From NCBI RefSeq assembly GCF_004795255.1, contig NZ_SSBQ01000002.1:4928001-4992000 (forward strand): a DNA stretch of 64,000 nt, given 5' to 3'. This DNA comes from Streptomyces sp. RKND-216 (GTDB lineage: Bacteria; Actinomycetota; Actinomycetes; Streptomycetales; Streptomycetaceae). Each line of letters starts with the position of its first letter. Positions within the stretch are counted from its first letter, which is position 1. The notes beneath the pieces were generated by a model. The model made no database searches and was not told where the DNA came from. It saw nothing but the letters and a program-made list of their open reading frames with translations. A program made the translations under genes and the position numbers. Positions 1 through 64,000 of this stretch are shown in pieces.

Positions 1-39
1 GCCCGGAGGCCACGGCCCGCGAGGCGGCGCCGCTCCGGC

Positions 40-806
40 CTACCTCCCGGGGCGCCGGCGGGCGGCGCGGAGGTACTCGCGGTTCATGGTAGCGATGCTG
101 GCCAGCGGGATGCCCTTCGGGCAGGCCGTGGCGCACTCGCCGGTGTTGGTGCAGCCGCCGAACCCCTCGTCGTCCATCCGCCCGACCATGTCCAGCACCC
201 GCGACTCCCGCTCCGGCTCCCCCTGCGGCAGCGCGTTCAGGTGCACGACCTTGGCCGCCGTGAACAGCATCGCGGACCCGTTCGGGCAGGCGGCCACACA
301 GGCGCCGCAGCCGATGCACTCGGCGTTGTCGAACGCCGTGTCCGCCGCCGGTTTCGGCACCGGCACCGCGTGCGCGTCGGGTGCGCTGCCGGTCGGCGCC
401 GTCACGTACCCGCCCGCGCCGATCACGCGGTCCAGCGCCGAACGGTCCACCACCAGGTCCCGCACCACCGGGAACGCGCCGGCGCGCCACGGCTCGACGT
501 CGATCGTCGCGCCGTCCTCGAAGTGCCGCATGTGCAGCTGGCACGCGGTGGTGCGCTCCGGCCCGTGCGCCTGCCCGTCGATCACCACGCCGCAGGCGCC
601 GCAGATGCCCTCGCGGCAGTCGTTGTCGAACGCCACCGGCTCCTCGCCATCCTGGGCGAGCCGTTCGTTGAGGGTGTCGAGCACCTCCAGGAACGACATG
701 TCCGGGCTGACGCCCGGCACCCGGTACGGCGTCATCCGTCCGGGCGCGTCCGGGCCGGGCTGGCGCCAGATCCGCAGGGTCAGCGTCATCGTCGTCGGTG
801 TCGTGC

Positions 807-810
<4 letters not shown>
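40..810 (-). CDS. sdhB: Succinate dehydrogenase iron-sulfur subunit
   Basis: 256 aa. Electron-transfer subunit passing electrons from the flavoprotein through three Fe-S centres to the membrane cytochrome b. Visible ligands: an N-terminal [2Fe-2S] set CREGICGAC with Cys65/70/73 and a later Cys90, then a ferredoxin-like [12 protein letters not shown] (Cys165-175), then Cys220, Cys226 and Cys230 in [12 protein letters not shown], which complete the [4Fe-4S] and [3Fe-4S] sites. Start is the GTG at 810; its GTGA overlaps the sdhA stop by 4 bases, implying translational coupling. An internal ATG seven codons on is a weaker alternative. Third gene of sdhCAB; this B-type succinate dehydrogenase/fumarate-reductase-like form has one cytochrome subunit. 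Family certain; direction in vivo is inferred. Confidence 0.95.
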
Positions 811-2768
<1,958 letters not shown>

Positions 2769-2769
2769 G

Positions 2770-3471
2770 TCAGCTCACGACTCCCGTCATCACACCGATC
2801 GGTACGGCGAGGAACCCGGCGGTCAGCGCCACCGCGAGCACGTCCGCGGCGCGCCTGAGCGCACGGTCCAGGTGCGGCCGGTTCGCCCCCAGCGTCTGCG
2901 CCGCGCTCCAGAAGCCGTGCCGCACGTGCAGCCCCACCGCGAGCATCGCCACGCTGTAGACGACGTTGCCGTACCAGGTGGAGAAGGTGTTCACGACGTT
3001 CTGGTGGGGACGGCCCTGCTCGAACCCGGGGTGCACCGTCCCCGTCGTCAGGTCCAGCACGTGCCACACCACGAACAGCGCCAGGATGATCCCGCCCCAG
3101 CGCATCGTCCTCGTCGCGTAGCTCGCCCGGCGCCGCCGGTGCGCGTACCCCACCGGCCTCGCGGCCAGGTCCCGGCGGCTCAGCTGGTACGCGGCCACGC
3201 CGTGCGCGACGACTGCGGCCACCAGCGCCACTCGCGCCAACCACAGGAACCAGCCGGGCCCCAGGAACGGCTCCCCGATCGTCCGCAGCCAGTGCGCGTA
3301 GCCGTTCATGTCCCCGGGACCGAGGAACACCTTGAGGTTCCCCAGCATGTGCGCGACCAGGTACAGCAGCATCGCCAGGCCGGTCACAGCCATCACGGCC
3401 TTCTTCCCGACGGTCGAACGCCACAGCATGCCCGCCAGGGAGGGCCTTCGCTCCCGCGTCACCAGTGCCAT
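2770..3471 (-). CDS. sdhC: Succinate dehydrogenase cytochrome b subunit
   Basis: 233 aa from the chosen start. Integral membrane haem/quinone subunit with about five hydrophobic helices; conserved stretches include [54 protein letters not shown] and [16 protein letters not shown], the histidines being candidate haem ligands. ATGs at 3531 and 3513 are also in frame, the second with GGAAGG ten bases upstream. I prefer 3471 ([14 protein letters not shown]) because it matches the usual N-terminus of streptomycete homologues and leaves room for the LysR-type site at 3530-3544 plus a promoter. First gene of sdhCAB. Confidence 0.9.
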
Positions 3472-3529
3472 GCCCCGACGGTAGGAAGCCCCACGCTCAT
3501 CCGTCCAAGACATGAAAACGCTGCCTTCC

Positions 3530-3544
3530 ATAGAGAAGACCTAT
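3530..3544. promoter_or_regulatory. LysR-type operator ATAG-N7-CTAT
   Basis: A perfect inverted repeat CATAG-N7-CTATG (outer bases 3529-3545) contains the T-N11-A signature of LysR-type regulators. It sits between divergent sdhC and the LysR gene, 10 bases before the LysR start and about 60 before the preferred sdhC start. This is the usual place for autoregulation plus control of the divergent operon. Binding is inferred. Confidence 0.7.
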
Positions 3545-3553
3545 GCTGGGTGG

Positions 3554-4441
3554 ATGCAGCTCCAGCAGCTCCGCTACTTCACCGCCGTCGCGGAGACCCG
3601 GCACTTCACCCGCGCCGCGGCCCGCGAACTCGTGGCCCAGCCCTCGCTCTCCCAGCAGATCCGTGCGCTGGAGAAGGAACTCGGCGCCGAACTGTTCCAC
3701 CGCGCCCGCGGCCACATCTCGCTCACCGACGCGGGTGAGGTCCTGCTCCCGCTGGCCCGCCGCATCCTCGCCGACACCGAGACCGCCCGCCGCGAGGTCC
3801 AGGAGGTCGCCCGGCTCCGCCGCGGCCGCGTCCGACTCGGCGCCCCGCCCAGCCTGTGCGCGGGCTTCGTCCCGGACGTGCTCAGCACCTTCCGCGCCCG
3901 CTACCCGGGTGTCGACCTCGTCGTCCACGAAAGCGGCTCGCAGGACCTGGTGCGCGTGCTGGCCGCCGGAGAGCTCGACCTCGCCCTCGTCATCACCCCG
4001 CTCGCCGGGCCCGCCCCGGCGCTGACGACCACCGAACTCCTCACCGAGGAACTCGTCGTCGTCTCCGCACCCGGCACCGGCTTCCCCCACCGGCGCCGCC
4101 TGCGCATCGACGACCTGCGCGACCGGCCCCTGGTGATGTTCCGCCGCGGCTACGACCTGCGCGACCTCACCGTCTCCGCGTGCCGTGCCGCCGGATTCGA
4201 CCCGGTGTTCGCCGTGGAGGGCGGCGAGATGGACGCCGTCCTCGGCTTCGTCCGCGCCGGCCTCGGCGTCGCCGTCGTCCCCGGCATGGTCGCCGCCCGC
4301 TCCGGCCTGCGCCGCACCCCGCTCGCCCCGCCCGGCCTGCACCGCACCGTCTCCGTAGCCCACCGCAGCGACGTCTCACCGCCCCGTGCCGCCCGCGAAC
4401 TCCAGCGGATCCTCACCGAGCACGGTCACAGCCGCACGTAG
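3554..4441 (+). CDS. LysR-family transcriptional regulator
   Basis: 295 aa, standard LysR length. The N-terminal winged helix-turn-helix (about 1-60: LQQLRYFTAVAETRHFTRAA ... QPSLSQQIRALE) is followed by a periplasmic-binding-like effector domain (about 90-290). An in-frame ATG at 3512 would overlap the divergent sdhC region and adds 14 unconserved residues, so the ATG at 3554 is chosen. Divergent from sdhCAB and sharing an ATAG-N7-CTAT site, it most likely regulates that operon and itself. The effector is unknown. Confidence 0.9.
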   Translation: MQLQQLRYFTAVAETRHFTRAAARELVAQPSLSQQIRALEKELGAELFHRARGHISLTDAGEVLLPLARRILADTETARREVQEVARLRRGRVRLGAPPSLCAGFVPDVLSTFRARYPGVDLVVHESGSQDLVRVLAAGELDLALVITPLAGPAPALTTTELLTEELVVVSAPGTGFPHRRRLRIDDLRDRPLVMFRRGYDLRDLTVSACRAAGFDPVFAVEGGEMDAVLGFVRAGLGVAVVPGMVAARSGLRRTPLAPPGLHRTVSVAHRSDVSPPRAARELQRILTEHGHSRT

Positions 4442-4474
4442 GGCCTGTCCGGGGCGTGCGGCACGGCTCGGCCC

Positions 4475-5083
4475 TCACCCCGGTAGCCCTTCCAGCGCCC
4501 GCGCCAGGTCCTCCACCCCGCGGAAGTGCACACCGGTCATCCCCATCGCGGCCGCCGCCTCGACGTTCTCCGCCCGGTCGTCGACGAACACACACCGCTC
4601 CGGGGGCACCCCCGCCAGCTCCGCCGCCCGCAGGTAGATCCGCCGGTCGGGCTTCGCCACCCCCACCAGCGCGCTGTTGACGATCCGGTCACCGAAGTGC
4701 GCCAGCAGCCCCAACGGCTCCAGCTCCTCCGCCAGCTCGCGCGTCGCGTTGGTCACCAGCACCACCGGCACGTGTCGCTGCGCCCGTCGCAGCAGCTCCA
4801 CGACCGTCTCGTCCGCCCGTGTCGGCGTTCGTCCGAACGCCCGGACCAGCCTCCGCGCCGTATCCTCCGGCACCTGCCCGGTGAGCCCCCGGACGATCGA
4901 CTCCCGCCACTGGCTCTTGGTGATCTCGCCGCGCAGCAGGGGCCCGTCGACCCCGTCGGAGAACGCGACCTTCGCCGTCGTCCCCGGTTCCAGCCCTTCG
5001 GCCTCCTCCAGCCGCGCCAGTTCGGTGTGGTCGTAGTACCGGATCACGTTGTCGATGTCGCACAGCACGGCGTCGAAAGGCAT
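4475..5083 (-). CDS. HAD-superfamily hydrolase, subfamily IA
   Basis: 202 aa. Motif I CDIDN gives the nucleophile Asp9 and Asp11; motif II is VTNAT (about 110-114); Lys in VAKPDRRIY and the acidic pair in FVDDRAENVEAA complete the Mg-binding site of a phosphatase or phosphoglycolate-type hydrolase. Start ATG 5083. It converges with the LysR gene and is divergent from a solo acyl carrier protein. Substrate cannot be told from sequence. Confidence 0.85.
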   Translation of the reverse strand: MPFDAVLCDIDNVIRYYDHTELARLEEAEGLEPGTTAKVAFSDGVDGPLLRGEITKSQWRESIVRGLTGQVPEDTARRLVRAFGRTPTRADETVVELLRRAQRHVPVVLVTNATRELAEELEPLGLLAHFGDRIVNSALVGVAKPDRRIYLRAAELAGVPPERCVFVDDRAENVEAAAAMGMTGVHFRGVEDLARALEGLPG

Positions 5084-5258
5084 CGTCACCCCGTCACCCT
5101 CCCACCCCGCCCACCAGCCCCACCAGCCCACACCGCGGAGCGAGCCATGGCCCACGCGGGTGAAGCGCGGCGGCCTCCGCCCCGCGGATACGCCGGGGCC
5201 CAGGGGTGCGGCGGCACTGTGGGAGATGCGCGGCCGTCCACGCCACCGGGAGGATGCC

Positions 5259-5555
5259 ATGACCGTGGCCTTCAACCTGCTGATGCAGATCCTCATGGAG
5301 ACCTTCGGCCTCCCCAAGCAGAACCTGCACCCCGACGCCACCTTCGCCGAGCTCGAGATGGACTCGCTGTCGCTCACCGAGCTGAGCGTGCTCATTGAGG
5401 AGCGCACCGGCCTGTCCGTGCCGCCGTTCCCGGTCAAGATCACGCTCACCGAGGCCGCCGACCTGATCGACGACGCGGCCGACGCGTACCTGGACCGCAT
5501 GGCCGCCGCCGAGCAGGAGCAGCAGCGCGTCGAAGCCGCCCGCGCGAGGGCCTGA
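5259..5555 (+). CDS. Stand-alone acyl carrier protein
   Basis: 98 aa. Contains the phosphopantetheine attachment motif MDSLSLTEL with Ser36, and the acidic helix II expected for carrier-protein recognition. GGGAGG ends 5 bases before the ATG at 5259, which fixes the start although the frame is open upstream. A charged Glu/Gln/Ala-rich tail follows the fold. No ketosynthase, acyltransferase, NRPS module or FabF lies nearby; the only neighbours are a divergent HAD hydrolase and a broken binding-protein gene. It may serve a trans-acting pathway; it is not the fabD-fabH-acpP-fabF cluster copy. Confidence 0.88.
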   Translation: MTVAFNLLMQILMETFGLPKQNLHPDATFAELEMDSLSLTELSVLIEERTGLSVPPFPVKITLTEAADLIDDAADAYLDRMAAAEQEQQRVEAARARA

Positions 5556-5589
5556 AACCTTTCCGCCGCCCGCGCGAGCGCTCAGGCGG

Positions 5590-6421
5590 TCACGGCCCGC
5601 CGATGAAGCCGTGCTCCCGCAGGAAGTGCAGCGCCGCCTCGTCGGTAGAGCGGCCCTCCAGGTCCACCATGCCGTTGAGCTCGATCATCGTGTCCTCGGT
5701 CAGCTTCTTGCCCAGTCGCTGTGCGAGCTGCTCCAGCTCCGGGTGCTTCTTCAGCGTCTCCTCACGCACCGTCAGCGCGGCCAGCTCCGTGGTGAAGTGG
5801 TACCGGTCGTCCTTCACCACCGTCAGGTCCAGGGACTCGATGCGCGCGTCGGTGGTGAAGACCTCCGCGAAGGTGCACGGGCTGCCCTTCGCGACGTTGA
5901 CGTAGTTGAGCGCCAGCGCGTTCTGGTAGACCTGAGGCGCCGGGAAACCGACGTCGTACGTCTTCTGTATCGCCCGCAGCTCGCGGTCCAGGAACTCCGC
6001 CGCCCCGCAGAGCGTCATCTCCTCCGGGTGCGCGGCACCGTACTGCCGCAGGTCGCTCAGCTCGTCGACGTCCGCGAGGTCGCCGGTGACGTCGCTCGCC
6101 CGCGCGAGCGCGTACTGGTTGCCGAAGCGGGTCGGTCCGAGCCACACCACGCCGTTCTTCTCCCGGTCCTCCGCCGCGGTGCGGCGGAACTGCTCCCGGG
6201 CGCCCTCCACGGGCCGGTCGTGGCCGAGGTACTGCGTCCAGCCGGTGCCGGAGTACTCCCAGTACATGTCGATCTCGCGGCTCTCCAGTGCGCCGCGAAC
6301 GATGGTCGAACCGCTCAGCCCGGTCTGGTCCTTCGTCCGGGCGCCCGCCGCACGCAGCGCGTACTGCGTGATGCTGCCGAGGATCTTCTGCTCGGTGAAC
6401 TCCTTCGATCCCACCGTGAAG
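5590..6421 (-). pseudogene. Truncated glycine-betaine/osmoprotectant ABC binding protein (OsmF/OpuCC-like)
   Basis: About 275 codons remain open, beginning FTVGSKEFTEQKILG, which in intact OsmF/OpuCC-type binding proteins is the start of the mature ligand-binding domain. The signal peptide, lipobox and any true start are missing; the first possible start is a GTG inside the domain (6414). The body looks normal (IDMYWEYSGTGW, GFPAPQVYQNALALNY) and ends with a typical C-terminus, so the gene was functional until its 5' part was lost. The upstream bases belong to an unrelated nitrilase-type gene. No permease or ATPase genes are present. If expressed, the product would stay in the cytoplasm. Confidence 0.85.
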
Positions 6422-6535
6422 GACGACCAGATCGGCGCCCTCCGCCGCCGCGCGCCGGACGATCCGGTGGGCGCGCTCGAGGTTGCCCGTCACGTCCCCG
6501 AGCGCGCAGTCGGTCTGCGCCAGTGCGATCCGCAC
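6422..6535 (-). pseudogene. 5' fragment of a nitrilase-family (carbon-nitrogen hydrolase) gene
   Basis: From a GTG at 6535, 38 codons read MRIALAQTDCALGDVTGNLE and then RAHRIVRRAAAEGADLVV. This is the canonical first strand and helix of a C-N hydrolase, stopping exactly where DLVVFPE (with the catalytic Glu) is expected. Beyond 6422 the frame continues into the out-of-frame binding-protein sequence. The rest of the gene (Glu, Lys, Cys catalytic residues) is absent. The start region looks intact, so its promoter may still drive transcription through the scar. Confidence 0.8.
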
Positions 6536-6724
6536 GGCGGATCACCCCTCTCCGCTGTCCGGCCCGGGGTCTCTCCCCGCCCTGGGGGCGCGTTCTACCG
6601 GGCCGTCGGCGCAGGTCGCAAGGGTGGTTGCGGTGCAGACAACCGGAGCCCGCGACGATGCAGTACGGTGTACCGCAAAGTGCAGCATGATGACCTCAGT
6701 CGTGCTCGTCCCACAGGGAGAACC

Positions 6725-7435
6725 GTGACCGCCGAAGCACAGCACTGGCTCGACGCTGTCCGTATCGACGCGGCCGTCTTCGCGCTGCGCCCCGACTACC
6801 GCTCGCTCGTCGTGGTCGCCGAGGGCCTGCGGCCCGGACCGAGCGACGAGACGGGCGAACGGCATCTGGCGGCGGCCGAGAAGCGGGCCCGCGACCTGCT
6901 GGGCGGCCTCCCGCCCGAGGAGCACCCGCACCTCGCCGCCTGGCAGGAGGCGTTCCGGGCCTTCGGGGCCAAGCCCCGGCGCACCCGCCCCAGCGCGGAG
7001 GCGCTGCTGCGCCGGCTGGACGACGGCCTGCCCCGCATCGACCGGCTCACCGACGTGTACAACGCCGTCTCGGTGGCGCACCTGGTGCCGCTCGGCGGCG
7101 AGGACCTCGACCACTATCGCGGTCCGGCCCGGCTGGTCCGGGCCGACGGCAGCGAGCCGTTCGAGGTCGTCGCCGGCGGCGAGCCGACCGTCGAACACCC
7201 CCGCCCGGGTGAGGTGGTGTGGCGGGACGACGCGGGTGTCACCTGCCGCCGGTGGAACTGGCGCCAGTGCGCCCGCACCCGACTCACGCACGAGACGACC
7301 CGCGCCTTCTTCGTGCTTGACGCGCTCGGCGCCATGACCGACGACGCGCTGCACGCCGCCGGTGAGGCGCTGGTCGAAGCGCTGGCCGACGGCAGCCCCG
7401 GCGCCGCGTTCGCCTCCCGGGTCGTCACCGGCTGA
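6725..7435 (+). CDS. B3/B4 tRNA-binding domain protein
   Basis: 236 aa. Matches the B3/B4 domain found in the beta subunit of phenylalanyl-tRNA synthetase and in stand-alone proteins; characteristic stretches are FRAFGAKPRRTRPSAEALLR, DVYNAVSVAHLVPLGGEDLD and GEVVWRDDAGVTCRRWNWRQ. Free-standing members are thought to edit or bind mischarged tRNA; that role is inferred here. Start is the GTG at 6725 behind GGGAGAACC. Its stop lies in the first of three tandem 16-bp repeats, and it converges with the amidotransferase gene. Confidence 0.8.
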   Translation: MTAEAQHWLDAVRIDAAVFALRPDYRSLVVVAEGLRPGPSDETGERHLAAAEKRARDLLGGLPPEEHPHLAAWQEAFRAFGAKPRRTRPSAEALLRRLDDGLPRIDRLTDVYNAVSVAHLVPLGGEDLDHYRGPARLVRADGSEPFEVVAGGEPTVEHPRPGEVVWRDDAGVTCRRWNWRQCARTRLTHETTRAFFVLDALGAMTDDALHAAGEALVEALADGSPGAAFASRVVTG

Positions 7436-7475
7436 CCGGCCGACCGGCTGACGGGCCGCCCCGCTGACCGGCCGC
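7428..7475. repeat. Three tandem imperfect 16-bp repeats
   Basis: Units at 7428-7443, 7444-7459 and 7460-7475 share the pattern CCGGCTGACCGGCCGA/C with one or two changes each. The array begins in the last two codons of the B3/B4 gene, so its TGA stop is part of a unit, and it runs into the convergent intergenic gap. The GGCC-rich units can also fold, so a terminator-like role is possible. Confidence 0.75.
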
Positions 7476-7511
7476 CCGCGCGAGCCGTTCCGGCGCCTGG
7501 ACGCGTCCGCG

Positions 7512-8240
7512 CTAAGCCGCCGCGTGCACCACGCCGGCGAATCGCCGCGCGACCTCGCGCCACACCGGTGTCGCTGCCGCCTCGTCACGCTCCGCCCCCG
7601 CCGGGACGTCGTCCGGGTCGAACCCCAGCCGGCGCAGCCGCTCCGGGTCCCAGCCGCGGGTCTGCGCGGCGCTCGCCTCGGGGTGGAACTGCACGCCCCA
7701 GGCCCGCTCGCCGACCCGGAACGCCTGGTACGGGCAGTGCTCGCTCTCCACCAGCCACGGCGCGCCCGGCGGCAGCGCGGTGATGGCGTCCACGTGGTTC
7801 TCGATCGCGGTGCAACGTTCGGGCAGGCCGCGGAACAGCACGTCCTCACCGGCCTCCGCGCGCAGCGTCAGCGCGGTGCTGCCGACTTCCGGCGCCCCGT
7901 GCTCCCCGCGGACCGTGCCGCCCGCGACCTGCGCCAGCAACTGCCCGCCTAGGCAGATGCCGAACACCGGCACCTCCCGCTCGAGTGCCCGCGTCACCAG
8001 CGCACGTGTCCGCGCCAGCCAGGGCGCGCGGTCGTCGGCGTCCGGCAGGTAGCCGCCGCCCAGCACCACCACCGCCTGCTGGGAGAGCTCTTCCGGCACC
8101 GGTGGACCCTCCGCCCGGTAGCCGTGCGCCACGTCCAGCGCCAGCCCGGCCTCGGTCAGCCACGCGCCGAAACGGCCCGGACCGCCGTCCGGGCCGTTCT
8201 GTACCACCAGCACACGGGGTATCCCCGCAGGATCGCTCAT
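7512..8240 (-). CDS. Class I glutamine amidotransferase-like protein
   Basis: 242 aa, single GATase domain. The nucleophile elbow GICLGGQ (Cys near residue 97) and the C-terminal FHPEAS supply the Cys-His-Glu triad. Such free-standing proteins resemble GuaA-type domains or gamma-glutamyl-peptide hydrolases; the acceptor is unknown. The ATG at 8240 overlaps the stop of the upstream DinB-like gene by 4 bases, so the two are co-translated. Confidence 0.85.
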   Translation of the reverse strand: MSDPAGIPRVLVVQNGPDGGPGRFGAWLTEAGLALDVAHGYRAEGPPVPEELSQQAVVVLGGGYLPDADDRAPWLARTRALVTRALEREVPVFGICLGGQLLAQVAGGTVRGEHGAPEVGSTALTLRAEAGEDVLFRGLPERCTAIENHVDAITALPPGAPWLVESEHCPYQAFRVGERAWGVQFHPEASAAQTRGWDPERLRRLGFDPDDVPAGAERDEAAATPVWREVARRFAGVVHAAA

Positions 8241-8884
8241 GCCTGGGAGTCTCCCAGGCCCAGCTCCGCCTCCAGCACCCGGGCCACGGCGTCCTTGTCG
8301 CCCTCCGTCTCGACCCGGGCCACCCGCTGCCGCCCGTAGGCGAACAGCAGCAGCTCCGCCGGCTCACCGCTCACCGTGACCACCGGGGTGCCCTTGTGCG
8401 CCACCACGGTCTGGCCGTTGGGGCGGCGCAGGACCAAGCCGACCGGCGAGCGGCGCCCGGACAGCCGTGCGACGGTCTCCAACCGGCGCCACAGCGCGTC
8501 GGCGAACACCGGATCGATCTCGCGCGGCGTCCAGTCCGGCTGCGCCCGGCGGACGTCCTCCGCGTGCACGAAGAACTCCACCACGTTCGCCGCCTCGTCG
8601 ACCTGCTTCAGTGAGAACGGGGAGAACTTCGGCGGGCCGGTGCGGATGAGCTGGATCAGCTCCTCGTACGGCTTGTCCCGGAACTCGGCCTGCACCCTCT
8701 CCAGACGCGCGGCAAGCGGCTTGAGGACGATCCCGCCCGCGGCGTCTGCGCGCCGCTCGCGCACCACCAGGTGCGCGGCGAGATCACGTGTCCGCCAGTC
8801 GCCGCACAGCGTCTCGGCCTCCGGCCCGGCACTCTCCAGCAGGTCGGCGAGAAGCAGACGTTCCCGCCTGGCATGAGTCGACAT
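8237..8884 (-). CDS. TIGR03085-type DinB-like metal-binding protein
   Basis: 215 aa. N-terminal helical bundle with CGDWRTRDLAAHLVVRER and a later NVVEFFVHAEDVRRAQPDW; the spaced histidines are those of the DinB/mycothiol-maleylpyruvate-isomerase fold and probably bind a divalent metal. The C-terminal part (QTVVAHKGTPVVTVSGEPAE) resembles the MDMPI C-terminal domain. TIGR03085 proteins are confined to Actinobacteria; a mycothiol-linked role is likely but unproven. Overlaps the downstream amidotransferase by 4 bases. Confidence 0.85.
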   Translation of the reverse strand: MSTHARRERLLLADLLESAGPEAETLCGDWRTRDLAAHLVVRERRADAAGGIVLKPLAARLERVQAEFRDKPYEELIQLIRTGPPKFSPFSLKQVDEAANVVEFFVHAEDVRRAQPDWTPREIDPVFADALWRRLETVARLSGRRSPVGLVLRRPNGQTVVAHKGTPVVTVSGEPAELLLFAYGRQRVARVETEGDKDAVARVLEAELGLGDSQA

Positions 8885-8911
8885 GCCGTCAGCGTACGCC
8901 CGTGCGGTTCC

Positions 8912-9802
8912 TCAGTCCGGGAGCGGAGCGGTGAGTTTCGGGCCGTCCAGCGTGTCGCTCAGGGTGATCGCGCAGGAGATCGTGTCGTCGTCGCCCAGCT
9001 GGTACGTCGGCAGCGCCGGGTAGATCGCGTAGTAGTAGTACACCCGGCCGTCCTTGGGCATCGAGTTCAGCCGGGTGTTCACGTCGGAGTGGCACAGCTC
9101 CATCACCTTCGTGCGCAGCGCCTGCTCGTCCGCGAAGGTGCCGCTGAGCGTGTCGTTGGTGATGACCTCACCGTCGTGCGACTCGTCGCACGACCGCGTC
9201 TCCACCAGGGAGACGTCGCTGCTCAGCGCCGGGTGGTCGAAGCACTGACCGGGCTCCAGCACGACGAACGGCACCAGATCCTGCCCCGGAGAGGTCGGCA
9301 GGGAGGAGTCCGGCTCCTCCGAGGCGCCCGGGGCCGGAACGTCCGGGGCACCGGAGGGGTCGGCGGCGCCCGCGCCGGGCTCCTCCTCCGCGCCGGGTGA
9401 ATGGTCTCCGGTGGCCTCGGCCCTGCTGCTGCCGCCGTCGCCCCCGACCAGCAGCACCACGCCGCCGACCGCGACCGCCGCCGCCAGCACCGAGCCCACC
9501 ACGATCGCCGCGACCTTTGCGCCGCGATTGCCGCCGCCGGGCGGCTGCGGGGGTATCCCGTACGGCTGGCTGCCGGGAAAGCCGGGCTGCCCGTGCGGTG
9601 CGCCGTACCCCGGAGGGGGCGGGAATCCGCCGCCCGGACCCGTCCCCGCTCCGCTGCCGGGTGGGCCGAAGCCGCCGCCGACCGGCTGCCCCTGAGGAGC
9701 CGGTCCGCCGGGCGCGGGCCCGAATCCCTGCGGCGGTCCGAAGCCCGACGATCCTGAACTGCCGTGGGCCTGCGGGTCCTGCGGCGGCGGAGGAAGACTC
9801 AT
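8912..9802 (-). CDS. Pro/Gly-rich single-pass membrane protein with extracellular septum-formation-like domain
   Basis: 296 aa from the ATG at 9802 ([10 protein letters not shown]). Residues 1-95 are a low-complexity Pro/Gly/Gln/Phe-rich cytoplasmic tail, followed by one transmembrane helix (about 100-122, [20 protein letters not shown]), an acidic Pro-rich linker, then an extracellular domain with [17 protein letters not shown] and a conserved Cys pattern. The domain resembles the septum-formation/DUF4190-linked family common in streptomycetes. Function unknown; in-frame ATGs upstream add only unconserved residues. Confidence 0.75.
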
Positions 9803-9946
9803 GGCGCAAGGATGCCGCATGGCACGGACATCCGGGGCCGCGGGGGAGAATGTCCGGTACATGCCCGATCATGCCCGCCCCGCACGTCACACCGGCACCC
9901 CGAACGGCGTTGCGCACCATACCGCCAGCGGCGGCAGAATGGACCC

Positions 9947-10321
9947 ATGACCCGCGTCCCCGCCGACTCCTCCGCACTCGACCCCGCCGTGGCCGCCCGC
10001 CTCCGCCGCAACGCCGACGGGCTGGTCCCCGCCATCGCCCAGCAGTACGACACCGGCGAGGTGCTGATGCTCGGCTGGATGGACGACGAGGCCCTGCACC
10101 GCACCCTCACCACCGGCCGCTGCACCTACTGGTCGCGCAGCCGCGGGGAATACTGGGTCAAGGGCGACACGTCGGGCCACGTCCAGCATGTCAAGTCCGT
10201 GGCCCTGGACTGCGACGGCGATACCGTCCTGGTCAGGGTCGACCAGACCGGCGCCGCCTGCCACACCGGCGACCGCACTTGCTTCGACGCCGCGCCCCTG
10301 CCCGTCACCGCCGACGGCTGA
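9947..10321 (+). CDS. hisI: Phosphoribosyl-AMP cyclohydrolase
   Basis: 124 aa, single-domain HisI (the pyrophosphatase HisE is not fused). Opens the adenine ring of PR-AMP in the third step of histidine synthesis. Diagnostic motifs are [29 protein letters not shown], the metal-binding DCDGD and [12 protein letters not shown] at 9947. It lies 70 bases before trpE and likely starts the transcript hisI-trpE-membrane genes, a linkage typical of streptomycetes. Confidence 0.95.
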
Positions 10322-10391
10322 CCGCCGGCACGCACCCGGCCCCGCCGCCACGCACCCGTCACGGACCCCAGGAACAGGACCCAAGGCCCAC

Positions 10392-11960
10392 ATGACCACT
10401 CCGGACCTCGACACCTTTCGCCAGCTCGCCAAGGACCGCCGCGTCATCCCCGTCACCCGCCGGCTCCTCGCCGACGGCGACACGCCCGTAGGCCTGTACC
10501 GCAAGCTCGCCGGTTCACGCGCCGGCACCTTCCTCCTGGAGTCCGCCGAGAACGGCCGCACCTGGTCCCGGTACTCCTTCGTCGGTGTCCGCAGCGCCGC
10601 CACTCTCACCGTCCGCGACGGCCGCGCCCACTGGCTCGGCGACCCGCCCGCCGGCGTCCCCACCGACGGCGATCCGCTGCACGCGCTGCGCGCCACCGTC
10701 GAGGCCCTGCACACCCCGCGCGACCTCCACGAGAGCGGCGAACTCCCGCCGTTCACCGGCGGTATGGTCGGCTATCTCGGCTACGACGTCGTACGCCGCC
10801 TGGAGCGGATCGGCGACAGCACCCGCGACGACCTGCGCCTCCCCGAGCTCACCATGCAGCTCGCCTCCGACCTCGCCGTGCTCGACCACCGCGACGGCAC
10901 CGTGCTGCTCATCGCCAACGCCATCAACCACAACGACCTCGACACCGGCGTCGACGAGGCCTACCACGACGCCGTGGCCCGCCTCGACGCGATGGCTGCC
11001 GACCTCGACCGCCCCGCACCCGCGGGCGCCGCGACCCTGCCGCCCTCCGCCCTTCCCGAGCAGGTCTCCCGTACCGGCGGAGGCGCCACCTACCGCGCGG
11101 CCGTGGAGGACATCAAGGAACGCATCCGTGCCGGGGAGGCCTTCCAGGTCGTCCCCTCACAGCGCTTCGAGACCCCCTGCCAGGCCTCCGCCCTCGACGT
11201 CTACCGCGCCCTGCGCACCACCAACCCCAGCCCGTACATGTACCTGTTCCGCTTCGCCGGGGAGGCGGACGACGGGGGCGCGGGCGGCTTCGACGTCGTC
11301 GGCTCCAGCCCGGAGGCGCTGGTCAAGGTCGAGGACGGGCAGGCCCTGATGCACCCCATCGCCGGCACCAGGCCGCGCGGCGCCACCCCGCAGCGCGACA
11401 CCGCACTCGCCGACGAACTCCTCGCCGACCCCAAGGAACGCGCCGAACACCTCATGCTCGTCGACCTCGGCCGCAACGACCTCGGCCGCGTCTGCCGGCC
11501 GGGCAGCGTCGAGGTCGTCGACTTCATGTCCATCGAGCGGTACAGCCACGTGATGCACATCGTCTCCACCGTCACCGGCCGCCTCGCCCCCGACCGCACC
11601 GCCTTCGACGCCCTCACCGCCTGCTTCCCCGCCGGCACTCTCTCCGGCGCCCCCAAGCCCCGCGCGCTCCAGATCATCGAGGAACTCGAGACCACCCGCC
11701 GCGGCGTCTACGGGGGCTGCGTCGGCTACCTCGACTTCGCCGGCGACGCCGACACCGCCATCGCCATCCGGACCGCAGTCCTCCGCGACGGCACCGCCTA
11801 CGTGCAGGCCGGGGCCGGTGTCGTCGCCGACTCCGACCCCGCCGCCGAGGACACCGAATGCCAGAACAAGGCCGCCGCCGTGCTGCGTGCCGTGCACACC
11901 GCCGCACACCTCGGGGGCGCCCCCCGGGCCGCCGGCCCCGGCGGTAGCGTGGGCCCGTGA
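10392..11960 (+). CDS. trpE: Anthranilate synthase component I
   Basis: 522 aa. Converts chorismate, with ammonia from the glutamine-hydrolysing partner, to anthranilate, the first step of tryptophan synthesis. C-terminal chorismate-binding domain shows [43 protein letters not shown] and RTAVLRDG. No TrpG domain is fused and no trpG lies nearby. The 70-base gap from hisI has no Trp-rich leader peptide, so classical attenuation is not seen here. The ATG at 10392 has a weak Shine-Dalgarno. The stop overlaps the next gene's GTG by 4 bases. Confidence 0.95.
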
Positions 11961-12586
11961 CTTCCGCACCACCGCCCCGCACCTCCCGCACACCCCGGCG
12001 CGCCCTCGCGGCGGCGCTGCTGAGTGGCCCGCTGGGCGCGGCACTGGCACTGATCGCCGCCGGGCAGGTGTGGAGCGAGACCACCACCACCTTCGCCGGC
12101 GGCACCCTTCCGGTGACCGCCACCGGCAGCGACATCACCGGCCTGCCCAGCGCCTTCGCCCTGACCGGCCTCGCGGCCCTGGTCGCCGTCTTCGCCGTCC
12201 GCCGCGCGGTCCGCGTCGTCGTCGCCGGCCTGCTCGCCCTCAGCGGCGCCGGCACCGTCGCCGCCGCCGTGGCCGGTGCCCGCGACCATGCCGCGCTCAC
12301 CGAGAAGGCCGCGCGGGCAAGCGGCCTCACCGAAGGCGCCATCGACGCCGTGCAGGTCAGCGCCTGGCCGTGGATCTCCACGACGGGCGGAGCCCTGCTG
12401 CTGCTCGCCGGACTGCTGGCCCTGGGGTACGGGCGGCGCTGGCCCTCCATGGCAGGCACCGGCCGGTACGAGCGCGGGACCCGTGCCCCCCGCCGCGACA
12501 CTCCGCCGCCCGTCGACCCCGACCGGCCCGAGGACCTGTGGAAGGCCCTCGACCGCGGCGAGGACCCCACGCACGGCACCCCGTGA
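11957..12586 (+). CDS. Trp-biosynthesis-associated membrane protein (TIGR02234 type)
   Basis: 209 aa, four predicted transmembrane segments (about 17-38, 60-80, 84-106, 137-157) with the conserved VWSETTTTF between the first two and a soluble Arg/Pro-rich tail. TIGR02234 proteins occur next to trp genes in Actinobacteria; the biochemical role is unknown, transport or a chaperone role being guesses. GTG start shares a GTGA overlap with trpE. Confidence 0.85.
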
Positions 12587-12666
12587 TCCACCGCGAACGG
12601 CCAACGGACACAATGGTGCGGGCGGCGCGCCCGCCCACCGAGGGAAACGACGAGGAGCAGCAACCC

Positions 12667-12882
12667 ATGGCGAAGCACTACCACCACGGAAACAGCCCGG
12701 CGGCCTGGACCGGCGTCATCATCGCCTTCATCGGCTTCTGCATCGGCGGTGCCTTCACCGTGACGGCCCAGCCGATCGGAGTGGTGGCCGGCCTGGTCGT
12801 GGTGGGCCTCGGCGGCGTGGCCGGCCTGGTGATGCGCTCCATGGGACTCGGCCACGACCCGAACCCGGACGCCCCGCACTGA
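12667..12882 (+). CDS. HGxxPAAW-type small membrane protein
   Basis: 71 aa. Begins MAKHYHHGNSPAAWTG, the signature of a small actinobacterial two-helix membrane family of unknown function, and has hydrophobic segments at about 15-34 and 39-58. ATG at 12667 follows GAGGAGCAG. It lies 80 bases after the TIGR02234-type gene and is probably the last gene of the hisI-trpE unit, before the hairpin at 12931. Confidence 0.85.
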   Translation: MAKHYHHGNSPAAWTGVIIAFIGFCIGGAFTVTAQPIGVVAGLVVVGLGGVAGLVMRSMGLGHDPNPDAPH

Positions 12883-12930
12883 CCTCTCCGCCGACCTCTA
12901 CGACGGCCGCCACCCCGGTGGCGTCCCGCC

Positions 12931-12959
12931 CGCGCGGCGCACACCCCGTGCGCCGCGCG
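12931..12959 (+). terminator. Hairpin ending the hisI-trpE unit
   Basis: Perfect 12-bp stem (12931-12942 with 12948-12959) and a 5-base loop, no T tract. It lies 49 bases after the HGxxPAAW stop. A smaller CCACC/GGTGG hairpin is just upstream. Confidence 0.6.
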
Positions 12960-13051
12960 CGGCACGCCGGGACCGCTCCGGCGTCCGCCCGGCCGGACAC
13001 TCCGCCGGAAACGCGCTGGCGCCGACCGCCCGCACCAGACAGGCTGGGACA

Positions 13052-13492
13052 GTGACCCACGCCCCCACCCCCACCCCCGCCGGCGCCCGCACCCCAGGCA
13101 CCCTCACCCGGCTCGCCGCCCCGCTGAGCGCCCTGGCCGCCGTGGCAGGGGCCTTCGCGTACGTCGCCGCTCGCGACCCCAATGCGCCCGGCCACTACCC
13201 GGCCTGCCCGCTGCTGCAGCTCACCGGCATCCTCTGCCCCGGCTGCGGTGGTCTGCGCTCCGCTCACGCCGTCTCCCACGGCGACCTGGCCGCGGCCCTC
13301 GGAGCCAACGCGCTCGCGCTGGCCGGCATGGCTCTGGCCGTCCTCTTCCTGCTCCACTGGTGCGTCAGGGTGATCCGAGCCCGGCCCGTGACCGTGCCCG
13401 TGCGACCCGTGCACCTGTGGCTCGGCACCGGGCTGGTCCTGGTCTTCACGGTCGTCCGCAACCTCCCCTTCGGAGCGGCGCTCGCCCCCTGA
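13052..13492 (+). CDS. DUF2752 membrane protein
   Basis: 146 aa. Carries the DUF2752 signature [19 protein letters not shown] with a CPGC pair, flanked by three transmembrane helices (about 18-38, 80-102, 118-138). Function unknown. GTG start at 13052. It lies 136 bases before trpC, an arrangement I know from other Streptomyces trpC loci. Confidence 0.85.
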
Positions 13493-13628
13493 GTTTCGTG
13501 GGAACTGTCCGCAATGTGGGATTTGGGGTAACCGGATGCAGGCCCTCCGTTCATGGCCGGATACCATCGCAGTGCCCGACCATCGACATTTCTCAGCCAC
13601 GAACCCAGCCACGAAGGGGGCCGCTCGC

Positions 13629-14438
13629 GTGAGTGTGCTTGACGAGATCATCGACGGCGTTCGCCAAGACCTCGCCGAACGGCAGGCGCGGATCAGCCTC
13701 GACGACCTCAAGCAGCGCGCCGCGGCCGCCCCCCAGGCCAAGGACGGCGTCGCGGCACTCAAGGGCGACAGCGTCCGGGTCATCTGCGAGGTCAAGCGGT
13801 CCAGCCCGTCCAAGGGCGCGCTCGCCGCCATCGCCGACCCCGCCGGCCTTGCCGCCGACTACGAGGCCGGGGGCGCGTCCGTGATCTCCGTCCTCACCGA
13901 GCAGCGCCGCTTCGGCGGCTCCCTCGCCGACCTCGAGGCCGTCCGCGCCAAGGTCGACATTCCCGTGCTCCGCAAGGACTTCGTCGTCACGTCCTACCAG
14001 CTCTGGGAGGCCAGAGCCTACGGCGCTGACGTCGTGCTGCTCATCGTCGCCGCCCTGGAACAGCAGGCTCTCGTCTCCCTCGTCGAACGTGCCGAGTCCC
14101 TCGGCCTCACCCCGCTCGTCGAGGTCCACGACGAGGAGGAGGCCGCCCGCGCCGTCGACGCCGGCGCGCGCATCATCGGCGTCAATGCCCGCAACCTGAA
14201 GACCCTCGAGGTCGACCGCGGCACCTTCGAGCGCGTCGCACCCGAGATTCCCGACCACATCGTCAAGGTCGCGGAATCGGGCGTACGCGGCCCGCACGAC
14301 CTGATCGCCTACGCCAACGAGGGCGCCGACGCCGTCCTCGTCGGCGAGTCCCTGGTCACAGGCAAGGACCCCAAGAGCGCCGTCGCCGACCTCGTCGCCG
14401 CAGGCGCGCACCCCGCGCTGCGCCACGGGAAGGGCTGA
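13629..14438 (+). CDS. trpC: Indole-3-glycerol-phosphate synthase
   Basis: 269 aa TIM barrel, no fused PRA isomerase. Closes the indole ring, the fourth step of tryptophan synthesis. Active-site motifs: [70 protein letters not shown] start at 13629, with GAAGGGGGCC upstream. The open frame upstream contains no conserved sequence. Followed 6 bases later by trpM. Confidence 0.95.
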
Positions 14439-14444
14439 CCTCCG

Positions 14445-14633
14445 GTGGACCGGCGACCGCACCGCGCCGCCGCGCCGCGCGACCCGTACGCGCGCCTGCG
14501 CCGCGGCTGCCGCCCCCGCGGGTGCCGCGCCCCGGCGCGGCGGGTGCACGGGCGTCGCGTCCGCTACCACATCGGCTGCGAACCCGGTCAGGTCAACGGC
14601 CGGCGATGGCCCGCCGCCGCGGCGACGGCCTGA
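14445..14633 (+). CDS. trpM: TrpM small Trp-biosynthesis modulator
   Basis: 62 aa, extremely Arg-rich and basic. Matches the small ORF long known between trpC and trpB in Streptomyces (trpX/trpM): [20 protein letters not shown] and then [17 protein letters not shown]. In S. coelicolor TrpM is reported to modulate tryptophan synthesis. GTG start at 14445, 6 bases after trpC. Three conserved Cys and one His could bind metal; that is speculation. Confidence 0.85.
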
Positions 14634-14997
14634 CCGCACCCGCACCTGCTCCCGACCCCGCCCGCCCGGCCGTGACGCCGCGTGGCACCGCCCCGCCCGG
14701 GACCCCGCCCGCCACGGGTGCCGTCGGCGTCCCCTCATGACAGTGGGACGCCGACGGCACCCGGGACGAGGGGCACCGCCGTCGGCGGGACCCTCCGCCA
14801 CCCTGCCACGGCGCCGCGCGTGCGGCCCGCGCTCCGGCGGCGCCGTCCACGCCCCGCACGGCCGAGCAGGCGGGCGATGGCCTGCCGTCGGCGCGTCCCC
14901 GCCGTGCCGCCCGGGCCCCGCAGGAGGCTGGAGCCGGCCCCCCGCGCCCACCCGGCGCTCCCCCTTCAGACGACGAACCGCAAGGAGCACCACGCAG
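14634..14997 (+). promoter_or_regulatory. trpM-trpB intercistronic region with a perfect 18-bp hairpin
   Basis: This 364-base non-coding gap interrupts an otherwise tight operon. At 14716-14733 and 14745-14762 an 18-bp perfect inverted repeat flanks the 11-base loop CTCATGACAGT, predicting a very stable RNA hairpin without a T run. Further GC-rich dyads follow at about 14800-14850. It may act as a processing or attenuation point, or as a terminator with a separate trpBA promoter. No Trp-codon leader peptide is seen. Confidence 0.8.
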
Positions 14998-16269
14998 ATG
15001 TCCCGCTACTTCATCCCCGACCCGGAGGGCCGGGTGCCCACACCCGAGGGCTACTTCGGGGCCTTCGGCGGCAAGTTCATCCCGGAGGCCCTCGTCGCCG
15101 CCGTCGACGAGGTCGCCATCGAGTACGACAAGGCCAAAGCGGACCCCGCCTTCACCGCGGAGCTCGAGGACCTCCTGGTCCACTACACCGGACGTCCCAG
15201 CGCCCTCACCGAGGTGCCGCGCTTCGCGGAACACGCCGGCGGCGCCCGCGTCTTCCTCAAGCGCGAGGACCTCAATCACACCGGCTCGCACAAGATCAAC
15301 AACGTGCTGGGGCAGGCCCTGCTCACCCGCCGCATGGGCAAGTCCCGGGTCATCGCGGAGACCGGCGCCGGGCAGCACGGCGTCGCCACCGCGACGGCCT
15401 GCGCGCTCTTCGGCCTCGAGTGCACCGTCTACATGGGCGAGGTCGACACAAAGCGGCAGGCGCTGAACGTGGCCCGGATGCGCATGCTCGGAGCCGAGGT
15501 CGTACCGGTGACCTCCGGCAGCCGTACGCTCAAGGACGCGATCAACGAGGCGTTCCGCGACTGGGTCGCGAACGTCGACCGCACCCACTACCTCTTCGGC
15601 ACCGCGGCCGGCCCGCACCCCTTCCCGGCACTGGTGCGGGACTTCCACCGGGTGATCGGCGTCGAGGCACGGCGCCAGATCCAGGAGCGCACCGGCCGGC
15701 TGCCGGACGCCGCCGTGGCCTGCGTCGGCGGCGGCTCCAACGCGATCGGCCTGTTCCACGCCTTCCTCGACGACCCCGGCGTCCGGCTGGTCGGCTGCGA
15801 GGCCGCGGGACACGGCGTCGCCTCCGGCGAGCACGCGGCGACCCTCACGGCGGGCGAGCCGGGCATCCTGCACGGTTCCCGCAGCTACCTCCTCCAGGAT
15901 GACGAGGGCCAGATCACCGAGCCGTACTCGATCTCGGCCGGCCTGGACTACCCCGGCATCGGCCCCGAGCACGCCTACCTCAAGGACAGCGGGCGCGGGG
16001 AGTACCGGCCCGTCACCGACGACGAGGCGATGCGCGCGCTGCGCCTGCTCTCCGAGACGGAGGGGATCATCCCGGCGATCGAGAGCGCCCACGCCCTCGC
16101 CGGTGCGCTCGACCTCGGCCGCGAACTCGGCACGGACGGGCTGATCCTGGTCAACCTGTCCGGACGCGGCGACAAGGACATGGACACCGCCGCCCGCTAC
16201 TTCGGGCTCTACGACGACCAGCCGGGTGACCAGCCGGGCGGCACCGAGACCCCGGGGAGCGACCAGTGA
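14998..16269 (+). CDS. trpB: Tryptophan synthase beta chain
   Basis: 423 aa. PLP enzyme joining indole and serine. The Schiff-base lysine lies in HTGSHKINN; the phosphate-binding GGGSNAIG and TGAGQHGVA are intact, as are YMGEVD and [14 protein letters not shown] at 14998 behind AAGGAGCACCACGCAG. The C-terminus has an Asp/Gln/Gly/Pro extension. GTGA overlap with trpA. Confidence 0.97.
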
Positions 16270-17090
16270 GCGGAAACATCGAACTCCTGACCGCCACCCT
16301 GGCCCGCGCCCGGAACGAGAACCGGGCCGCGCTGATCGGCTACCTCCCTGCGGGTTTCCCCACCGTGGACGGCGGCATCCGCGCCTGTACCGCCCTGCTG
16401 GAGGGCGGCTGCGACGTCGTCGAGGTCGGTCTGCCGCACAGCGACCCGGTCCTGGACGGCCCCGTCATCCAGACTGCCGACGACATCGCCCTGCGCGGCG
16501 GCGTCCGCATCGCCGACGTGCTCCGCACCGTCCGGGAGGCGCACGCCGCGACGGGTGCGCCGGTCCTGGTCATGACGTACTGGAACCCGGTCGACCGGTA
16601 CGGGGTGGAGCGTTTCGCCGCCGAGCTCGCCGACGCGGGCGGCGCCGGCTGCATCCTCCCCGACCTCCCGGTCGAGGAGGCCGGCGCGTGGACGAAGGCC
16701 GCCGAGCAGCACTCCCTGGCCACGGTCTTCGTCGTCGCGCCCTCCAGCCGGGACGAGCGGCTGGCGAGGATCACCGCGGCCGGCAGCGGCTTCGTCTACG
16801 CGGCGTCCCTGATGGGCGTCACCGGCACCCGGGAATCCGTCGGGCTGGAGGCGAAGGACCTGGTCGCCCGCACCCGGGCGACCGCCGAGCTCCCGGTCTG
16901 CGTGGGCCTCGGCGTGTCCAGCGCGGCCCACGCGGCGGAGGTCGCCACCTTCGCCGACGGCGTGATCGTCGGCTCGGCCTTCGTCAAACGCCTGCTCGCC
17001 GCCGCGGACGACCTGGAGGCGGGCCTGGCCGACGTGCGGACTCTGGCCGGCGAACTCGCCTCCGGCGTGCGCCGGGCGGCGCGAGCCTGA
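16266..17090 (+). CDS. trpA: Tryptophan synthase alpha chain
   Basis: 274 aa TIM barrel. Splits indole-3-glycerol phosphate; indole is channelled to TrpB. Glu in [11 protein letters not shown] and the Asp in [10 protein letters not shown] match the catalytic Glu49/Asp60 pair. GTG start overlaps the trpB stop by 4 bases. Last gene of the unit, followed by a terminator 24 bases on. Confidence 0.96.
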
Positions 17091-17113
17091 CGGGACGCCA
17101 ACCCGCCCCGTGA

Positions 17114-17155
17114 GGGGTCCCCGCAGCGGAGCGCACCGTGTGCGGGGACCCCTTT
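17114..17155 (+). terminator. Rho-independent-like terminator of the trp operon
   Basis: Perfect 12-bp stem GGGGTCCCCGCA (17114-17125) with TGCGGGGACCCC (17141-17152), followed by TTT. Lies directly after trpA. Confidence 0.8.
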
Positions 17156-17244
17156 CGGGGGAACTCCCGTTCCGGGGCGCATGCCGCGACGCCCCCGGCT
17201 CGTTGCAGCATGACGTGACGAGTCAGATGGATCGCGACAGTGTG

Positions 17245-17982
17245 ATGACCGACGACAAGCCCCCGGGAGCCGCGAGCGCCCGCGAGCGCCTGCGCGTGGA
17301 GCGGGAGCGCGAGCGCCAGTCAGCCAAGCGGCTGCGGACGTTGAAGATGGCCGGCCTGGTCGTCCTCGTGCTCGCGGTCGCGGCGCTGGTCGCCGTGGCG
17401 GTGTCCGTGACCGGCAAGGGCGACAACGCGTCGGGGGAGGCCCGCCCCGTGACCACGGGTCCGGTCGGGGCGCCGGTGACCATGACGGTGTACGAGGACT
17501 TCCGCTGCCCCGGATGCGAGGCATTCGAGTCGCAGTACCGGGAGACGATCAACGACCTGCGCGACGCGGGCAAGCTGCGGGTGGAGTACCACCTCGTCAC
17601 CCTCATCGACGACAACCTCGGGGGCCAGGGCTCCCAGTACGCCGCCGAGGCGGCGATGTGCGCGAACGACGCCGGGAGGTTCGTCCCGTACCACGACCTG
17701 CTGTACACGAACCAGCCGCCGGAGCAGAAGGACGCCTTCGGCGACAGGAAGTACCTGCTGCGACTCGCCCGCCAGGTCGAAGGGCTGTCGACCGCCGAGT
17801 TCGAGACGTGCGTGCGGGACGGTCACAACGCCGACCGCGTCGCCCGCACGAACAACGCGTTCCTCGATGCGGGCATCAACCAGACCCCCACCGTCCTCAT
17901 CGACGGCAAGCCGGCCGGTGCCGACCCGGCCGACCCGCTGACGCCGCAGAAGCTGCGGCAGATCGTGGAGAGGAAGAACTGA
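17245..17982 (+). CDS. Membrane-anchored DsbA-like thioredoxin-fold protein
   Basis: 245 aa. A basic, Glu/Arg-rich cytoplasmic head (about 10-34) precedes one transmembrane helix (about 35-55). The extracytoplasmic DsbA/thioredoxin-4 domain has the redox motif CPGC at 88-91 and the cis-Pro region NQTPTVLIDG near the end. Likely oxidises or isomerises disulfides in exported proteins. An ATG at 17227 six codons upstream is also possible; neither has a clear Shine-Dalgarno. It stands between the trpA terminator and its own hairpin, so it is monocistronic. Confidence 0.85.
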   Translation: MTDDKPPGAASARERLRVERERERQSAKRLRTLKMAGLVVLVLAVAALVAVAVSVTGKGDNASGEARPVTTGPVGAPVTMTVYEDFRCPGCEAFESQYRETINDLRDAGKLRVEYHLVTLIDDNLGGQGSQYAAEAAMCANDAGRFVPYHDLLYTNQPPEQKDAFGDRKYLLRLARQVEGLSTAEFETCVRDGHNADRVARTNNAFLDAGINQTPTVLIDGKPAGADPADPLTPQKLRQIVERKN

Positions 17983-18001
17983 CCGCGGCCGTGGACTGTT
18001 C

Positions 18002-18059
18002 CGTGCCCGCCGCCGGCGCCCGGGCCCTTTCGGCGGTCCGGGCGTCGGCGGCGGGCACG
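18002..18059 (+). terminator. Long-stem terminator after the DsbA-like gene
   Basis: 22-base arms (18002-18023 and 18038-18059) pair with a single non-Watson-Crick position around a 14-base loop CCCTTT-containing spacer. No T run follows. The rest of the gap to lgt (18060-18205) shows nothing else recognisable. Confidence 0.7.
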
Positions 18060-18205
18060 TCCGCGGGCGTCGTCGGCGGCGCCTTTCCGAGGCCCTTTCC
18101 GGTGCCTTTGCGCGACGTTTCCCCGGTGCGTCCCGGGCAGCGTTATCCAGCCGTTGTGCCGGGCGGCGGCCCCCGGCGGCCGGGCACGGTAGCGTCGGGG
18201 GAGCC

Positions 18206-19222
18206 ATGAACACCCTTGCCTTCATTCCCAGCCCCTCGGCCGGAGAGATCCATCTCGGTCCGGTCCCGCTGCGCGGCTACGCGTTCTGCATCATCATCGG
18301 CGTCTTCCTCGCCGTCTGGCTCGGCAACCGGCGATGGACCGCCCGTGGCGGCCGTACCGGGACGGTCGCCGACATCGCCGTCTGGGCGGTGCCGTTCGGG
18401 CTGGTGGGCGGCCGGCTCTACCACGTGATCACCGACTACCAGCTGTACTTCGGCGAGGGCCGCAACTGGGTGGACGCCTTCCGCATCTGGGACGGCGGAC
18501 TGGGCATCTGGGGCGCGATCGCGCTGGGTGCCGTCGGCGCGTGGATCGGCTGCCGCCGCCGCGGCATTCCGCTGCCCGCCTACGCGGACGCCGTCGCACC
18601 CGGCATCGCGCTGGCCCAGGCCGTCGGGCGCTGGGGGAACTGGTTCAACCAGGAGCTGTACGGGCGCCCCACCGACCTTCCGTGGGCCGTGGAGATCGAC
18701 CGCGCCCACCGGCCCGTCGAATCCCTCGACGCCGCCACCTACCACCCGACCTTCCTGTACGAGTCGCTGTGGTGCATCGGCGTGGCCTTCCTGGTCATCT
18801 GGGCCGACCGGCGCTTCCGCATGGGCCACGGGCGGGCGTTCGCGCTGTACGTCGCCGCGTACACCGCGGGGCGCTTCTGGATCGAGTACCTGCGCATCGA
18901 CGACGCCCACCAGGTACTGGGGCTGCGGCTGAACAACTGGACGGCGCTCGGGGTGTTCCTGCTCGCGGTGGCCTACATCGTGATCTCCCACCGGGTGTCG
19001 CCCGGGCGCGAGAAGGTCGTCGAACCGGGCGCCGCCGACGGCGACGGCACGCCGCCGGCCTCGCCGCAGAGCGACGAGGGTGCGCAGAGCGACCAGGACG
19101 CGCAGAGCGACGCGGCAGCGGAGAGCGCGGGCAGCGACGAGGGCACCGAGCCCCCGGCTCCCGGCCCGGCCGCCGACGACGCACCGACGGCCCCCAGCGA
19201 GCGGCCTGGCCGCCGCACCTGA
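18206..19222 (+). CDS. lgt: Prolipoprotein diacylglyceryl transferase
   Basis: 338 aa. First enzyme of lipoprotein maturation, moving diacylglycerol from phosphatidylglycerol to the lipobox Cys. Seven hydrophobic helices; the Lgt signature GRWGNWFNQELYGRPT is intact, preceded by GGRLYHVITD and LGIWGAI. The last 70 residues are a low-complexity Asp/Gln/Ser/Glu/Pro tail with repeats of QSD, coded by short tandem DNA repeats near 19070-19115; such tails are typical of streptomycete Lgt and not needed for catalysis. Confidence 0.95.
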   Translation: MNTLAFIPSPSAGEIHLGPVPLRGYAFCIIIGVFLAVWLGNRRWTARGGRTGTVADIAVWAVPFGLVGGRLYHVITDYQLYFGEGRNWVDAFRIWDGGLGIWGAIALGAVGAWIGCRRRGIPLPAYADAVAPGIALAQAVGRWGNWFNQELYGRPTDLPWAVEIDRAHRPVESLDAATYHPTFLYESLWCIGVAFLVIWADRRFRMGHGRAFALYVAAYTAGRFWIEYLRIDDAHQVLGLRLNNWTALGVFLLAVAYIVISHRVSPGREKVVEPGAADGDGTPPASPQSDEGAQSDQDAQSDAAAESAGSDEGTEPPAPGPAADDAPTAPSERPGRRT

Positions 19223-19421
19223 ACCGCCCCCCTCCCCCCACCCGTCCGGGGCGGGGTGCCTCGCCGGGCTCCGGGGCCGCACCCCGGAGTCTTGTGAGGA
19301 CGGGGGCTGGGGAGAATACCTGGTCAGAGGGGTAAGTACGGCCTTCCTTGGTGGCGCGGAGCGCGCAGGCGTGCCTACGGTCGAAGCATCCGACGGCCGC
19401 GAAGGAAGGACGGTGCGCCCC

Positions 19422-20153
19422 ATGGCCAGCGCCCAAAAAGAGACGCCGACCCCCGGCGCGGACGCGGAACCGCACGGTCACCGCGACGTCAACGGCGGCT
19501 GGCTGCGTCCCGCGGTGTTCGGCGCGATGGACGGCCTCGTCTCCAACCTCGGCCTGATGACCGGCGTCGCCGGCTCCTCGGCCTCCCAGCAGACCGTGGT
19601 CATCGCCGGCCTGGCCGGTCTCGCCGCCGGAGCCTTCTCCATGGCGGCGGGGGAGTACACTTCCGTGGCCTCGCAGCGCGAGCTGGTGCAGGCCGAGCTG
19701 GACGTGGAGCGGCGCGAGCTGCGGAGCAACCCGCAGGACGAGATACGGGAGCTGGCGGCCGCCTACGAGGCCCGCGGCGTGGAACCGGAACTGGCCGCGC
19801 AGGTCGCCGAGCAGATATCCCGCGACCCCGAGCAGGCGCTGGACGTGCACGCCCGCGAGGAGCTGGGCGTCGACCCCGGCGACCTCCCCTCCCCGACGGT
19901 CGCCGCCGTGTCGTCCTTCGGCTCCTTCTCCGTCGGTGCGGCCGTGCCCGTACTGCCGTACCTCTTCGGCGCCGGAGCCCTGTGGCCGGCCGTCGTCGTG
20001 GCGCTGCTCGCGCTGTTCCTGTGCGGCGCGGTCGTGGCGAGGGTGACTGCACGGTCCTGGTGGTACAGCGGCCTGCGGCAGATGCTGCTGGGCGGCGCGG
20101 CGGCCGCGGTGACCTACGGGCTGGGTGCCGTCTTCGGCGTGGCCGTGGGCTGA
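19422..20153 (+). CDS. VIT1/CCC1-family metal transporter
   Basis: 243 aa. Begins with a soluble head, then DGLVSNLGLMTGVAG (the VIT signature) and AGAFSMAAGEYTSVASQREL, an acidic cytoplasmic metal-binding helix stretch, and three C-terminal membrane helices, five in all. Family members move Fe2+ or Mn2+ out of the cytoplasm. AAGGAAGG is 11 bases before the ATG at 19422 and 3 before an in-frame GTG at 19413, so the start is uncertain by three codons. Confidence 0.85.
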   Translation: MASAQKETPTPGADAEPHGHRDVNGGWLRPAVFGAMDGLVSNLGLMTGVAGSSASQQTVVIAGLAGLAAGAFSMAAGEYTSVASQRELVQAELDVERRELRSNPQDEIRELAAAYEARGVEPELAAQVAEQISRDPEQALDVHAREELGVDPGDLPSPTVAAVSSFGSFSVGAAVPVLPYLFGAGALWPAVVVALLALFLCGAVVARVTARSWWYSGLRQMLLGGAAAAVTYGLGAVFGVAVG

Positions 20154-20503
20154 GGCCCCTGCGGTACGCAGACGGGGCCCGCTGTGGCCGGTGTGGCCCG
20201 GGACACGGTGTGTGACGTTCCGGACGGGGCATGATCCACGTGTTACCGGACGGTTTCAGCGTCCGCCTTCCGGGGCACAAGCTGGAAAGCCCGCGAGCAA
20301 CGATGCCCGCGCCGGCCTGCATGTTTTCGGCCCCAGGGGCCTCCGCCGCGCTGCGGCCGCGGAGCGAGTCGTCCGCATGCTGGAACGAGGAATCCGCCTG
20401 CTGGGAAGATGCGCCATCCTGTAACCTGCACGAAAATCTGTTCAGCCAGGGCCGACGTCGTCCCTCGGCGCAAGCACATGCCATGACGACGACGGGAGAG
20501 CCG
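20154..20503 (+). other. Leader/promoter region of gltBD
   Basis: 350 bases without a gene. The gltB reading frame is open through much of it but is not conserved-looking. I see GC-rich dyads (for example around 20330-20370) and an A/T-richer stretch near 20435-20455 that could hold the promoter. No recognisable riboswitch, leader peptide or clear GlnR-box pair. Confidence 0.4.
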
Positions 20504-23500
20504 ATGCGTGCGGCATTCGAGGCGGCCCACCCTGCCAAGCAGGGGATGTACGACCCCCGGTACGAGCACGACGCCTGCGGCGTCGGCTTCGTGGCCACAC
20601 TCACCGGCGTTCCCAGCCACGAGCTGGTGCAGCAGGCGCTGACGGTCCTGCGCAACCTTGAGCACCGCGGTGCCACCGGTTCCGACCCGGACACCGGCGA
20701 CGGCGCCGGCATCCTCCTCCAGGTCCCCGACGCCTTCCTGCGGGAGGAGGTCCCCTTCGACCTGCCCGCCGCCGGCGGCTACGCCGTAGGCCTGGCGTTT
20801 CTCCCCGCCGAGCCGGCCGCCGAGGAGGAGGCCGTCGCGCGGATCGGTGAGATCGCGGCGGAGGAGGGCCTGAGCGTCCTCGGCTGGCGTGAGGTGCCGG
20901 TCGCCCCGCAGCTGCTGGGCGAGGGTGCCCGCGAGACCATGCCCACGTTCCGGCAGTTGTTCCTCGCCGACGCGGCGGGTGAGCGCACCGGCGTCGCCCT
21001 GGACCGGATCGCGTTCGTCGCCCGCAAGCGGGCCGAGCGCGAGGCTGGCACCTACTTTGCCTCACTGTCCGCCCGCACCCTGGTCTACAAGGGCATGCTG
21101 ACCACCGGGCAGCTGGAGCCGTTCTTCCCCGACCTGTCGGACCGGCGGCTCACCAGCGCCATCGCCCTGGTGCACTCCCGGTTCTCCACCAACACCTTCC
21201 CCTCCTGGCCGCTGGCCCACCCCTACCGCTTCGTCGCGCACAACGGCGAGATCAACACCGTGCAGGGCAACCGCAACTGGATGCGCGCCCGCGAATCGCA
21301 GCTGGCCTCGGACCTGTTCGGCGACGACGCGAAGCTGGCCCGGATCTTCCCCGTCTGCACGCCGGGCGCGTCGGACTCCGCGACCTTCGACGAGGTGCTG
21401 GAACTCCTGCACCTGGGCGGGCGCTCGCTGCCGCATTCGGTGCTGATGATGGTCCCCGAGGCGTGGGAGAACTCTGCTTCCGGCGAATCCATGGACCCGG
21501 CCCGGCGCGCCTTCTACCAGTACCACTCCACGATGATGGAGCCCTGGGACGGCCCGGCGTGCGTCACCTTCACCGACGGCACCCAGGTCGGCGCCGTGCT
21601 CGACCGCAACGGCCTGCGCCCCGGCCGCTACTGGGTCACCGACGACGGCCTGGTCGTCCTCGGCTCGGAGGTCGGCGTCCTCGACATCGACCCGTCCAGG
21701 GTGGTGCGCAAGGGCCGCCTCCAGCCCGGCCGGATGTTCCTCGTCGACACCGCGGAGCACCGCATCATCGAGGACGACGAGATCAAGGCCACGCTGGCCG
21801 CCGAACACCCCTACGAGGAGTGGCTGGAGGCCGGTCTGATCGAGCTGGCCGACCTGCCCGAGCGCGAGCACATCGTGCACACCCATCGCTCGGTGACCCG
21901 GCGTCAGCAGACCTTCGGATACACCGAGGAGGAGCTCCGCGTCATCCTCGCGCCGATGGCCCAGACCGGCGCCGAACCGATCGGCTCCATGGGCACCGAC
22001 TCACCGATCGCCGCGCTGTCCACCCGGCCCCGGCTCATCTTCGACTACTTCACCCAGCTGTTCGCGCAGGTCACCAACCCTCCGCTGGACGCCATCCGCG
22101 AGGAACTCGTCACCTCGCTGATCTCGTCGCTCGGCCCGCAGGGCAACCTCCTGGAGCCGACCTCGGCGTCCTGCCGCAGCGTCACGCTGCCGTTCCCGGT
22201 GATCGACAACGACGAGCTGGCCAAGCTCATCCACATCAACGCCGACGGCGACCTGCCCGGTTTCAAGTCCACGACCCTGTCCGGCCTGTACCGGGTGCAC
22301 GACGGGGGAGAGGGCCTGGCCGCCCGCATCAAGGAGATCTGCAAGGAGGCCGACGCCGCCATAGCGGCCGGCGCACGCCTCGTCGTGCTCTCCGACCGGC
22401 ACTCCGACGCCGAGCACGCGCCCATCCCGTCGTTGCTGCTGACCTCGGCCGTGCACCACCACCTGATCCGCACCAAGCAGCGCACCCAGGTGGGACTGCT
22501 GATCGAGGCCGGCGACGTGCGCGAGGTGCACCACGTCGCCCTGCTCATCGGCTACGGTGCCGCCGCCGTCAACCCTTACCTGGCCATGGAGTCCGTGGAG
22601 GACCTGGTCCGGGCCGGCACCTTCCTGCCCGGCATCGACGAGATGGCCCCCGAGGAGGCCATCGGCAACCTCATCAAGGCCCTCGGCAAGGGCGTCCTGA
22701 AGGTGATGTCCAAGATGGGCATCTCCACTGTCGCCTCCTACCGCGGCGCGCAGGTCTTCGAGGCCGTCGGTCTGGACGAGTCGTTCGTCGACACCTACTT
22801 CCACGGCACCACCACCAAGATCGGCGGCGCCGGCCTGGACGTCGTCGCCAAGGAGGTCGGAGCCCGGCATGCCAAGGCCTACCCGGCCACCGGCATCGCC
22901 CCCGCGCACCGCGCCCTCGACATCGGCGGCGAGTACCAGTGGCGCCGCGAGGGCGAACCGCACCTCTTCGACCCGGACACCGTCTTCCGTCTCCAGCACT
23001 CCACCCGTGAGCGCCGCTACGACATCTTCAAGCAGTACACCCGGCGCGTCGACGAGCAGGCCGAGCGCCTGATGACGCTGCGCGGCCTGTTCCGCATGAA
23101 GGAGGGCGAGCGGCAGCCGGTGCCGATCGACGAGGTCGAGCCGGTGTCAGAGATCGTCAAGCGGTTCTCCACCGGCGCCATGTCCTACGGCTCCATCTCC
23201 CAGGAGGCGCACGAGACCCTGGCCATCGCCATGAACCGCATCGGCGGCAAGTCCAACACCGGCGAGGGCGGCGAGGACCCGGAGCGGCTCTACGATCCGC
23301 AGCGCCGCTCCGCGATCAAGCAGGTCGCCTCCGGCCGGTTCGGCGTGACCAGCGAGTACCTGGTCAACTCCGACGACATCCAGATCAAGATGGCGCAGGG
23401 CGCCAAGCCCGGCGAGGGCGGTCAGCTGCCCGGTCACAAGGTGTACCCGTGGGTGGCGAAGACCCGGCACTCCACGCCCGGCGTCGGCCTCATCTCGCCG

Positions 23501-25082
23501 CCCCCGCACCACGACATCTACTCCATCGAGGACCTCGCCCAGCTCATCCACGACCTGAAGAACGCCAACCCGGCGGCCCGCATCCACGTGAAGCTGGTCT
23601 CCGAGGTCGGCGTCGGCACCGTCGCCGCGGGCGTGTCCAAGGCGCACGCGGACGTGGTGCTCATCTCCGGCCACGACGGCGGCACCGGCGCCTCGCCGCT
23701 GACCTCCCTCAAGCACGCCGGCGGCCCCTGGGAACTGGGCCTGGCCGAGACCCAGCAGACGCTGCTGCTCAACGGCCTGCGCGACCGCATCGTGGTGCAG
23801 ACCGACGGCCAGCTCAAGACCGGCCGCGACGTGCTGATCGCCGCGCTCCTCGGCGCCGAGGAGTTCGGCTTCGCCACCGCGCCGCTGGTCGTGTCCGGCT
23901 GCGTGATGATGCGCGTGTGCCACCTGGACACCTGCCCGGTCGGCATCGCCACCCAGAACCCGGTGCTGCGGGAGCGCTACGCCGGCAAGGCCGAACACGT
24001 CGTCAACTTCTTCGAGTTCATCGCCGAGGAGGTCCGCGAACTCCTCGCCGAACTGGGCTTCCGCAGCCTGGACGAGGCCGTCGGCCACGCCGAACTCCTC
24101 GACGTCAGCCGCGCCGTGGACCACTGGAAGGCCGCCGGCCTGGACCTCGGGCCGCTGCTGCACGTGCCCGACCTGCCCGAGGGCGCCGTCCGGCACCAGG
24201 TCGTCGAACAGGACCACGGACTGGCCAAGGCGCTGGACAACCAGCTCATCAAGCTGTCCGCGGACGCGCTGAACGCCGAGTCCGTCGAGGCCGCCCAGCC
24301 GGTCCGCGCCCGCCTCCACATCCGCAACATCAACCGCACGGTCGGCACCATGCTCGGCCACGAGGTCACCAAGCGGTTCGGCGGCGCCGGCCTGCCCGAC
24401 GACACCATCGACGTCACCTTCACCGGCTCCGCCGGCCAGTCCTTCGGCGCGTTCCTGCCGCGCGGCATCACGCTCCGCCTGGAGGGCGACGCCAACGACT
24501 ACGTCGGCAAGGGCCTGTCCGGCGGCCGCGTCGCCGTGCGCCCCGAACGGGGCGCAGACCACCTGGCCGAGTACTCCACCATCGCCGGCAACACCCTCGC
24601 CTACGGCGCCACCGGCGGCGAGATGTACCTCCGAGGCCGCGTCGGCGAACGCTTCTGCGTCCGCAACTCCGGCGCCACCGTGGTCTCCGAGGGCGTCGGC
24701 GACCACGGCTGCGAGTACATGACCGGCGGCGCGGCCGTCGTTCTCGGAGACACCGGACGGAACTTCGGCGCCGGCATGTCCGGCGGCTTCGCCTACGTCA
24801 TCGACCTCGACCCGGCGAACGTCAACGTCGCGCTCCGCCCCGCGCTCAACCCCCTGGACGACACCGACCGGCAGTGGCTGCACGACGTGGTGCGCCGCCA
24901 CCAGGAGGAGACCGGCTCCACCGTCGCCGAGAAGCTCCTCGCCGACTGGGACGCCGCAGCCGACCGCTTCACCAAGATCGTTCCCCCGCAGTACCAGGCA
25001 GTGCTCGCCGCCAAGGAAGCCGCCGAGCGAGCCGGACTCCCCGAGTCCGAGACCCACGAGAAGATGATGGAGGCGGCGCTCA

Positions 25083-25090
<8 letters not shown>
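20504..25090 (+). CDS. gltB: Glutamate synthase (NADPH) large subunit
   Basis: 1528 aa. Releases ammonia from glutamine in an N-terminal Ntn-amidotransferase domain and channels it to 2-oxoglutarate at an FMN site. Cys25 in HDACGVGF is the expected N-terminal nucleophile after propeptide removal. Central and FMN-binding domains show [55 protein letters not shown] and the [3Fe-4S] ligands [15 protein letters not shown]; a C-terminal beta-helix GXGXG domain follows. The ATG at 20504 has GGGAG five bases ahead; an ATG at 20483 lacks one. Overlaps gltD by 8 bases. Confidence 0.96.
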
Positions 25091-26546
<1,456 letters not shown>

Positions 26547-26605
26547 CGGCCGTCCCCACCCGTCCCGCACAACGTCGTGCGGACGCGGGACGCAACAGGT
26601 CCCGT

Positions 26606-26642
26606 GGCGCCCGTCTCCCACCCCGACCGGGAGGCGGGCGCC
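26606..26642. terminator. Bidirectional hairpin between gltD and the SLC13-like gene
   Basis: 14-base arms GGCGCCCGTCTCCC (26606-26619) and GGGAGGCGGGCGCC (26629-26642), one T/G position, 9-base loop. Lies in the 146-base convergent gap; a smaller CCGCAC/GTGCGG hairpin is at about 26565-26582. Confidence 0.65.
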
Positions 26643-26692
26643 GACCCGTGCACAGCCGCCGGGCCCTCGGGGCGTCCCGCCCCGCCGCCGGG

Positions 26693-27400
26693 TCACCGCC
26701 CGAGGAGCGCCAGCGCCCCCGTCGCCGCCGCCGTGGCGGCCAGCGACAGCACCAGCCCGGTCACCACGAACCGGTCCGCGGGCACCCGCGTCCTGTGCCG
26801 CCGGCACCGCTCCAGGCACAGCAGCGTCGCCAGCGACGCCCACGGCACCACCAGCGCCCCCACGTTCGTGCCGATCAGCAGCGCCGCGAGGCGCTGCGGC
26901 TGGCACACCGGTACCGCGCCCTCACCCGCCAGGTACACCGGCAGGTTGTTGAGCACGTTCGACAGCCCCGCGCCGACGGCCGCGGAACGGAACATCCCCA
27001 CCACACCGCCGTCCGCGCCCATCGCCGTCACCAGCCACCCGTGCAGGCCGTGCACAGTGACCGTCTCCACCACCAGAAAGAGCCCCGGCACCAGCACCAG
27101 CAGCCGCCACGGGACCAGCGACGGCCGCAGCACCCCCGGCCGCCGCACCGCGAACGCCCCCACCACGACCAGCGCCGCCGCCCCCGACGCCGCCCACAGC
27201 GGCACCTCCGCCCCCAGGATCGCCGCCAGGAACCCCGTCGTCGCAACCGCCGGGACGGCGAACAGCACCCGGTCACCGGCCGCGCCGGTCAGCTCCGCCA
27301 GCACGATCACCGACGCCAGGAACGCCAGCAGTGGCGCCAGCCGCACCAGCGCCGCCTCCGCCGCGCCCACGTCCAGCAGCCCCGTCGCCACGCACAGCAC
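26693..27400 (-). pseudogene. Internally deleted SLC13/ArsB-like transporter
   Basis: 235 codons, against about 380-420 for the family. The N-terminus (VATGLLDVGAAEAALVRLAP, LAFLASVIVLAELTGAA) is that of the first membrane repeat. It then jumps within one frame to GDRVLFAVPAVATTGF, which in homologues lies after the first re-entrant hairpin. The segment with the conserved SLDTTAVLLTP and ANTASLLLPVSNLTN-type motifs is missing. The second half, including AGLSNVLNNLPVYLAG and GTNVGALV, is intact. The possible GTG start at 27400 falls inside what looks like helix 1, and the upstream sequence stays in hydrophobic frame without a start. Probably non-functional. Confidence 0.65.
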
Positions 27401-27489
27401 ACCCGCCGCAGCGAGCCCCGCCGCCGCCCCGTCCTGCCCCGCAGCCGCTTCACCCCCACGCCGTCGGCGTACGCAGCCCCCGGAGGGGG

Positions 27490-27963
27490 CTACTCCGCGG
27501 CGTCCGCCAGCCGCGCCGGGAAGCCGCCGGTCGCCACCGGCCCCCAGCGCCGCGGCGTGACCCGCACGATCGACTTGCCCTGCCGCAGCATCGCCGCCCG
27601 GTACTCGTCCCAGTCCGGATGTTCACCGGAGATGCAGCGGAAGTACTCCACCAGCGGCTCCACCGAGTCCGGCGCGTCGATCACCTCGGCGTCGCCGTCC
27701 ACCTGCACCCACGGGCCGTCCCACTCGTCCGACAGCACCACCATGTTCACCGCCGGCTCCCGGCGGGCGTTGTGCACCTTGGCGCGCTCCGGATAGCTCG
27801 ACACCACGATCCGGCCCGCCCCGTCCACACCGCACGTCACCGGCGACGCCTGCACCGAACCGTCGGAACGCCGCGTGATCAGCAGGGACCGGTGCCGTGG
27901 ACGCAAGAAGTCCAGCAGGTCGGCCCGGCCCACCGTGGTGTTCGTCGCGATCGAAGGACTCAT
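27490..27963 (-). CDS. PPOX-class (pyridoxamine 5'-phosphate oxidase-fold) protein, probably F420-dependent
   Basis: 157 aa split-barrel flavin/F420-binding protein. Conserved blocks: LLITRRSDGSVQASPVTCGV, RIVVSSYPERAKVHNARREP, VQVDGDAEVIDAPD, ISGEHPDWDEYRAAMLRQGK and VRVTPRRWG. This pattern matches actinobacterial F420-binding PPOX proteins that reduce small molecules; substrate unknown. ATG at 27963. Confidence 0.85.
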   Translation of the reverse strand: MSPSIATNTTVGRADLLDFLRPRHRSLLITRRSDGSVQASPVTCGVDGAGRIVVSSYPERAKVHNARREPAVNMVVLSDEWDGPWVQVDGDAEVIDAPDSVEPLVEYFRCISGEHPDWDEYRAAMLRQGKSIVRVTPRRWGPVATGGFPARLADAAE

Positions 27964-28040
27964 GCCGCGGAGCCTATGCGCAAAGCCGCCCCGCGCACGA
28001 CCACCGGCCCGGCCCGCCCCGCCCCTGCCGCGGCGCACCG

Positions 28041-29027
28041 CTAGGTGTCGCAGTCCAGTACCGACCGGCACAGCCCGCAGCGTGCCCGCACCGGGCCCCG
28101 CACCGGCACACGGAGACGCTGGAAGCACATCGGGCAGGCGAATGCCACCCGCATCCCGTCCGCCCCGGCCCCGCCGTCCGCCCCGGCCTGCGCGCCCGCC
28201 CCACGTGGACCACCCGGCTCGCCCGCCCCGCCCGGTTCGAACACGTACCCCTCACCGTCGGACACCGTGCCCCGCCCCGCCGGCCGGCCCCAGCGCCGAG
28301 CCCAGCGCCGGTCCCGCGCGTACGCACGGCGAGCCACCCGGCCCGCGCCCGCCAGCGGCGGCCGCTCCACGTCCCGCCGCGCCCGGGCCCGGCCCGCCAC
28401 GTACGCCTCGTACGCCTGCGGACTGGTGAACCACGGCGACGGATCCTCCCCGAACACCGCCGCGCGCTTCGCCAGCACGTAACCGAACTCCTCGGGGGTC
28501 AGGTAGCCCAGCTTCTGCGATGACACCCCGTCCTGCCGGAACGCGTCCAGCAGCAGCCAGCCCGATCCCAGGAACGCCGCGGCCGTGTCGGTGAGGATCT
28601 CGTTCGCCGGCACCCCACGGAAGGCCAGGTCCAGACGGTGCAGGTAGACGTGCATCACCTCGTGCGCGAGCGCCGCCCCCACGTCCCGCCGATGCGTGCG
28701 GAACCGCTCGTTCAGCTCCACGAAGTACTCCGGGCCCGCAGCCAGCTCCACGCTCGCCGCGTGATCCATCGACCGGAACGACACGATGATCCGCGCCTGC
28801 GGCAGGCGCAGATGCCGCACCAGCGCCCCCGCCACCCGCTGCGCCCCCAGATGCAGGTCGTCCCCGTCCCCGAACGCCACGTCCGCCGGCGCCACGCTTG
28901 CCCCGAACTGGGCCACCGTGTCCGCCGACAGCCGCCGGTACAGCGCCGTGACCGCCGACCGCACCGTCGGCAGGTGAGGAAAGCCGCGCTCCACCGGGTC
29001 CGCCGCCCGGCCCGCCACCGTGCTCAT
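28041..29027 (-). CDS. HExxH zinc metalloprotease-like protein with C-terminal zinc ribbon
   Basis: 328 aa. HEVMH at 122-126 gives the two His zinc ligands and catalytic Glu; the downstream NEILTDTAAAFLGSG can supply a third ligand, as in gluzincin-type enzymes. The C-terminal CPMCFQRLRVPVRG ... CGLCRSVLDC forms a CxxC-CxxC zinc-ribbon. No signal peptide or membrane segment, so cytoplasmic. The middle (200-290) is Arg/Gly-rich linker. ATG at 29027 (MSTVAGRAADP). Divergent from chorismate mutase. Not assigned to a characterised peptidase. Confidence 0.7.
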   Translation of the reverse strand: MSTVAGRAADPVERGFPHLPTVRSAVTALYRRLSADTVAQFGASVAPADVAFGDGDDLHLGAQRVAGALVRHLRLPQARIIVSFRSMDHAASVELAAGPEYFVELNERFRTHRRDVGAALAHEVMHVYLHRLDLAFRGVPANEILTDTAAAFLGSGWLLLDAFRQDGVSSQKLGYLTPEEFGYVLAKRAAVFGEDPSPWFTSPQAYEAYVAGRARARRDVERPPLAGAGRVARRAYARDRRWARRWGRPAGRGTVSDGEGYVFEPGGAGEPGGPRGAGAQAGADGGAGADGMRVAFACPMCFQRLRVPVRGPVRARCGLCRSVLDCDT

Positions 29028-29153
29028 CACCACATCACCCCACCCGCCATGGTCCCACCGCACGCCGCACCCACCCCGCGACCGCGCCACGCATGACCGG
29101 CATGCGGGCACCCGCTGCGCCGCCCGCCCGCACCCCCATAGGCTGGAGGGATC

Positions 29154-29495
29154 ATGAACGAGACCGACCGGATCGACGAGTCCGCCGCCGCCCAGCTCCT
29201 CGAGCTGCGGGACAGCATCGACAACATCGACGCGGCCGTGGTGCACATGCTCGCCGAGCGCTTCAAATGCACCCAGCGCGTCGGCCGCCTCAAGGCCGAC
29301 CACCACCTGCCGCCCGCCGACCCGGACCGGGAGTCCCGCCAGATCACCCGCCTGCGCGAGCTCGCCGAGAACGCGAAACTGGACCCGGCCTTCGCGGAGA
29401 AGCTCCTCAACTTCATCATCGCCGAGGTGATCCGCCACCACGAGACCATCGCCGGCGGCACCCCCGGAAGCACCCCCGGCGGCAAGAAGACCTGA
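29154..29495 (+). CDS. Chorismate mutase, AroQ type
   Basis: 113 aa, monofunctional. Converts chorismate to prephenate for Phe/Tyr, competing with TrpE for the same substrate. The all-helical AroQ pattern is visible: LLELRDSIDNIDAAVVHMLA, RFKCTQRVGRLKADH, DRESRQITRLRELAENAKLD, FAEKLLNFIIAEVIRHHE. ATG at 29154, divergent from the metalloprotease gene and convergent with the pyruvate-kinase-like gene. Confidence 0.92.
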   Translation: MNETDRIDESAAAQLLELRDSIDNIDAAVVHMLAERFKCTQRVGRLKADHHLPPADPDRESRQITRLRELAENAKLDPAFAEKLLNFIIAEVIRHHETIAGGTPGSTPGGKKT

Positions 29496-29523
29496 CCCGC
29501 ACCGGGGACGCACCGGGACGCAC

Positions 29524-29561
29524 CCTCCCCGGCCCGGTCGCCGCGCCCCGCCCGGGGGAGG
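29524..29561. terminator. Hairpin between chorismate mutase and pyk-like genes
   Basis: CCTCCCC (29524-29530) pairs with GGGGAGG (29555-29561) around a GC-rich loop, in the 70-base convergent gap. Imperfect beyond seven pairs. Confidence 0.4.
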
Positions 29562-29565
29562 CCCG

Positions 29566-30990
29566 CTACCCGGCCTCGCCGATGCGGTGCACCCGGACCA
29601 GGTTCGTCGTCCCTGGCACACCCGGCGGAGAACCGGCCGTGATCACCACCAGATCGCCGCGGGAGCAGCGCCCCAGCCGCAGCAGCTCCTCGTCGACCTG
29701 CGCCACCATCTCGTCCGTGGTGCGCACCACCGGCACGCAGAACGCCTCCACCCCCCACGACAGGCCGAGCTGCGCCCGCGTCGTCGGCTCCGGGGTGAAC
29801 GCCAGCACCGGAATCGGCGACCGGTACCGCGACAGCCGCCGCACCGTGTCCCCGGACTGCGTGAACGCCACCAGACCGCGTGCGCCCAGGAAATCGCCGA
29901 TCTCCGCCGCCGCCCGCGCCACCGAACCGCCCTGCGTCCGCGGCTTGTCCTCCTCCGCCAGCGGACGCAGGCCCTCCGCCAGCATGTCCTCCTCCGCGGC
30001 CGCCACGATCCGGCCCATGGTGCGCACCGCCTCCACCGGATGCGAGCCCACGCTCGTCTCCTCCGACAGCATCAGCGCGTCCGCGCCGTCCATCACGGCG
30101 TTCGCGACGTCCGAGGCCTCCGCACGCGTCGGACGCGACGCCTCCACCATCGAATCGAGCATCTGCGTCGTCACGATCGCCGGCTTCGCCATCCGCCTCG
30201 CCAGCTTCACCGCCCGCTTCTGCACCAGCGGAACCGACTCCAGCGCCATCTCCACGCCCAGTTCGCCACTCGCCACCATGATGCCGTCGAACGCGTCGAC
30301 CAGGGCCTCCAGCGCCTCCACCGCATGCGGCTTCTCGATCTTCGCGATCACCGGCACCCGGTGACCCTCCTCGGCCATCACGCGCCGCGCCTCCACCGCG
30401 TCCTCCGCCCCGCGCACCGACGACAGGGCGACCACGTCCACGCCCAGCCGCAGCGCCCACCGCAGATCCTCGACGACCTTCCCGCCCAGCGCCGAGCCCG
30501 GCGACGGCACCCCCGGCAGGTTCACGCCCTTGTGGTCGGAGACCAGGCCGCCGCGTACCACCCGCGTCGTCACGACCCCACCCGACACGCTGGACACCTC
30601 CAGCACCACCCGGCCCTCGTCGACCAGAACCTCCGAGCCCGGACGCACGTCGTCGGCCAGCCCTTCGTGCGTGGTGCCGCACCCCTCGTGGTCCCCTTCG
30701 GCCTCCGCCGAGAACAGCCGGAACACGTCCCCGCGTTCAAGAAGCACAGGACCCTCGCGGAACCGGCCCAGCCGAACCTTCGGGCCGTGAAGGTCCGCCA
30801 GTACGCCGACGCTCCTCCCGACGTCCGCCGACGCCCTCCGCAGCCGCGCGTACCGGCCCTCCAGCTCGACGTGCGAACCGTCGCCCGTAGACAGCCGCAC
30901 CATGTCCGTGCCCGCCTCGACGAGCGCCCTGATCACCTCATACGAGTCGGAGGCGGGACCCAGAGTGCTGACGATCTTCGCGCGGCGCAT
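29566..30990 (-). CDS. Pyruvate-kinase-like protein with altered active-site residues
   Basis: 474 aa and full length: A domain, lid (about 73-165), A domain, C-terminal domain. Many blocks are near-identical to streptomycete pyruvate kinase (GVLADLHGPKVRLGRFREG, EASDVANAVMDGADALMLS, FTQSGDTVRRLSRYRSPIP). Several ligand positions differ. The K+/ATP motif RxNxSHG reads R32-L-S-T-G-D-G38, so N, S and H are lost. DDG becomes D124-E-G. SFVR becomes SSVR (190-193). The Mg/PEP motif MVARGDLG becomes MVASGELG (Ser241, Glu243). SGET becomes SEET. The catalytic Lys in AKIEKP (217) and TQML are kept. The sequence suggests a paralogue with weak or no kinase activity. ATG at 30990. Confidence 0.85.
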   Translation of the reverse strand: MRRAKIVSTLGPASDSYEVIRALVEAGTDMVRLSTGDGSHVELEGRYARLRRASADVGRSVGVLADLHGPKVRLGRFREGPVLLERGDVFRLFSAEAEGDHEGCGTTHEGLADDVRPGSEVLVDEGRVVLEVSSVSGGVVTTRVVRGGLVSDHKGVNLPGVPSPGSALGGKVVEDLRWALRLGVDVVALSSVRGAEDAVEARRVMAEEGHRVPVIAKIEKPHAVEALEALVDAFDGIMVASGELGVEMALESVPLVQKRAVKLARRMAKPAIVTTQMLDSMVEASRPTRAEASDVANAVMDGADALMLSEETSVGSHPVEAVRTMGRIVAAAEEDMLAEGLRPLAEEDKPRTQGGSVARAAAEIGDFLGARGLVAFTQSGDTVRRLSRYRSPIPVLAFTPEPTTRAQLGLSWGVEAFCVPVVRTTDEMVAQVDEELLRLGRCSRGDLVVITAGSPPGVPGTTNLVRVHRIGEAG

Positions 30991-31042
30991 GTGCCGAGCC
31001 TACGACCTACCGGCGGGTAGAGAGCGGCCTCCCGGCGCCACC

Positions 31043-32518
31043 TCAACACCCCGAGGGGAACACCCCGTTGACAACTCCCGAATCTGCGCGCCGCCCCGCT
31101 CCGATGAGCGGCCCCGACGACCCGGACGAGCCCGACGACCCGCCCCGCAGACCGAACGACGTGAACGCCGTCCGCCCCGGCAGCACAAACGGCTCCTTCC
31201 CCGACACCCCGTTCAGGATCACCGCACTGCGATACGCCCCCAGCCCCAGATCCGGCGCCCCCACCCCGTGCGAATGCCGCTCACCGTTCTGCACGTACAT
31301 CCCACCCGTCACCGACGGATCCAGCTCCATCCGGAACCCGCCGTCGATCAGCGGGCGACCCGCCGCGTCCCGCCGCACCAGCGGGTCCAGCGCCGCCAGC
31401 AACCGCTCCGCCGACCGCTCCCGGTACCCCGTGGCCAGCACCACCGCGTCCGTCACCAGCCGCGACCGCTCACCCTGCTCCGCGTGCTCCAGATGCAACT
31501 CCAGTTGCGACGACCCCAGCCGCCCCGCCGTCCGCACCGCCACACCCGGCGTCAGCACCACATCCGGCCAGCCGCAGCGCACCGCCCGCCGGTACAACTC
31601 GTCGTGCACCGCCGCCAGCGTCTCGTGATCCACCGCCTTGTGCAGCTGCCACTGCCGCGGCACCAGCCCGTCCCGCACCCGCTCCGGCAGACCGTGGAAG
31701 TACCGCGCGTAGTCCGGCGTGAAATGCTCCAGCCCCAGCTTGCTGTACTCCATCGGCGCGAACGCCGGACTCCGCGTCAGCCACCGCAGCCCCTCACCCC
31801 CCACCGGTCGCGCCCGCAGCAGATCCAGGAACACCTCCGCCCCCGACTGCCCCGAGCCCACCACCGTCACGTGCCCCGCGGCCAACAGCCTGTCCCGGTG
31901 CGCCAGATAGTCCGCCGAATGCACCACCGGCAGCGACGGCGCACCCGCCAACGGCCGCAACTGCTCCGGGACATGCGGAGCCGTGCCGATACCCAGGACC
32001 ACGTTCCGCGCACACGCCCGCCCCAGCGCCTCCGCCTCGCCCGCCTCGTCCAGCCGGGTGAAATCCACCTCGAACAACGCCCGCTCGCCGTTCCACCGCA
32101 CCGCGTCCACCTGATGCCCGAAACGCAGCCCGCCCCCCACGCCCCCGCCGCCCGGACCGTCCGCCGCCAGACCGTCGCACACCCACCGGCAGTACGCGTC
32201 GTACTCCACCCGCTCGATGTGGAACCGCTCCGCGAAGTAGAACGGGAACAACCGCTCCCGCGCCCGCAGATAACTCAGAAACGACCAGCGGCTCGACGGA
32301 TCGGCCAACGACACCAGATCCGCGAGGAACGGCACCTGCAACGTCGCACCGTCCACCAGCAGACCCGGATGCCACGAGAACGACCGCCGCTGCTCGAACA
32401 CCGCCCACCGCAACCCCGGAACCCCGTCCGCCAGCGCCCCCAGCGACAGGTTGAACGGCCCGCACCCCACACCCGCGACGTCCAGCGGCCCCTCCGACTT
32501 CCGCACCCCGCCGCTCAC
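31043..32518 (-). CDS. Siderophore amine N-monooxygenase (DesB/lysine-ornithine hydroxylase family)
   Basis: 491 aa. FAD turn GVGCGPFNLSLGAL near the N-terminus, substrate-side WHPGLLVDGATLQVPFLADL, NADPH turn VVGSGQSGAEVFLDLL (about 195) and the late ATGYRER. These enzymes N-hydroxylate cadaverine, lysine or ornithine for hydroxamate siderophores. GTG start at 32518 overlaps the upstream decarboxylase stop by 4 bases. The pairing with that decarboxylase points to N-hydroxycadaverine (desferrioxamine-type). The C-terminus is a short Ser/Gly linker-like tail. Confidence 0.88.
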   Translation of the reverse strand: MSGGVRKSEGPLDVAGVGCGPFNLSLGALADGVPGLRWAVFEQRRSFSWHPGLLVDGATLQVPFLADLVSLADPSSRWSFLSYLRARERLFPFYFAERFHIERVEYDAYCRWVCDGLAADGPGGGGVGGGLRFGHQVDAVRWNGERALFEVDFTRLDEAGEAEALGRACARNVVLGIGTAPHVPEQLRPLAGAPSLPVVHSADYLAHRDRLLAAGHVTVVGSGQSGAEVFLDLLRARPVGGEGLRWLTRSPAFAPMEYSKLGLEHFTPDYARYFHGLPERVRDGLVPRQWQLHKAVDHETLAAVHDELYRRAVRCGWPDVVLTPGVAVRTAGRLGSSQLELHLEHAEQGERSRLVTDAVVLATGYRERSAERLLAALDPLVRRDAAGRPLIDGGFRMELDPSVTGGMYVQNGERHSHGVGAPDLGLGAYRSAVILNGVSGKEPFVLPGRTAFTSFGLRGGSSGSSGSSGPLIGAGRRADSGVVNGVFPSGC

Positions 32519-34002
32519 GCGCCCACCTCCGCGTCGCACGCCACCCCGGCACCCGCCGCCACGTCCGCCGCCGCATCCCGCACCAGCTTCACCAACTCCG
32601 CCAGCTCCCCCCGCTCCACCCGCGGATGCAGCACCGTCACCTTCCACCACAACCGGCCGTCCAGGGACGCCCGCCCCAGCACCGCCCGCCCCTCCTCCAG
32701 CAGCCGCCGCCGCACCTCGGCCACCACCCCGTCCGACGCCCCCACCGGACGGAACAGCACCGTCGACAACTCCGGCCACCCGCGCAGCTCCAACCCCCGC
32801 TCCTCCCGCACCAGCCCCGCCAGCACACCCGCTGCGGCACACGCGTGCTCCACCAGCTCCGCCAGTCCCCGACGCCCCAGCGCCCGCAACGTCACCGCCA
32901 CCTTCAGCACATCCGGCCGCCGCGTCGTCCGCAGTGACCGCCCCAGAAGATCCGGCAGACCGGCCGCCGCATCATCATCCGCATTCAGATAATCCGCTCG
33001 GTGATTCAGTACGCCCAGCTCCGCAGCATCCGGCACCACGAACAACCCCGCCGCCACCGGCTGCCACCCCAGCTTGTGCAGATCCACCGTCACCGAATCC
33101 GCCCGCTCCAACCCCGCCAACCGGCCCCGCAGCCCTTCACTGAACAACAACGCACCCCCGTACGCCGCATCGACATGCAGCCGCGCCCCGCACCGCGCCA
33201 CCACCTCCGCCACCTCCGGCAACGGATCCACCACCCCCGCATCCGTCGTCCCCGCCGTCGCCACCACCAGCGCACGACCCCCCACACCCGCCAGCGCCTC
33301 CTCCACCGCCGCCGGATCCAGCACCCCCCGCGGCGCCGCCACCGTGACCGGCTCCCCAAGCCCCAGCAACCACGCCGACCGGTGCACGCTGTGATGCGCG
33401 TTCTCCCCACACACCACCCGCACCCCCGGCCCGAACCGCTCCCGCGCCATCAGCACACCCAACTGGTTCGCCTCCGTACCACCCGTCGTCACCAGCGCAT
33501 CCGGCCGCCCCCCGGCCCGCGACGACTCCCGGCCCCCGAACACCAGCCGCGCCAACTCCCCGCACACCAGCGCCTCCAACTCCGAAGCCGCCGGCGCCTG
33601 ATCCCACGAATCCAACGACGGATTCAACGCACTCGCCGCCAGATCCGCCGCAGCCGCCACCGCCAACGGCGGACAATGCAGATGCGCCGCACACAGCGGA
33701 TCCGCCGGATCAGCCGCCCCCTCAGCCAACGCCCGCACCAACACACCCAACGCCGCCCCCGAACCCACCCCGTACTCCGGAAGCACCTCACCCACCGCCG
33801 CACGCAGCCGCCCCGCCACCACCTCCGGACCCCCACGGGGCAACGGCCCGCACCGCTCACCCGCCCCCACCGCCAGCGCGTCCAGCACCGTCCCGATTAG
33901 CGGGCGCAACGCGGCAGGCCCCCCGGACCCACCCGCGAGCAACCCGGCATCCCGCACGGCACCCCGCGCAGAAACAACGACGGACGCGGCAGAAACAGAC
34001 AT
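32515..34002 (-). CDS. PLP-dependent decarboxylase (DesA-like, probable lysine decarboxylase)
   Basis: 495 aa group II (aromatic/diaminobutyrate-type) decarboxylase. VTTGGTEANQLGVLMARE, HHSVHRSAWLLGL, VATAGTTDAGVVDPL, HVDAAYGGALLFSE and the PLP lysine in TVDLHKLGWQPVAAG are all present. DesA-type members make cadaverine; diaminobutyrate is the main alternative substrate. First gene of a two-gene operon behind an iron box. The acyltransferase (DesC) and IucA/IucC-type synthetase (DesD) usually following are absent here; the next gene downstream is pyk-like. Confidence 0.87.
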   Translation of the reverse strand: MSVSAASVVVSARGAVRDAGLLAGGSGGPAALRPLIGTVLDALAVGAGERCGPLPRGGPEVVAGRLRAAVGEVLPEYGVGSGAALGVLVRALAEGAADPADPLCAAHLHCPPLAVAAAADLAASALNPSLDSWDQAPAASELEALVCGELARLVFGGRESSRAGGRPDALVTTGGTEANQLGVLMARERFGPGVRVVCGENAHHSVHRSAWLLGLGEPVTVAAPRGVLDPAAVEEALAGVGGRALVVATAGTTDAGVVDPLPEVAEVVARCGARLHVDAAYGGALLFSEGLRGRLAGLERADSVTVDLHKLGWQPVAAGLFVVPDAAELGVLNHRADYLNADDDAAAGLPDLLGRSLRTTRRPDVLKVAVTLRALGRRGLAELVEHACAAAGVLAGLVREERGLELRGWPELSTVLFRPVGASDGVVAEVRRRLLEEGRAVLGRASLDGRLWWKVTVLHPRVERGELAELVKLVRDAAADVAAGAGVACDAEVGA

Positions 34003-34033
34003 CGGCAGAACTCTCTCGCAATCGGCACCACAA

Positions 34034-34052
34034 AGAGGTAAGGCCGACCTAA
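34034..34052. promoter_or_regulatory. DmdR/IdeR-type iron box upstream of the siderophore genes
   Basis: AGAGGTAAGGCCGACCTAA matches the 19-bp consensus TTAGGTTAGGCTCACCTAA at 14 positions, with both AGG and ACCTAA half-sites kept. It is 32 bases upstream of the decarboxylase ATG, overlapping where its promoter should be. Iron-dependent repression is inferred. Confidence 0.75.
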
Positions 34053-34181
34053 CCTATGCGCGGAACGCCACCGCGCCACCACACACAGCGAACGTTCCCC
34101 CGAAGGGGGTACACGCAGCACCGGCCGGGGCCCGGCCCCGCCACGCGGAACCGAGCCCCGGCCTCCTCCCGGAACCCCCGA

Positions 34182-36692
34182 TCACCCCGCCCCACGCACC
34201 GCCAGCACCCGCCGCAGATCATCCAGCTGATCCGCCAGCACCCGACCCAACGCCGGAATCACCTCCCGCGACCGCAACAGCTCCTCACCCAGCCGCAAGA
34301 CCTCGTCACCCGCCACCGCATGCGGAAACGCCGCAACCCCCGTCACCCGTGCGATCTCCGCACCCCGCCGCTCCGACACCGCCACCGCCGCATCGAAGAA
34401 CCCCGGCGCATACGGCTCCAACAACTCCACCTGCTCCGGCTCCGGCTGCCAGAACCCCTCCGCCGTCGCCCGGAACAACCGGTTCGACAACGCATCCCCA
34501 CCACCGAACAACGCCTCCCAGGCAGCCGCCTTCGCCCCCGCATCCGGCAACGCCGCCCGGCACCACGCCGCCCCCTGCTCACCCGACGCACTCCGGTCCT
34601 CAGCCAGCGCCGCCGCGATGTCCCGCTCACCCACCGCACCCAGCACCGACAACCGCTGCAACAGCAACCACCCCAACTCCGCATCCAGCTCCGGACCACC
34701 CGGCACCGAACCCGCCGACCGCCACCCCAGCAGCTCCGCCACATCCGACGAACTCCGCAGCAGACACCGCGCCGCCGTCAACCGCACCCCCGGCTCCCCG
34801 CCGGCCTCCGTCCGCTCCAGCAGCGCACGACACACACCCACCAACAGCTCCAACGCCCCCGCACGCTCCCGCCCCGCCAGGAACCGATCCGCAACCGCCC
34901 CCCGCGAGAACGCCAGCACCGCCTGCACCACCGACTCGTCAGCCTCCAGCGGCAGATGCGCCCGCACCGCCTCCAGATACACCTCCGGAGCCAGCTGACC
35001 GTCCCGCACCATGTCCCGCGCCGCGTTCCACACCACCGCACGCGACAACCCGCCCGGCAACCCCGACAACGACGTCCGCACCGCCTCCCACGACCCTTCG
35101 TCCAGCCGTACCTTCGCGTACGACAAGTCGCCGTCGTTCAGCAGCAGCAGATCCGGCCGAGGCCCCTCACCCGACACGGAGAACCCCACACCGTCCCCCG
35201 ACACATCCCGCTCCACCCGCTCCCGCAGCACCAGGCGCGCCCGGTCACCCGCCACACGGTCGTACAACCCCACCGCCAACCGGTGCGGCCGCATCCCCAC
35301 ATGCTCCACCTTCGCCCGCCACCCGCCGGCCCCCTCCGACACCACCGGCGTCAACGTGTCCACACCCGTCGTCCGCAGCCACGCATCCGCCCACGCATGC
35401 ACATCCCGGTCCGCCGACGCCCGCGCCATCGAATCCACGAAATCCGCCAGCGTCGCGTTCCCGAACCGATGCCGCGCGAAATGCTCGTTCACGCCCGCCA
35501 GAAACGCCTTCTCACCCAGCCACGCCACCAGCTGCCGCAGCGCACTCGCGCCCTTCGCATAACTGATCCCGTCGAAGTTCAGCAACGCCGTCGCCGTGTC
35601 CGGCACCGACTCCGGCTCCGGCGCCACCGGATGCGTCGACCCCCGCTGATCCGCGTCGTACCCCCAGCCCTTCCGCGCCGCACCGAAATCCGTCCACACC
35701 TCCCGGAACCGCGTCGCATCCGCCAGCACCTGATACCCCATGTAGTCGGCGAACGACTCGTTCAGCCAGACGTCGTCCCACCACCGCAACGTCACCAGAT
35801 CCCCGAACCACATGTGCGCCATCTCGTGCGCCACCGTCACCGCACGATCCTGCACCTCCGTCTCCGTCGCCGCAGAACGGAAGATCTTCTCGTCCCGGAA
35901 CGTCACCAGACCCGGGTTCTCCATCGCCCCCGCATTGAACTCCGGCACGAACGCCTGGTCGTAGGAGTCGAACGGATACGGCTCCTCGAAGATCTCGTGA
36001 TACCGGTCGAAGCACCGCCGCGTGACCTCCAGCAACTCCTCCGCATCCCGCTCCAGGAACTCCGCCAGCGAAGCCCGCACATGCAACCCGAACGGCAAAC
36101 CCGCATGCTCCGCCCGCACCGAGTGGTACGGCCCCGCCACCACCGCCACCAGATACGTCGAAATCCGCGGCGTCACCGCACACACCCAGCGTCCCTCACC
36201 GACCCGCTCGGCCACCCCGTTCCCCAGCACCGTCCACTCCGCCGGCGCCGACACCGACACCGCGAACGTCGCCTTCAGATCCGGCTGGTCGAAACACCCG
36301 AACACACGCGGCGCATCATCCAGGAAGCACTGCGAATACAGATACGTCAGCCCGTCCGCCGGATCCGTGAACCGGTGCATGCCCTCACCCGTCCGCGAAT
36401 ACGGCATCTCCGCCTCCACCCGCAGCTCGTGCTCACCCGCACCCAGCTCCAGCGGAAACCGGCCGTCCGACAACAGCCCCGCATCCAGCTCCACACCGTC
36501 CAGCACCACCCGCCGCAGCACCACCGGCCGCACGTCCAGAAACGTCCAGCCCCCCGATCTCGCCGCGAACCGCACCGTCGACGTGGACCCGAAACTCTCC
36601 TCCCCACCCGTCACATCAAGATCGATCACGTACTCGTGGACGTCCAGGAACCCGGCTCGCTGCTGCGCCTCGTCGCGCGTCAATGGGGACAT
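34182..36692 (-). CDS. pepN: Aminopeptidase N (M1 family)
   Basis: 836 aa, normal size. Removes N-terminal residues from peptides in the cytoplasm. GAMEN (substrate amine recognition) precedes the zinc site HEMAHMWFG with the third ligand Glu 18 residues later in NESFADYMGY. N-terminal beta-sandwich and C-terminal ERAP1-like helical domain are complete. The ATG at 36692 (MSPLTRDEAQ) is preferred over one 12 codons upstream. The third-position bias is strong even for this genome (frequent ACCGCC/CCGCA runs). A 5-bp CCCCC-GAA-GGGGG hairpin at 34097-34109 may end it. Confidence 0.94.
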   Translation of the reverse strand: MSPLTRDEAQQRAGFLDVHEYVIDLDVTGGEESFGSTSTVRFAARSGGWTFLDVRPVVLRRVVLDGVELDAGLLSDGRFPLELGAGEHELRVEAEMPYSRTGEGMHRFTDPADGLTYLYSQCFLDDAPRVFGCFDQPDLKATFAVSVSAPAEWTVLGNGVAERVGEGRWVCAVTPRISTYLVAVVAGPYHSVRAEHAGLPFGLHVRASLAEFLERDAEELLEVTRRCFDRYHEIFEEPYPFDSYDQAFVPEFNAGAMENPGLVTFRDEKIFRSAATETEVQDRAVTVAHEMAHMWFGDLVTLRWWDDVWLNESFADYMGYQVLADATRFREVWTDFGAARKGWGYDADQRGSTHPVAPEPESVPDTATALLNFDGISYAKGASALRQLVAWLGEKAFLAGVNEHFARHRFGNATLADFVDSMARASADRDVHAWADAWLRTTGVDTLTPVVSEGAGGWRAKVEHVGMRPHRLAVGLYDRVAGDRARLVLRERVERDVSGDGVGFSVSGEGPRPDLLLLNDGDLSYAKVRLDEGSWEAVRTSLSGLPGGLSRAVVWNAARDMVRDGQLAPEVYLEAVRAHLPLEADESVVQAVLAFSRGAVADRFLAGRERAGALELLVGVCRALLERTEAGGEPGVRLTAARCLLRSSSDVAELLGWRSAGSVPGGPELDAELGWLLLQRLSVLGAVGERDIAAALAEDRSASGEQGAAWCRAALPDAGAKAAAWEALFGGGDALSNRLFRATAEGFWQPEPEQVELLEPYAPGFFDAAVAVSERRGAEIARVTGVAAFPHAVAGDEVLRLGEELLRSREVIPALGRVLADQLDDLRRVLAVRGAG

Positions 36693-36744
36693 GCGCCCAT
36701 GCTGCCGCACGCACCGTCCCCACCGCACGGACCTTTCGACCAGG

Positions 36745-36991
36745 TCAGTACTTCGGCCCGACGTGCGCGTCCATCAACGCCACGGAAGCCTGCGGGCGAG
36801 CGACACGTTGAAGGGGCGTGACCGCGGGCCAGGACCGTCCACTCCACGCCGACGCTGCGCAGCGTGTCGGTGAAGATGCGCCTGATGTCGTCGGACTTGT
36901 TGGTGAAGAAGTACCGGGGGTGCTCGTACCGCTTCCTCTCCCCGCCGATCCTGCGCGTCGTCCAGTTCGTGATCCGGCACCCGTCGGAGTG
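36745..36991 (-). pseudogene. Decayed LAGLIDADG-type homing-endonuclease-like gene, C-terminal remnant
   Basis: Conserved sequence begins HSDGCRITNWTTRRIGGERK and YEHPRYFFTNKSDDIRRIF (up to about 36835). It then shifts frame to FNVSLARR (about 36800) and again to ASVALMDAHVGPKY at the stop (36745). Intact streptomycete homologues have a second LAGLIDADG-like motif of the form GLIHSDG at this start and run through all these blocks in one frame. Two frameshifts are therefore needed, the second reparable by one base after CGCAGG. The N-terminal half is missing upstream. It lies on the same strand just 3' of an odd tRNA gene, a position I recall for intact members. Confidence 0.7.
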
Positions 36992-37223
36992 GGTAGCTGT
37001 CGGCTTTCTCGGGGCGTGCCCGCTTTCCTGAGCATCTCGGACAGGCGGCATTGCGGCCGAGGGCCGGCCCGGGCGGTGTCAGTGCCCCATCCCCCGTGGC
37101 GGTGTCGTCGTACATGCGAGCCAGCGTGAGGAGCGGCTGGAAACTGCGTCGGCGAACCCGTCGCCGCTTACTCGATCGAGTAAGCTGCAGTTGATTTCCG
37201 GTGACCTTGGGATTGAAGGAAAG

Positions 37224-37296
37224 TGCCCCGGGTCGGATTCGAACCGACGCTGAATGGGTTTTGAATCCATGGCCTCTACCGCTGGGCTACCGGGGC
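37224..37296 (-). tRNA. Atypical 73-nt tRNA, anticodon CAA (Leu-like), short variable loop
   Basis: Read on the minus strand. The acceptor stem GCCCCGG/CCGGGGC is perfect (7 bp), with discriminator A73. The D-arm GCC/GGC has AGCGGTAGA, the T-arm GTCGG/CCGAC is perfect with loop TTCGAAT. The anticodon stem ATGGA/CCCAT has an A31-C39 mismatch, and loop TTCAAAA gives anticodon CAA. The variable region is only five bases (TCAGC), whereas bacterial tRNA-Leu has a long variable arm. No CCA is encoded (A73 is followed by CTTT). Amino-acid identity is therefore uncertain; UCA is a less likely alternative frame. Confidence 0.8.
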
Positions 37297-37392
37297 CTCC
37301 TTCAAATGCAAGGGGGACAACCACCCTTGTGTCACCACCATACAGGACACCGATAGGGTCGGAGGTCCCACCGTGCGGAAACGAGGAACCCA

Positions 37393-38052
37393 GTGAGCAC
37401 CGCGGACGCCCCCGAGCCCACCGAACCCGCCGACGCCGAAGCGGCGAGCGCCCACGTGCCGCCGGAGACGACGCGTGTCGTCATCGCGGAGGACGAGGCG
37501 CTGATCCGGATGGATCTCAAGGAGATGCTGGAGGAGGAGGGGTACTCCGTCGTCGGCGAGGCCGGCGACGGGCAGTCGGCGATCGATCTGGCCCGCGAGC
37601 ACCGTCCGGACCTGTGCATCCTGGATGTGAAGATGCCGGTGCTGGACGGCATCTCCGCCGCGGAGCGGATCGCTGAGGAGGCGATCGCGCCGGTGCTGAT
37701 GCTGACGGCGTTCTCGCAACGGGAGCTGGTGGAGCGGGCGCGGGACGCGGGCGCGATGGCGTACCTGGTGAAGCCGTTCAGCAAGAGCGACATCGTGCCG
37801 GCGATCGAGATGGCGGTGTCGCGGTTCACGGAGTTGCGGGTGCTGTCGCAGGAGGTCGCGGACCTGGAGCAGCGGCTGGAGACGCGGAAGCTGGTGGACC
37901 GGGCGAAGAGTGTGCTGCAGACGCAGTACGGGTTGTCGGAGCCGGCGGCGTTCCGGTGGATTCAGAAGACGTCGATGGACCGGCGGCTCTCGATGCGGCA
38001 GGTGGCGGAGGCCGTGATCGAGGACGCGGAGGAGAAGAAGCGGCAGCAGTAG
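37393..38052 (+). CDS. pdtaR: ANTAR-domain response regulator (PdtaR-like)
   Basis: 219 aa. Receiver domain about 27-145 with the acidic pocket AEDEA, phospho-acceptor Asp78 in CILDVKMP, and Lys in LVKPFS. The ANTAR RNA-binding domain (about 155-212: LETRKLVDRAKSVLQTQYGL, AAFRWIQKTSMDRRLSMRQV) has the usual three-helix pattern. Such regulators act as phosphorylation-controlled antiterminators. No cognate histidine kinase is adjacent. GTG start at 37393 with GAGGAACCCA upstream; divergent from the tRNA, convergent with the liv operon. Confidence 0.92.
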   Translation: MSTADAPEPTEPADAEAASAHVPPETTRVVIAEDEALIRMDLKEMLEEEGYSVVGEAGDGQSAIDLAREHRPDLCILDVKMPVLDGISAAERIAEEAIAPVLMLTAFSQRELVERARDAGAMAYLVKPFSKSDIVPAIEMAVSRFTELRVLSQEVADLEQRLETRKLVDRAKSVLQTQYGLSEPAAFRWIQKTSMDRRLSMRQVAEAVIEDAEEKKRQQ

Positions 38053-38070
38053 GCGTCGCGGTTTCCCGTA

Positions 38071-38115
38071 CGGCGAAGGCGCCCGCCCCCTTTCCGGGGG
38101 CGGGCGCCTTCGCCG
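38071..38115. terminator. Bidirectional terminator between ANTAR regulator and liv operon
   Basis: Perfect 20-bp stem (38071-38090 with 38096-38115) and loop TTTCC. Among the strongest hairpins in the window; serves both convergent units. Confidence 0.85.
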
Positions 38116-38125
38116 TGTGCGGGGT

Positions 38126-38842
38126 TCAGTCTTCGCCGAGGTAGGCCTTGCGGACGGATTCGTCGTGCATGAGTTCCTGTCCGGTGCCGGAGAGGACGAT
38201 GGAGCCGACCTCCATGACGTGGCCCTGGTCGGCGAGGGAGAGCGCGGCTTGGGCGTTCTGCTCGACGAGCAGGATGGTGGTGCCGGAGTTCTTGAGTTCG
38301 TTGATGGTCTCCATGATCTTCTGCATCATGATCGGGGAGAGGCCCATGGAGGGTTCGTCGAGCATGAGCAGTTTGGGCCGGGACATGAGGGCGCGGCCCA
38401 TGGCGAGCATCTGCTGTTCGCCGCCGGAGAGTGTTCCGGAGGCTTGCTTGCGGCGTTCGCCGAGGATGGGGAAGAGGTCGTAGACGCGCTGGACGTCTTT
38501 TTCGATGCCGGCTGCGTCGCGTCGCAGGAAGGCGCCGAGTTGGAGGTTCTCGGCGATGGTGAGGCGGGGGAAGAGGCGGCGGCCTTCGGGGGAGTGGGCG
38601 ATGCCTTTGGCGACGATCTTGTGTGCGCTGACGCCGTCGAGGGCTTCGCCGTCGAACATGATCTTGCCGCTTGCGGGCTTGAGGAGGCCGGAGAGGGTGC
38701 GCAGGGTGGTGGTCTTGCCGGCGCCGTTGGTGCCGATGAGGGTGACGACCTGGCCTGCTTCGACCGTGAACGAGATGCCCTTGACGGCTTCGATCTTGCC
38801 GTAGGCGACGCGGAGGTCTTCGACTTCGAGGAGTGCGGTCAC
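38126..38842 (-). CDS. livF: Branched-chain amino-acid ABC transporter ATPase LivF
   Basis: 238 aa. Walker A GTNGAGKTT (about 37-45), signature LSGGEQQML, Walker B LLMLDEPSMGL, followed by the H-loop region VEQNAQAAL typical of LivF. Energises import with LivG. Start ATG 38842 overlaps the livG stop by 4 bases. Last gene of livKHMGF. Confidence 0.95.
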   Translation of the reverse strand: MTALLEVEDLRVAYGKIEAVKGISFTVEAGQVVTLIGTNGAGKTTTLRTLSGLLKPASGKIMFDGEALDGVSAHKIVAKGIAHSPEGRRLFPRLTIAENLQLGAFLRRDAAGIEKDVQRVYDLFPILGERRKQASGTLSGGEQQMLAMGRALMSRPKLLMLDEPSMGLSPIMMQKIMETINELKNSGTTILLVEQNAQAALSLADQGHVMEVGSIVLSGTGQELMHDESVRKAYLGED

Positions 38843-39846
38843 TTCTTCTCACCCTCTTCTTCGGCGCGGGTGGTTCCGGCCTTGTCGGCGGCGGACCTTT
38901 CGGTGTCGTCGTCCGTGCCGGTGGTGCTGTCGGCGCCGCCGGCCGCGTCGGCGTCGGGGGCCGGGGCGGGGGTGTCGGTGTCGTGGTGGGCTTCGGCGGC
39001 GGCGACCTCCTGGGCCTCCGCCTCGCCGGGTTCGCCTTCGAAGGGGGTGCCGAGGTAGGCGGCGACGACGCGGTCGTCGCTCTGGACGACCTCTGGGGTG
39101 CCTTCGACGATCTTCTCGCCCTGGACGAGCACGGCGACGCGGTCGCACAGGTTGAAGATGAACCGCATGTCGTGCTCGATGACGAGGACGGCGATGCCCT
39201 GGTCGCGGACGGCGAAGACCAGTTCCTGGGTGGCCTGCGTCTCCTGCGGGTTCATGCCGGCGGTGGGCTCGTCGAGGAGCAGGAGGCCGGGTTCGGAGGC
39301 GAGTGCGCGGGCGATCTCGAGCTTGCGCTGTTCGCCGTAGGGGAGGTTGCGTGCGAGGTGGTCGCGTTTGGCGGCGAGGCCGGTGAACTCGAGGAGTTCC
39401 ATGGCGCGGGCCTCGGAGTCGCTTTCGGCCTTGCGGAAGCCGGGTCCGCGCAGGAGGGCGGACCAGAGGCCCTCCTTGGTGCGGGTGTGGCGGCCGACGA
39501 GGACGTTCTCCAGGACGGTCATGTTGGCGAAGAGCCGGATGTTCTGGAAGGTGCGGGCGACGCCTGCCTTGGTGACGAGGTGCGACTTGGGGGGCAGCAC
39601 CTTGCCCTTGTAGGAGACCGTTCCCTCGGTGGGGACGTAGAGCCCGGTGAGGCAGTTGAAGAAGGTGGTCTTGCCGGCGCCGTTGGGGCCGATCAGGCCG
39701 ACGATCTCGCCGCTGTCGACGGTGAGCTCGACGTCGCGGACGGCGGTGAGTCCGCCGAAGCGCATGGTGACGCCGGAGGCATGGAGCACGTTGCCGCCGG
39801 TGCCGGGCGCGGCGGGCGGGGGCGCGGTCTTCGTTGTGGTGGTCAT
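38839..39846 (-). CDS. livG: Branched-chain amino-acid ABC transporter ATPase LivG, with long acidic tail
   Basis: 335 aa. Walker A GPNGAGKTTFFN, LivG-specific GVARTFQNIRLF, signature NLPYGEQRKLEIARAL, Walker B LLLLDEPTAGMNP and H-loop VIEHDM. The fold ends near residue 275; the remaining 60 residues are an Ala/Asp/Glu/Thr-rich low-complexity tail with no known role. ATG at 39846; an in-frame GTG three codons upstream is possible. Confidence 0.94.
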   Translation of the reverse strand: MTTTTKTAPPPAAPGTGGNVLHASGVTMRFGGLTAVRDVELTVDSGEIVGLIGPNGAGKTTFFNCLTGLYVPTEGTVSYKGKVLPPKSHLVTKAGVARTFQNIRLFANMTVLENVLVGRHTRTKEGLWSALLRGPGFRKAESDSEARAMELLEFTGLAAKRDHLARNLPYGEQRKLEIARALASEPGLLLLDEPTAGMNPQETQATQELVFAVRDQGIAVLVIEHDMRFIFNLCDRVAVLVQGEKIVEGTPEVVQSDDRVVAAYLGTPFEGEPGEAEAQEVAAAEAHHDTDTPAPAPDADAAGGADSTTGTDDDTERSAADKAGTTRAEEEGEKK

Positions 39847-39851
39847 GGGTG

Positions 39852-41657
39852 TCACGCCTCCGCCTTGCTGAGGCCGGTCTGTTTCGGGATGTCGAGCTGG
39901 TCCGTTTCGTGGAACTCGAGCTTCTTGCGCCGGTCGGCGACGAGGCCTTCGGGGCGGAAGCGCATGAGCAGGATGAGGGCCAGGCCGAACAGCAGGAGCT
40001 GGTATTCGGCCATGAACTCGAGCTTCTCGGGGATGAGGTAGAGCAGTGCGGCGCCGATGAGGGGTCCGCTGACGGTTCCCATGCCGCCGAGGATGACGGC
40101 GGCGAGGAGGAAGGCCGAGTTGGGCGGGACGGCTTCGACGAATTTGTACTGCGTGGGGCTGACGGTGTAGGTCACGTGCGCCTGGACGGTGCCGGCCATG
40201 CCGGCGAGTGCGGCGCCGAGCGCGAAGGCGACCAGCTTGGTGCGGAAGGTGTTGATGCCCATGGCCTGTGCCGCGGTCTCGTCCTCGCGGATGGCGACCC
40301 AGGCGCGGCCGATGCGTGAGTTGTCGGAGCGCTTGAAGACCATCACGACGATGGCCGTGAAGACGAGCATCAGCAGGTAGTAGTTGGCGAAGCGGCCGAT
40401 TTCGAAGCCGAGGACGGTGTGTTCTTCGCCGAGGTTGAAGCCGAAGATCACGAGGTCGGGGATGTCGGGGATGCCGGAGGGCCCGTTGGTGATGTCGGGT
40501 CCGGAGGTGCCGTCGAGGTTCTGCATGCCGATGCGGAAGATCTCGCCGAAGCCGAGGGTGACGATGGCGAGGTAGTCGCCGCGGAGTCGCAGGGTGGGGG
40601 CGCCGATGAGGACGCCGAAGACCAGCGAGGCGGTGATGCCGGTGAGGACAGCGAGCCAGAACGGGAAGTGGATGTCGAAGGGCGAGAAGGGGGTACCGGA
40701 GACCAGGGCTGCGGCGTAGGCGCCGACGCCGAGGAAAGCGACGTAGCCGAGGTCGAGGAGCCCGGCGAGTCCGACGACGATGTTCAGGCCCAGCGCGACG
40801 GTGGCGAAGATGAGGATGTAGGCGCCGAGGCTGGCGTAGGCCTCGCTGGTCTGGGTCAGGGGGAAGGCGACGGCGGCGATGAAGGCCGCGGCGACGGTGA
40901 TGTTGCGGTGTTTCGCGGTGACGGCGGTCAGTCGGCGGTTGAGTCCGGCGCGGGTGACGGCGGTGATGACCGCTGCGCTGAGCAGCAGGAAGCCGATGAA
41001 GAGTTCGCCGTAGGGGGTGGCGATGCCGTAGGAGAAGACCCAGAGGCCGATGGCGACGGCCGCGCTGATGATGAGGATCTCCACCCAGGGGGGCAGCGCC
41101 TTGGCCGTTGCGGGGGCGGGTGCCTTGAAGCTGTGGAGGAACCGGTGCAGCGGGGTGGTGGGCGGGGTGTGGGGGTCGTGCGGGGTGTCGGCGGGGAGGC
41201 CGAGGGCGCCGATGAGGGTGATGAGGGAGGCCGCTGCGGCGATGATGCCGCCGGGTTCGAGGTTGACGAGGCCGCCGAGGGTCACGGTGATGGCGCCGGC
41301 GGCGTACCAGGTGACGGCGAAGGTGCCGAGGGCGAGCAGCAGCACGGGGCTGTTGCTGCCGCCGGGGGTGAGCCAGCGCAGTGCCTTGATGCCGTGTCCG
41401 GAGAGGAGGAAGGCGAGGGTCAGGAGTGCGCCGGTGAGGGTGAGGACCTGGAGGCCGCCGGGGTAGCCGTAGACGGTGAGGTTGCCGGGGAATGCCTGGG
41501 TCCAGGTCCAGGCGAGGAACGTGCTGGCGAGGGTGGCTGTGGCGCCGGCGGCGGTGAGGATCCGCGCGGGGGTCGCTCCCAGGGGGAGGGTGCCGGGGGT
41601 GGGGGCGCCGGTGCCTGCGTTGTCGGGCACGGGTGTGGTTTGGGTGGTGGTCGTCAT
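39852..41657 (-). CDS. livM: Branched-chain amino-acid ABC permease LivM with N-terminal membrane extension
   Basis: 601 aa, about 270 longer than typical LivM. The permease core (about 270-590) has VVGLAGLLDLGYVAFLGVGA, LRLRGDYLAIVTLGFGEI and the ATPase-contact EAA-like loop GRAWVAIREDETAAQAMGIN. Residues 40-230 add about five extra hydrophobic segments (for example VLTLTGALLTLAFLLSG, SPVLLLALGTFAVTWY). I recall similar extended LivM proteins in streptomycetes. ATG at 41657; stop is 5 bases from livG. Confidence 0.9.
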   Translation of the reverse strand: MTTTTQTTPVPDNAGTGAPTPGTLPLGATPARILTAAGATATLASTFLAWTWTQAFPGNLTVYGYPGGLQVLTLTGALLTLAFLLSGHGIKALRWLTPGGSNSPVLLLALGTFAVTWYAAGAITVTLGGLVNLEPGGIIAAAASLITLIGALGLPADTPHDPHTPPTTPLHRFLHSFKAPAPATAKALPPWVEILIISAAVAIGLWVFSYGIATPYGELFIGFLLLSAAVITAVTRAGLNRRLTAVTAKHRNITVAAAFIAAVAFPLTQTSEAYASLGAYILIFATVALGLNIVVGLAGLLDLGYVAFLGVGAYAAALVSGTPFSPFDIHFPFWLAVLTGITASLVFGVLIGAPTLRLRGDYLAIVTLGFGEIFRIGMQNLDGTSGPDITNGPSGIPDIPDLVIFGFNLGEEHTVLGFEIGRFANYYLLMLVFTAIVVMVFKRSDNSRIGRAWVAIREDETAAQAMGINTFRTKLVAFALGAALAGMAGTVQAHVTYTVSPTQYKFVEAVPPNSAFLLAAVILGGMGTVSGPLIGAALLYLIPEKLEFMAEYQLLLFGLALILLMRFRPEGLVADRRKKLEFHETDQLDIPKQTGLSKAEA

Positions 41658-41662
41658 GGTTA

Positions 41663-42589
41663 TCACGCCCGATCCGCGACGCGTTCGCCGAGCAGGCCCT
41701 GGGGGCGGAGGAGGAGGACGAGGATGAGCAGGACGAAGGCCCATACGTCCTTCCAGCCGCTGCCGAAGGAGGACATGCCGGGGAGGAGTTCGATGTATGC
41801 GGTGGCCAGGGCTTCGGCGACGCCAAGGACGAGGCCGCCGATCATGGCGCCGTAGATGTTGCCGATGCCTCCGAGGACGGCTGCGGTGAAGGCCTTGAGG
41901 CCGGCGATGAAGCCCATCTTGAAGTTGACTTCGCCGTACTTGAGGCCGTGGGCGATGGCGGCGATGGCGGCGAACGCGGAGCCGATGGCGAAGGCGGTGA
42001 CGATGATGCGGTCGGTGTTGATGCCCATCAGCTTGGCCGTGTCGGGGTCCTGCGAGGTGGCCTGCATGGCGCGGCCGCTGCGGGTCTTGGACACGAAGAA
42101 GCCGAGGGCGATCATGCTGACGGGGGCGGCGATGAGGATGTAGACGTCGGCGCCGCCGAAGCTGACGCCGCTGATGTCGAACCCGCCTCCGGAGAACTGG
42201 GGGAAGGAGCGCGACTTGTGGCCGTCGGGGTAGAAGGCCCAGACCAGCTGCTGGAGGGCGATGGAGAGGCCGATGGCGGTGATGAGGTAGGAGAGCCGTG
42301 GGCCGCCGCGGAGGGGCCGGTAGGCGAGCCGCTCTGCTCCGACGCCGACGATGACGGAGAACGCCATGGCGAGGAGGAGCATGAGGGGGAGTGCGATCAG
42401 CAGGCTGGTGCCTTCGGGTAGCCAGAGCCAGGCGGTGAGGGCGCCGAAGCCGCCGATCATGAATATCTCGCCGTGGGCGAAGTTGAGCAGCTGGATGATG
42501 CCGTAGACCATCGTGTAGCCGACTGCGATGAGTCCGTACAGCCCGCCGAGTAGCAGGCCGTTGGCGAGTTGCTGCGGCAGATCGTTCAC
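41663..42589 (-). CDS. livH: Branched-chain amino-acid ABC permease LivH
   Basis: 308 aa, eight or so membrane helices. LLLGGLYGLIAVGYTMVYGI, NFAHGEIFMIGGF and the coupling segment GRAMQATSQDPDTAKLMGIN are standard LivH features. Start ATG 42589. Separated by 113 bases, including a hairpin, from the binding-protein gene. Confidence 0.95.
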   Translation of the reverse strand: MNDLPQQLANGLLLGGLYGLIAVGYTMVYGIIQLLNFAHGEIFMIGGFGALTAWLWLPEGTSLLIALPLMLLLAMAFSVIVGVGAERLAYRPLRGGPRLSYLITAIGLSIALQQLVWAFYPDGHKSRSFPQFSGGGFDISGVSFGGADVYILIAAPVSMIALGFFVSKTRSGRAMQATSQDPDTAKLMGINTDRIIVTAFAIGSAFAAIAAIAHGLKYGEVNFKMGFIAGLKAFTAAVLGGIGNIYGAMIGGLVLGVAEALATAYIELLPGMSSFGSGWKDVWAFVLLILVLLLRPQGLLGERVADRA

Positions 42590-42628
42590 CGCGGAGCCTC
42601 CGGAGGGGATGGGAGTTCAGACGGCTTC

Positions 42629-42652
42629 GCGGGGGCGCCGAGACGCCCCCGC
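42629..42652 (-). terminator. Intercistronic hairpin between livK and livH
   Basis: Perfect 9-bp stem GCGGGGGCG/CGCCCCCGC with loop CCGAGA. Located between binding protein and permease genes, where partial termination or mRNA stabilisation commonly raises binding-protein yield. Confidence 0.6.
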
Positions 42653-42702
42653 GGAGCCTGTGGGTGGGGTTACGGGCCCGTGGGCCTGTGGTGTGCCGGG
42701 GC

Positions 42703-43941
42703 TCAGCCCTCGAACGTGCCGGTCTTGGCGGGCACGTGCTTCCCGTCCTTCACCTCGTAGATGGACAGCTGGCGGTTGGTGTTGTCGCCGAACTCGTCGA
42801 AGCCGACGGCGCCGGTGACGCCGTCGAAGGTGATGTTCTGCATGGCCTCGGTGACCTGGGCGCGTGCGTCGTCGATCTCGTCGGGGAGCTGGCCGTCGTT
42901 CTTCTCGACGGCTTCCTTCACGGCGAGGATGACGGCCCAGGTGCTGTCGTAGGAGTAGCCGCCGTAGGGGCCGTAGGTCTGCTCGTAGCCGGCCTTCTTG
43001 TAGTTGTCGATGAAGGCCTTGGCGGTGTCGAGCGTCTCGAGGGGTGCGCCCACGGAGCTGGCGAGGTCGCCTTCGGCGTTCTTGCCGGCGATCTTGACGT
43101 ACTCCTCGCTGAAGAGGGCGTCGCCGCCGACGACGGGGATGTCGGCGCCGGCGCGCTTGATCTGGTCGGCGAGGGGGGCGCCGGCGGGGTACTCGCCGCC
43201 GTAGTAGACGAAGTCGGCCTTGGAGTTGGAGACCTTCGTGGCGATGGCCGTGAAGTCCTTGTCCTCCGGGTTGACGTGGTCGGTGCCGACGACCTTGCCG
43301 CCGATCTTCTTGAAGTGGTCGGCGAAGGTGCCGGCGAGGCCGGCGCCGTAGGTCTTCTTGTCGTCGATGACGTAGACGTTCTTCAGGTCCTGGTCGCTGT
43401 ACATGTAGTCGGCCATGTACGGGCCCTGGATGGCGTCGGTGGTGGAGGTGCGGAAGTAGGTGTCATGGGGGCGCTGCTTGTCGCCCTTCTGCCAGTCCAC
43501 GCCCTGGGTGAGGGCGGGGTTGGTGTTGGCGGGGGACACCTGGACCATGTCGGCCTTGGCGAAGACGGGGGCCATGGACTGGCCGACGTCGGAGTTGAGC
43601 GGGCCGATGGCGCCGATCATGTCGGTGTTGCCGACGAACTCGGTGGCGTTCTGCTGGCCCTGCGTGGTCTGGGCGACGTCGTCCTTGGAGACGAGCTTGA
43701 AGGTGACGCCGTCGACGGTGTTCTCCTTGTTCGCGGTCTTGACCGCGAGTTCGGCGGAGTTCTTGATGCCGATGCCGATGGCGGAGAGGTTGCCGGTAAG
43801 CGGGGCGTCGAGGCCGATCTGGACGACGCGTTCGCCGCCCTTGTCGCCGCCGTTGGAGTCGTCGCGGGAGCCGCAGGCGGTCAGCACGAGTGCTCCGGTG
43901 GTGACCGCAGTGGTGAGCATGATGAGGGATCGCTGGCGCAC
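42703..43941 (-). CDS. livK: Branched-chain amino-acid ABC substrate-binding lipoprotein
   Basis: 412 aa. Signal peptide with lipobox LTAC (Cys23), then a type I periplasmic-binding fold: GLDAPLTGNLSAIGIGIKNS, AIGPLNSDVGQSMAPVF, KNVYVIDDKKTYGAGLAGTF, FVYYGGEYPAGAPLADQIK. Captures Leu/Ile/Val or related ligands outside the membrane for LivHMGF. Start is the GTG at 43941 behind GGGGAAAGGACTGATC; an ATG seven codons on would shorten the signal peptide. First gene of the operon. Confidence 0.94.
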   Translation of the reverse strand: MRQRSLIMLTTAVTTGALVLTACGSRDDSNGGDKGGERVVQIGLDAPLTGNLSAIGIGIKNSAELAVKTANKENTVDGVTFKLVSKDDVAQTTQGQQNATEFVGNTDMIGAIGPLNSDVGQSMAPVFAKADMVQVSPANTNPALTQGVDWQKGDKQRPHDTYFRTSTTDAIQGPYMADYMYSDQDLKNVYVIDDKKTYGAGLAGTFADHFKKIGGKVVGTDHVNPEDKDFTAIATKVSNSKADFVYYGGEYPAGAPLADQIKRAGADIPVVGGDALFSEEYVKIAGKNAEGDLASSVGAPLETLDTAKAFIDNYKKAGYEQTYGPYGGYSYDSTWAVILAVKEAVEKNDGQLPDEIDDARAQVTEAMQNITFDGVTGAVGFDEFGDNTNRQLSIYEVKDGKHVPAKTGTFEG

Positions 43942-44525
43942 GATCAGTCCTTTCCCCTGGCGCGGCGCACTCAGGTGAGTGGCCGTGTAGCGCGCCGGGC
44001 CGTACTGGGGGGTGGTACTGGATCCGTGCTCTGACAGTTCGCGCCCGGCGGCGCGGTGACTGGCGGTGACTCTAAGGGGAGGGCTGGCGGCGGGGGAGAG
44101 GTGACGAGAAGGATGTGACTTTCTTGTTATGACGCGCGTCATGACGGACGTCATCGTCGCGCGAGATAGATGCCCTGCGCATGAAAGGTACGCCTGGCGG
44201 ACGGCGAAGGTGCAGTTCCCTCGCGTGTCGCGCAGGTGCGCGCCGCGGGAGAGTCCGCATTCCGTACGCGTCCGGCGCGGGAGGGGGCCGGGTGTGGCAC
44301 GCGTCACTCCGTCCGGTGGTTCTCTCGACGAGTGAGGTGACGCTGTGTGAGTGCGAGGGTGGTATCCAGGGCGAGCGTGAGGATTCACCCGCAGGGGCAC
44401 CTACCGGGATGTTCCGCCCGCGGAGAAGGGCGTCGCCGGTCCGGGGACGGACGCGGGTGCTGCGGGGCGGGGATAGGGCGGGTGACGCTGGGTCACCCGC
44501 CGCCTCCCCTGCCGTCGGCGGCCGG
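43942..44525. other. 584-bp region upstream of livK
   Basis: No convincing gene on either strand. It holds the livK promoter area, a tandem palindrome at 44129-44154, an A/T-rich patch just before it (GTGACTTTCTTGTTAT, 44115-44130), and GC-rich sequence of no recognised function from 44160 to the end of the thioesterase gene. Confidence 0.5.
44129..44154. promoter_or_regulatory. Tandem overlapping 14-bp palindromes upstream of liv operon
   Basis: ATGACGCGCGTCAT (44129-44142) is a perfect palindrome; ATGACGGACGTCAT (44141-44154) is the same with one central mismatch pair, sharing AT. Two phased operator-like sites 12 bases apart, about 190 bases before the livK start. Cognate regulator unknown. 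Confidence 0.65.
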
Positions 44526-44978
44526 TCAGGCGTCGCGGAGCAGGCAGGTGAGGCGGGCGCTGCACACCCGCCTGCCGTTCTCCTCGGTGATGACGACCTC
44601 GTAGGTGGCGGTGGAGCGGCCTCGGTGCACCGGCGTGGCGGTGCCGGTGACGATGCCGGAGCGGACGCCGCGGTGGTGGGTGCAGTTGAGGTCGACGCCG
44701 ACGGCGATCTTCGTCGGGCCGCCGTGCAGCATGGCGCCGACGGAGCCGAGGGTCTCGGCGAGGACAGCGGACGCGCCGCCGTGCAGCAGCCCGTACGGCT
44801 GGGTGTTGCCCTCGACGGGGAGGGTGCCGACGACCCTGTCGGGGGCGGCCTCGACGACGGTGACGCCCATGCGGTCGCCGAGGTGGCCTGCGGAGAACAG
44901 CGACGGGAGGTCGACGCCGACGCCGGTCCACTGTTCGAGGATCTCCGGCGGAAACTTCGTCGCGGTCTGCTCGCCCAT
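44526..44978 (-). CDS. PaaI-family hotdog-fold thioesterase
   Basis: 150 aa. Hotdog fold with the active-site stretch YGLLHGGASAVLAETLGSVG and VGVDLNCTHHRGVRSG; hydrolyses acyl-CoA thioesters, substrate not determinable. The ATG at 44978 has GGAG nine bases upstream and is preferred to a TTG two codons before. Lies 15 bases after the FdhF-type gene, likely the same transcript. Confidence 0.88.
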   Translation of the reverse strand: MGEQTATKFPPEILEQWTGVGVDLPSLFSAGHLGDRMGVTVVEAAPDRVVGTLPVEGNTQPYGLLHGGASAVLAETLGSVGAMLHGGPTKIAVGVDLNCTHHRGVRSGIVTGTATPVHRGRSTATYEVVITEENGRRVCSARLTCLLRDA

Positions 44979-44993
44979 GCTCAACGGCTCCGA

Positions 44994-47336
44994 TCAGCTG
45001 CGCCGGCCGCCGCGGGCCGGGCGTGGGGTGTCCGTCCCGTTCCTATCATCGGCCCCGGGTCGTCCGGCGGCGGGGGTGACCGTGACCACCACGGACTTGC
45101 TGGCCGGGGTGTTGCTCACGTCGGCGGTGGCGTCCAGCGGCACCAGCACGTTGGTCTCGGGGTAGTAGGCGGCGGCGCATCCGCGGGCGGTGGGGTAGTG
45201 GACGACCCGGAAGCCGGGCGCGGTGCGGCGGACGCCGTCGCGCCATTCGCTGGTGAGGTCGGCGTAGGTGCCGTCGGGCAGGCCGCGTTCGGCGGCGTCG
45301 TCGGGGTGCAGGAAGACGACGCGGCGGCCGCCGGTGATGCCGCGGTAGCGGTCGTCGAGGCCGTAGACGGTGGTGTTGTACTGGTCGTGCGAGCGCAGGG
45401 TCTGGAGCAGCAGCCGCCCTTCGGGCACGTGCGGGTACTCCACCGGCGCGGAGGTGAAGGTGGCCCTGCCGGTGGCGGTGGGGAAGCGGCGTTCGTCCCG
45501 CGGGGCGTGGGGGAGGGTGAAGCCGCCGGGACGGGCGGCGCGGGCGTCGAAGTCCTCGAAGCCGGGCACGACGCGGGAGATGCGGTCCCGGATGCGGGCG
45601 TAGTCCCGCTCGAAGTCCTCCCAGGGTGTGGTCGATCCGTCGCCCAGTACACGGCGAGCGAGGCGGCAGACGATGGCCGGTTCGGACAGCAGGGCGGGGT
45701 CGGCGGGGTCGAGGCGACCGCGTGAGGCGTGCACCTTCCCCATGGAGTCCTCGACGGTGACGAACTGGTCGCCGCCGGCCTGGGTGTCGCGTTCGGTGCG
45801 ACCCAGGGTCGGCAGGATGAGGGCGCGGGCTCCGGTGACGCAGTGGGAGCGGTTGAGCTTGGTCGACACATGCACGGTGAGGCGGGCGCGGCGCATGGCG
45901 TCCTCGGTGACGGCGGTGTCGGGGCTCGCGGCGACGAAGTTGCCCCCCATGGCGAGGAAGACCTTGGCGTTTCCGTCGCGCAGGGCGCGGATCGCGCGCA
46001 CCACGTCGTAGCCGTGCCGGCGGGGCGGTGCGAAGCCGAACTCGGCCTCCAGAGCGTCGAGGAAGGCGGGCGTCGGGCGTTCGAAGATGCCCATCGTGCG
46101 GTCGCCCTGCACGTTGCTGTGGCCCCGGACGGGGCAGACGCCGGAGCCGGGGCGGCCCACGTCGCCGCGGAGCAGGAGCAGGTTGACGATCTCGCGGATG
46201 GTGGGCACCGCGTGCTTGTGCTGGGTGAGGCCCATGGCCCAGCACACCACGGTGCGGCGGGAGGCCAGCACCATGCGGCCGGCCCGTTCGATCTCCTCGC
46301 GGGTGAGGCCGGTGGCCCGCAGCGTCTCGTCCCAGGAGGCGGCGCGGGCGGTGGCCGCGTACGCGTCGAAGCCGTGGGTGTGCTCGGCGATGAACGCGTC
46401 GTCGGTCGCCTCGGCTTCGAGGACCAGGCGGGCCAGGGCGCGGAAGAGGGCCTGGTCGCCGCCGATGCGGATCTGGAGGAAGAGGTCGGTCAGCCGGGTG
46501 CCCCGCCCGGCGAGGCCGCGGGCGGTCTGCGGGTTGCGGAACCGGGCCAGGCCCGCCTCGGGCAGCGGGTTGACGGTGAGGATTTGCGCCCCGGCCCGCT
46601 TGGCCTCCTCCAGCGCGGACAGCATGCGCGGGTGGTTGGTGCCCGGATTCTGCCCGGCGACGATGATCAGCTCGGCCTTGTGCAGGTCCTCCAGGTGCAC
46701 GCTGCCCTTGCCGACGCCGAGGGTCTCGGTGAGCGCGGAGCCGGACGACTCGTGGCACATGTTGGAGCAGTCGGGCAGGTTGTTGGTGCCGAACTCGCGG
46801 GCGAAGAGCTGGTAGAGGAACGCGGCCTCGTTGCTGGTGCGGCCGGAAGTGTAGAACACGGCCTCGTCGGGGGAGTCCAGGGCGCGCAGTTCGCCCGCGA
46901 CGATGTCGAGCGCGCGGTCCCAGGACACCGGCTCGTACCGGTCGGCGCCCTCGGGAAGGTACATCGGGGTGGTCAGCCGGCCCTGCTGGCCGAGCCAGTA
47001 GCCGGAGCGCCCGGCCAGGTCGTCGAGGGGATGCCGGGCGAAGAAGTCGGGGGTGACGCGGCGGAGCGTGGCCTCTTCGGCGACGGCCTTGGCGCCGTTC
47101 TCGCAGAACTCCGCCCGGTGGGTGCGCTCCGGCTCGGGCCAGGCGCAGCCGGGGCAGTCGAAGCCGTCGGGCTGGTTGACGTGGAGCAGGGTGAGCGCGG
47201 TGCGCCGCACGCCCATCTGCGCCGTGGCGTGCCGCAGCGAGTGGCCGACGGCGGGCAGGCCGGCGGCGGCCCGCTGCGGGCCGTCGGCCTGCGGGGCGTC
47301 CTGTGCCGGGTCCTCGGCGGGCGGTTCTCGCGTCAT
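44994..47336 (-). CDS. FdhF/YdeP-family molybdopterin oxidoreductase
   Basis: 780 aa. Molybdopterin-guanine-dinucleotide enzyme of the TIGR01701 type. The N-terminal CPGC and a later Cys in EFCENG replace the classical four-Cys Fe-S motif. NMCHESSGSAL places a Cys at the Mo ligand site where formate dehydrogenase H has Sec. GGNFVAASPD, RTERDTQAGGDQFVTVEDSM and the C-terminal aspartyl-decarboxylase-like cap (VFLHPDDAAERGLPDG) follow. Real substrate unknown; no fdhD or mob genes are adjacent. ATG at 47336, divergent from polA with about 95 bases between. Confidence 0.88.
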   Translation of the reverse strand: MTREPPAEDPAQDAPQADGPQRAAAGLPAVGHSLRHATAQMGVRRTALTLLHVNQPDGFDCPGCAWPEPERTHRAEFCENGAKAVAEEATLRRVTPDFFARHPLDDLAGRSGYWLGQQGRLTTPMYLPEGADRYEPVSWDRALDIVAGELRALDSPDEAVFYTSGRTSNEAAFLYQLFAREFGTNNLPDCSNMCHESSGSALTETLGVGKGSVHLEDLHKAELIIVAGQNPGTNHPRMLSALEEAKRAGAQILTVNPLPEAGLARFRNPQTARGLAGRGTRLTDLFLQIRIGGDQALFRALARLVLEAEATDDAFIAEHTHGFDAYAATARAASWDETLRATGLTREEIERAGRMVLASRRTVVCWAMGLTQHKHAVPTIREIVNLLLLRGDVGRPGSGVCPVRGHSNVQGDRTMGIFERPTPAFLDALEAEFGFAPPRRHGYDVVRAIRALRDGNAKVFLAMGGNFVAASPDTAVTEDAMRRARLTVHVSTKLNRSHCVTGARALILPTLGRTERDTQAGGDQFVTVEDSMGKVHASRGRLDPADPALLSEPAIVCRLARRVLGDGSTTPWEDFERDYARIRDRISRVVPGFEDFDARAARPGGFTLPHAPRDERRFPTATGRATFTSAPVEYPHVPEGRLLLQTLRSHDQYNTTVYGLDDRYRGITGGRRVVFLHPDDAAERGLPDGTYADLTSEWRDGVRRTAPGFRVVHYPTARGCAAAYYPETNVLVPLDATADVSNTPASKSVVVTVTPAAGRPGADDRNGTDTPRPARGGRRS

Positions 47337-47431
47337 GTACCGATCGTCGCATGCCGGTGCGACAGCGCCCCGGCGATGGGCCCCGGCACGTCCGGACGGC
47401 GTTGTCGGCGGGGCGTGGGAGTATCGGGTGC

Positions 47432-50137
47432 GTGGCCAAGACAGCACCTGAAGACACCGCACCGCGCCTGCTCCTCATGGACGGGCACTCGCTCGCCTAC
47501 CGCGCGTTCTTCGCGCTGCCCGCGGAGAATTTCTCCACCTCCACGGGCCAGCAGACGAACGCGATCTACGGCTTCACCTCCATGCTGGCGAACACCCTGC
47601 GTGACGAGGCGCCGACGCATTTCGCGGTGGCGTTCGACGTGTCGCGGAAGACGTGGCGGTCGGAGGAGTTCGCGGAGTACAAGGCGAACCGCTCCAAGAC
47701 GCCGGACGAGTTCCGCGGCCAGGTGGAGCTGCTCGGGGAGCTGCTGGACGCGATGCGGGTCAAGCGGTTCGCCGTCGAGGGCTTCGAGGCGGACGACGTG
47801 ATCGCGACGCTGGCCACGCGTGCGGCCGCGGACGGCTTCAGGGTGTCGATCGTCACCGGCGACCGGGACTGCCTCCAGCTCGTCACCGACGACGTGACCG
47901 TCCTCTACCCCACGAAGGGCGTCTCCGAGCTCACCCGCTTCACGCCGGCGAAGGTGCAGGAGAAGTACGGCCTGTCGCCGAGCCAGTACCCGGACTTCGC
48001 CGCGCTGCGCGGCGACCCCTCGGACAACCTGCCCGGCATCCCGGGGGTGGGCGAGAAGACGGCGGCGAAGTGGATCAACCAGTTCGGCTCGTTCAACGAG
48101 CTGGTGGAGCGCGTCGAGGAGGTCAAGGGCAAGGCCGGCCAGAACCTCCGCGACCACCTGGAGTCGGTGAAGCTGAACCGGCGGCTGACGGAGCTGGATC
48201 GGGACGTGGAGCTGGACGAGGGCCCCGCCGGCCTCGGGCGGCAGCCCTACGACACCGAGGCTCTCCAGGTCGTGCTGGACGCGCTGGAGTTCCGCCACCC
48301 CAACTTCCGGGAGCGGCTGTTCGCCGTCGACCCAGGAGCAGCCAAGGAGGCGGCCGAACCGGCCGAGGGCGTCACCGTCGACGGCACCGTCATCGGCGAC
48401 GGCGAGCTGGCCGGGTGGCTCGCGGAGCACGGCTCCGGCGGGCCGCTGGGCATGGCCGTCGTCGCGGCGTGGAAGCAGGGCACCGGCAGCGTGAGCGAGG
48501 TCGCCCTGGCGACGGCGGATGGCCCGGCCGCCTGGTTCGACCCCGCGCAGCTCGACGAGGCCGACGAGAAGGCGTTCGCCGCCTGGACAGCCGACGCGGA
48601 ACGCCCCAAGGTCCTGCACGACGCGAAGTCCGCGATGCGCGTGTTCGCCGACCACGGCTGGCGGATCGCCGGCGTCCGGGTCGACACCGCTCTCGCCGCC
48701 TACCTGGTCACGCCCGGCCGCCGCTCGTTCGCCCTGGACGGCCTGTCGGTGGAGTACCTGGGCCGGGAGCTGGCTCCGGCGGCCGCCGAGGGCGGCGGGC
48801 AGCTCGCCTTCGGCACCGACGAGCAGGCCGAGGCCGACGCCCTGATGAGCAAGGCCCGCACCGTCCTCGATCTCGGCGAGGTGCTCGGGCACCGGCTGGA
48901 GGAGGTCGGCGCCGTGGAGCTGATGTGCGACCTGGAGCTGCCCACCTCCGAACTGCTGGCCCGGATGGAACGTGCCGGGATCTGCGCCGACCGCGACTGG
49001 CTGTCGCAGATGGAGCAGCAGTTCGCCGAAGCCGTGGAGCAGGCCGTGGCCGCCGCGCACGCCTCGGTGGGGCACGAGTTCAACCTTGGCTCCCCCAAGC
49101 AGCTCCAGGAGGTCCTCTTTGGCGAGCTGGGCCTGCCCAAGACGAAGAAGACCAAGACCGGCTGGACCACCGACGCCGACGCGCTGGCCTGGCTCGCCGG
49201 GCAGACCGAGCACGAGTTGCCGGTGCAGATGCTGCGCTACCGCGAGCAGCAGAAGCTGCGCAGCACCGTCGAGGGCCTGATCAAGACGGTCTCCGTGGAC
49301 GGCCGCATCCACACCACCTACAACCAGACGGTCGCCGCGACCGGGCGGCTGTCCTCCACGGACCCCAACCTCCAGAACATCCCGGTCCGCACGGACGAGG
49401 GCCGCGCGATCCGTCGCGGCTTCCGCGTCGGCGACGGGTACGCCTCGCTGCTCACCGCCGACTACAGCCAGATCGAACTGCGCGTCATGGCCCATCTCTC
49501 CGAGGACGCGGGACTGATCGAGGCGTTCACCGGCGGCGAGGACCTGCACGACACGGTCGCCTCGCACGTCTTCGCCGTCCCCACCGGTCAGGTCGACCCC
49601 GAGATGCGCCGCAAGATCAAGGCGATGAGCTACGGCCTGGCGTACGGCCTGTCCGCGTTCGGTCTGTCGCAGCAGCTCGGGATCACCCCCGAGGAGGCGC
49701 GCAGGCTGATGGACGGCTACTTCGAGCGGTTCGGCGGCGTGCGCGACTACCTGCGCCGCACCGTCGACGAGGCCCGTGCCACGGGCTACACCGAGACCAT
49801 CATGGGTCGCCGCCGCTACCTTCCCGACCTCACCAGCGACAACCGGCAGCGCAGGGAGATGGCCGAACGCATGGCCCTCAACGCGCCCATCCAGGGCACC
49901 GCCGCCGACATCGTGAAGGTCGCCATGCTGCGCGTCGACGAGGCGCTGCGCGCGGAGCACCTGTCCTCCCGGATGCTGCTCCAGGTGCACGACGAGATCG
50001 TGCTCGAAGTGGCACCGGGGGAGCGGGAGGTGTGCGAGGAGCTGGTGCGCCGGGAGATGACCGGCGCGGTCTCGCTGCGTGCCCCGCTCGCGGTGTCCGT
50101 CGGGTCCGGCGCCGACTGGGAGTCCGCGGCGCACTGA
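47432..50137 (+). CDS. polA: DNA polymerase I
   Basis: 901 aa. The 5'-nuclease domain (about 10-300) has LMDGHSLAYRAFFAL, EADDVIATLA, VTGDRDCLQLV and LRGDPSDNLPGIPGVGEKTA. The 3'-5' exonuclease-like domain (about 310-490) lacks the DxE and YxxxD acidic residues, as usual in actinobacteria. Polymerase motifs A (DYSQIELRVMAHLS), B (RRKIKAMSYGLAYG) and C (QVHDEIVLE) are intact. Functions in gap filling and primer removal. GTG start at 47432 (MAKTAPEDTAP); the upstream frame is open but not conserved. Confidence 0.96.
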   Translation: MAKTAPEDTAPRLLLMDGHSLAYRAFFALPAENFSTSTGQQTNAIYGFTSMLANTLRDEAPTHFAVAFDVSRKTWRSEEFAEYKANRSKTPDEFRGQVELLGELLDAMRVKRFAVEGFEADDVIATLATRAAADGFRVSIVTGDRDCLQLVTDDVTVLYPTKGVSELTRFTPAKVQEKYGLSPSQYPDFAALRGDPSDNLPGIPGVGEKTAAKWINQFGSFNELVERVEEVKGKAGQNLRDHLESVKLNRRLTELDRDVELDEGPAGLGRQPYDTEALQVVLDALEFRHPNFRERLFAVDPGAAKEAAEPAEGVTVDGTVIGDGELAGWLAEHGSGGPLGMAVVAAWKQGTGSVSEVALATADGPAAWFDPAQLDEADEKAFAAWTADAERPKVLHDAKSAMRVFADHGWRIAGVRVDTALAAYLVTPGRRSFALDGLSVEYLGRELAPAAAEGGGQLAFGTDEQAEADALMSKARTVLDLGEVLGHRLEEVGAVELMCDLELPTSELLARMERAGICADRDWLSQMEQQFAEAVEQAVAAAHASVGHEFNLGSPKQLQEVLFGELGLPKTKKTKTGWTTDADALAWLAGQTEHELPVQMLRYREQQKLRSTVEGLIKTVSVDGRIHTTYNQTVAATGRLSSTDPNLQNIPVRTDEGRAIRRGFRVGDGYASLLTADYSQIELRVMAHLSEDAGLIEAFTGGEDLHDTVASHVFAVPTGQVDPEMRRKIKAMSYGLAYGLSAFGLSQQLGITPEEARRLMDGYFERFGGVRDYLRRTVDEARATGYTETIMGRRRYLPDLTSDNRQRREMAERMALNAPIQGTAADIVKVAMLRVDEALRAEHLSSRMLLQVHDEIVLEVAPGEREVCEELVRREMTGAVSLRAPLAVSVGSGADWESAAH

Positions 50138-50225
50138 GGCGCCACGGGGCGGCGGGGGCCGCAGCGGCGGACGGGCCCGGTTTCGATGCCGGAGCCCGCT
50201 GACGCGGACAGCGGAATGCCGTAGG

Positions 50226-50257
50226 GTCACGTGTCGATGTGGTCACCTGTCGACGTG
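50226..50257. repeat. Two adjacent 16-bp direct repeats before the lytic transglycosylase gene
   Basis: GTCACGTGTCGATGTG (50226-50241) and GTCACCTGTCGACGTG (50242-50257) match at 14 of 16 positions and abut exactly. They begin inside a possible -10 (TAGGGT, 50222-50227) and end 29 bases before the start codon, so they lie in the presumed 5' leader or over the promoter. Confidence 0.7.
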
Positions 50258-50286
50258 GGTCGCCGGGGGAGAGGGGTGTCCTGAGC

Positions 50287-52080
50287 ATGGGGCGATACCG
50301 GGGCAGGCACGCAGCTGCCAAGCAGACCGACTTCGGCTCCGCGCGACTCCGCAGAGGGGTGAGCAGCGCGGCGATCGCGGCCGCGGCCATGGCCGCGCTC
50401 ACCGCCTCCCAGGCGCCCGGCATCGGACTCGCGCAGGGCGGCGGCACCGAGGGCGACGTCCCCTCCGGCTCGGTGCCCGACGCCGGCCCCGGCGACGACT
50501 CGTACCACACGGAGTTGCCGCCGCTCGCCACTCCCGCACCGCCCGAGGAGGGCGGCGAGGTCGGCCCGGACCAGTCCGGCATCCCTGCGACGGTGCTCGC
50601 CGCGTACAAGAAGGCCGAGCGCGCGATATCCGGCTCCGACCCCGCCTGCAACCTGCCGTGGCAACTCCTCGCCGCGATAGGCAAGGTGGAATCCGGTCAG
50701 GCCCGCGGCGGCGCGGTCGACGAAGCCGGCACCACCTTCGACCCCATCCTCGGCCCCCAACTCAACGGCGAGGGCTTCGCGGAGATCCGCGACACCGACA
50801 ACGGCGTCCACGACGGTGACACGGCCTACGACCGGGCCGTCGGCCCCATGCAGTTCATCCCCTCCACGTGGGCGAAGTGGCGCGCGGACGGCAACGGCGA
50901 CGGCCGCTCCGACCCCAACAACATCTACGATGCGGCGCTGGCCGCGGGCGGCTACCTCTGCGCCGGCGAACGGGACCTGGCCGTCAAGGCCGACCTGGAC
51001 CGGGCGATCCTCAGCTACAACAACTCGAGCGCCTACCTGCGCACGGTCCTGTCCTGGCTGGAGTTCTACCGCGACGGCGTCCACGAGGTGCCCGACGGCA
51101 CCGGCCCGCTGCCCACGTCGCCCGGCGCGGGCGGCGACGACGGCTCGTCCTCGGGCGGCTCCGGGACGGGCAAGCCGTCCCCCGACCCCTCCGGGGGGTC
51201 GGAGTCCCCGGACCCGGACCCGGACCCGAGCGACGACCCCTCGGACGACCCCTCCGAACCGGGCGAACCCACGGACCCGGGCGAGCCGACCGACCCGACC
51301 GAACCCGCCGAGGACGTGCCGGCCGTGCTGGAGCGCGTCGGCGCGGCGGAGGTCACGGTCACAGCGGGGGAGAAGCACACCGGTGGATACCCCGTGCGCG
51401 TCACGGCCGAGGACGGCGACCCCGTCGCCCAGGCCCGGGTGCGCTACGAGATCGTCGGCGACACCGCGGCCCGCTTCCCGCGCGGCGCCCGGACCATCGA
51501 GGTGCGGACGGACGAGGAGGGCGCCGCGTCCGCGCCCGCCCTCCTGGCCGGCGACCGCGCCGGGACGTTCGCGGTCGTCGCGACGGTGGTCGGTCACGGC
51601 GATGTGCGCGCCGCCGAGTTCACCACGACCGTCGCGCCCGCACCCGAACCCGAGGCGGACACGCTGCAGCGCCTCGGCGAAGGCGACCCCGTGCAGGCCC
51701 CGGCCGGCACGGTCTGCCCGGCCGTGCAGCTCCAGGCCACGTACGAGGGCGAAGCCGCCGCCGGGGTGGCCGTGACCGCGACGGTGCTCGACGCCGCCGG
51801 CGAGCCCCTCCCGGCCGGCACCGGCCCCTACTTCGCCGGTGAGGGCGAGGCCGAGCTGCACACGCTCCAGGTGCGCACCGACGCGGAGGGACGGGTCACG
51901 CTGCCCGACCTGCACGCCGGGGAGCAGCCCGCCGACTACCGACTGCGGCTCACCACTCCCGGCGGCGGCTCCCTCGTCCTCACCGTCAAGGTGACCGCCG
52001 CCCCGTCCACCCCGACGCCGACCCCCACGCCGACGCCGACGCCGACCCCCACGCCGTCCCCCTCGTCCTCCACGACGTAA
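50287..52080 (+). CDS. Secreted lytic transglycosylase with Ig-like domains
   Basis: 597 aa. N-terminal signal/anchor (SSAAIAAAAMAALTAS, about 25-40), an acidic Pro/Gly linker, then an MltB/SLT-type muramidase domain (about 100-275). The latter has LLAAIGKVESGQ carrying the catalytic Glu, GPMQFIPSTWAKW and NNIYDAALAAGGYLC. A Pro/Asp/Ser/Glu-rich spacer (DPDPDPSDDPSDDPSEPGEP) leads to two Ig-like beta domains (about 355-460 and 470-570) and a Thr-Pro repeat tail. Likely cleaves peptidoglycan outside the cell; the Ig-like part may position it in the wall. ATG at 50287. Confidence 0.88.
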   Translation: MGRYRGRHAAAKQTDFGSARLRRGVSSAAIAAAAMAALTASQAPGIGLAQGGGTEGDVPSGSVPDAGPGDDSYHTELPPLATPAPPEEGGEVGPDQSGIPATVLAAYKKAERAISGSDPACNLPWQLLAAIGKVESGQARGGAVDEAGTTFDPILGPQLNGEGFAEIRDTDNGVHDGDTAYDRAVGPMQFIPSTWAKWRADGNGDGRSDPNNIYDAALAAGGYLCAGERDLAVKADLDRAILSYNNSSAYLRTVLSWLEFYRDGVHEVPDGTGPLPTSPGAGGDDGSSSGGSGTGKPSPDPSGGSESPDPDPDPSDDPSDDPSEPGEPTDPGEPTDPTEPAEDVPAVLERVGAAEVTVTAGEKHTGGYPVRVTAEDGDPVAQARVRYEIVGDTAARFPRGARTIEVRTDEEGAASAPALLAGDRAGTFAVVATVVGHGDVRAAEFTTTVAPAPEPEADTLQRLGEGDPVQAPAGTVCPAVQLQATYEGEAAAGVAVTATVLDAAGEPLPAGTGPYFAGEGEAELHTLQVRTDAEGRVTLPDLHAGEQPADYRLRLTTPGGGSLVLTVKVTAAPSTPTPTPTPTPTPTPTPSPSSSTT

Positions 52081-52087
52081 CGGCGTG

Positions 52088-52126
52088 CCCCGCCCCCCCC
52101 CCGTGACGTCGTGGGGAGGGCGGGGA
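52088..52126. terminator. Convergent terminator between transglycosylase and hrpB
   Basis: CCCCGCCC-rich arm (about 52088-52102) pairs with GGGGAGGGCGGGG (about 52112-52125) around GTGACGTCGT. Includes a run of ten C residues. Confidence 0.6.
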
Positions 52127-52160
52127 CGGCGTCGACCGTGCCGCCGCGCTCCCGCCTGGG

Positions 52161-54752
52161 TCAGCGACGGGGGTTGGCGCGACGGGTGGGCGTTGCGGAG
52201 AGGGGGTCCTCGGGCCAGGCGTGCCGCGGGTAGCGACCCCGGAGCTCCGCCCGCACCGCCCGGTATCCCTCGCGCCAGAATCCCGCCAGGTCACCCGTGA
52301 CGGCGGCCGGCCGCCCCGCCGGCGACAGCAGGTGCACCAGCAGCGGCACGCGCCCGTCCGCGATGCGCGGCGTCTCCTGCCAGCCGAAGAGTTCCTGGAG
52401 CTTCACCGCCAGCACCGGCTGCTCCGCCGCGTAGTCGACCCGCACCCGAGAGCCGGAGGGGACCTCCACCCGTTCGGGGGCGAGTGCGTCCAGGCGCGCG
52501 GCCTCCCCTCCCGCCCACGGCAGCAGCCCGCGCAGCACCTCTCCCGCGTCGGTACGGGCCAGGTCGGCGCGGTTCGCCACCGCGCCCAGCCACTCGTCGG
52601 CGCGTGCGAGCAGCACGCGTTCGGAGACCTCGGGCCACGGGGCGCCCAGCTCGCGGTGCAGGAAGGCCAGCCGTTCGCGGAGGGCGCGGGAGTCCCGCGT
52701 CCACCGCAGCAGACCGGTGCCTTCGCGGCGCAGACCGTCCAGCACGGCGGCCCGCAGCGCCTGCGGGTCGGGTCGCTCCAGCGGGCGGACGGAGAGTTCG
52801 AGGGCGCCCAGTCGTTCGGTCCGCGCCGCCACCACGTCGCCGCGGTCCGGGTCCCAGCGGACCTCCTCGCTCTCCTGCCGCAGCGCGGCCGCCGCCTCGC
52901 GCGCCGTCGTCTCGTCGATGGCGGCCGCCAGCCGGACCCGGGCGGCCGGCGAGCCGACGGGCCGGTCGGCCACCGCGACCGCGAGCCAGCCGGCGCCGCG
53001 CAGCGGTGAGCCGTCAGCGCATTGTGCGCGGGTGCCGCCCGCCATCAGCCAGCTGCGTCCGCCGCGCGCCGCCGCCACTCGTTCGGGGTGCGCGAGCGCC
53101 GCGATCAGACCGACCGCCTGCCGCGCGTCGACCGGACCGCCCTGCTCCCCGTTCGCCTCCGGCCCCGCCCCCTGCTCGTCCGCGCCGTCCGCCGCTCGCA
53201 GCGCGCCATGCAGGCGCCGCACTTCCGCCGCCCACCGCGCGCCGTACGCGTCGCGCCCCCGGCGCGCCGCACGCAGTGCATCCGCGAGGTCGTCGCCGTA
53301 GTCGCGCGGCGGCTCCTCGCTGAGGAGCGCCACCGCCTCAGCCGCCGCCCGGGCTCCGACTCGCGGGGCGCCGTCGAGCAGGGCCCGCGCCAGGCGCGGG
53401 TGCACTCCCATCCGGGCCATGCGCGCGCCGCGTTCGGTGATCCGGCCGTCCGCGCCGGCAGCGCCGACGGCGCGCAGCGTCTCGCGGGCCGCCTCCATCG
53501 CCCCGGCGGGTGGCGCGTCGGGCAGCGCCAGGCCGGCGGCGTCCGGCTCTCCCCAGGCGGCGGTGTGCAGCGCGAAGGCCGTCAGGTCGGCGAGGGCGAT
53601 CTCCGGCGAGGGCCATTTCGGGCGCCCCGCGTCCTCGGCGGGTGCCCAGCAGCGGTACACGACGCCGGGCGCCTCGCGGCCCGCCCGGCCCTGCCGCTGA
53701 GCGGACGCCGCCCGCGAGACCCGCACGGTCGTGAGAGCGCCCAGGCCGCGTGCGTGGTCCGTGCGCGGTTCGCGGGCCAGCCCGGAGTCGACCACGCTCC
53801 GCACGCCCGGCACGGTCAGGCTGGACTCCGCGACCGACGTGGCGAGGATGACGCGCCGCTCCGCAGCGCCGCCGCGCCCGCCGCCGCGCCCGCCGCCGCG
53901 CAGCACCGCGTCCTGTACCGAAGCCGGTGCCCGCCCGTGCAGCTGCAGCACCTCGGCCCCGCAGCCCTCCAGCAGCCCGGCGACGCGGCCGATCTCCCCG
54001 ACACCGGGGAGGAAGCACAGCACGTCGCCCGCCTCGACCTCGGTCAGCGCCCGCCGCACGGTGCCCGCGACGTGCCGCAGCAGTGCCGGGTCGACCCAGG
54101 TGCCGTGCGACGGCCGGACGGCGGCGGGCGGCGCGGCGTGCCGCGCCTCGACGGGGAAGGCGCGGCCGGCGCCCTGCACCACGGGCGCGGCCGGCGCCTC
54201 GTCGTGGGTGGCGAGCAGCCGCGCCCAGGCGTCGCTGTCCTGGGTTGCGGAGGCGGCCACGATCCGCAGTCCGGGCCGCAGCGCGGCCCGCACGTCGAGC
54301 AGAAAGGCCAGTGCGGTGTCGGCGTCCAGGTGCCGTTCGTGGCACTCGTCGAGCAGCACGACGTCCACTCCGCCGAGTTCCTGGTCGCGCTGGAGGCGTT
54401 GCAGGAGCACGCCGGTGGTGACGACCTCCACCCGTGTGCGGCGCCCGGCGCGCCGGTCCCCGCGCACGCTGTACCCGACGGTGCCGCCCGGCTCCTCGCC
54501 GAGCAGCCACGCCATTCGGCCGGCCGCGGACCGGGCGGCCATCCGGCGCGGTTCGGCGACCAGCACCCGCCGGGCGGGCGGGTGCGCGACGGCGGGCCCG
54601 AGGAGCCCCGCGAGGTGCAGCGGGACGAGCGTGGTCTTGCCGGTGCCGGGGGGTGCGCAGAGCACCGCCGTGCCGTGGCCGTCCAGCGCGTCGGTCAGGG
54701 CGGGCAGGCAGTCCCGCACGGGAAGGCGGTCGAGGACGTCGGTACGCAGCAC
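52161..54752 (-). CDS. hrpB: ATP-dependent RNA helicase HrpB
   Basis: 863 aa DEAH/RHA helicase. Motif I PPGTGKTT (about 34-41), Ia AEPRR, II DECH, III SAT, IV FLPGVGEI, V SLTVPGV and VI QRQGRAGR are all present. The helicase-associated and HrpB C-terminal domain (GGTRAQCADGSPLRGAGWLA and KLQELFGWQETPRIADGR) is complete. Thought to act in RNA metabolism; the exact role in Streptomyces is not established. A short Gly/Arg insertion follows motif IV. Confidence 0.94.
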   Translation of the reverse strand: MLRTDVLDRLPVRDCLPALTDALDGHGTAVLCAPPGTGKTTLVPLHLAGLLGPAVAHPPARRVLVAEPRRMAARSAAGRMAWLLGEEPGGTVGYSVRGDRRAGRRTRVEVVTTGVLLQRLQRDQELGGVDVVLLDECHERHLDADTALAFLLDVRAALRPGLRIVAASATQDSDAWARLLATHDEAPAAPVVQGAGRAFPVEARHAAPPAAVRPSHGTWVDPALLRHVAGTVRRALTEVEAGDVLCFLPGVGEIGRVAGLLEGCGAEVLQLHGRAPASVQDAVLRGGGRGGGRGGAAERRVILATSVAESSLTVPGVRSVVDSGLAREPRTDHARGLGALTTVRVSRAASAQRQGRAGREAPGVVYRCWAPAEDAGRPKWPSPEIALADLTAFALHTAAWGEPDAAGLALPDAPPAGAMEAARETLRAVGAAGADGRITERGARMARMGVHPRLARALLDGAPRVGARAAAEAVALLSEEPPRDYGDDLADALRAARRGRDAYGARWAAEVRRLHGALRAADGADEQGAGPEANGEQGGPVDARQAVGLIAALAHPERVAAARGGRSWLMAGGTRAQCADGSPLRGAGWLAVAVADRPVGSPAARVRLAAAIDETTAREAAAALRQESEEVRWDPDRGDVVAARTERLGALELSVRPLERPDPQALRAAVLDGLRREGTGLLRWTRDSRALRERLAFLHRELGAPWPEVSERVLLARADEWLGAVANRADLARTDAGEVLRGLLPWAGGEAARLDALAPERVEVPSGSRVRVDYAAEQPVLAVKLQELFGWQETPRIADGRVPLLVHLLSPAGRPAAVTGDLAGFWREGYRAVRAELRGRYPRHAWPEDPLSATPTRRANPRR

Positions 54753-54810
54753 GTGCCCCAGTCTCCCAGCGCCCCTTGTGTCCCGGTTCCTGGGGCGGTT
54801 CCGCCGTCGT

Positions 54811-55653
54811 TCAGTCGTCGCGGTCGCAGACGAAGATCGCCGTGCCGGGCAGCAGCCGCCCGCGCAGCGGGGACCAGCCGCCCCACTCCTGCCGGTTCCC
54901 CGGCGGCCACTCGGGTTCCACCAGATCTGTGAGCCGGAAGCCGGCCGCCACGACGTCCCGCACCCGGTCGCCCAGCGTCCGGTGGTGCTCGACGTACACG
55001 GCGCGGCCGTGAGCGTCCTGCTCGACGTAGGGCGTGCGGTCGAAGTAGGAGGACGTCGCGGTCAGGCCCTCCGGCCCCGGCTCGTCGGGGAACGCCCAGC
55101 GCACGGGATGGGTGACGGAGAAGACGAACCGTCCGCCGGGGCGCAGCACCCGCCGTGTCTCGCGCAGCACCCGCACCGGCTCGGCGGTGAACGGCAGCGC
55201 GCCGTAGGCCGAGCAGGCCAGGTCGAAGCTCCCGTCCGCGAACGGAAGGGCGGCCGCGTCGGCCTCCACCAGAGGGACTGCCAGAGGAAAGGGCACACCC
55301 TTCGCGGCGGAGGTCGCGCCGCCGAGGCGCAGCGCGTGCTGGAGCTGGCGGTGCGAGAGGTCCAGCGCGACCGGCCGGGCGCCCTGGGCGGCCAGCCAGC
55401 GCGAGCACTGTGCCGCGCCCGCGCCGATCTCGAGCACCGCCCGGCCGCGCAGCGCGCCCGCCGGGCCGAGGAGCCGCGCGCGGGCCTCGTCCAGTCCCTC
55501 CGGGCCCCATACGAACCGCTGGTCGCCGAGGAAGTCGCCGTGCTCGCGCTGGTAGTCGTCGGCGTTGTCGTCCCACCAGTCGCGGCTGGCGCGGCTGCTC
55601 TCGCCGGCGCCGGCGCCGCGCCGGATCGCCTCGGGTTCGTCCTCTTGGATCAT
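54811..55653 (-). CDS. Class I SAM-dependent methyltransferase
   Basis: 280 aa. SAM-binding motif I VLEIGAGAAQCSRWL (about 75-89), motif II VALDLS, then LPFADGSFDLACSAYGALPF and VLRPGGRFVFSVTHPVRWAF typical of the methyltransf_11 group. The N-terminal DWWDDNADDYQREHGDFLG is shared with a streptomycete subgroup. Substrate unknown. ATG 55653; 346 bases upstream are shared with the rpsA promoter. Confidence 0.88.
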   Translation of the reverse strand: MIQEDEPEAIRRGAGAGESSRASRDWWDDNADDYQREHGDFLGDQRFVWGPEGLDEARARLLGPAGALRGRAVLEIGAGAAQCSRWLAAQGARPVALDLSHRQLQHALRLGGATSAAKGVPFPLAVPLVEADAAALPFADGSFDLACSAYGALPFTAEPVRVLRETRRVLRPGGRFVFSVTHPVRWAFPDEPGPEGLTATSSYFDRTPYVEQDAHGRAVYVEHHRTLGDRVRDVVAAGFRLTDLVEPEWPPGNRQEWGGWSPLRGRLLPGTAIFVCDRDD

Positions 55654-55791
55654 CGTGTCCGTCGTCGTAGTGTGCTGCGGAAGCCGTCCGGGAACGGTCC
55701 CGGAGCGGGCGGTGAAACGCCGTTCCGGCGCGGACCGTGACGGGCGTGCGCCGGATTGGTCCGTTAGGCCCCGGGTGTACTCGTTCGCGCA

Positions 55792-55820
55792 TTGACCATG
55801 CCCGGCGGCGCCCGTATGCT
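55792..55820 (+). promoter_or_regulatory. Vegetative promoter of rpsA
   Basis: TTGACC (55792-55797), exactly 17 bases, TATGCT (55815-55820): a near-consensus principal-sigma promoter. Transcription would start near 55827, giving a leader of about 170 bases before rpsA. The leader (55827-55999) has a few dyads but no recognised ribosomal-protein autoregulatory element. The rest of the gap (55654-55790) shows nothing. Confidence 0.8.
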
Positions 55821-55999
55821 ACAAGTTGCGCTGCGGGCCTGCGGACCTCAGACGGAGCAGGTCGCGCTCGCATCTGTTGTATGTCCCCTCGGTACATAGG
55901 TCCTTCATTGGCTGTCCGGCTGGCTTGCATGCGGTGCGATACGGGCTCTCGGCGTAGCAGTACCTACGACTCACTGTCCGTACCGGAGCCCTTTTCCAC

Positions 56000-57508
56000 A
56001 TGACGAGCAGCACCGAAGCCACCGTGACCACCCCGCAGGTTGCGGTTAACGACATCGGTTCCGAGGAAGCCTTCCTCGCCGCGATCGACGAGACGATCAA
56101 GTACTTCAACGACGGCGACATCGTCGACGGCGTCATCGTGAAGGTCGACCGGGACGAGGTCCTGCTCGACATCGGCTACAAGACCGAGGGCGTCATCCCC
56201 TCGCGCGAGCTGTCGATCAAGCACGACGTCGACCCGAACGAGGTCGTCGCCGTCGGCGACGAGATCGAGGCCCTCGTCCTCCAGAAGGAGGACAAGGAAG
56301 GCCGACTGATCCTCTCGAAGAAGCGCGCCCAGTACGAGCGTGCCTGGGGCACCATCGAGAAGATCAAGGAAGAGGACGGCATCGTCACCGGTACCGTCAT
56401 CGAGGTCGTCAAGGGTGGTCTCATCCTCGACATCGGCCTGCGCGGCTTCCTTCCCGCCTCCCTGGTCGAGATGCGCCGCGTCCGCGACCTCCAGCCGTAC
56501 GTCGGCAAGGAGCTCGAGGCCAAGATCATCGAGCTGGACAAGAACCGCAACAACGTGGTCCTGTCCCGTCGCGCCTGGCTGGAGCAGACCCAGAGCGAGG
56601 TCCGCCAGACCTTCCTCACCACCCTCCAGAAGGGCCAGGTGCGCTCCGGCGTCGTCTCCTCGATCGTCAACTTCGGCGCCTTCGTGGACCTCGGCGGCGT
56701 CGACGGTCTGGTCCACGTCTCCGAGCTGTCCTGGAAGCACATCGACCACCCCTCCGAGGTCGTCGAGGTCGGTCAGGAGGTCACGGTCGAGGTCCTGGAC
56801 GTCGACATGGACCGCGAGCGCGTGTCCCTGTCGCTCAAGGCGACTCAGGAAGACCCGTGGCAGCAGTTCGCCCGCACGCACCAGATCGGCCAGGTCGTGC
56901 CCGGCAAGGTCACCAAGCTGGTGCCGTTCGGTGCGTTCGTCCGGGTCGACGAGGGCATCGAGGGCCTGGTCCACATCTCGGAGCTGGCCGAGCGCCACGT
57001 CGAGATCCCGGAGCAGGTCGTCCAGGTCAACGACGAGATCTTCGTCAAGGTCATCGACATCGACCTCGAGCGCCGTCGCATCAGCCTCTCGCTGAAGCAG
57101 GCCAACGAAACCTTCGGCGGCGACCCGACCGCGGTCGAGTTCGACCCGACCCTGTACGGCATGGCCGCGTCCTACGACGACCAGGGCAACTACATCTACC
57201 CCGAGGGCTTCGACCCCGAGGCCAACGACTGGCTCGAGGGGTACGAGAAGCAGCGCGAGGAGTGGGAGGGCCAGTACGCCCAGGCCCAGACCCGCTTCGA
57301 GCAGCACCAGGCGCAGGTCATCAAGTCCCGCGAGGCGGACGAGCAGGCCGCGGCCGAGGCCGCTGCCGGCGGCGCCCCCGCCCCGCAGGGCGGTGGCCAG
57401 GGCGGCGGCGGTTCGTACTCCTCGGAGTCGACCGACGACGCCGGCGCCCTCGCCTCGGACGAGGCCCTGGCGGCGCTCCGCGAGAAGCTGGCCGGCGGCC
57501 AGAGCTGA
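56000..57508 (+). CDS. rpsA: 30S ribosomal protein S1
   Basis: 502 aa. Four S1 OB-fold repeats at about 37-104, 122-186, 205-273 and 290-360, each with the G-x-V..GFVDLGG-like pattern (for example VVSSIVNFGAFVDLGGVDGL and KVTKLVPFGAFVRVDEGIEG). The Gly/Gln/Ala-rich C-terminal tail is typical of actinobacteria. Binds mRNA for translation initiation. Codon use is distinctly more biased to GTC/CTC/AAG than its neighbours, as expected of a highly expressed gene. Weak Shine-Dalgarno (CGGAGCC). Confidence 0.97.
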   Translation: MTSSTEATVTTPQVAVNDIGSEEAFLAAIDETIKYFNDGDIVDGVIVKVDRDEVLLDIGYKTEGVIPSRELSIKHDVDPNEVVAVGDEIEALVLQKEDKEGRLILSKKRAQYERAWGTIEKIKEEDGIVTGTVIEVVKGGLILDIGLRGFLPASLVEMRRVRDLQPYVGKELEAKIIELDKNRNNVVLSRRAWLEQTQSEVRQTFLTTLQKGQVRSGVVSSIVNFGAFVDLGGVDGLVHVSELSWKHIDHPSEVVEVGQEVTVEVLDVDMDRERVSLSLKATQEDPWQQFARTHQIGQVVPGKVTKLVPFGAFVRVDEGIEGLVHISELAERHVEIPEQVVQVNDEIFVKVIDIDLERRRISLSLKQANETFGGDPTAVEFDPTLYGMAASYDDQGNYIYPEGFDPEANDWLEGYEKQREEWEGQYAQAQTRFEQHQAQVIKSREADEQAAAEAAAGGAPAPQGGGQGGGGSYSSESTDDAGALASDEALAALREKLAGGQS

Positions 57509-57535
57509 TCGCGCGCCGCTGACGCGCACGTCGCA

Positions 57536-57580
57536 CGGCGTGGCCCGCACCTCCCCGGGAGGTGCGGGCCACGCCGCTTT
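57536..57580 (+). terminator. rpsA terminator
   Basis: Near-continuous 20-base inverted repeat CGGCGTGGCCCGCACCTCCC (57536-57555) and its complement (57557-57576), followed by CTTT. 28 bases after the rpsA stop. Confidence 0.85.
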
Positions 57581-57663
57581 CGGCCGCCCCGAGGTCCGGC
57601 CCTCACGGGAATGACCACGCGCCGCCACGCGTTGGCACGGACGTAGTCGACAAGGAGCTGAGC

Positions 57664-58647
57664 GTGCTGGAACCCAAGGGCCTGTACGAGTGGGAGCCGG
57701 ACGGCCTCCGCGCCGTGGACGAGATCATCGGCGGCGGGGACACTTCCGGGCTCGTCCTCCTCTACCACTTCGAGGGCTTCATCGATGCCGGCGACACCGG
57801 CGGCCAGATCACCGAGCGGCTGCTGGACGACCAGCAGCCCCTCACCGTGGCCCGCTTCGACGCCGACCGCCTCACCGACTACCGCTCGCGCCGCCCGGCG
57901 ATGACCTTCCGGCGCGACAGGTGGGTCGCGTACGAGAGGCCCACCCTGGAACTGAAGCTGCTCCGGGACGGCACCGGTGCGCCGTTCCTGCTGCTGTCCG
58001 GCCCCGAACCGGACGTGCTGTGGGAGACCTTCACCGAGGCCGTGCGCGAGATCGTCGCCCGGGTCGGGGTACGCCTCGCCGTCACCTTTCACGGCATCCC
58101 GATGGGAGTGCCGCACACCCGGCCAGTCGGCCTCACCCCGCACGGAAACCGCACCGACCTGGTCCCGGCCCGCCCGGAGCCGTTCTTCGAGGAGGCGCAG
58201 GTCCCCGGCAGCGCCGCCGCCCTGCTGGAGTACCGGCTGGGCGAGGCGGGCCACGACGTGCTCGGTGTCGCCGCGCACGTGCCGCACTACATCGCCCGCT
58301 CGCCCTACCCGGACGCCGCGCTGGTCGTGGTCGAGGCCCTCACCTCCGCGACGGGCCTGGTCCTGCCCGACCTCGCGCACGCTCTGCGCGGTGACGCGCT
58401 CAGCACGCAGAACGAGATCGAGCGCCAGCTCGCCGAGGGCGACGAGGAACTCGTGTCCGTGGTGCGCGGCCTGGAGCAGCAGTACGATGCGGTCGCCGGC
58501 GCCGAGACGCGCGGCAACCTGGTCGCCGAGCCCTCCGACCTCCCCTCCGCCGACGAGCTCGGCGAGGTCTTCGAACGTTTCCTCGCCGAGCACGACGCGA
58601 GCGGCGGACCCGGCAGGCACGACGACCCCGGCCCCGGCGAGGCCTGA
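57664..58647 (+). CDS. PAC2-family protein
   Basis: 327 aa. PAC2 (proteasome assembly chaperone 2-like) domain over about 1-230: [80 protein letters not shown]. The C-terminal helical part ends in an Asp/Gly/Pro tail. Role in Actinobacteria is unknown; an assembly-chaperone role is inferred from the eukaryotic relative. GTG at 57664 has AAGGAG seven bases upstream. Confidence 0.88.
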
Positions 58648-58825
58648 CCCGCGTACGAAAACCGGATGCGGGCCCGGTGGCTCCCACGGGCATGGTCGGA
58701 ACCTGCGCGGGGACGGCTCCGCGGTGTGCTTCCTTCTCCCTCGAATCGGTAAGGAGACAAGCGCACCCACTCTTCGTCCCCCCGCGCCTCGCACGCCGCG
58801 CGGGACGCGCCGGAGGCACCCGGAG

Positions 58826-59217
58826 CGCCGGGGCGACGGCTCCCGGGTCACCCTGGGGGACCCGGCCTGCTGGCGGGCCGCCGCCCGCCTCCGGGACGGC
58901 GGTGAGGTGGTGGTGCGGGACGGGACGGCGCACCACGTCTACCGGGCGCCGGGCCCGGGGAGACGGTGCACGCCTTCGCCGACGGGGTCCGGGGGCGGTG
59001 GGCCCCCGACGCCGTTGCCGCACGGCAGGCGCCCGCCCTGGCGGTGGCACCCGGCGCTCGCCTGTTCTGCGCCCTGATGCACGCGGACGTGCCCGTCCTG
59101 CCCGAGGACGCGGTCGGCACGGCATACCGGCTCTTCCCCGGTCCGGCGGACGACTTCGGCCTCGACCGGGTCACCGTGGGAGACCTGACGGCGGAGCTGG
59201 CGCCGCGCGCCGTATAG
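58826..59217 (+). pseudogene. Possible frameshifted small gene of unknown function
   Basis: Between the PAC2 gene and coaE lie 580 bases. One frame reads RVTLGDPACWRAAARLRDGG and VVVRDGTAHHVYRAPGPG up to about 58957. The next frame continues ETVHAFADGVRGRWAPDAVA and then HADVPVLPEDAVGTAYRLFP to a TAG at 59217. Both halves have coding-like third-position GC and sensible composition, and joining them needs one base around GGGCCCGGGGAG. I recognise no family. No convincing start is seen; an AAGGAGA at 58750 is not followed by one. A GTG at 58966-58968 could start the second half alone (83 aa). Confidence 0.45.
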
Positions 59218-59227
59218 CCTGGCCCGC

Positions 59228-59833
59228 ATGCTGAAGGTGGGACTGACCGGCGGGATCGGGGCGGGCAAGAGCGAGGTGTCGCGGCTGCTGCGGTCCTACG
59301 GAGCGGTGCTCGTCGACGCGGACCGCATCGCGCGGGAGGTCGTGGAGCCCGGCACCCCCGGACTCGACGCCGTGGTCGCCGAGTTCGGCCGGGACGTGCT
59401 GGCCGCGGACGGCACGCTGGATCGTCCGAAGCTCGGCGCCCTCGTCTTCGCCGACGCCGGACGGCGCGCTGCGCTCAACGCCATCGTCCACCCGCTCGTC
59501 GCCGCGCGTTCCGCCGAACTGGAGGCCGAGGCCGGGGACGACGCAGTCGTCGTGCACGACGTGCCGCTGCTGGCCGAGAACGGACTGGCCCCGCTCTACG
59601 ACACGGTGGTGGTCGTGGACGCGTCGCCGGAGACGCAGCTGGACCGGCTCGTCCGGCTGCGCGGCATGCCGGAGTCCGACGCCCGCGCCCGGATGGCCGC
59701 TCAGGCCACGCGAGAGGACAGGCTCGCCGTCGCCGACGTCGTCCTCGACAACGACGGGCCGCTTCAGGAGCTGGAGCCCCGCGTCTGCCGCCTCTGGGAC
59801 GACCTGCGGCGAGCCGCCGACCGGCGGTCGTAG
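59228..59833 (+). CDS. coaE: Dephospho-CoA kinase
   Basis: 201 aa, single domain without the UPF0157 extension of mycobacterial CoaE. Last step of CoA synthesis. P-loop GGIGAGKS at 8-15, [16 protein letters not shown], the lid-side VHPLV and [11 protein letters not shown], then [20 protein letters not shown] 59228. Confidence 0.94.
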
Positions 59834-59950
59834 CGCCGCCTGCCGGGCAAGTCCCTTTCCAGCAGGGCGGGTTCGGCCTGCCGGTGCTCTGGGCGGATGC
59901 CGCCCCGCCCTCCACAATGCTCGGGTGACCGGCATCGAGTGGAGGCGCGG

Positions 59951-60640
59951 ATGAGAAGCGGAAGACGACGCGGACGGATCGTGACGGCGCTGCTGGCCGC
60001 CTTGGGCGCACTGGCCCTGTCGGCCGGGCCGAGCGCCGCGCAGGAGCGGAACGCCGGCCAGCAGTACGCCGTGCGGGGCGGTGACACGGTGTACGGCGAT
60101 CACGGCGGCGCGTGCCAGGTCGGGTTCAATGCCCGCTCGTCGAGCGGCACCCGCTACGGCATCGTGCTCGGCGCCTGCGCCGAGGGCGCCTCGACCTCGT
60201 ACGCCGACGTGGCCCGCACGATCGAGGTGGGCACCGCGGACGGAGGTCTCCCCGGGCCCGGCACGGCCGCGCTGATCCGGTACACCAATCCCGAGGTGTC
60301 CTTCCCCGGCGAGATCACCGTCGGCGGCGACCACATCGACATCACCGGCTCCGCCGCCCCGCGCGTGGGGCAGAACATGTGCCACGCCGGCCGCACCAGC
60401 GGCCTGCGCTGCGGCGTGGTGCAGGCCGTGAACGTCACGATCCAGTTCCCGGACGGCATCGTGTACGGCGCCTTCCGGGCCACCGACTGTGCGGAGCCCG
60501 GCGACGCGGGCGCGCCCGGTTTCCACGGCACGGTGGCGCTCGGCCTCGTCCTCGGCAGCTCGAACTGCGCCGCCGGCGGCAGCGCGTACCACCTGCCCGT
60601 GCGCGAGGTGCTCAGCACCTACGGTCTCGCCGTCTACTGA
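59951..60640 (+). CDS. Secreted S1-family (streptogrisin-like) pseudoprotease
   Basis: 229 aa: Arg-rich signal peptide (about 1-30, cleavage near SAAQ), then a complete chymotrypsin-like domain of streptogrisin type with no pro-region. It lines up throughout: [77 protein letters not shown]. All catalytic positions differ. The His in TAGHC is Ala75 (VLGAC). The Asp in NDY is Thr105 ([11 protein letters not shown]). The Ser in GDSG is Ala186 (GDAGAP). Core Cys55-Cys76 and Cys180 pairs remain, plus an extra Cys144/Cys154. So the fold is kept but proteolysis is not expected. ATG 59951 with GGAGG five bases before it. Confidence 0.85.
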
Positions 60641-60675
60641 CGCCGGCGGGACCAGCTGCTCTCCCGTCGCCGCCG

Positions 60676-60702
60676 GCGCCCGGAGCGATGAGTTCCGGGC
60701 GC
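60676..60702 (+). terminator. Hairpin after the pseudoprotease gene
   Basis: Perfect 9-bp stem GCGCCCGGA (60676-60684) with TCCGGGCGC (60694-60702), loop GCGATGAGT; no T run. Lies 36 bases after the stop. Confidence 0.55.
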
Positions 60703-60767
60703 GGCAGCCGTCGTACTCGGTGAGGGCTCTCCCCCCGGCGGGTCCGCGAGACGGGAGGAGCACACCG

Positions 60768-61385
60768 ATGCGACTGACCCTGACCACCTTCGTGAGCCTG
60801 GACGGCGTCATGCAGGCCCCCGGCGGGCCCGACGAGGACCGCAGCGGCGGTTTCGAGCAGGGCGGATGGCTGGTCCCCTACGCCGACGACGACATGGGGA
60901 AGGCCGTGACCACCTGGTTCGCCGAGGCGGACGCCTTCCTCCTCGGCCGCCGCACCTACGAGATCTTCGCCGCCTACTGGCCGCGGGCCACCGAACCCGA
61001 CGACCCGATCGCCGGGCCGCTGAACCGGCTGCCGAAGTACGTGGCCTCCCGCACCCTGGACCGCGCCGACTGGGCCGGCACCACGGTCGTCGCGGAGGAC
61101 CTGCCCGGCCGCGTGGCCGAACTGAAGCGGCAGCCCGGCCGGGAGCTCCAGGTGCACGGCAGCGGCGGCCTGGCGCACACCCTGATGCGGCACGACCTGA
61201 TCGACGAGTACCGGCTGCTGACGTACCCGGTGGTGCTGGGCACGGGCCGCCGCCTGTTCCCCGAGGGCGCGGTGCCTGCCGCGCTGCGGCTGGTGCGGAG
61301 CGACACCACCGGCACCGGTGTGGTCGTCAGCGTCTACCGGCCGGCCGGCGTTCCCGAGTACGGTACGTTCGGCGAGCCGTCGTGA
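60768..61385 (+). CDS. RibD C-terminal/dihydrofolate-reductase-family protein
   Basis: 205 aa. DHFR-like fold with [60 protein letters not shown] and [17 protein letters not shown]. This is the common actinobacterial stand-alone RibD_C reductase; probably NADPH-dependent, substrate unknown. ATG 60768 with GGGAGGAG seven bases upstream. Confidence 0.9.
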
Positions 61386-61440
61386 CGTCGTTCCGCCCGC
61401 CCTTCCTGGCACCCTTCACCACCCCGGCGCCCCGCTCCCC

Positions 61441-61472
61441 CCCGTCCGCCGGTTCCGGTCCGACCGGACGGG
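61441..61472. terminator. Convergent hairpin between reductase and MFS genes
   Basis: CCCGTCCG (61441-61448) pairs with CGGACGGG (61465-61472); 16-base GC-rich loop that can itself pair. Flanked by C-rich and G-rich runs that lengthen the stem. Confidence 0.5.
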
Positions 61473-61507
61473 TGGGAAGAGGGGGGTCCGCGCCCGCGAC
61501 GTGCGGA

Positions 61508-63019
61508 TCAGGCGTCCGCGCGGTTTGCGGTGGACAGCGGGGTGGCGATGTCCTCCAGCGAGCGGCGCTCCGCCGGGACCGCGAGCGCCGCCGCGACCAG
61601 GCCCGCGGCGCACATGAGTCCGGCGCCGATCTGGAAGGCCAGCGTCGTTTCGCCGACCACGCCCGACTCGGTGAGCTTGGAGAAGATCAGCGGCCCGCTG
61701 ATACCGCCGGCCGCCGTGCCGATGGCGTAGAAGAACGCGATGGACATCGCGCGGGTCTCCATCGGGAAGACCTCGGAGACCGTCAGGTAGGCGCTGCTGG
61801 CGCCCGCGGAGGCGAAGAACAGCACCACGGCCCAGCAGGCGGTCAGCGTGTTCGCACTGAGGTGGCCGTTGTCGAACAGGTAGGCCGTGCCGAACAGCAG
61901 CACACCGGACAGCAGGTAGGTGCCGGAGATCATGACGCGGCGGCCGACGGTGTCGAAGAGCTTGCCCAGGAGCAGCGGGCCCAGGAAGTTGCCGGCGGCG
62001 ATCGCCGCGAAGAAGTAGCCCACGTTGCCGGACGGCACGTCGAAGAAGGTGGCGAGGATGGAGCCGAAACCGAAGGTGATGGCGTTGTAGAGGAACGCCT
62101 GCCCGATGAACAGGGACAGCCCGAGGATGGCGCGGCGCCGGTACCTGCCGAAGACGGTCTTCGCGATGAGGCCGAATCCGATCGACTTGCGCTGGTGGAT
62201 GGTGATCTCCCCGGCAGGCGGCGGGAGTTCCCTCCCGGTGTCCCGGCGGATCTCGTCCTCCACGCCGGAGACCAGGCCCTCGGCCTGCTGGCCGCGTCCG
62301 TGGATGAACTGCCACCGGGGGCTCTCCGGCACGTTGCGCCGTACCAGCAGGATCACCAGGCCGAGCACCACGCCGAAGCCGAACGCCAGCCGCCAGCCCA
62401 GGTCCTGGGCGAAGACGTCCGTGTCGAGCAGGACGATGGACAGCAGGGAGCCGCCGATGGCGCCCAGCCAGAAGCTGCCGTTGATGATCAGGTCGACGCG
62501 GCCGCGGTAGAACGACGGGATCAGCTCGTCGATCGCGGAGTTGATGGCCGCGTACTCGCCGCCGATGCCGAAGCCGGTCAGGAAGCGGAAGAGGAAGAAC
62601 CACCACGACTCGAAGGACAGCGCGGTCAGTGCGGTGGCCGCCAGGTACACGCCCAGGGTGATCATGAACAGCTTCTTGCGCCCGTGCCGGTCCGTCAGCC
62701 AGCCGAAGAACAACGCGCCCGAGCAGGCGCCCGCGACGTAGAGGGCGGCGGCGATGCCGGTGACCTGCGCGGCGGAGATGTCCAGGCCGCTGCCGTCCTC
62801 GGCGAGCCGGGCGGCCATGCTGCCGACGATGGTGACCTCGAAACCGTCCAGGATCCAGACGGTGCCGAGGCCGATCACGATCATCCAGTGCCACCGTGAC
62901 CACGGCAGCCGGTCCAGCCGGGCCGGCACGGCGGTGGTGACGGTGCCGTACCCGCCGGGGGTCCCGCTCGGCTCTCCACCGCCGGGACCCGTGCCGTCGT
63001 GGTCGTGTGGCGCTCCCAT
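61508..63019 (-). CDS. MFS transporter (sugar-porter/AAHS-like)
   Basis: 503 aa, twelve predicted membrane helices. Motif A GWLTDRHGRKKLF between helices 2 and 3, its half-repeat GKLFDTVGRRVM in the second half, FRFLTGFGIGGEYAA, PESPRWQF and VSEVFPMETRAMSIAFFYA place it in the sugar/metabolite:H+ symporter group. Substrate not determinable. ATG 63019 with GGAGGAG eight bases upstream. A long cytoplasmic loop of about 45 residues follows helix 6. Confidence 0.92.
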   Translation of the reverse strand: MGAPHDHDGTGPGGGEPSGTPGGYGTVTTAVPARLDRLPWSRWHWMIVIGLGTVWILDGFEVTIVGSMAARLAEDGSGLDISAAQVTGIAAALYVAGACSGALFFGWLTDRHGRKKLFMITLGVYLAATALTALSFESWWFFLFRFLTGFGIGGEYAAINSAIDELIPSFYRGRVDLIINGSFWLGAIGGSLLSIVLLDTDVFAQDLGWRLAFGFGVVLGLVILLVRRNVPESPRWQFIHGRGQQAEGLVSGVEDEIRRDTGRELPPPAGEITIHQRKSIGFGLIAKTVFGRYRRRAILGLSLFIGQAFLYNAITFGFGSILATFFDVPSGNVGYFFAAIAAGNFLGPLLLGKLFDTVGRRVMISGTYLLSGVLLFGTAYLFDNGHLSANTLTACWAVVLFFASAGASSAYLTVSEVFPMETRAMSIAFFYAIGTAAGGISGPLIFSKLTESGVVGETTLAFQIGAGLMCAAGLVAAALAVPAERRSLEDIATPLSTANRADA

Positions 63020-63178
63020 CCAGAACTCCTCCCGCCCCTGGTGGTACCGGGCTCGCTGCCTGCGAGGCCGCCGCCCTCGGGTGCCCCGTCAGCGGTCCGC
63101 CATGCGGCAACGGGCGCCGCCACGCCGTGCGTGCGTCGTTCCTCGGGAACGCGGTCCGCCGTCAGGAGCCGCCAGTGC

Positions 63179-64000
63179 TCAGGAGCCGTCCGCCGTCAGG
63201 CCCCGGCTGGCCGCGCGCCCGGCCGAGCGGTAGCTCTCCGGGGTGTACAGCGCGAACGCCCCGCCTTGCGGGTCGGTCAGTCCGGCGACCCGGCCCGTCC
63301 CGGGGACGTCCACGGCGGGGAAGGTGGTGCCCCCGCCCAGTTCCAGGGCGTGGGCGACCGAGGCGTCCACGTCGTCGACCGCGAAGTAGAGCAGCCAGTG
63401 CGGGGGCACGCCGGGCGGAAAGCGGTCGTCGGTCATGCGCACCATGCCGCCGAAGTCCCGGCCGCCGATGCCCCATTGGGTGTAACCGCCGTACGGACCG
63501 CCGCCGTCGCTCCCTTCCGCGTCACCGTCGGCGGCGTCACCGCCGGCCGCGGTCCAGCCGAGTGCCGTGGTGTAGAAGGCGCGGGCCGCGACCGTGTCGC
63601 GGGTGGCGAGTTCCACCCAGCACAGCGTCCCGCGTTCGTCCAGGCGCGCCGCGCCCCGGAACAGTCCGGCCTGCCAGAGGGTGAAGACCGCCCCTCCGGG
63701 GTCGGCGACCACCGCGAACCGGCCCAGGTCGAACACGTCCATGGGCTCCATCAGCACGGCGCCGCCGGTCTCCCGCACCCGCTCCGCGACCACGTCGGCG
63801 TCGGCGACCGACACCGCCATCGTCCAGGCCACCGGCTGGTCGGTCTGGTACAGCGGAGTCGCGGCCGCGACCGGGTCGTCGTCCAGCAGCATCATCGTGT
63901 AGCCGCCGGCCTCCGGACTGGCGTCCTCCTCCGGAGTCCAGCCGAACAGCCCGCCGTAGAACCGTCCGGCATCCGCGACGTCGGGTGTGCCCAGCTCGGC
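63179..64000 (-). CDS. VOC-family (glyoxalase/bleomycin-resistance fold) protein, 5' end beyond window
   Basis: At least 273 codons; the frame is still open at the right edge, so the start is outside. Two VOC modules: the first begins in TPDVADAGRFYGGLFGWTPE (near the edge) and ends AVVADPGGAVFTLWQ; the second runs CWVELATRDTVAARAFYTTA to GLTDPQGGAFALY. These duplicated VOC proteins are frequent in Streptomyces, with unknown substrates. A Gly/Asp-rich insertion sits in the second module. Confidence 0.85.
   Translation of the reverse strand, partial: AELGTPDVADAGRFYGGLFGWTPEEDASPEAGGYTMMLLDDDPVAAATPLYQTDQPVAWTMAVSVADADVVAERVRETGGAVLMEPMDVFDLGRFAVVADPGGAVFTLWQAGLFRGAARLDERGTLCWVELATRDTVAARAFYTTALGWTAAGGDAADGDAEGSDGGGPYGGYTQWGIGGRDFGGMVRMTDDRFPPGVPPHWLLYFAVDDVDASVAHALELGGGTTFPAVDVPGTGRVAGLTDPQGGAFALYTPESYRSAGRAASRGLTADGS

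Follow-up and report, generated by a model that had tools for sequence, protein, structure and literature searches.

In the window analysed here, a 64,000-nucleotide stretch of the genome of Streptomyces sp. RKND-216, the gene designated P0001 lies downstream of coaE and encodes a secreted pseudo-streptogrisin. The features of the locus, all on the forward strand, are as follows.

59228..59833, forward strand: coaE (dephospho-CoA kinase), the neighbour that marks the conserved locus
59939..59947, forward strand: ribosome-binding site GTGGAGGCG, with its GGAGG core at 59941-59945 (sequence)
59951..60640, forward strand: whole gene P0001, secreted pseudo-streptogrisin of 229 amino acids, ATG to TGA (translation)
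59951..60040, forward strand: signal-peptide-like N-terminus, residues 1-30 (by eye)
60068..60637, forward strand: domain of the streptogrisin/alpha-lytic-protease fold, residues 40-229 (phmmer, profile and structure matches)
60173..60175, forward strand: catalytic His57 position, Ala75 (GAC, not GHC; alignment)
60263..60265, forward strand: catalytic Asp102 position, Thr105 (GTAALIRY, not NDYGIVRY; alignment)
60380..60412, forward strand: Cys144/Cys154 pair, found in active relatives too (alignment)
60506..60508, forward strand: catalytic Ser195 position, Ala186 (EPGDAGAP, not EPGDSGGP; alignment)
60665..60713, forward strand: downstream GC-rich hairpin with 20-nt arms, 75% complementary, lacking a T-run

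The good ribosome site named in the original prediction was readily recognised, as GGAGG precedes the ATG of P0001. The GC content at the first, second and third codon positions was 0.69, 0.59 and 0.93, a pattern typical for GC-rich actinobacterial genes. Inspection by eye of residues 1-30 found an Arg-rich start, then a hydrophobic core and a possible cleavage site SAA/Q; pLDDT was below 50 at residues 2-6, 11-24 and 30-32. A scan of positions 59700-60860 detected neither a sigma-70-like promoter nor a T-run terminator, and the terminator of its own with which the gene had been credited is thus unproven. A strong GC hairpin does lie there, and the stretch 60630-60740 around it folded well (z -3.1).

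Searches against solved structures matched residues 42-229 of P0001 end to end with SGPB (1sgd; phmmer E 3.4e-35) and residues 40-228 with 6xhz (E 2.5e-44), bearing out the end-to-end streptogrisin-type domain proposed from the DNA alone. The chymotrypsin-like two-beta-barrel fold of streptogrisin size is present. The His-Asp-Ser triad of the active streptogrisin/alpha-lytic protease group (MEROPS S1E) is absent; the alignments agreed with the predicted Ala75, Thr105 and Ala186 at all three positions. An intact triad elsewhere in P0001 was rejected on sequence grounds, the alignment spanning the whole domain. In the alignment, LG and then either a deletion or Ser stand in place of the SGG strand. 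The core cysteines 55/76 and 180/206 are retained as claimed, together with 144/154, and the cysteines are presumably joined in disulphide bridges. A Pfam scan of P0001 gave no match, and the NCBIfam score to the Rv1815 family serine proteinase (NF051463) was 19.2 bits, below the cut-off of 175 bits.

The N-terminal pro-domain is also absent, as predicted: 41-42 mostly signal-like residues precede the domain GG of P0001, compared with 106-124 in most Ser-bearing relatives. The corresponding length in most Ser-less rows of the alignment was 33-61, with outliers at both ends of the distribution that are to be expected, since the starts were picked by a simple ribosome-site rule. Pfam Pro_Al_protease was detected in both Ser-bearing controls (23.7 and 21.1 bits, one above and one below the cut-off of 23.4) and in neither of the two pro-less members scanned.

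The best match of P0001 by sequence, profile and Foldseek was 6xhz (Alpha-lytic protease homolog N4), which falls in the same pro-less clade and is 46% identical in the structure alignment. In 6xhz, His is changed to Arg and Ser is replaced while Asp is kept, whereas P0001 has lost Asp too. Nixon and colleagues reportedly described, in Biochemistry in 2021, pro-less alpha-lytic-protease homologues, N4 included, that naturally lack the pro region. SGPB and the Streptomyces fradiae proteinase (2sfa), unlike P0001, have an intact triad and no Cys144/154 pair in the alignments. Streptogrisins A and B and the S. fradiae proteinase (2sga, 3sgb, 2sfa) are synthesised with a pro-domain. Alpha-lytic protease (2alp and variants), 25-27% identical to P0001, is an active enzyme with a large pro region needed for folding, the textbook case of a protein held by a kinetic barrier. 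MamO (5hm9/5hma), a metal-binding bacterial pseudoprotease of the trypsin fold, was also among the Foldseek matches (E 4.9e-7, rmsd 5.6 Å, 12% identity); it is HtrA-like and belongs to a family other than that of P0001.

Relatives at E <=1e-50 were found by sequence search in at least 22 of 295 Streptomyces genomes, the own genome counted, and a profile search gave at least 31 matches of 259 bits or more in at least 27 of the 295 (hand count), the next score being 242 bits. As 7-9 candidates per genome were scored in the searches of the 295 Streptomyces genomes, of the class genomes and of one further genome set, these counts are lower bounds. A scan of named genomes yielded 80 loci, mostly from Streptomyces, and was the source of the Actinomadura row L052. 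At E 1e-70, no member outside the genus was found among 394 class-wide genomes, Streptomyces included, with the same 7-9 candidates per genome, and a 27-base pattern from the P0001 gene matched none of the viral contigs searched. The nearest orthologue of P0001 was L009 (65% identical), the single close one found; none closer was detected in the overlapping sets of 295, 392, 101 and 100 genomes.

A tree of 112 rows placed 44 Ser-less rows with two Ser-bearing ones (98/80) and separated them from 65 other Ser-bearing rows and L007. When 6xhz was included in an enlarged tree, in which the 28 pro-bearing rows were chosen by hand and the long-branch L007 and L008 were left out, one branch (96/81) separated these 28 from 53 pro-less rows, and the 52 pro-less rows other than Actinomadura L052 were supported at 100/99. 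P0001 grouped with 6xhz, apart from the pro-bearing relatives; 6xhz itself lay inside the pro-less clade beside L029/L160 (100/100). The tip branch of P0001 measured 0.47 on a stem of 0.45, compared with a median end branch of 0.12. Rows were called pro-less from start codon, ribosome site and inspection by eye, the starts of L044, L046, L050, L075, L159 and L163 being uncertain. Genomes G047, G105, G109 and G184 each encode two proteins of the pro-less clade. The own genome also encodes another Ser-less protein of streptogrisin type, L007 (C2:515947-516561, minus strand), which falls outside this clade; it has intact His and Asp, GAGGG in place of GDSGG, and no Cys144/154 pair.

The state of the triad was compared among 52 distinct pro-less sequences, a set omitting L033, L035, L038, L040, L169 and L170 (domains identical to those of retained rows), the pro-domain Ser-bearing rows and the G743 match. 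The triad was broken in 50 of the 52, in agreement with the expectation that its loss recurs in a clade; P0001 is not the only copy to have lost it, and decay of a single copy was rejected. Ser was absent in 47 sequences, His in 29, and Asp, as read by eye, in seven (P0001 itself, listed as L001, and L009, L020, L050, L052, L162 and L163). The residues at the Ser position were Thr (18), Ala (12), Val (7), Ser (5) and Gly (3), followed by the rarer Met (2), Leu (2), Asp (1), Asn (1) and Ile (1); those at the His position were Arg (24), His (23), Gly (2), Ala (1), Ser (1) and Val (1). Most members retain Asp and have His or Arg at position 57. All three residues are lost in four sequences (P0001, L009, L052 and L163); the clade also includes members that lack just the Ser and members in which just the His has changed, to Arg. 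The set Ala/Thr/Ala was seen only in P0001, its orthologue L009 having Ser/Thr/Val.

Asp was lost in four of the five rows without His or Arg at position 57 and in three of the 47 with either residue (Fisher p 0.0006, uncorrected for relatedness). A salt bridge between Arg57 and Asp102 in the Arg-bearing members, which we infer, would explain why Asp tends to be lost where position 57 has neither His nor Arg. Three members of the pro-less clade, L050, L162 and L168, kept Ser in an incomplete triad. In L168 (G555) and L162 (G089), both pro-less with Ser195 retained, His57 is changed to Arg, and in L162 Asp is also changed to Asn; the erosion of the triad did not always start at Ser. The triad was intact in L084 (Streptomyces sp. 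NRRL B-1347) and L164 (G213) only, both of which are pro-less with an N-terminus that is merely signal-like. Judging from their sequences, these two may have protease activity and fold unaided by a pro-domain, or may retain the residues without using them.

Other positions of the domain also set the clade apart. Position 201, assigned by motif as the Ser214 position, was Val, Ile, Phe or Leu in 41 of 42 distinct clade rows compared with Ser in 64 of 64 others, and position 190 was Ala in 34 of the 42 compared with Leu in all 64. Arg42, Asp86, Glu121, His145 and Arg148 were conserved in the clade and uncommon in the 64 others. These many changes in the core may allow fast folding without a pro-domain, an idea taken from the work on pro-less homologues. 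All 52 pro-less sequences carry the Cys144/154 pair, as do 44 of the 45 Ser-less rows; among the Ser-bearing rows it occurs in 20 of 67, or in 18 of the 65 that lie outside the clade. The extra pair is thus present as described but is no invention of P0001, and its standing as a special feature of this protein was rejected.

Close pairs within the clade showed a median dN/dS of 0.285 (147 pairs), compared with 0.367 in active relatives (775 pairs), as calculated by Nei-Gojobori on GC-rich genes for pairs with pN <0.2 and dS 0.05-1.5, the pairs drawn from 35 clade and 64 active sequences being mutually dependent. Close clade pairs are under purifying selection. For P0001 and L009, dN/dS was 0.52 over the whole gene and 0.61 in the mature part (dN 0.276, dS 0.452), compared with 0.06-0.25 for six neighbours in the same two genomes; the P0001 protein is evolving faster than the products of its neighbours, and its branch is under weaker constraint than the rest of the clade. 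As dS between the P0001 gene and its orthologue (0.482) matched that of coaE (0.492), the gene has been inherited vertically together with the adjacent genes. A position downstream of coaE, either adjacent or a few genes away, is shared by six members that represent three lineages of the tree, and this favours a gene kept at one site for a long time. The view of P0001 as a maintained rather than decaying gene is accordingly favoured by the clade median and the shared coaE locus, but not by the value of 0.52 on the P0001-L009 branch. Likewise, the recurrence of Ala/Thr/Ala in a clade of low dN/dS, put forward as a check, was borne out for triad loss and for the median, but not for the exact combination.

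Clustering of the neighbours at 43 family loci, one of which (L137) is that of the paralogue L007, detected no common partner gene; the simple GC-based ORF caller used here overlooked the focal gene in L122 and truncated it in L039. The recurrent neighbours reflected shared loci or were members of broad families. A response regulator was found near 10 of 43 family loci and a sensor kinase near nine, compared with two and none, respectively, of 59 flanks of Ser-bearing relatives, a comparison that leans towards the family because the queries were drawn from family loci. The regulators occurred at five separate placements (36-54% identical between them) and the kinases at four (26-30%); being different paralogues, they were rejected as one conserved partner. 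Neither gene was detected beside P0001 at the threshold used for the family loci. In the related loci L044, L046, L134 and L135, kinase, regulator and family gene follow one another on the same strand, and other two-component genes occur close to members at another three or four placements.

Taken together, we regard P0001 as a maintained, secreted, non-catalytic extracellular binding domain that lost its pro-domain together with proteolysis, with a probability of roughly 0.6. Since it belongs to a pro-less clade with a nearly always broken active site, the protein, judged from sequence, probably binds something rather than cuts. An ancestral streptogrisin would have lost proteolysis and the pro-domain together, as a protein that does not cut itself would no longer need pro-catalysed folding into a kinetically trapped state, making the pro-domain dispensable. 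The fold would then have persisted as a stable module for binding outside the cell, its former substrate cleft remodelled: Ser195 would have become varied, His57 would have changed to Arg in about half of the members, and the Ser214 position would have become Val or Leu. In the lineage of P0001, the His57/Asp102 pair would have been released as well. The losses of proteolysis and of the pro-domain coincide throughout the clade except in L084 and L164, whose full triad without a pro-domain stands against this reading, as do the Ser retained in L050, L162 and L168, the dN/dS of P0001 against L009, the patchy family and the missing common partner gene.

That P0001 is a relaxed relic, the clade having once been functional and this branch no longer needing a protein now heading to loss, seems unlikely, although it is the strongest of the alternatives. 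The long tip branch, the dN/dS of 0.52 against L009, the loss of all three triad residues and the patchy occurrence in at least 27 of 295 Streptomyces genomes would all fit such a course. However, P0001 has an open frame, a GC3 of 0.93, a ribosome site, six conserved cysteines and a full fold, dN is still about half of dS, and the G145 orthologue likewise has an open frame with the cysteines.

We consider it rather improbable that the protein is a decoy, a dead protease titrating SSI-type secreted inhibitors and so shielding the active streptogrisins of the cell. The own genome does have three SSI-family matches above the Pfam cut-off (L174, L175 and L176) and six paralogues in which the GDSGG motif is intact (L002-L006 and L008), and P0001 has nothing but small residues at positions 57 and 195. 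The match of L176 covers only part of the SSI profile. A decoy would be expected to keep the inhibitor-facing cleft, but in the clade nine residue types besides the five Ser occur at position 195, Arg is frequent at position 57, another residue stands in for Ser214, and the SGG strand of P0001 is altered as described above. Such cleft residues would block canonical inhibitors. As the cleft residues of the clade vary too freely, a conserved inhibitor trap is disfavoured; among the roles offered in the original prediction, the decoy is thus conceivable but goes against the clade pattern, and binding is what we infer. Slightly less probable still is a role as scaffold or adaptor within a secreted complex, comparable to that of the inactive trypsin-like portion of UmbA lectins. 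UmbA of the Streptomyces umbrella toxin particles combines an inactive trypsin-like domain with a lectin and is encoded with UmbB/UmbC; P0001 shares with it the genus, the broad fold class, secretion and inactivity. However, P0001 has no lectin domain, the 43 loci have no common adjacent partner gene, and a profile search against solved structures, run up to E 10, recovered nothing beyond proteases of the alpha-lytic type, NAL1 and two acylase matches at chance level. No UmbA-type chain was recognised among the structure matches shown for P0001, and a search of the own genome for ALF repeats gave no matches, the control being equally silent.

With the non-catalytic binding domain as the preferred reading, P0001 is an extreme new case within a group of pro-less homologues that was already known. 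More tentatively, and at somewhat less than even odds, the secreted actinobacterial clade as a whole may have turned the streptogrisin fold into a non-catalytic recognition module, its triad eroded repeatedly and in no fixed order. The serine protease homologues of animals show a comparable loss of catalysis on a protease fold. The pro-less clade, including L084 and L164, offers a direct set with which to test kinetic stability as the price of proteolysis, and it flags secreted Streptomyces proteins with ligands that could be found by simple pull-downs.
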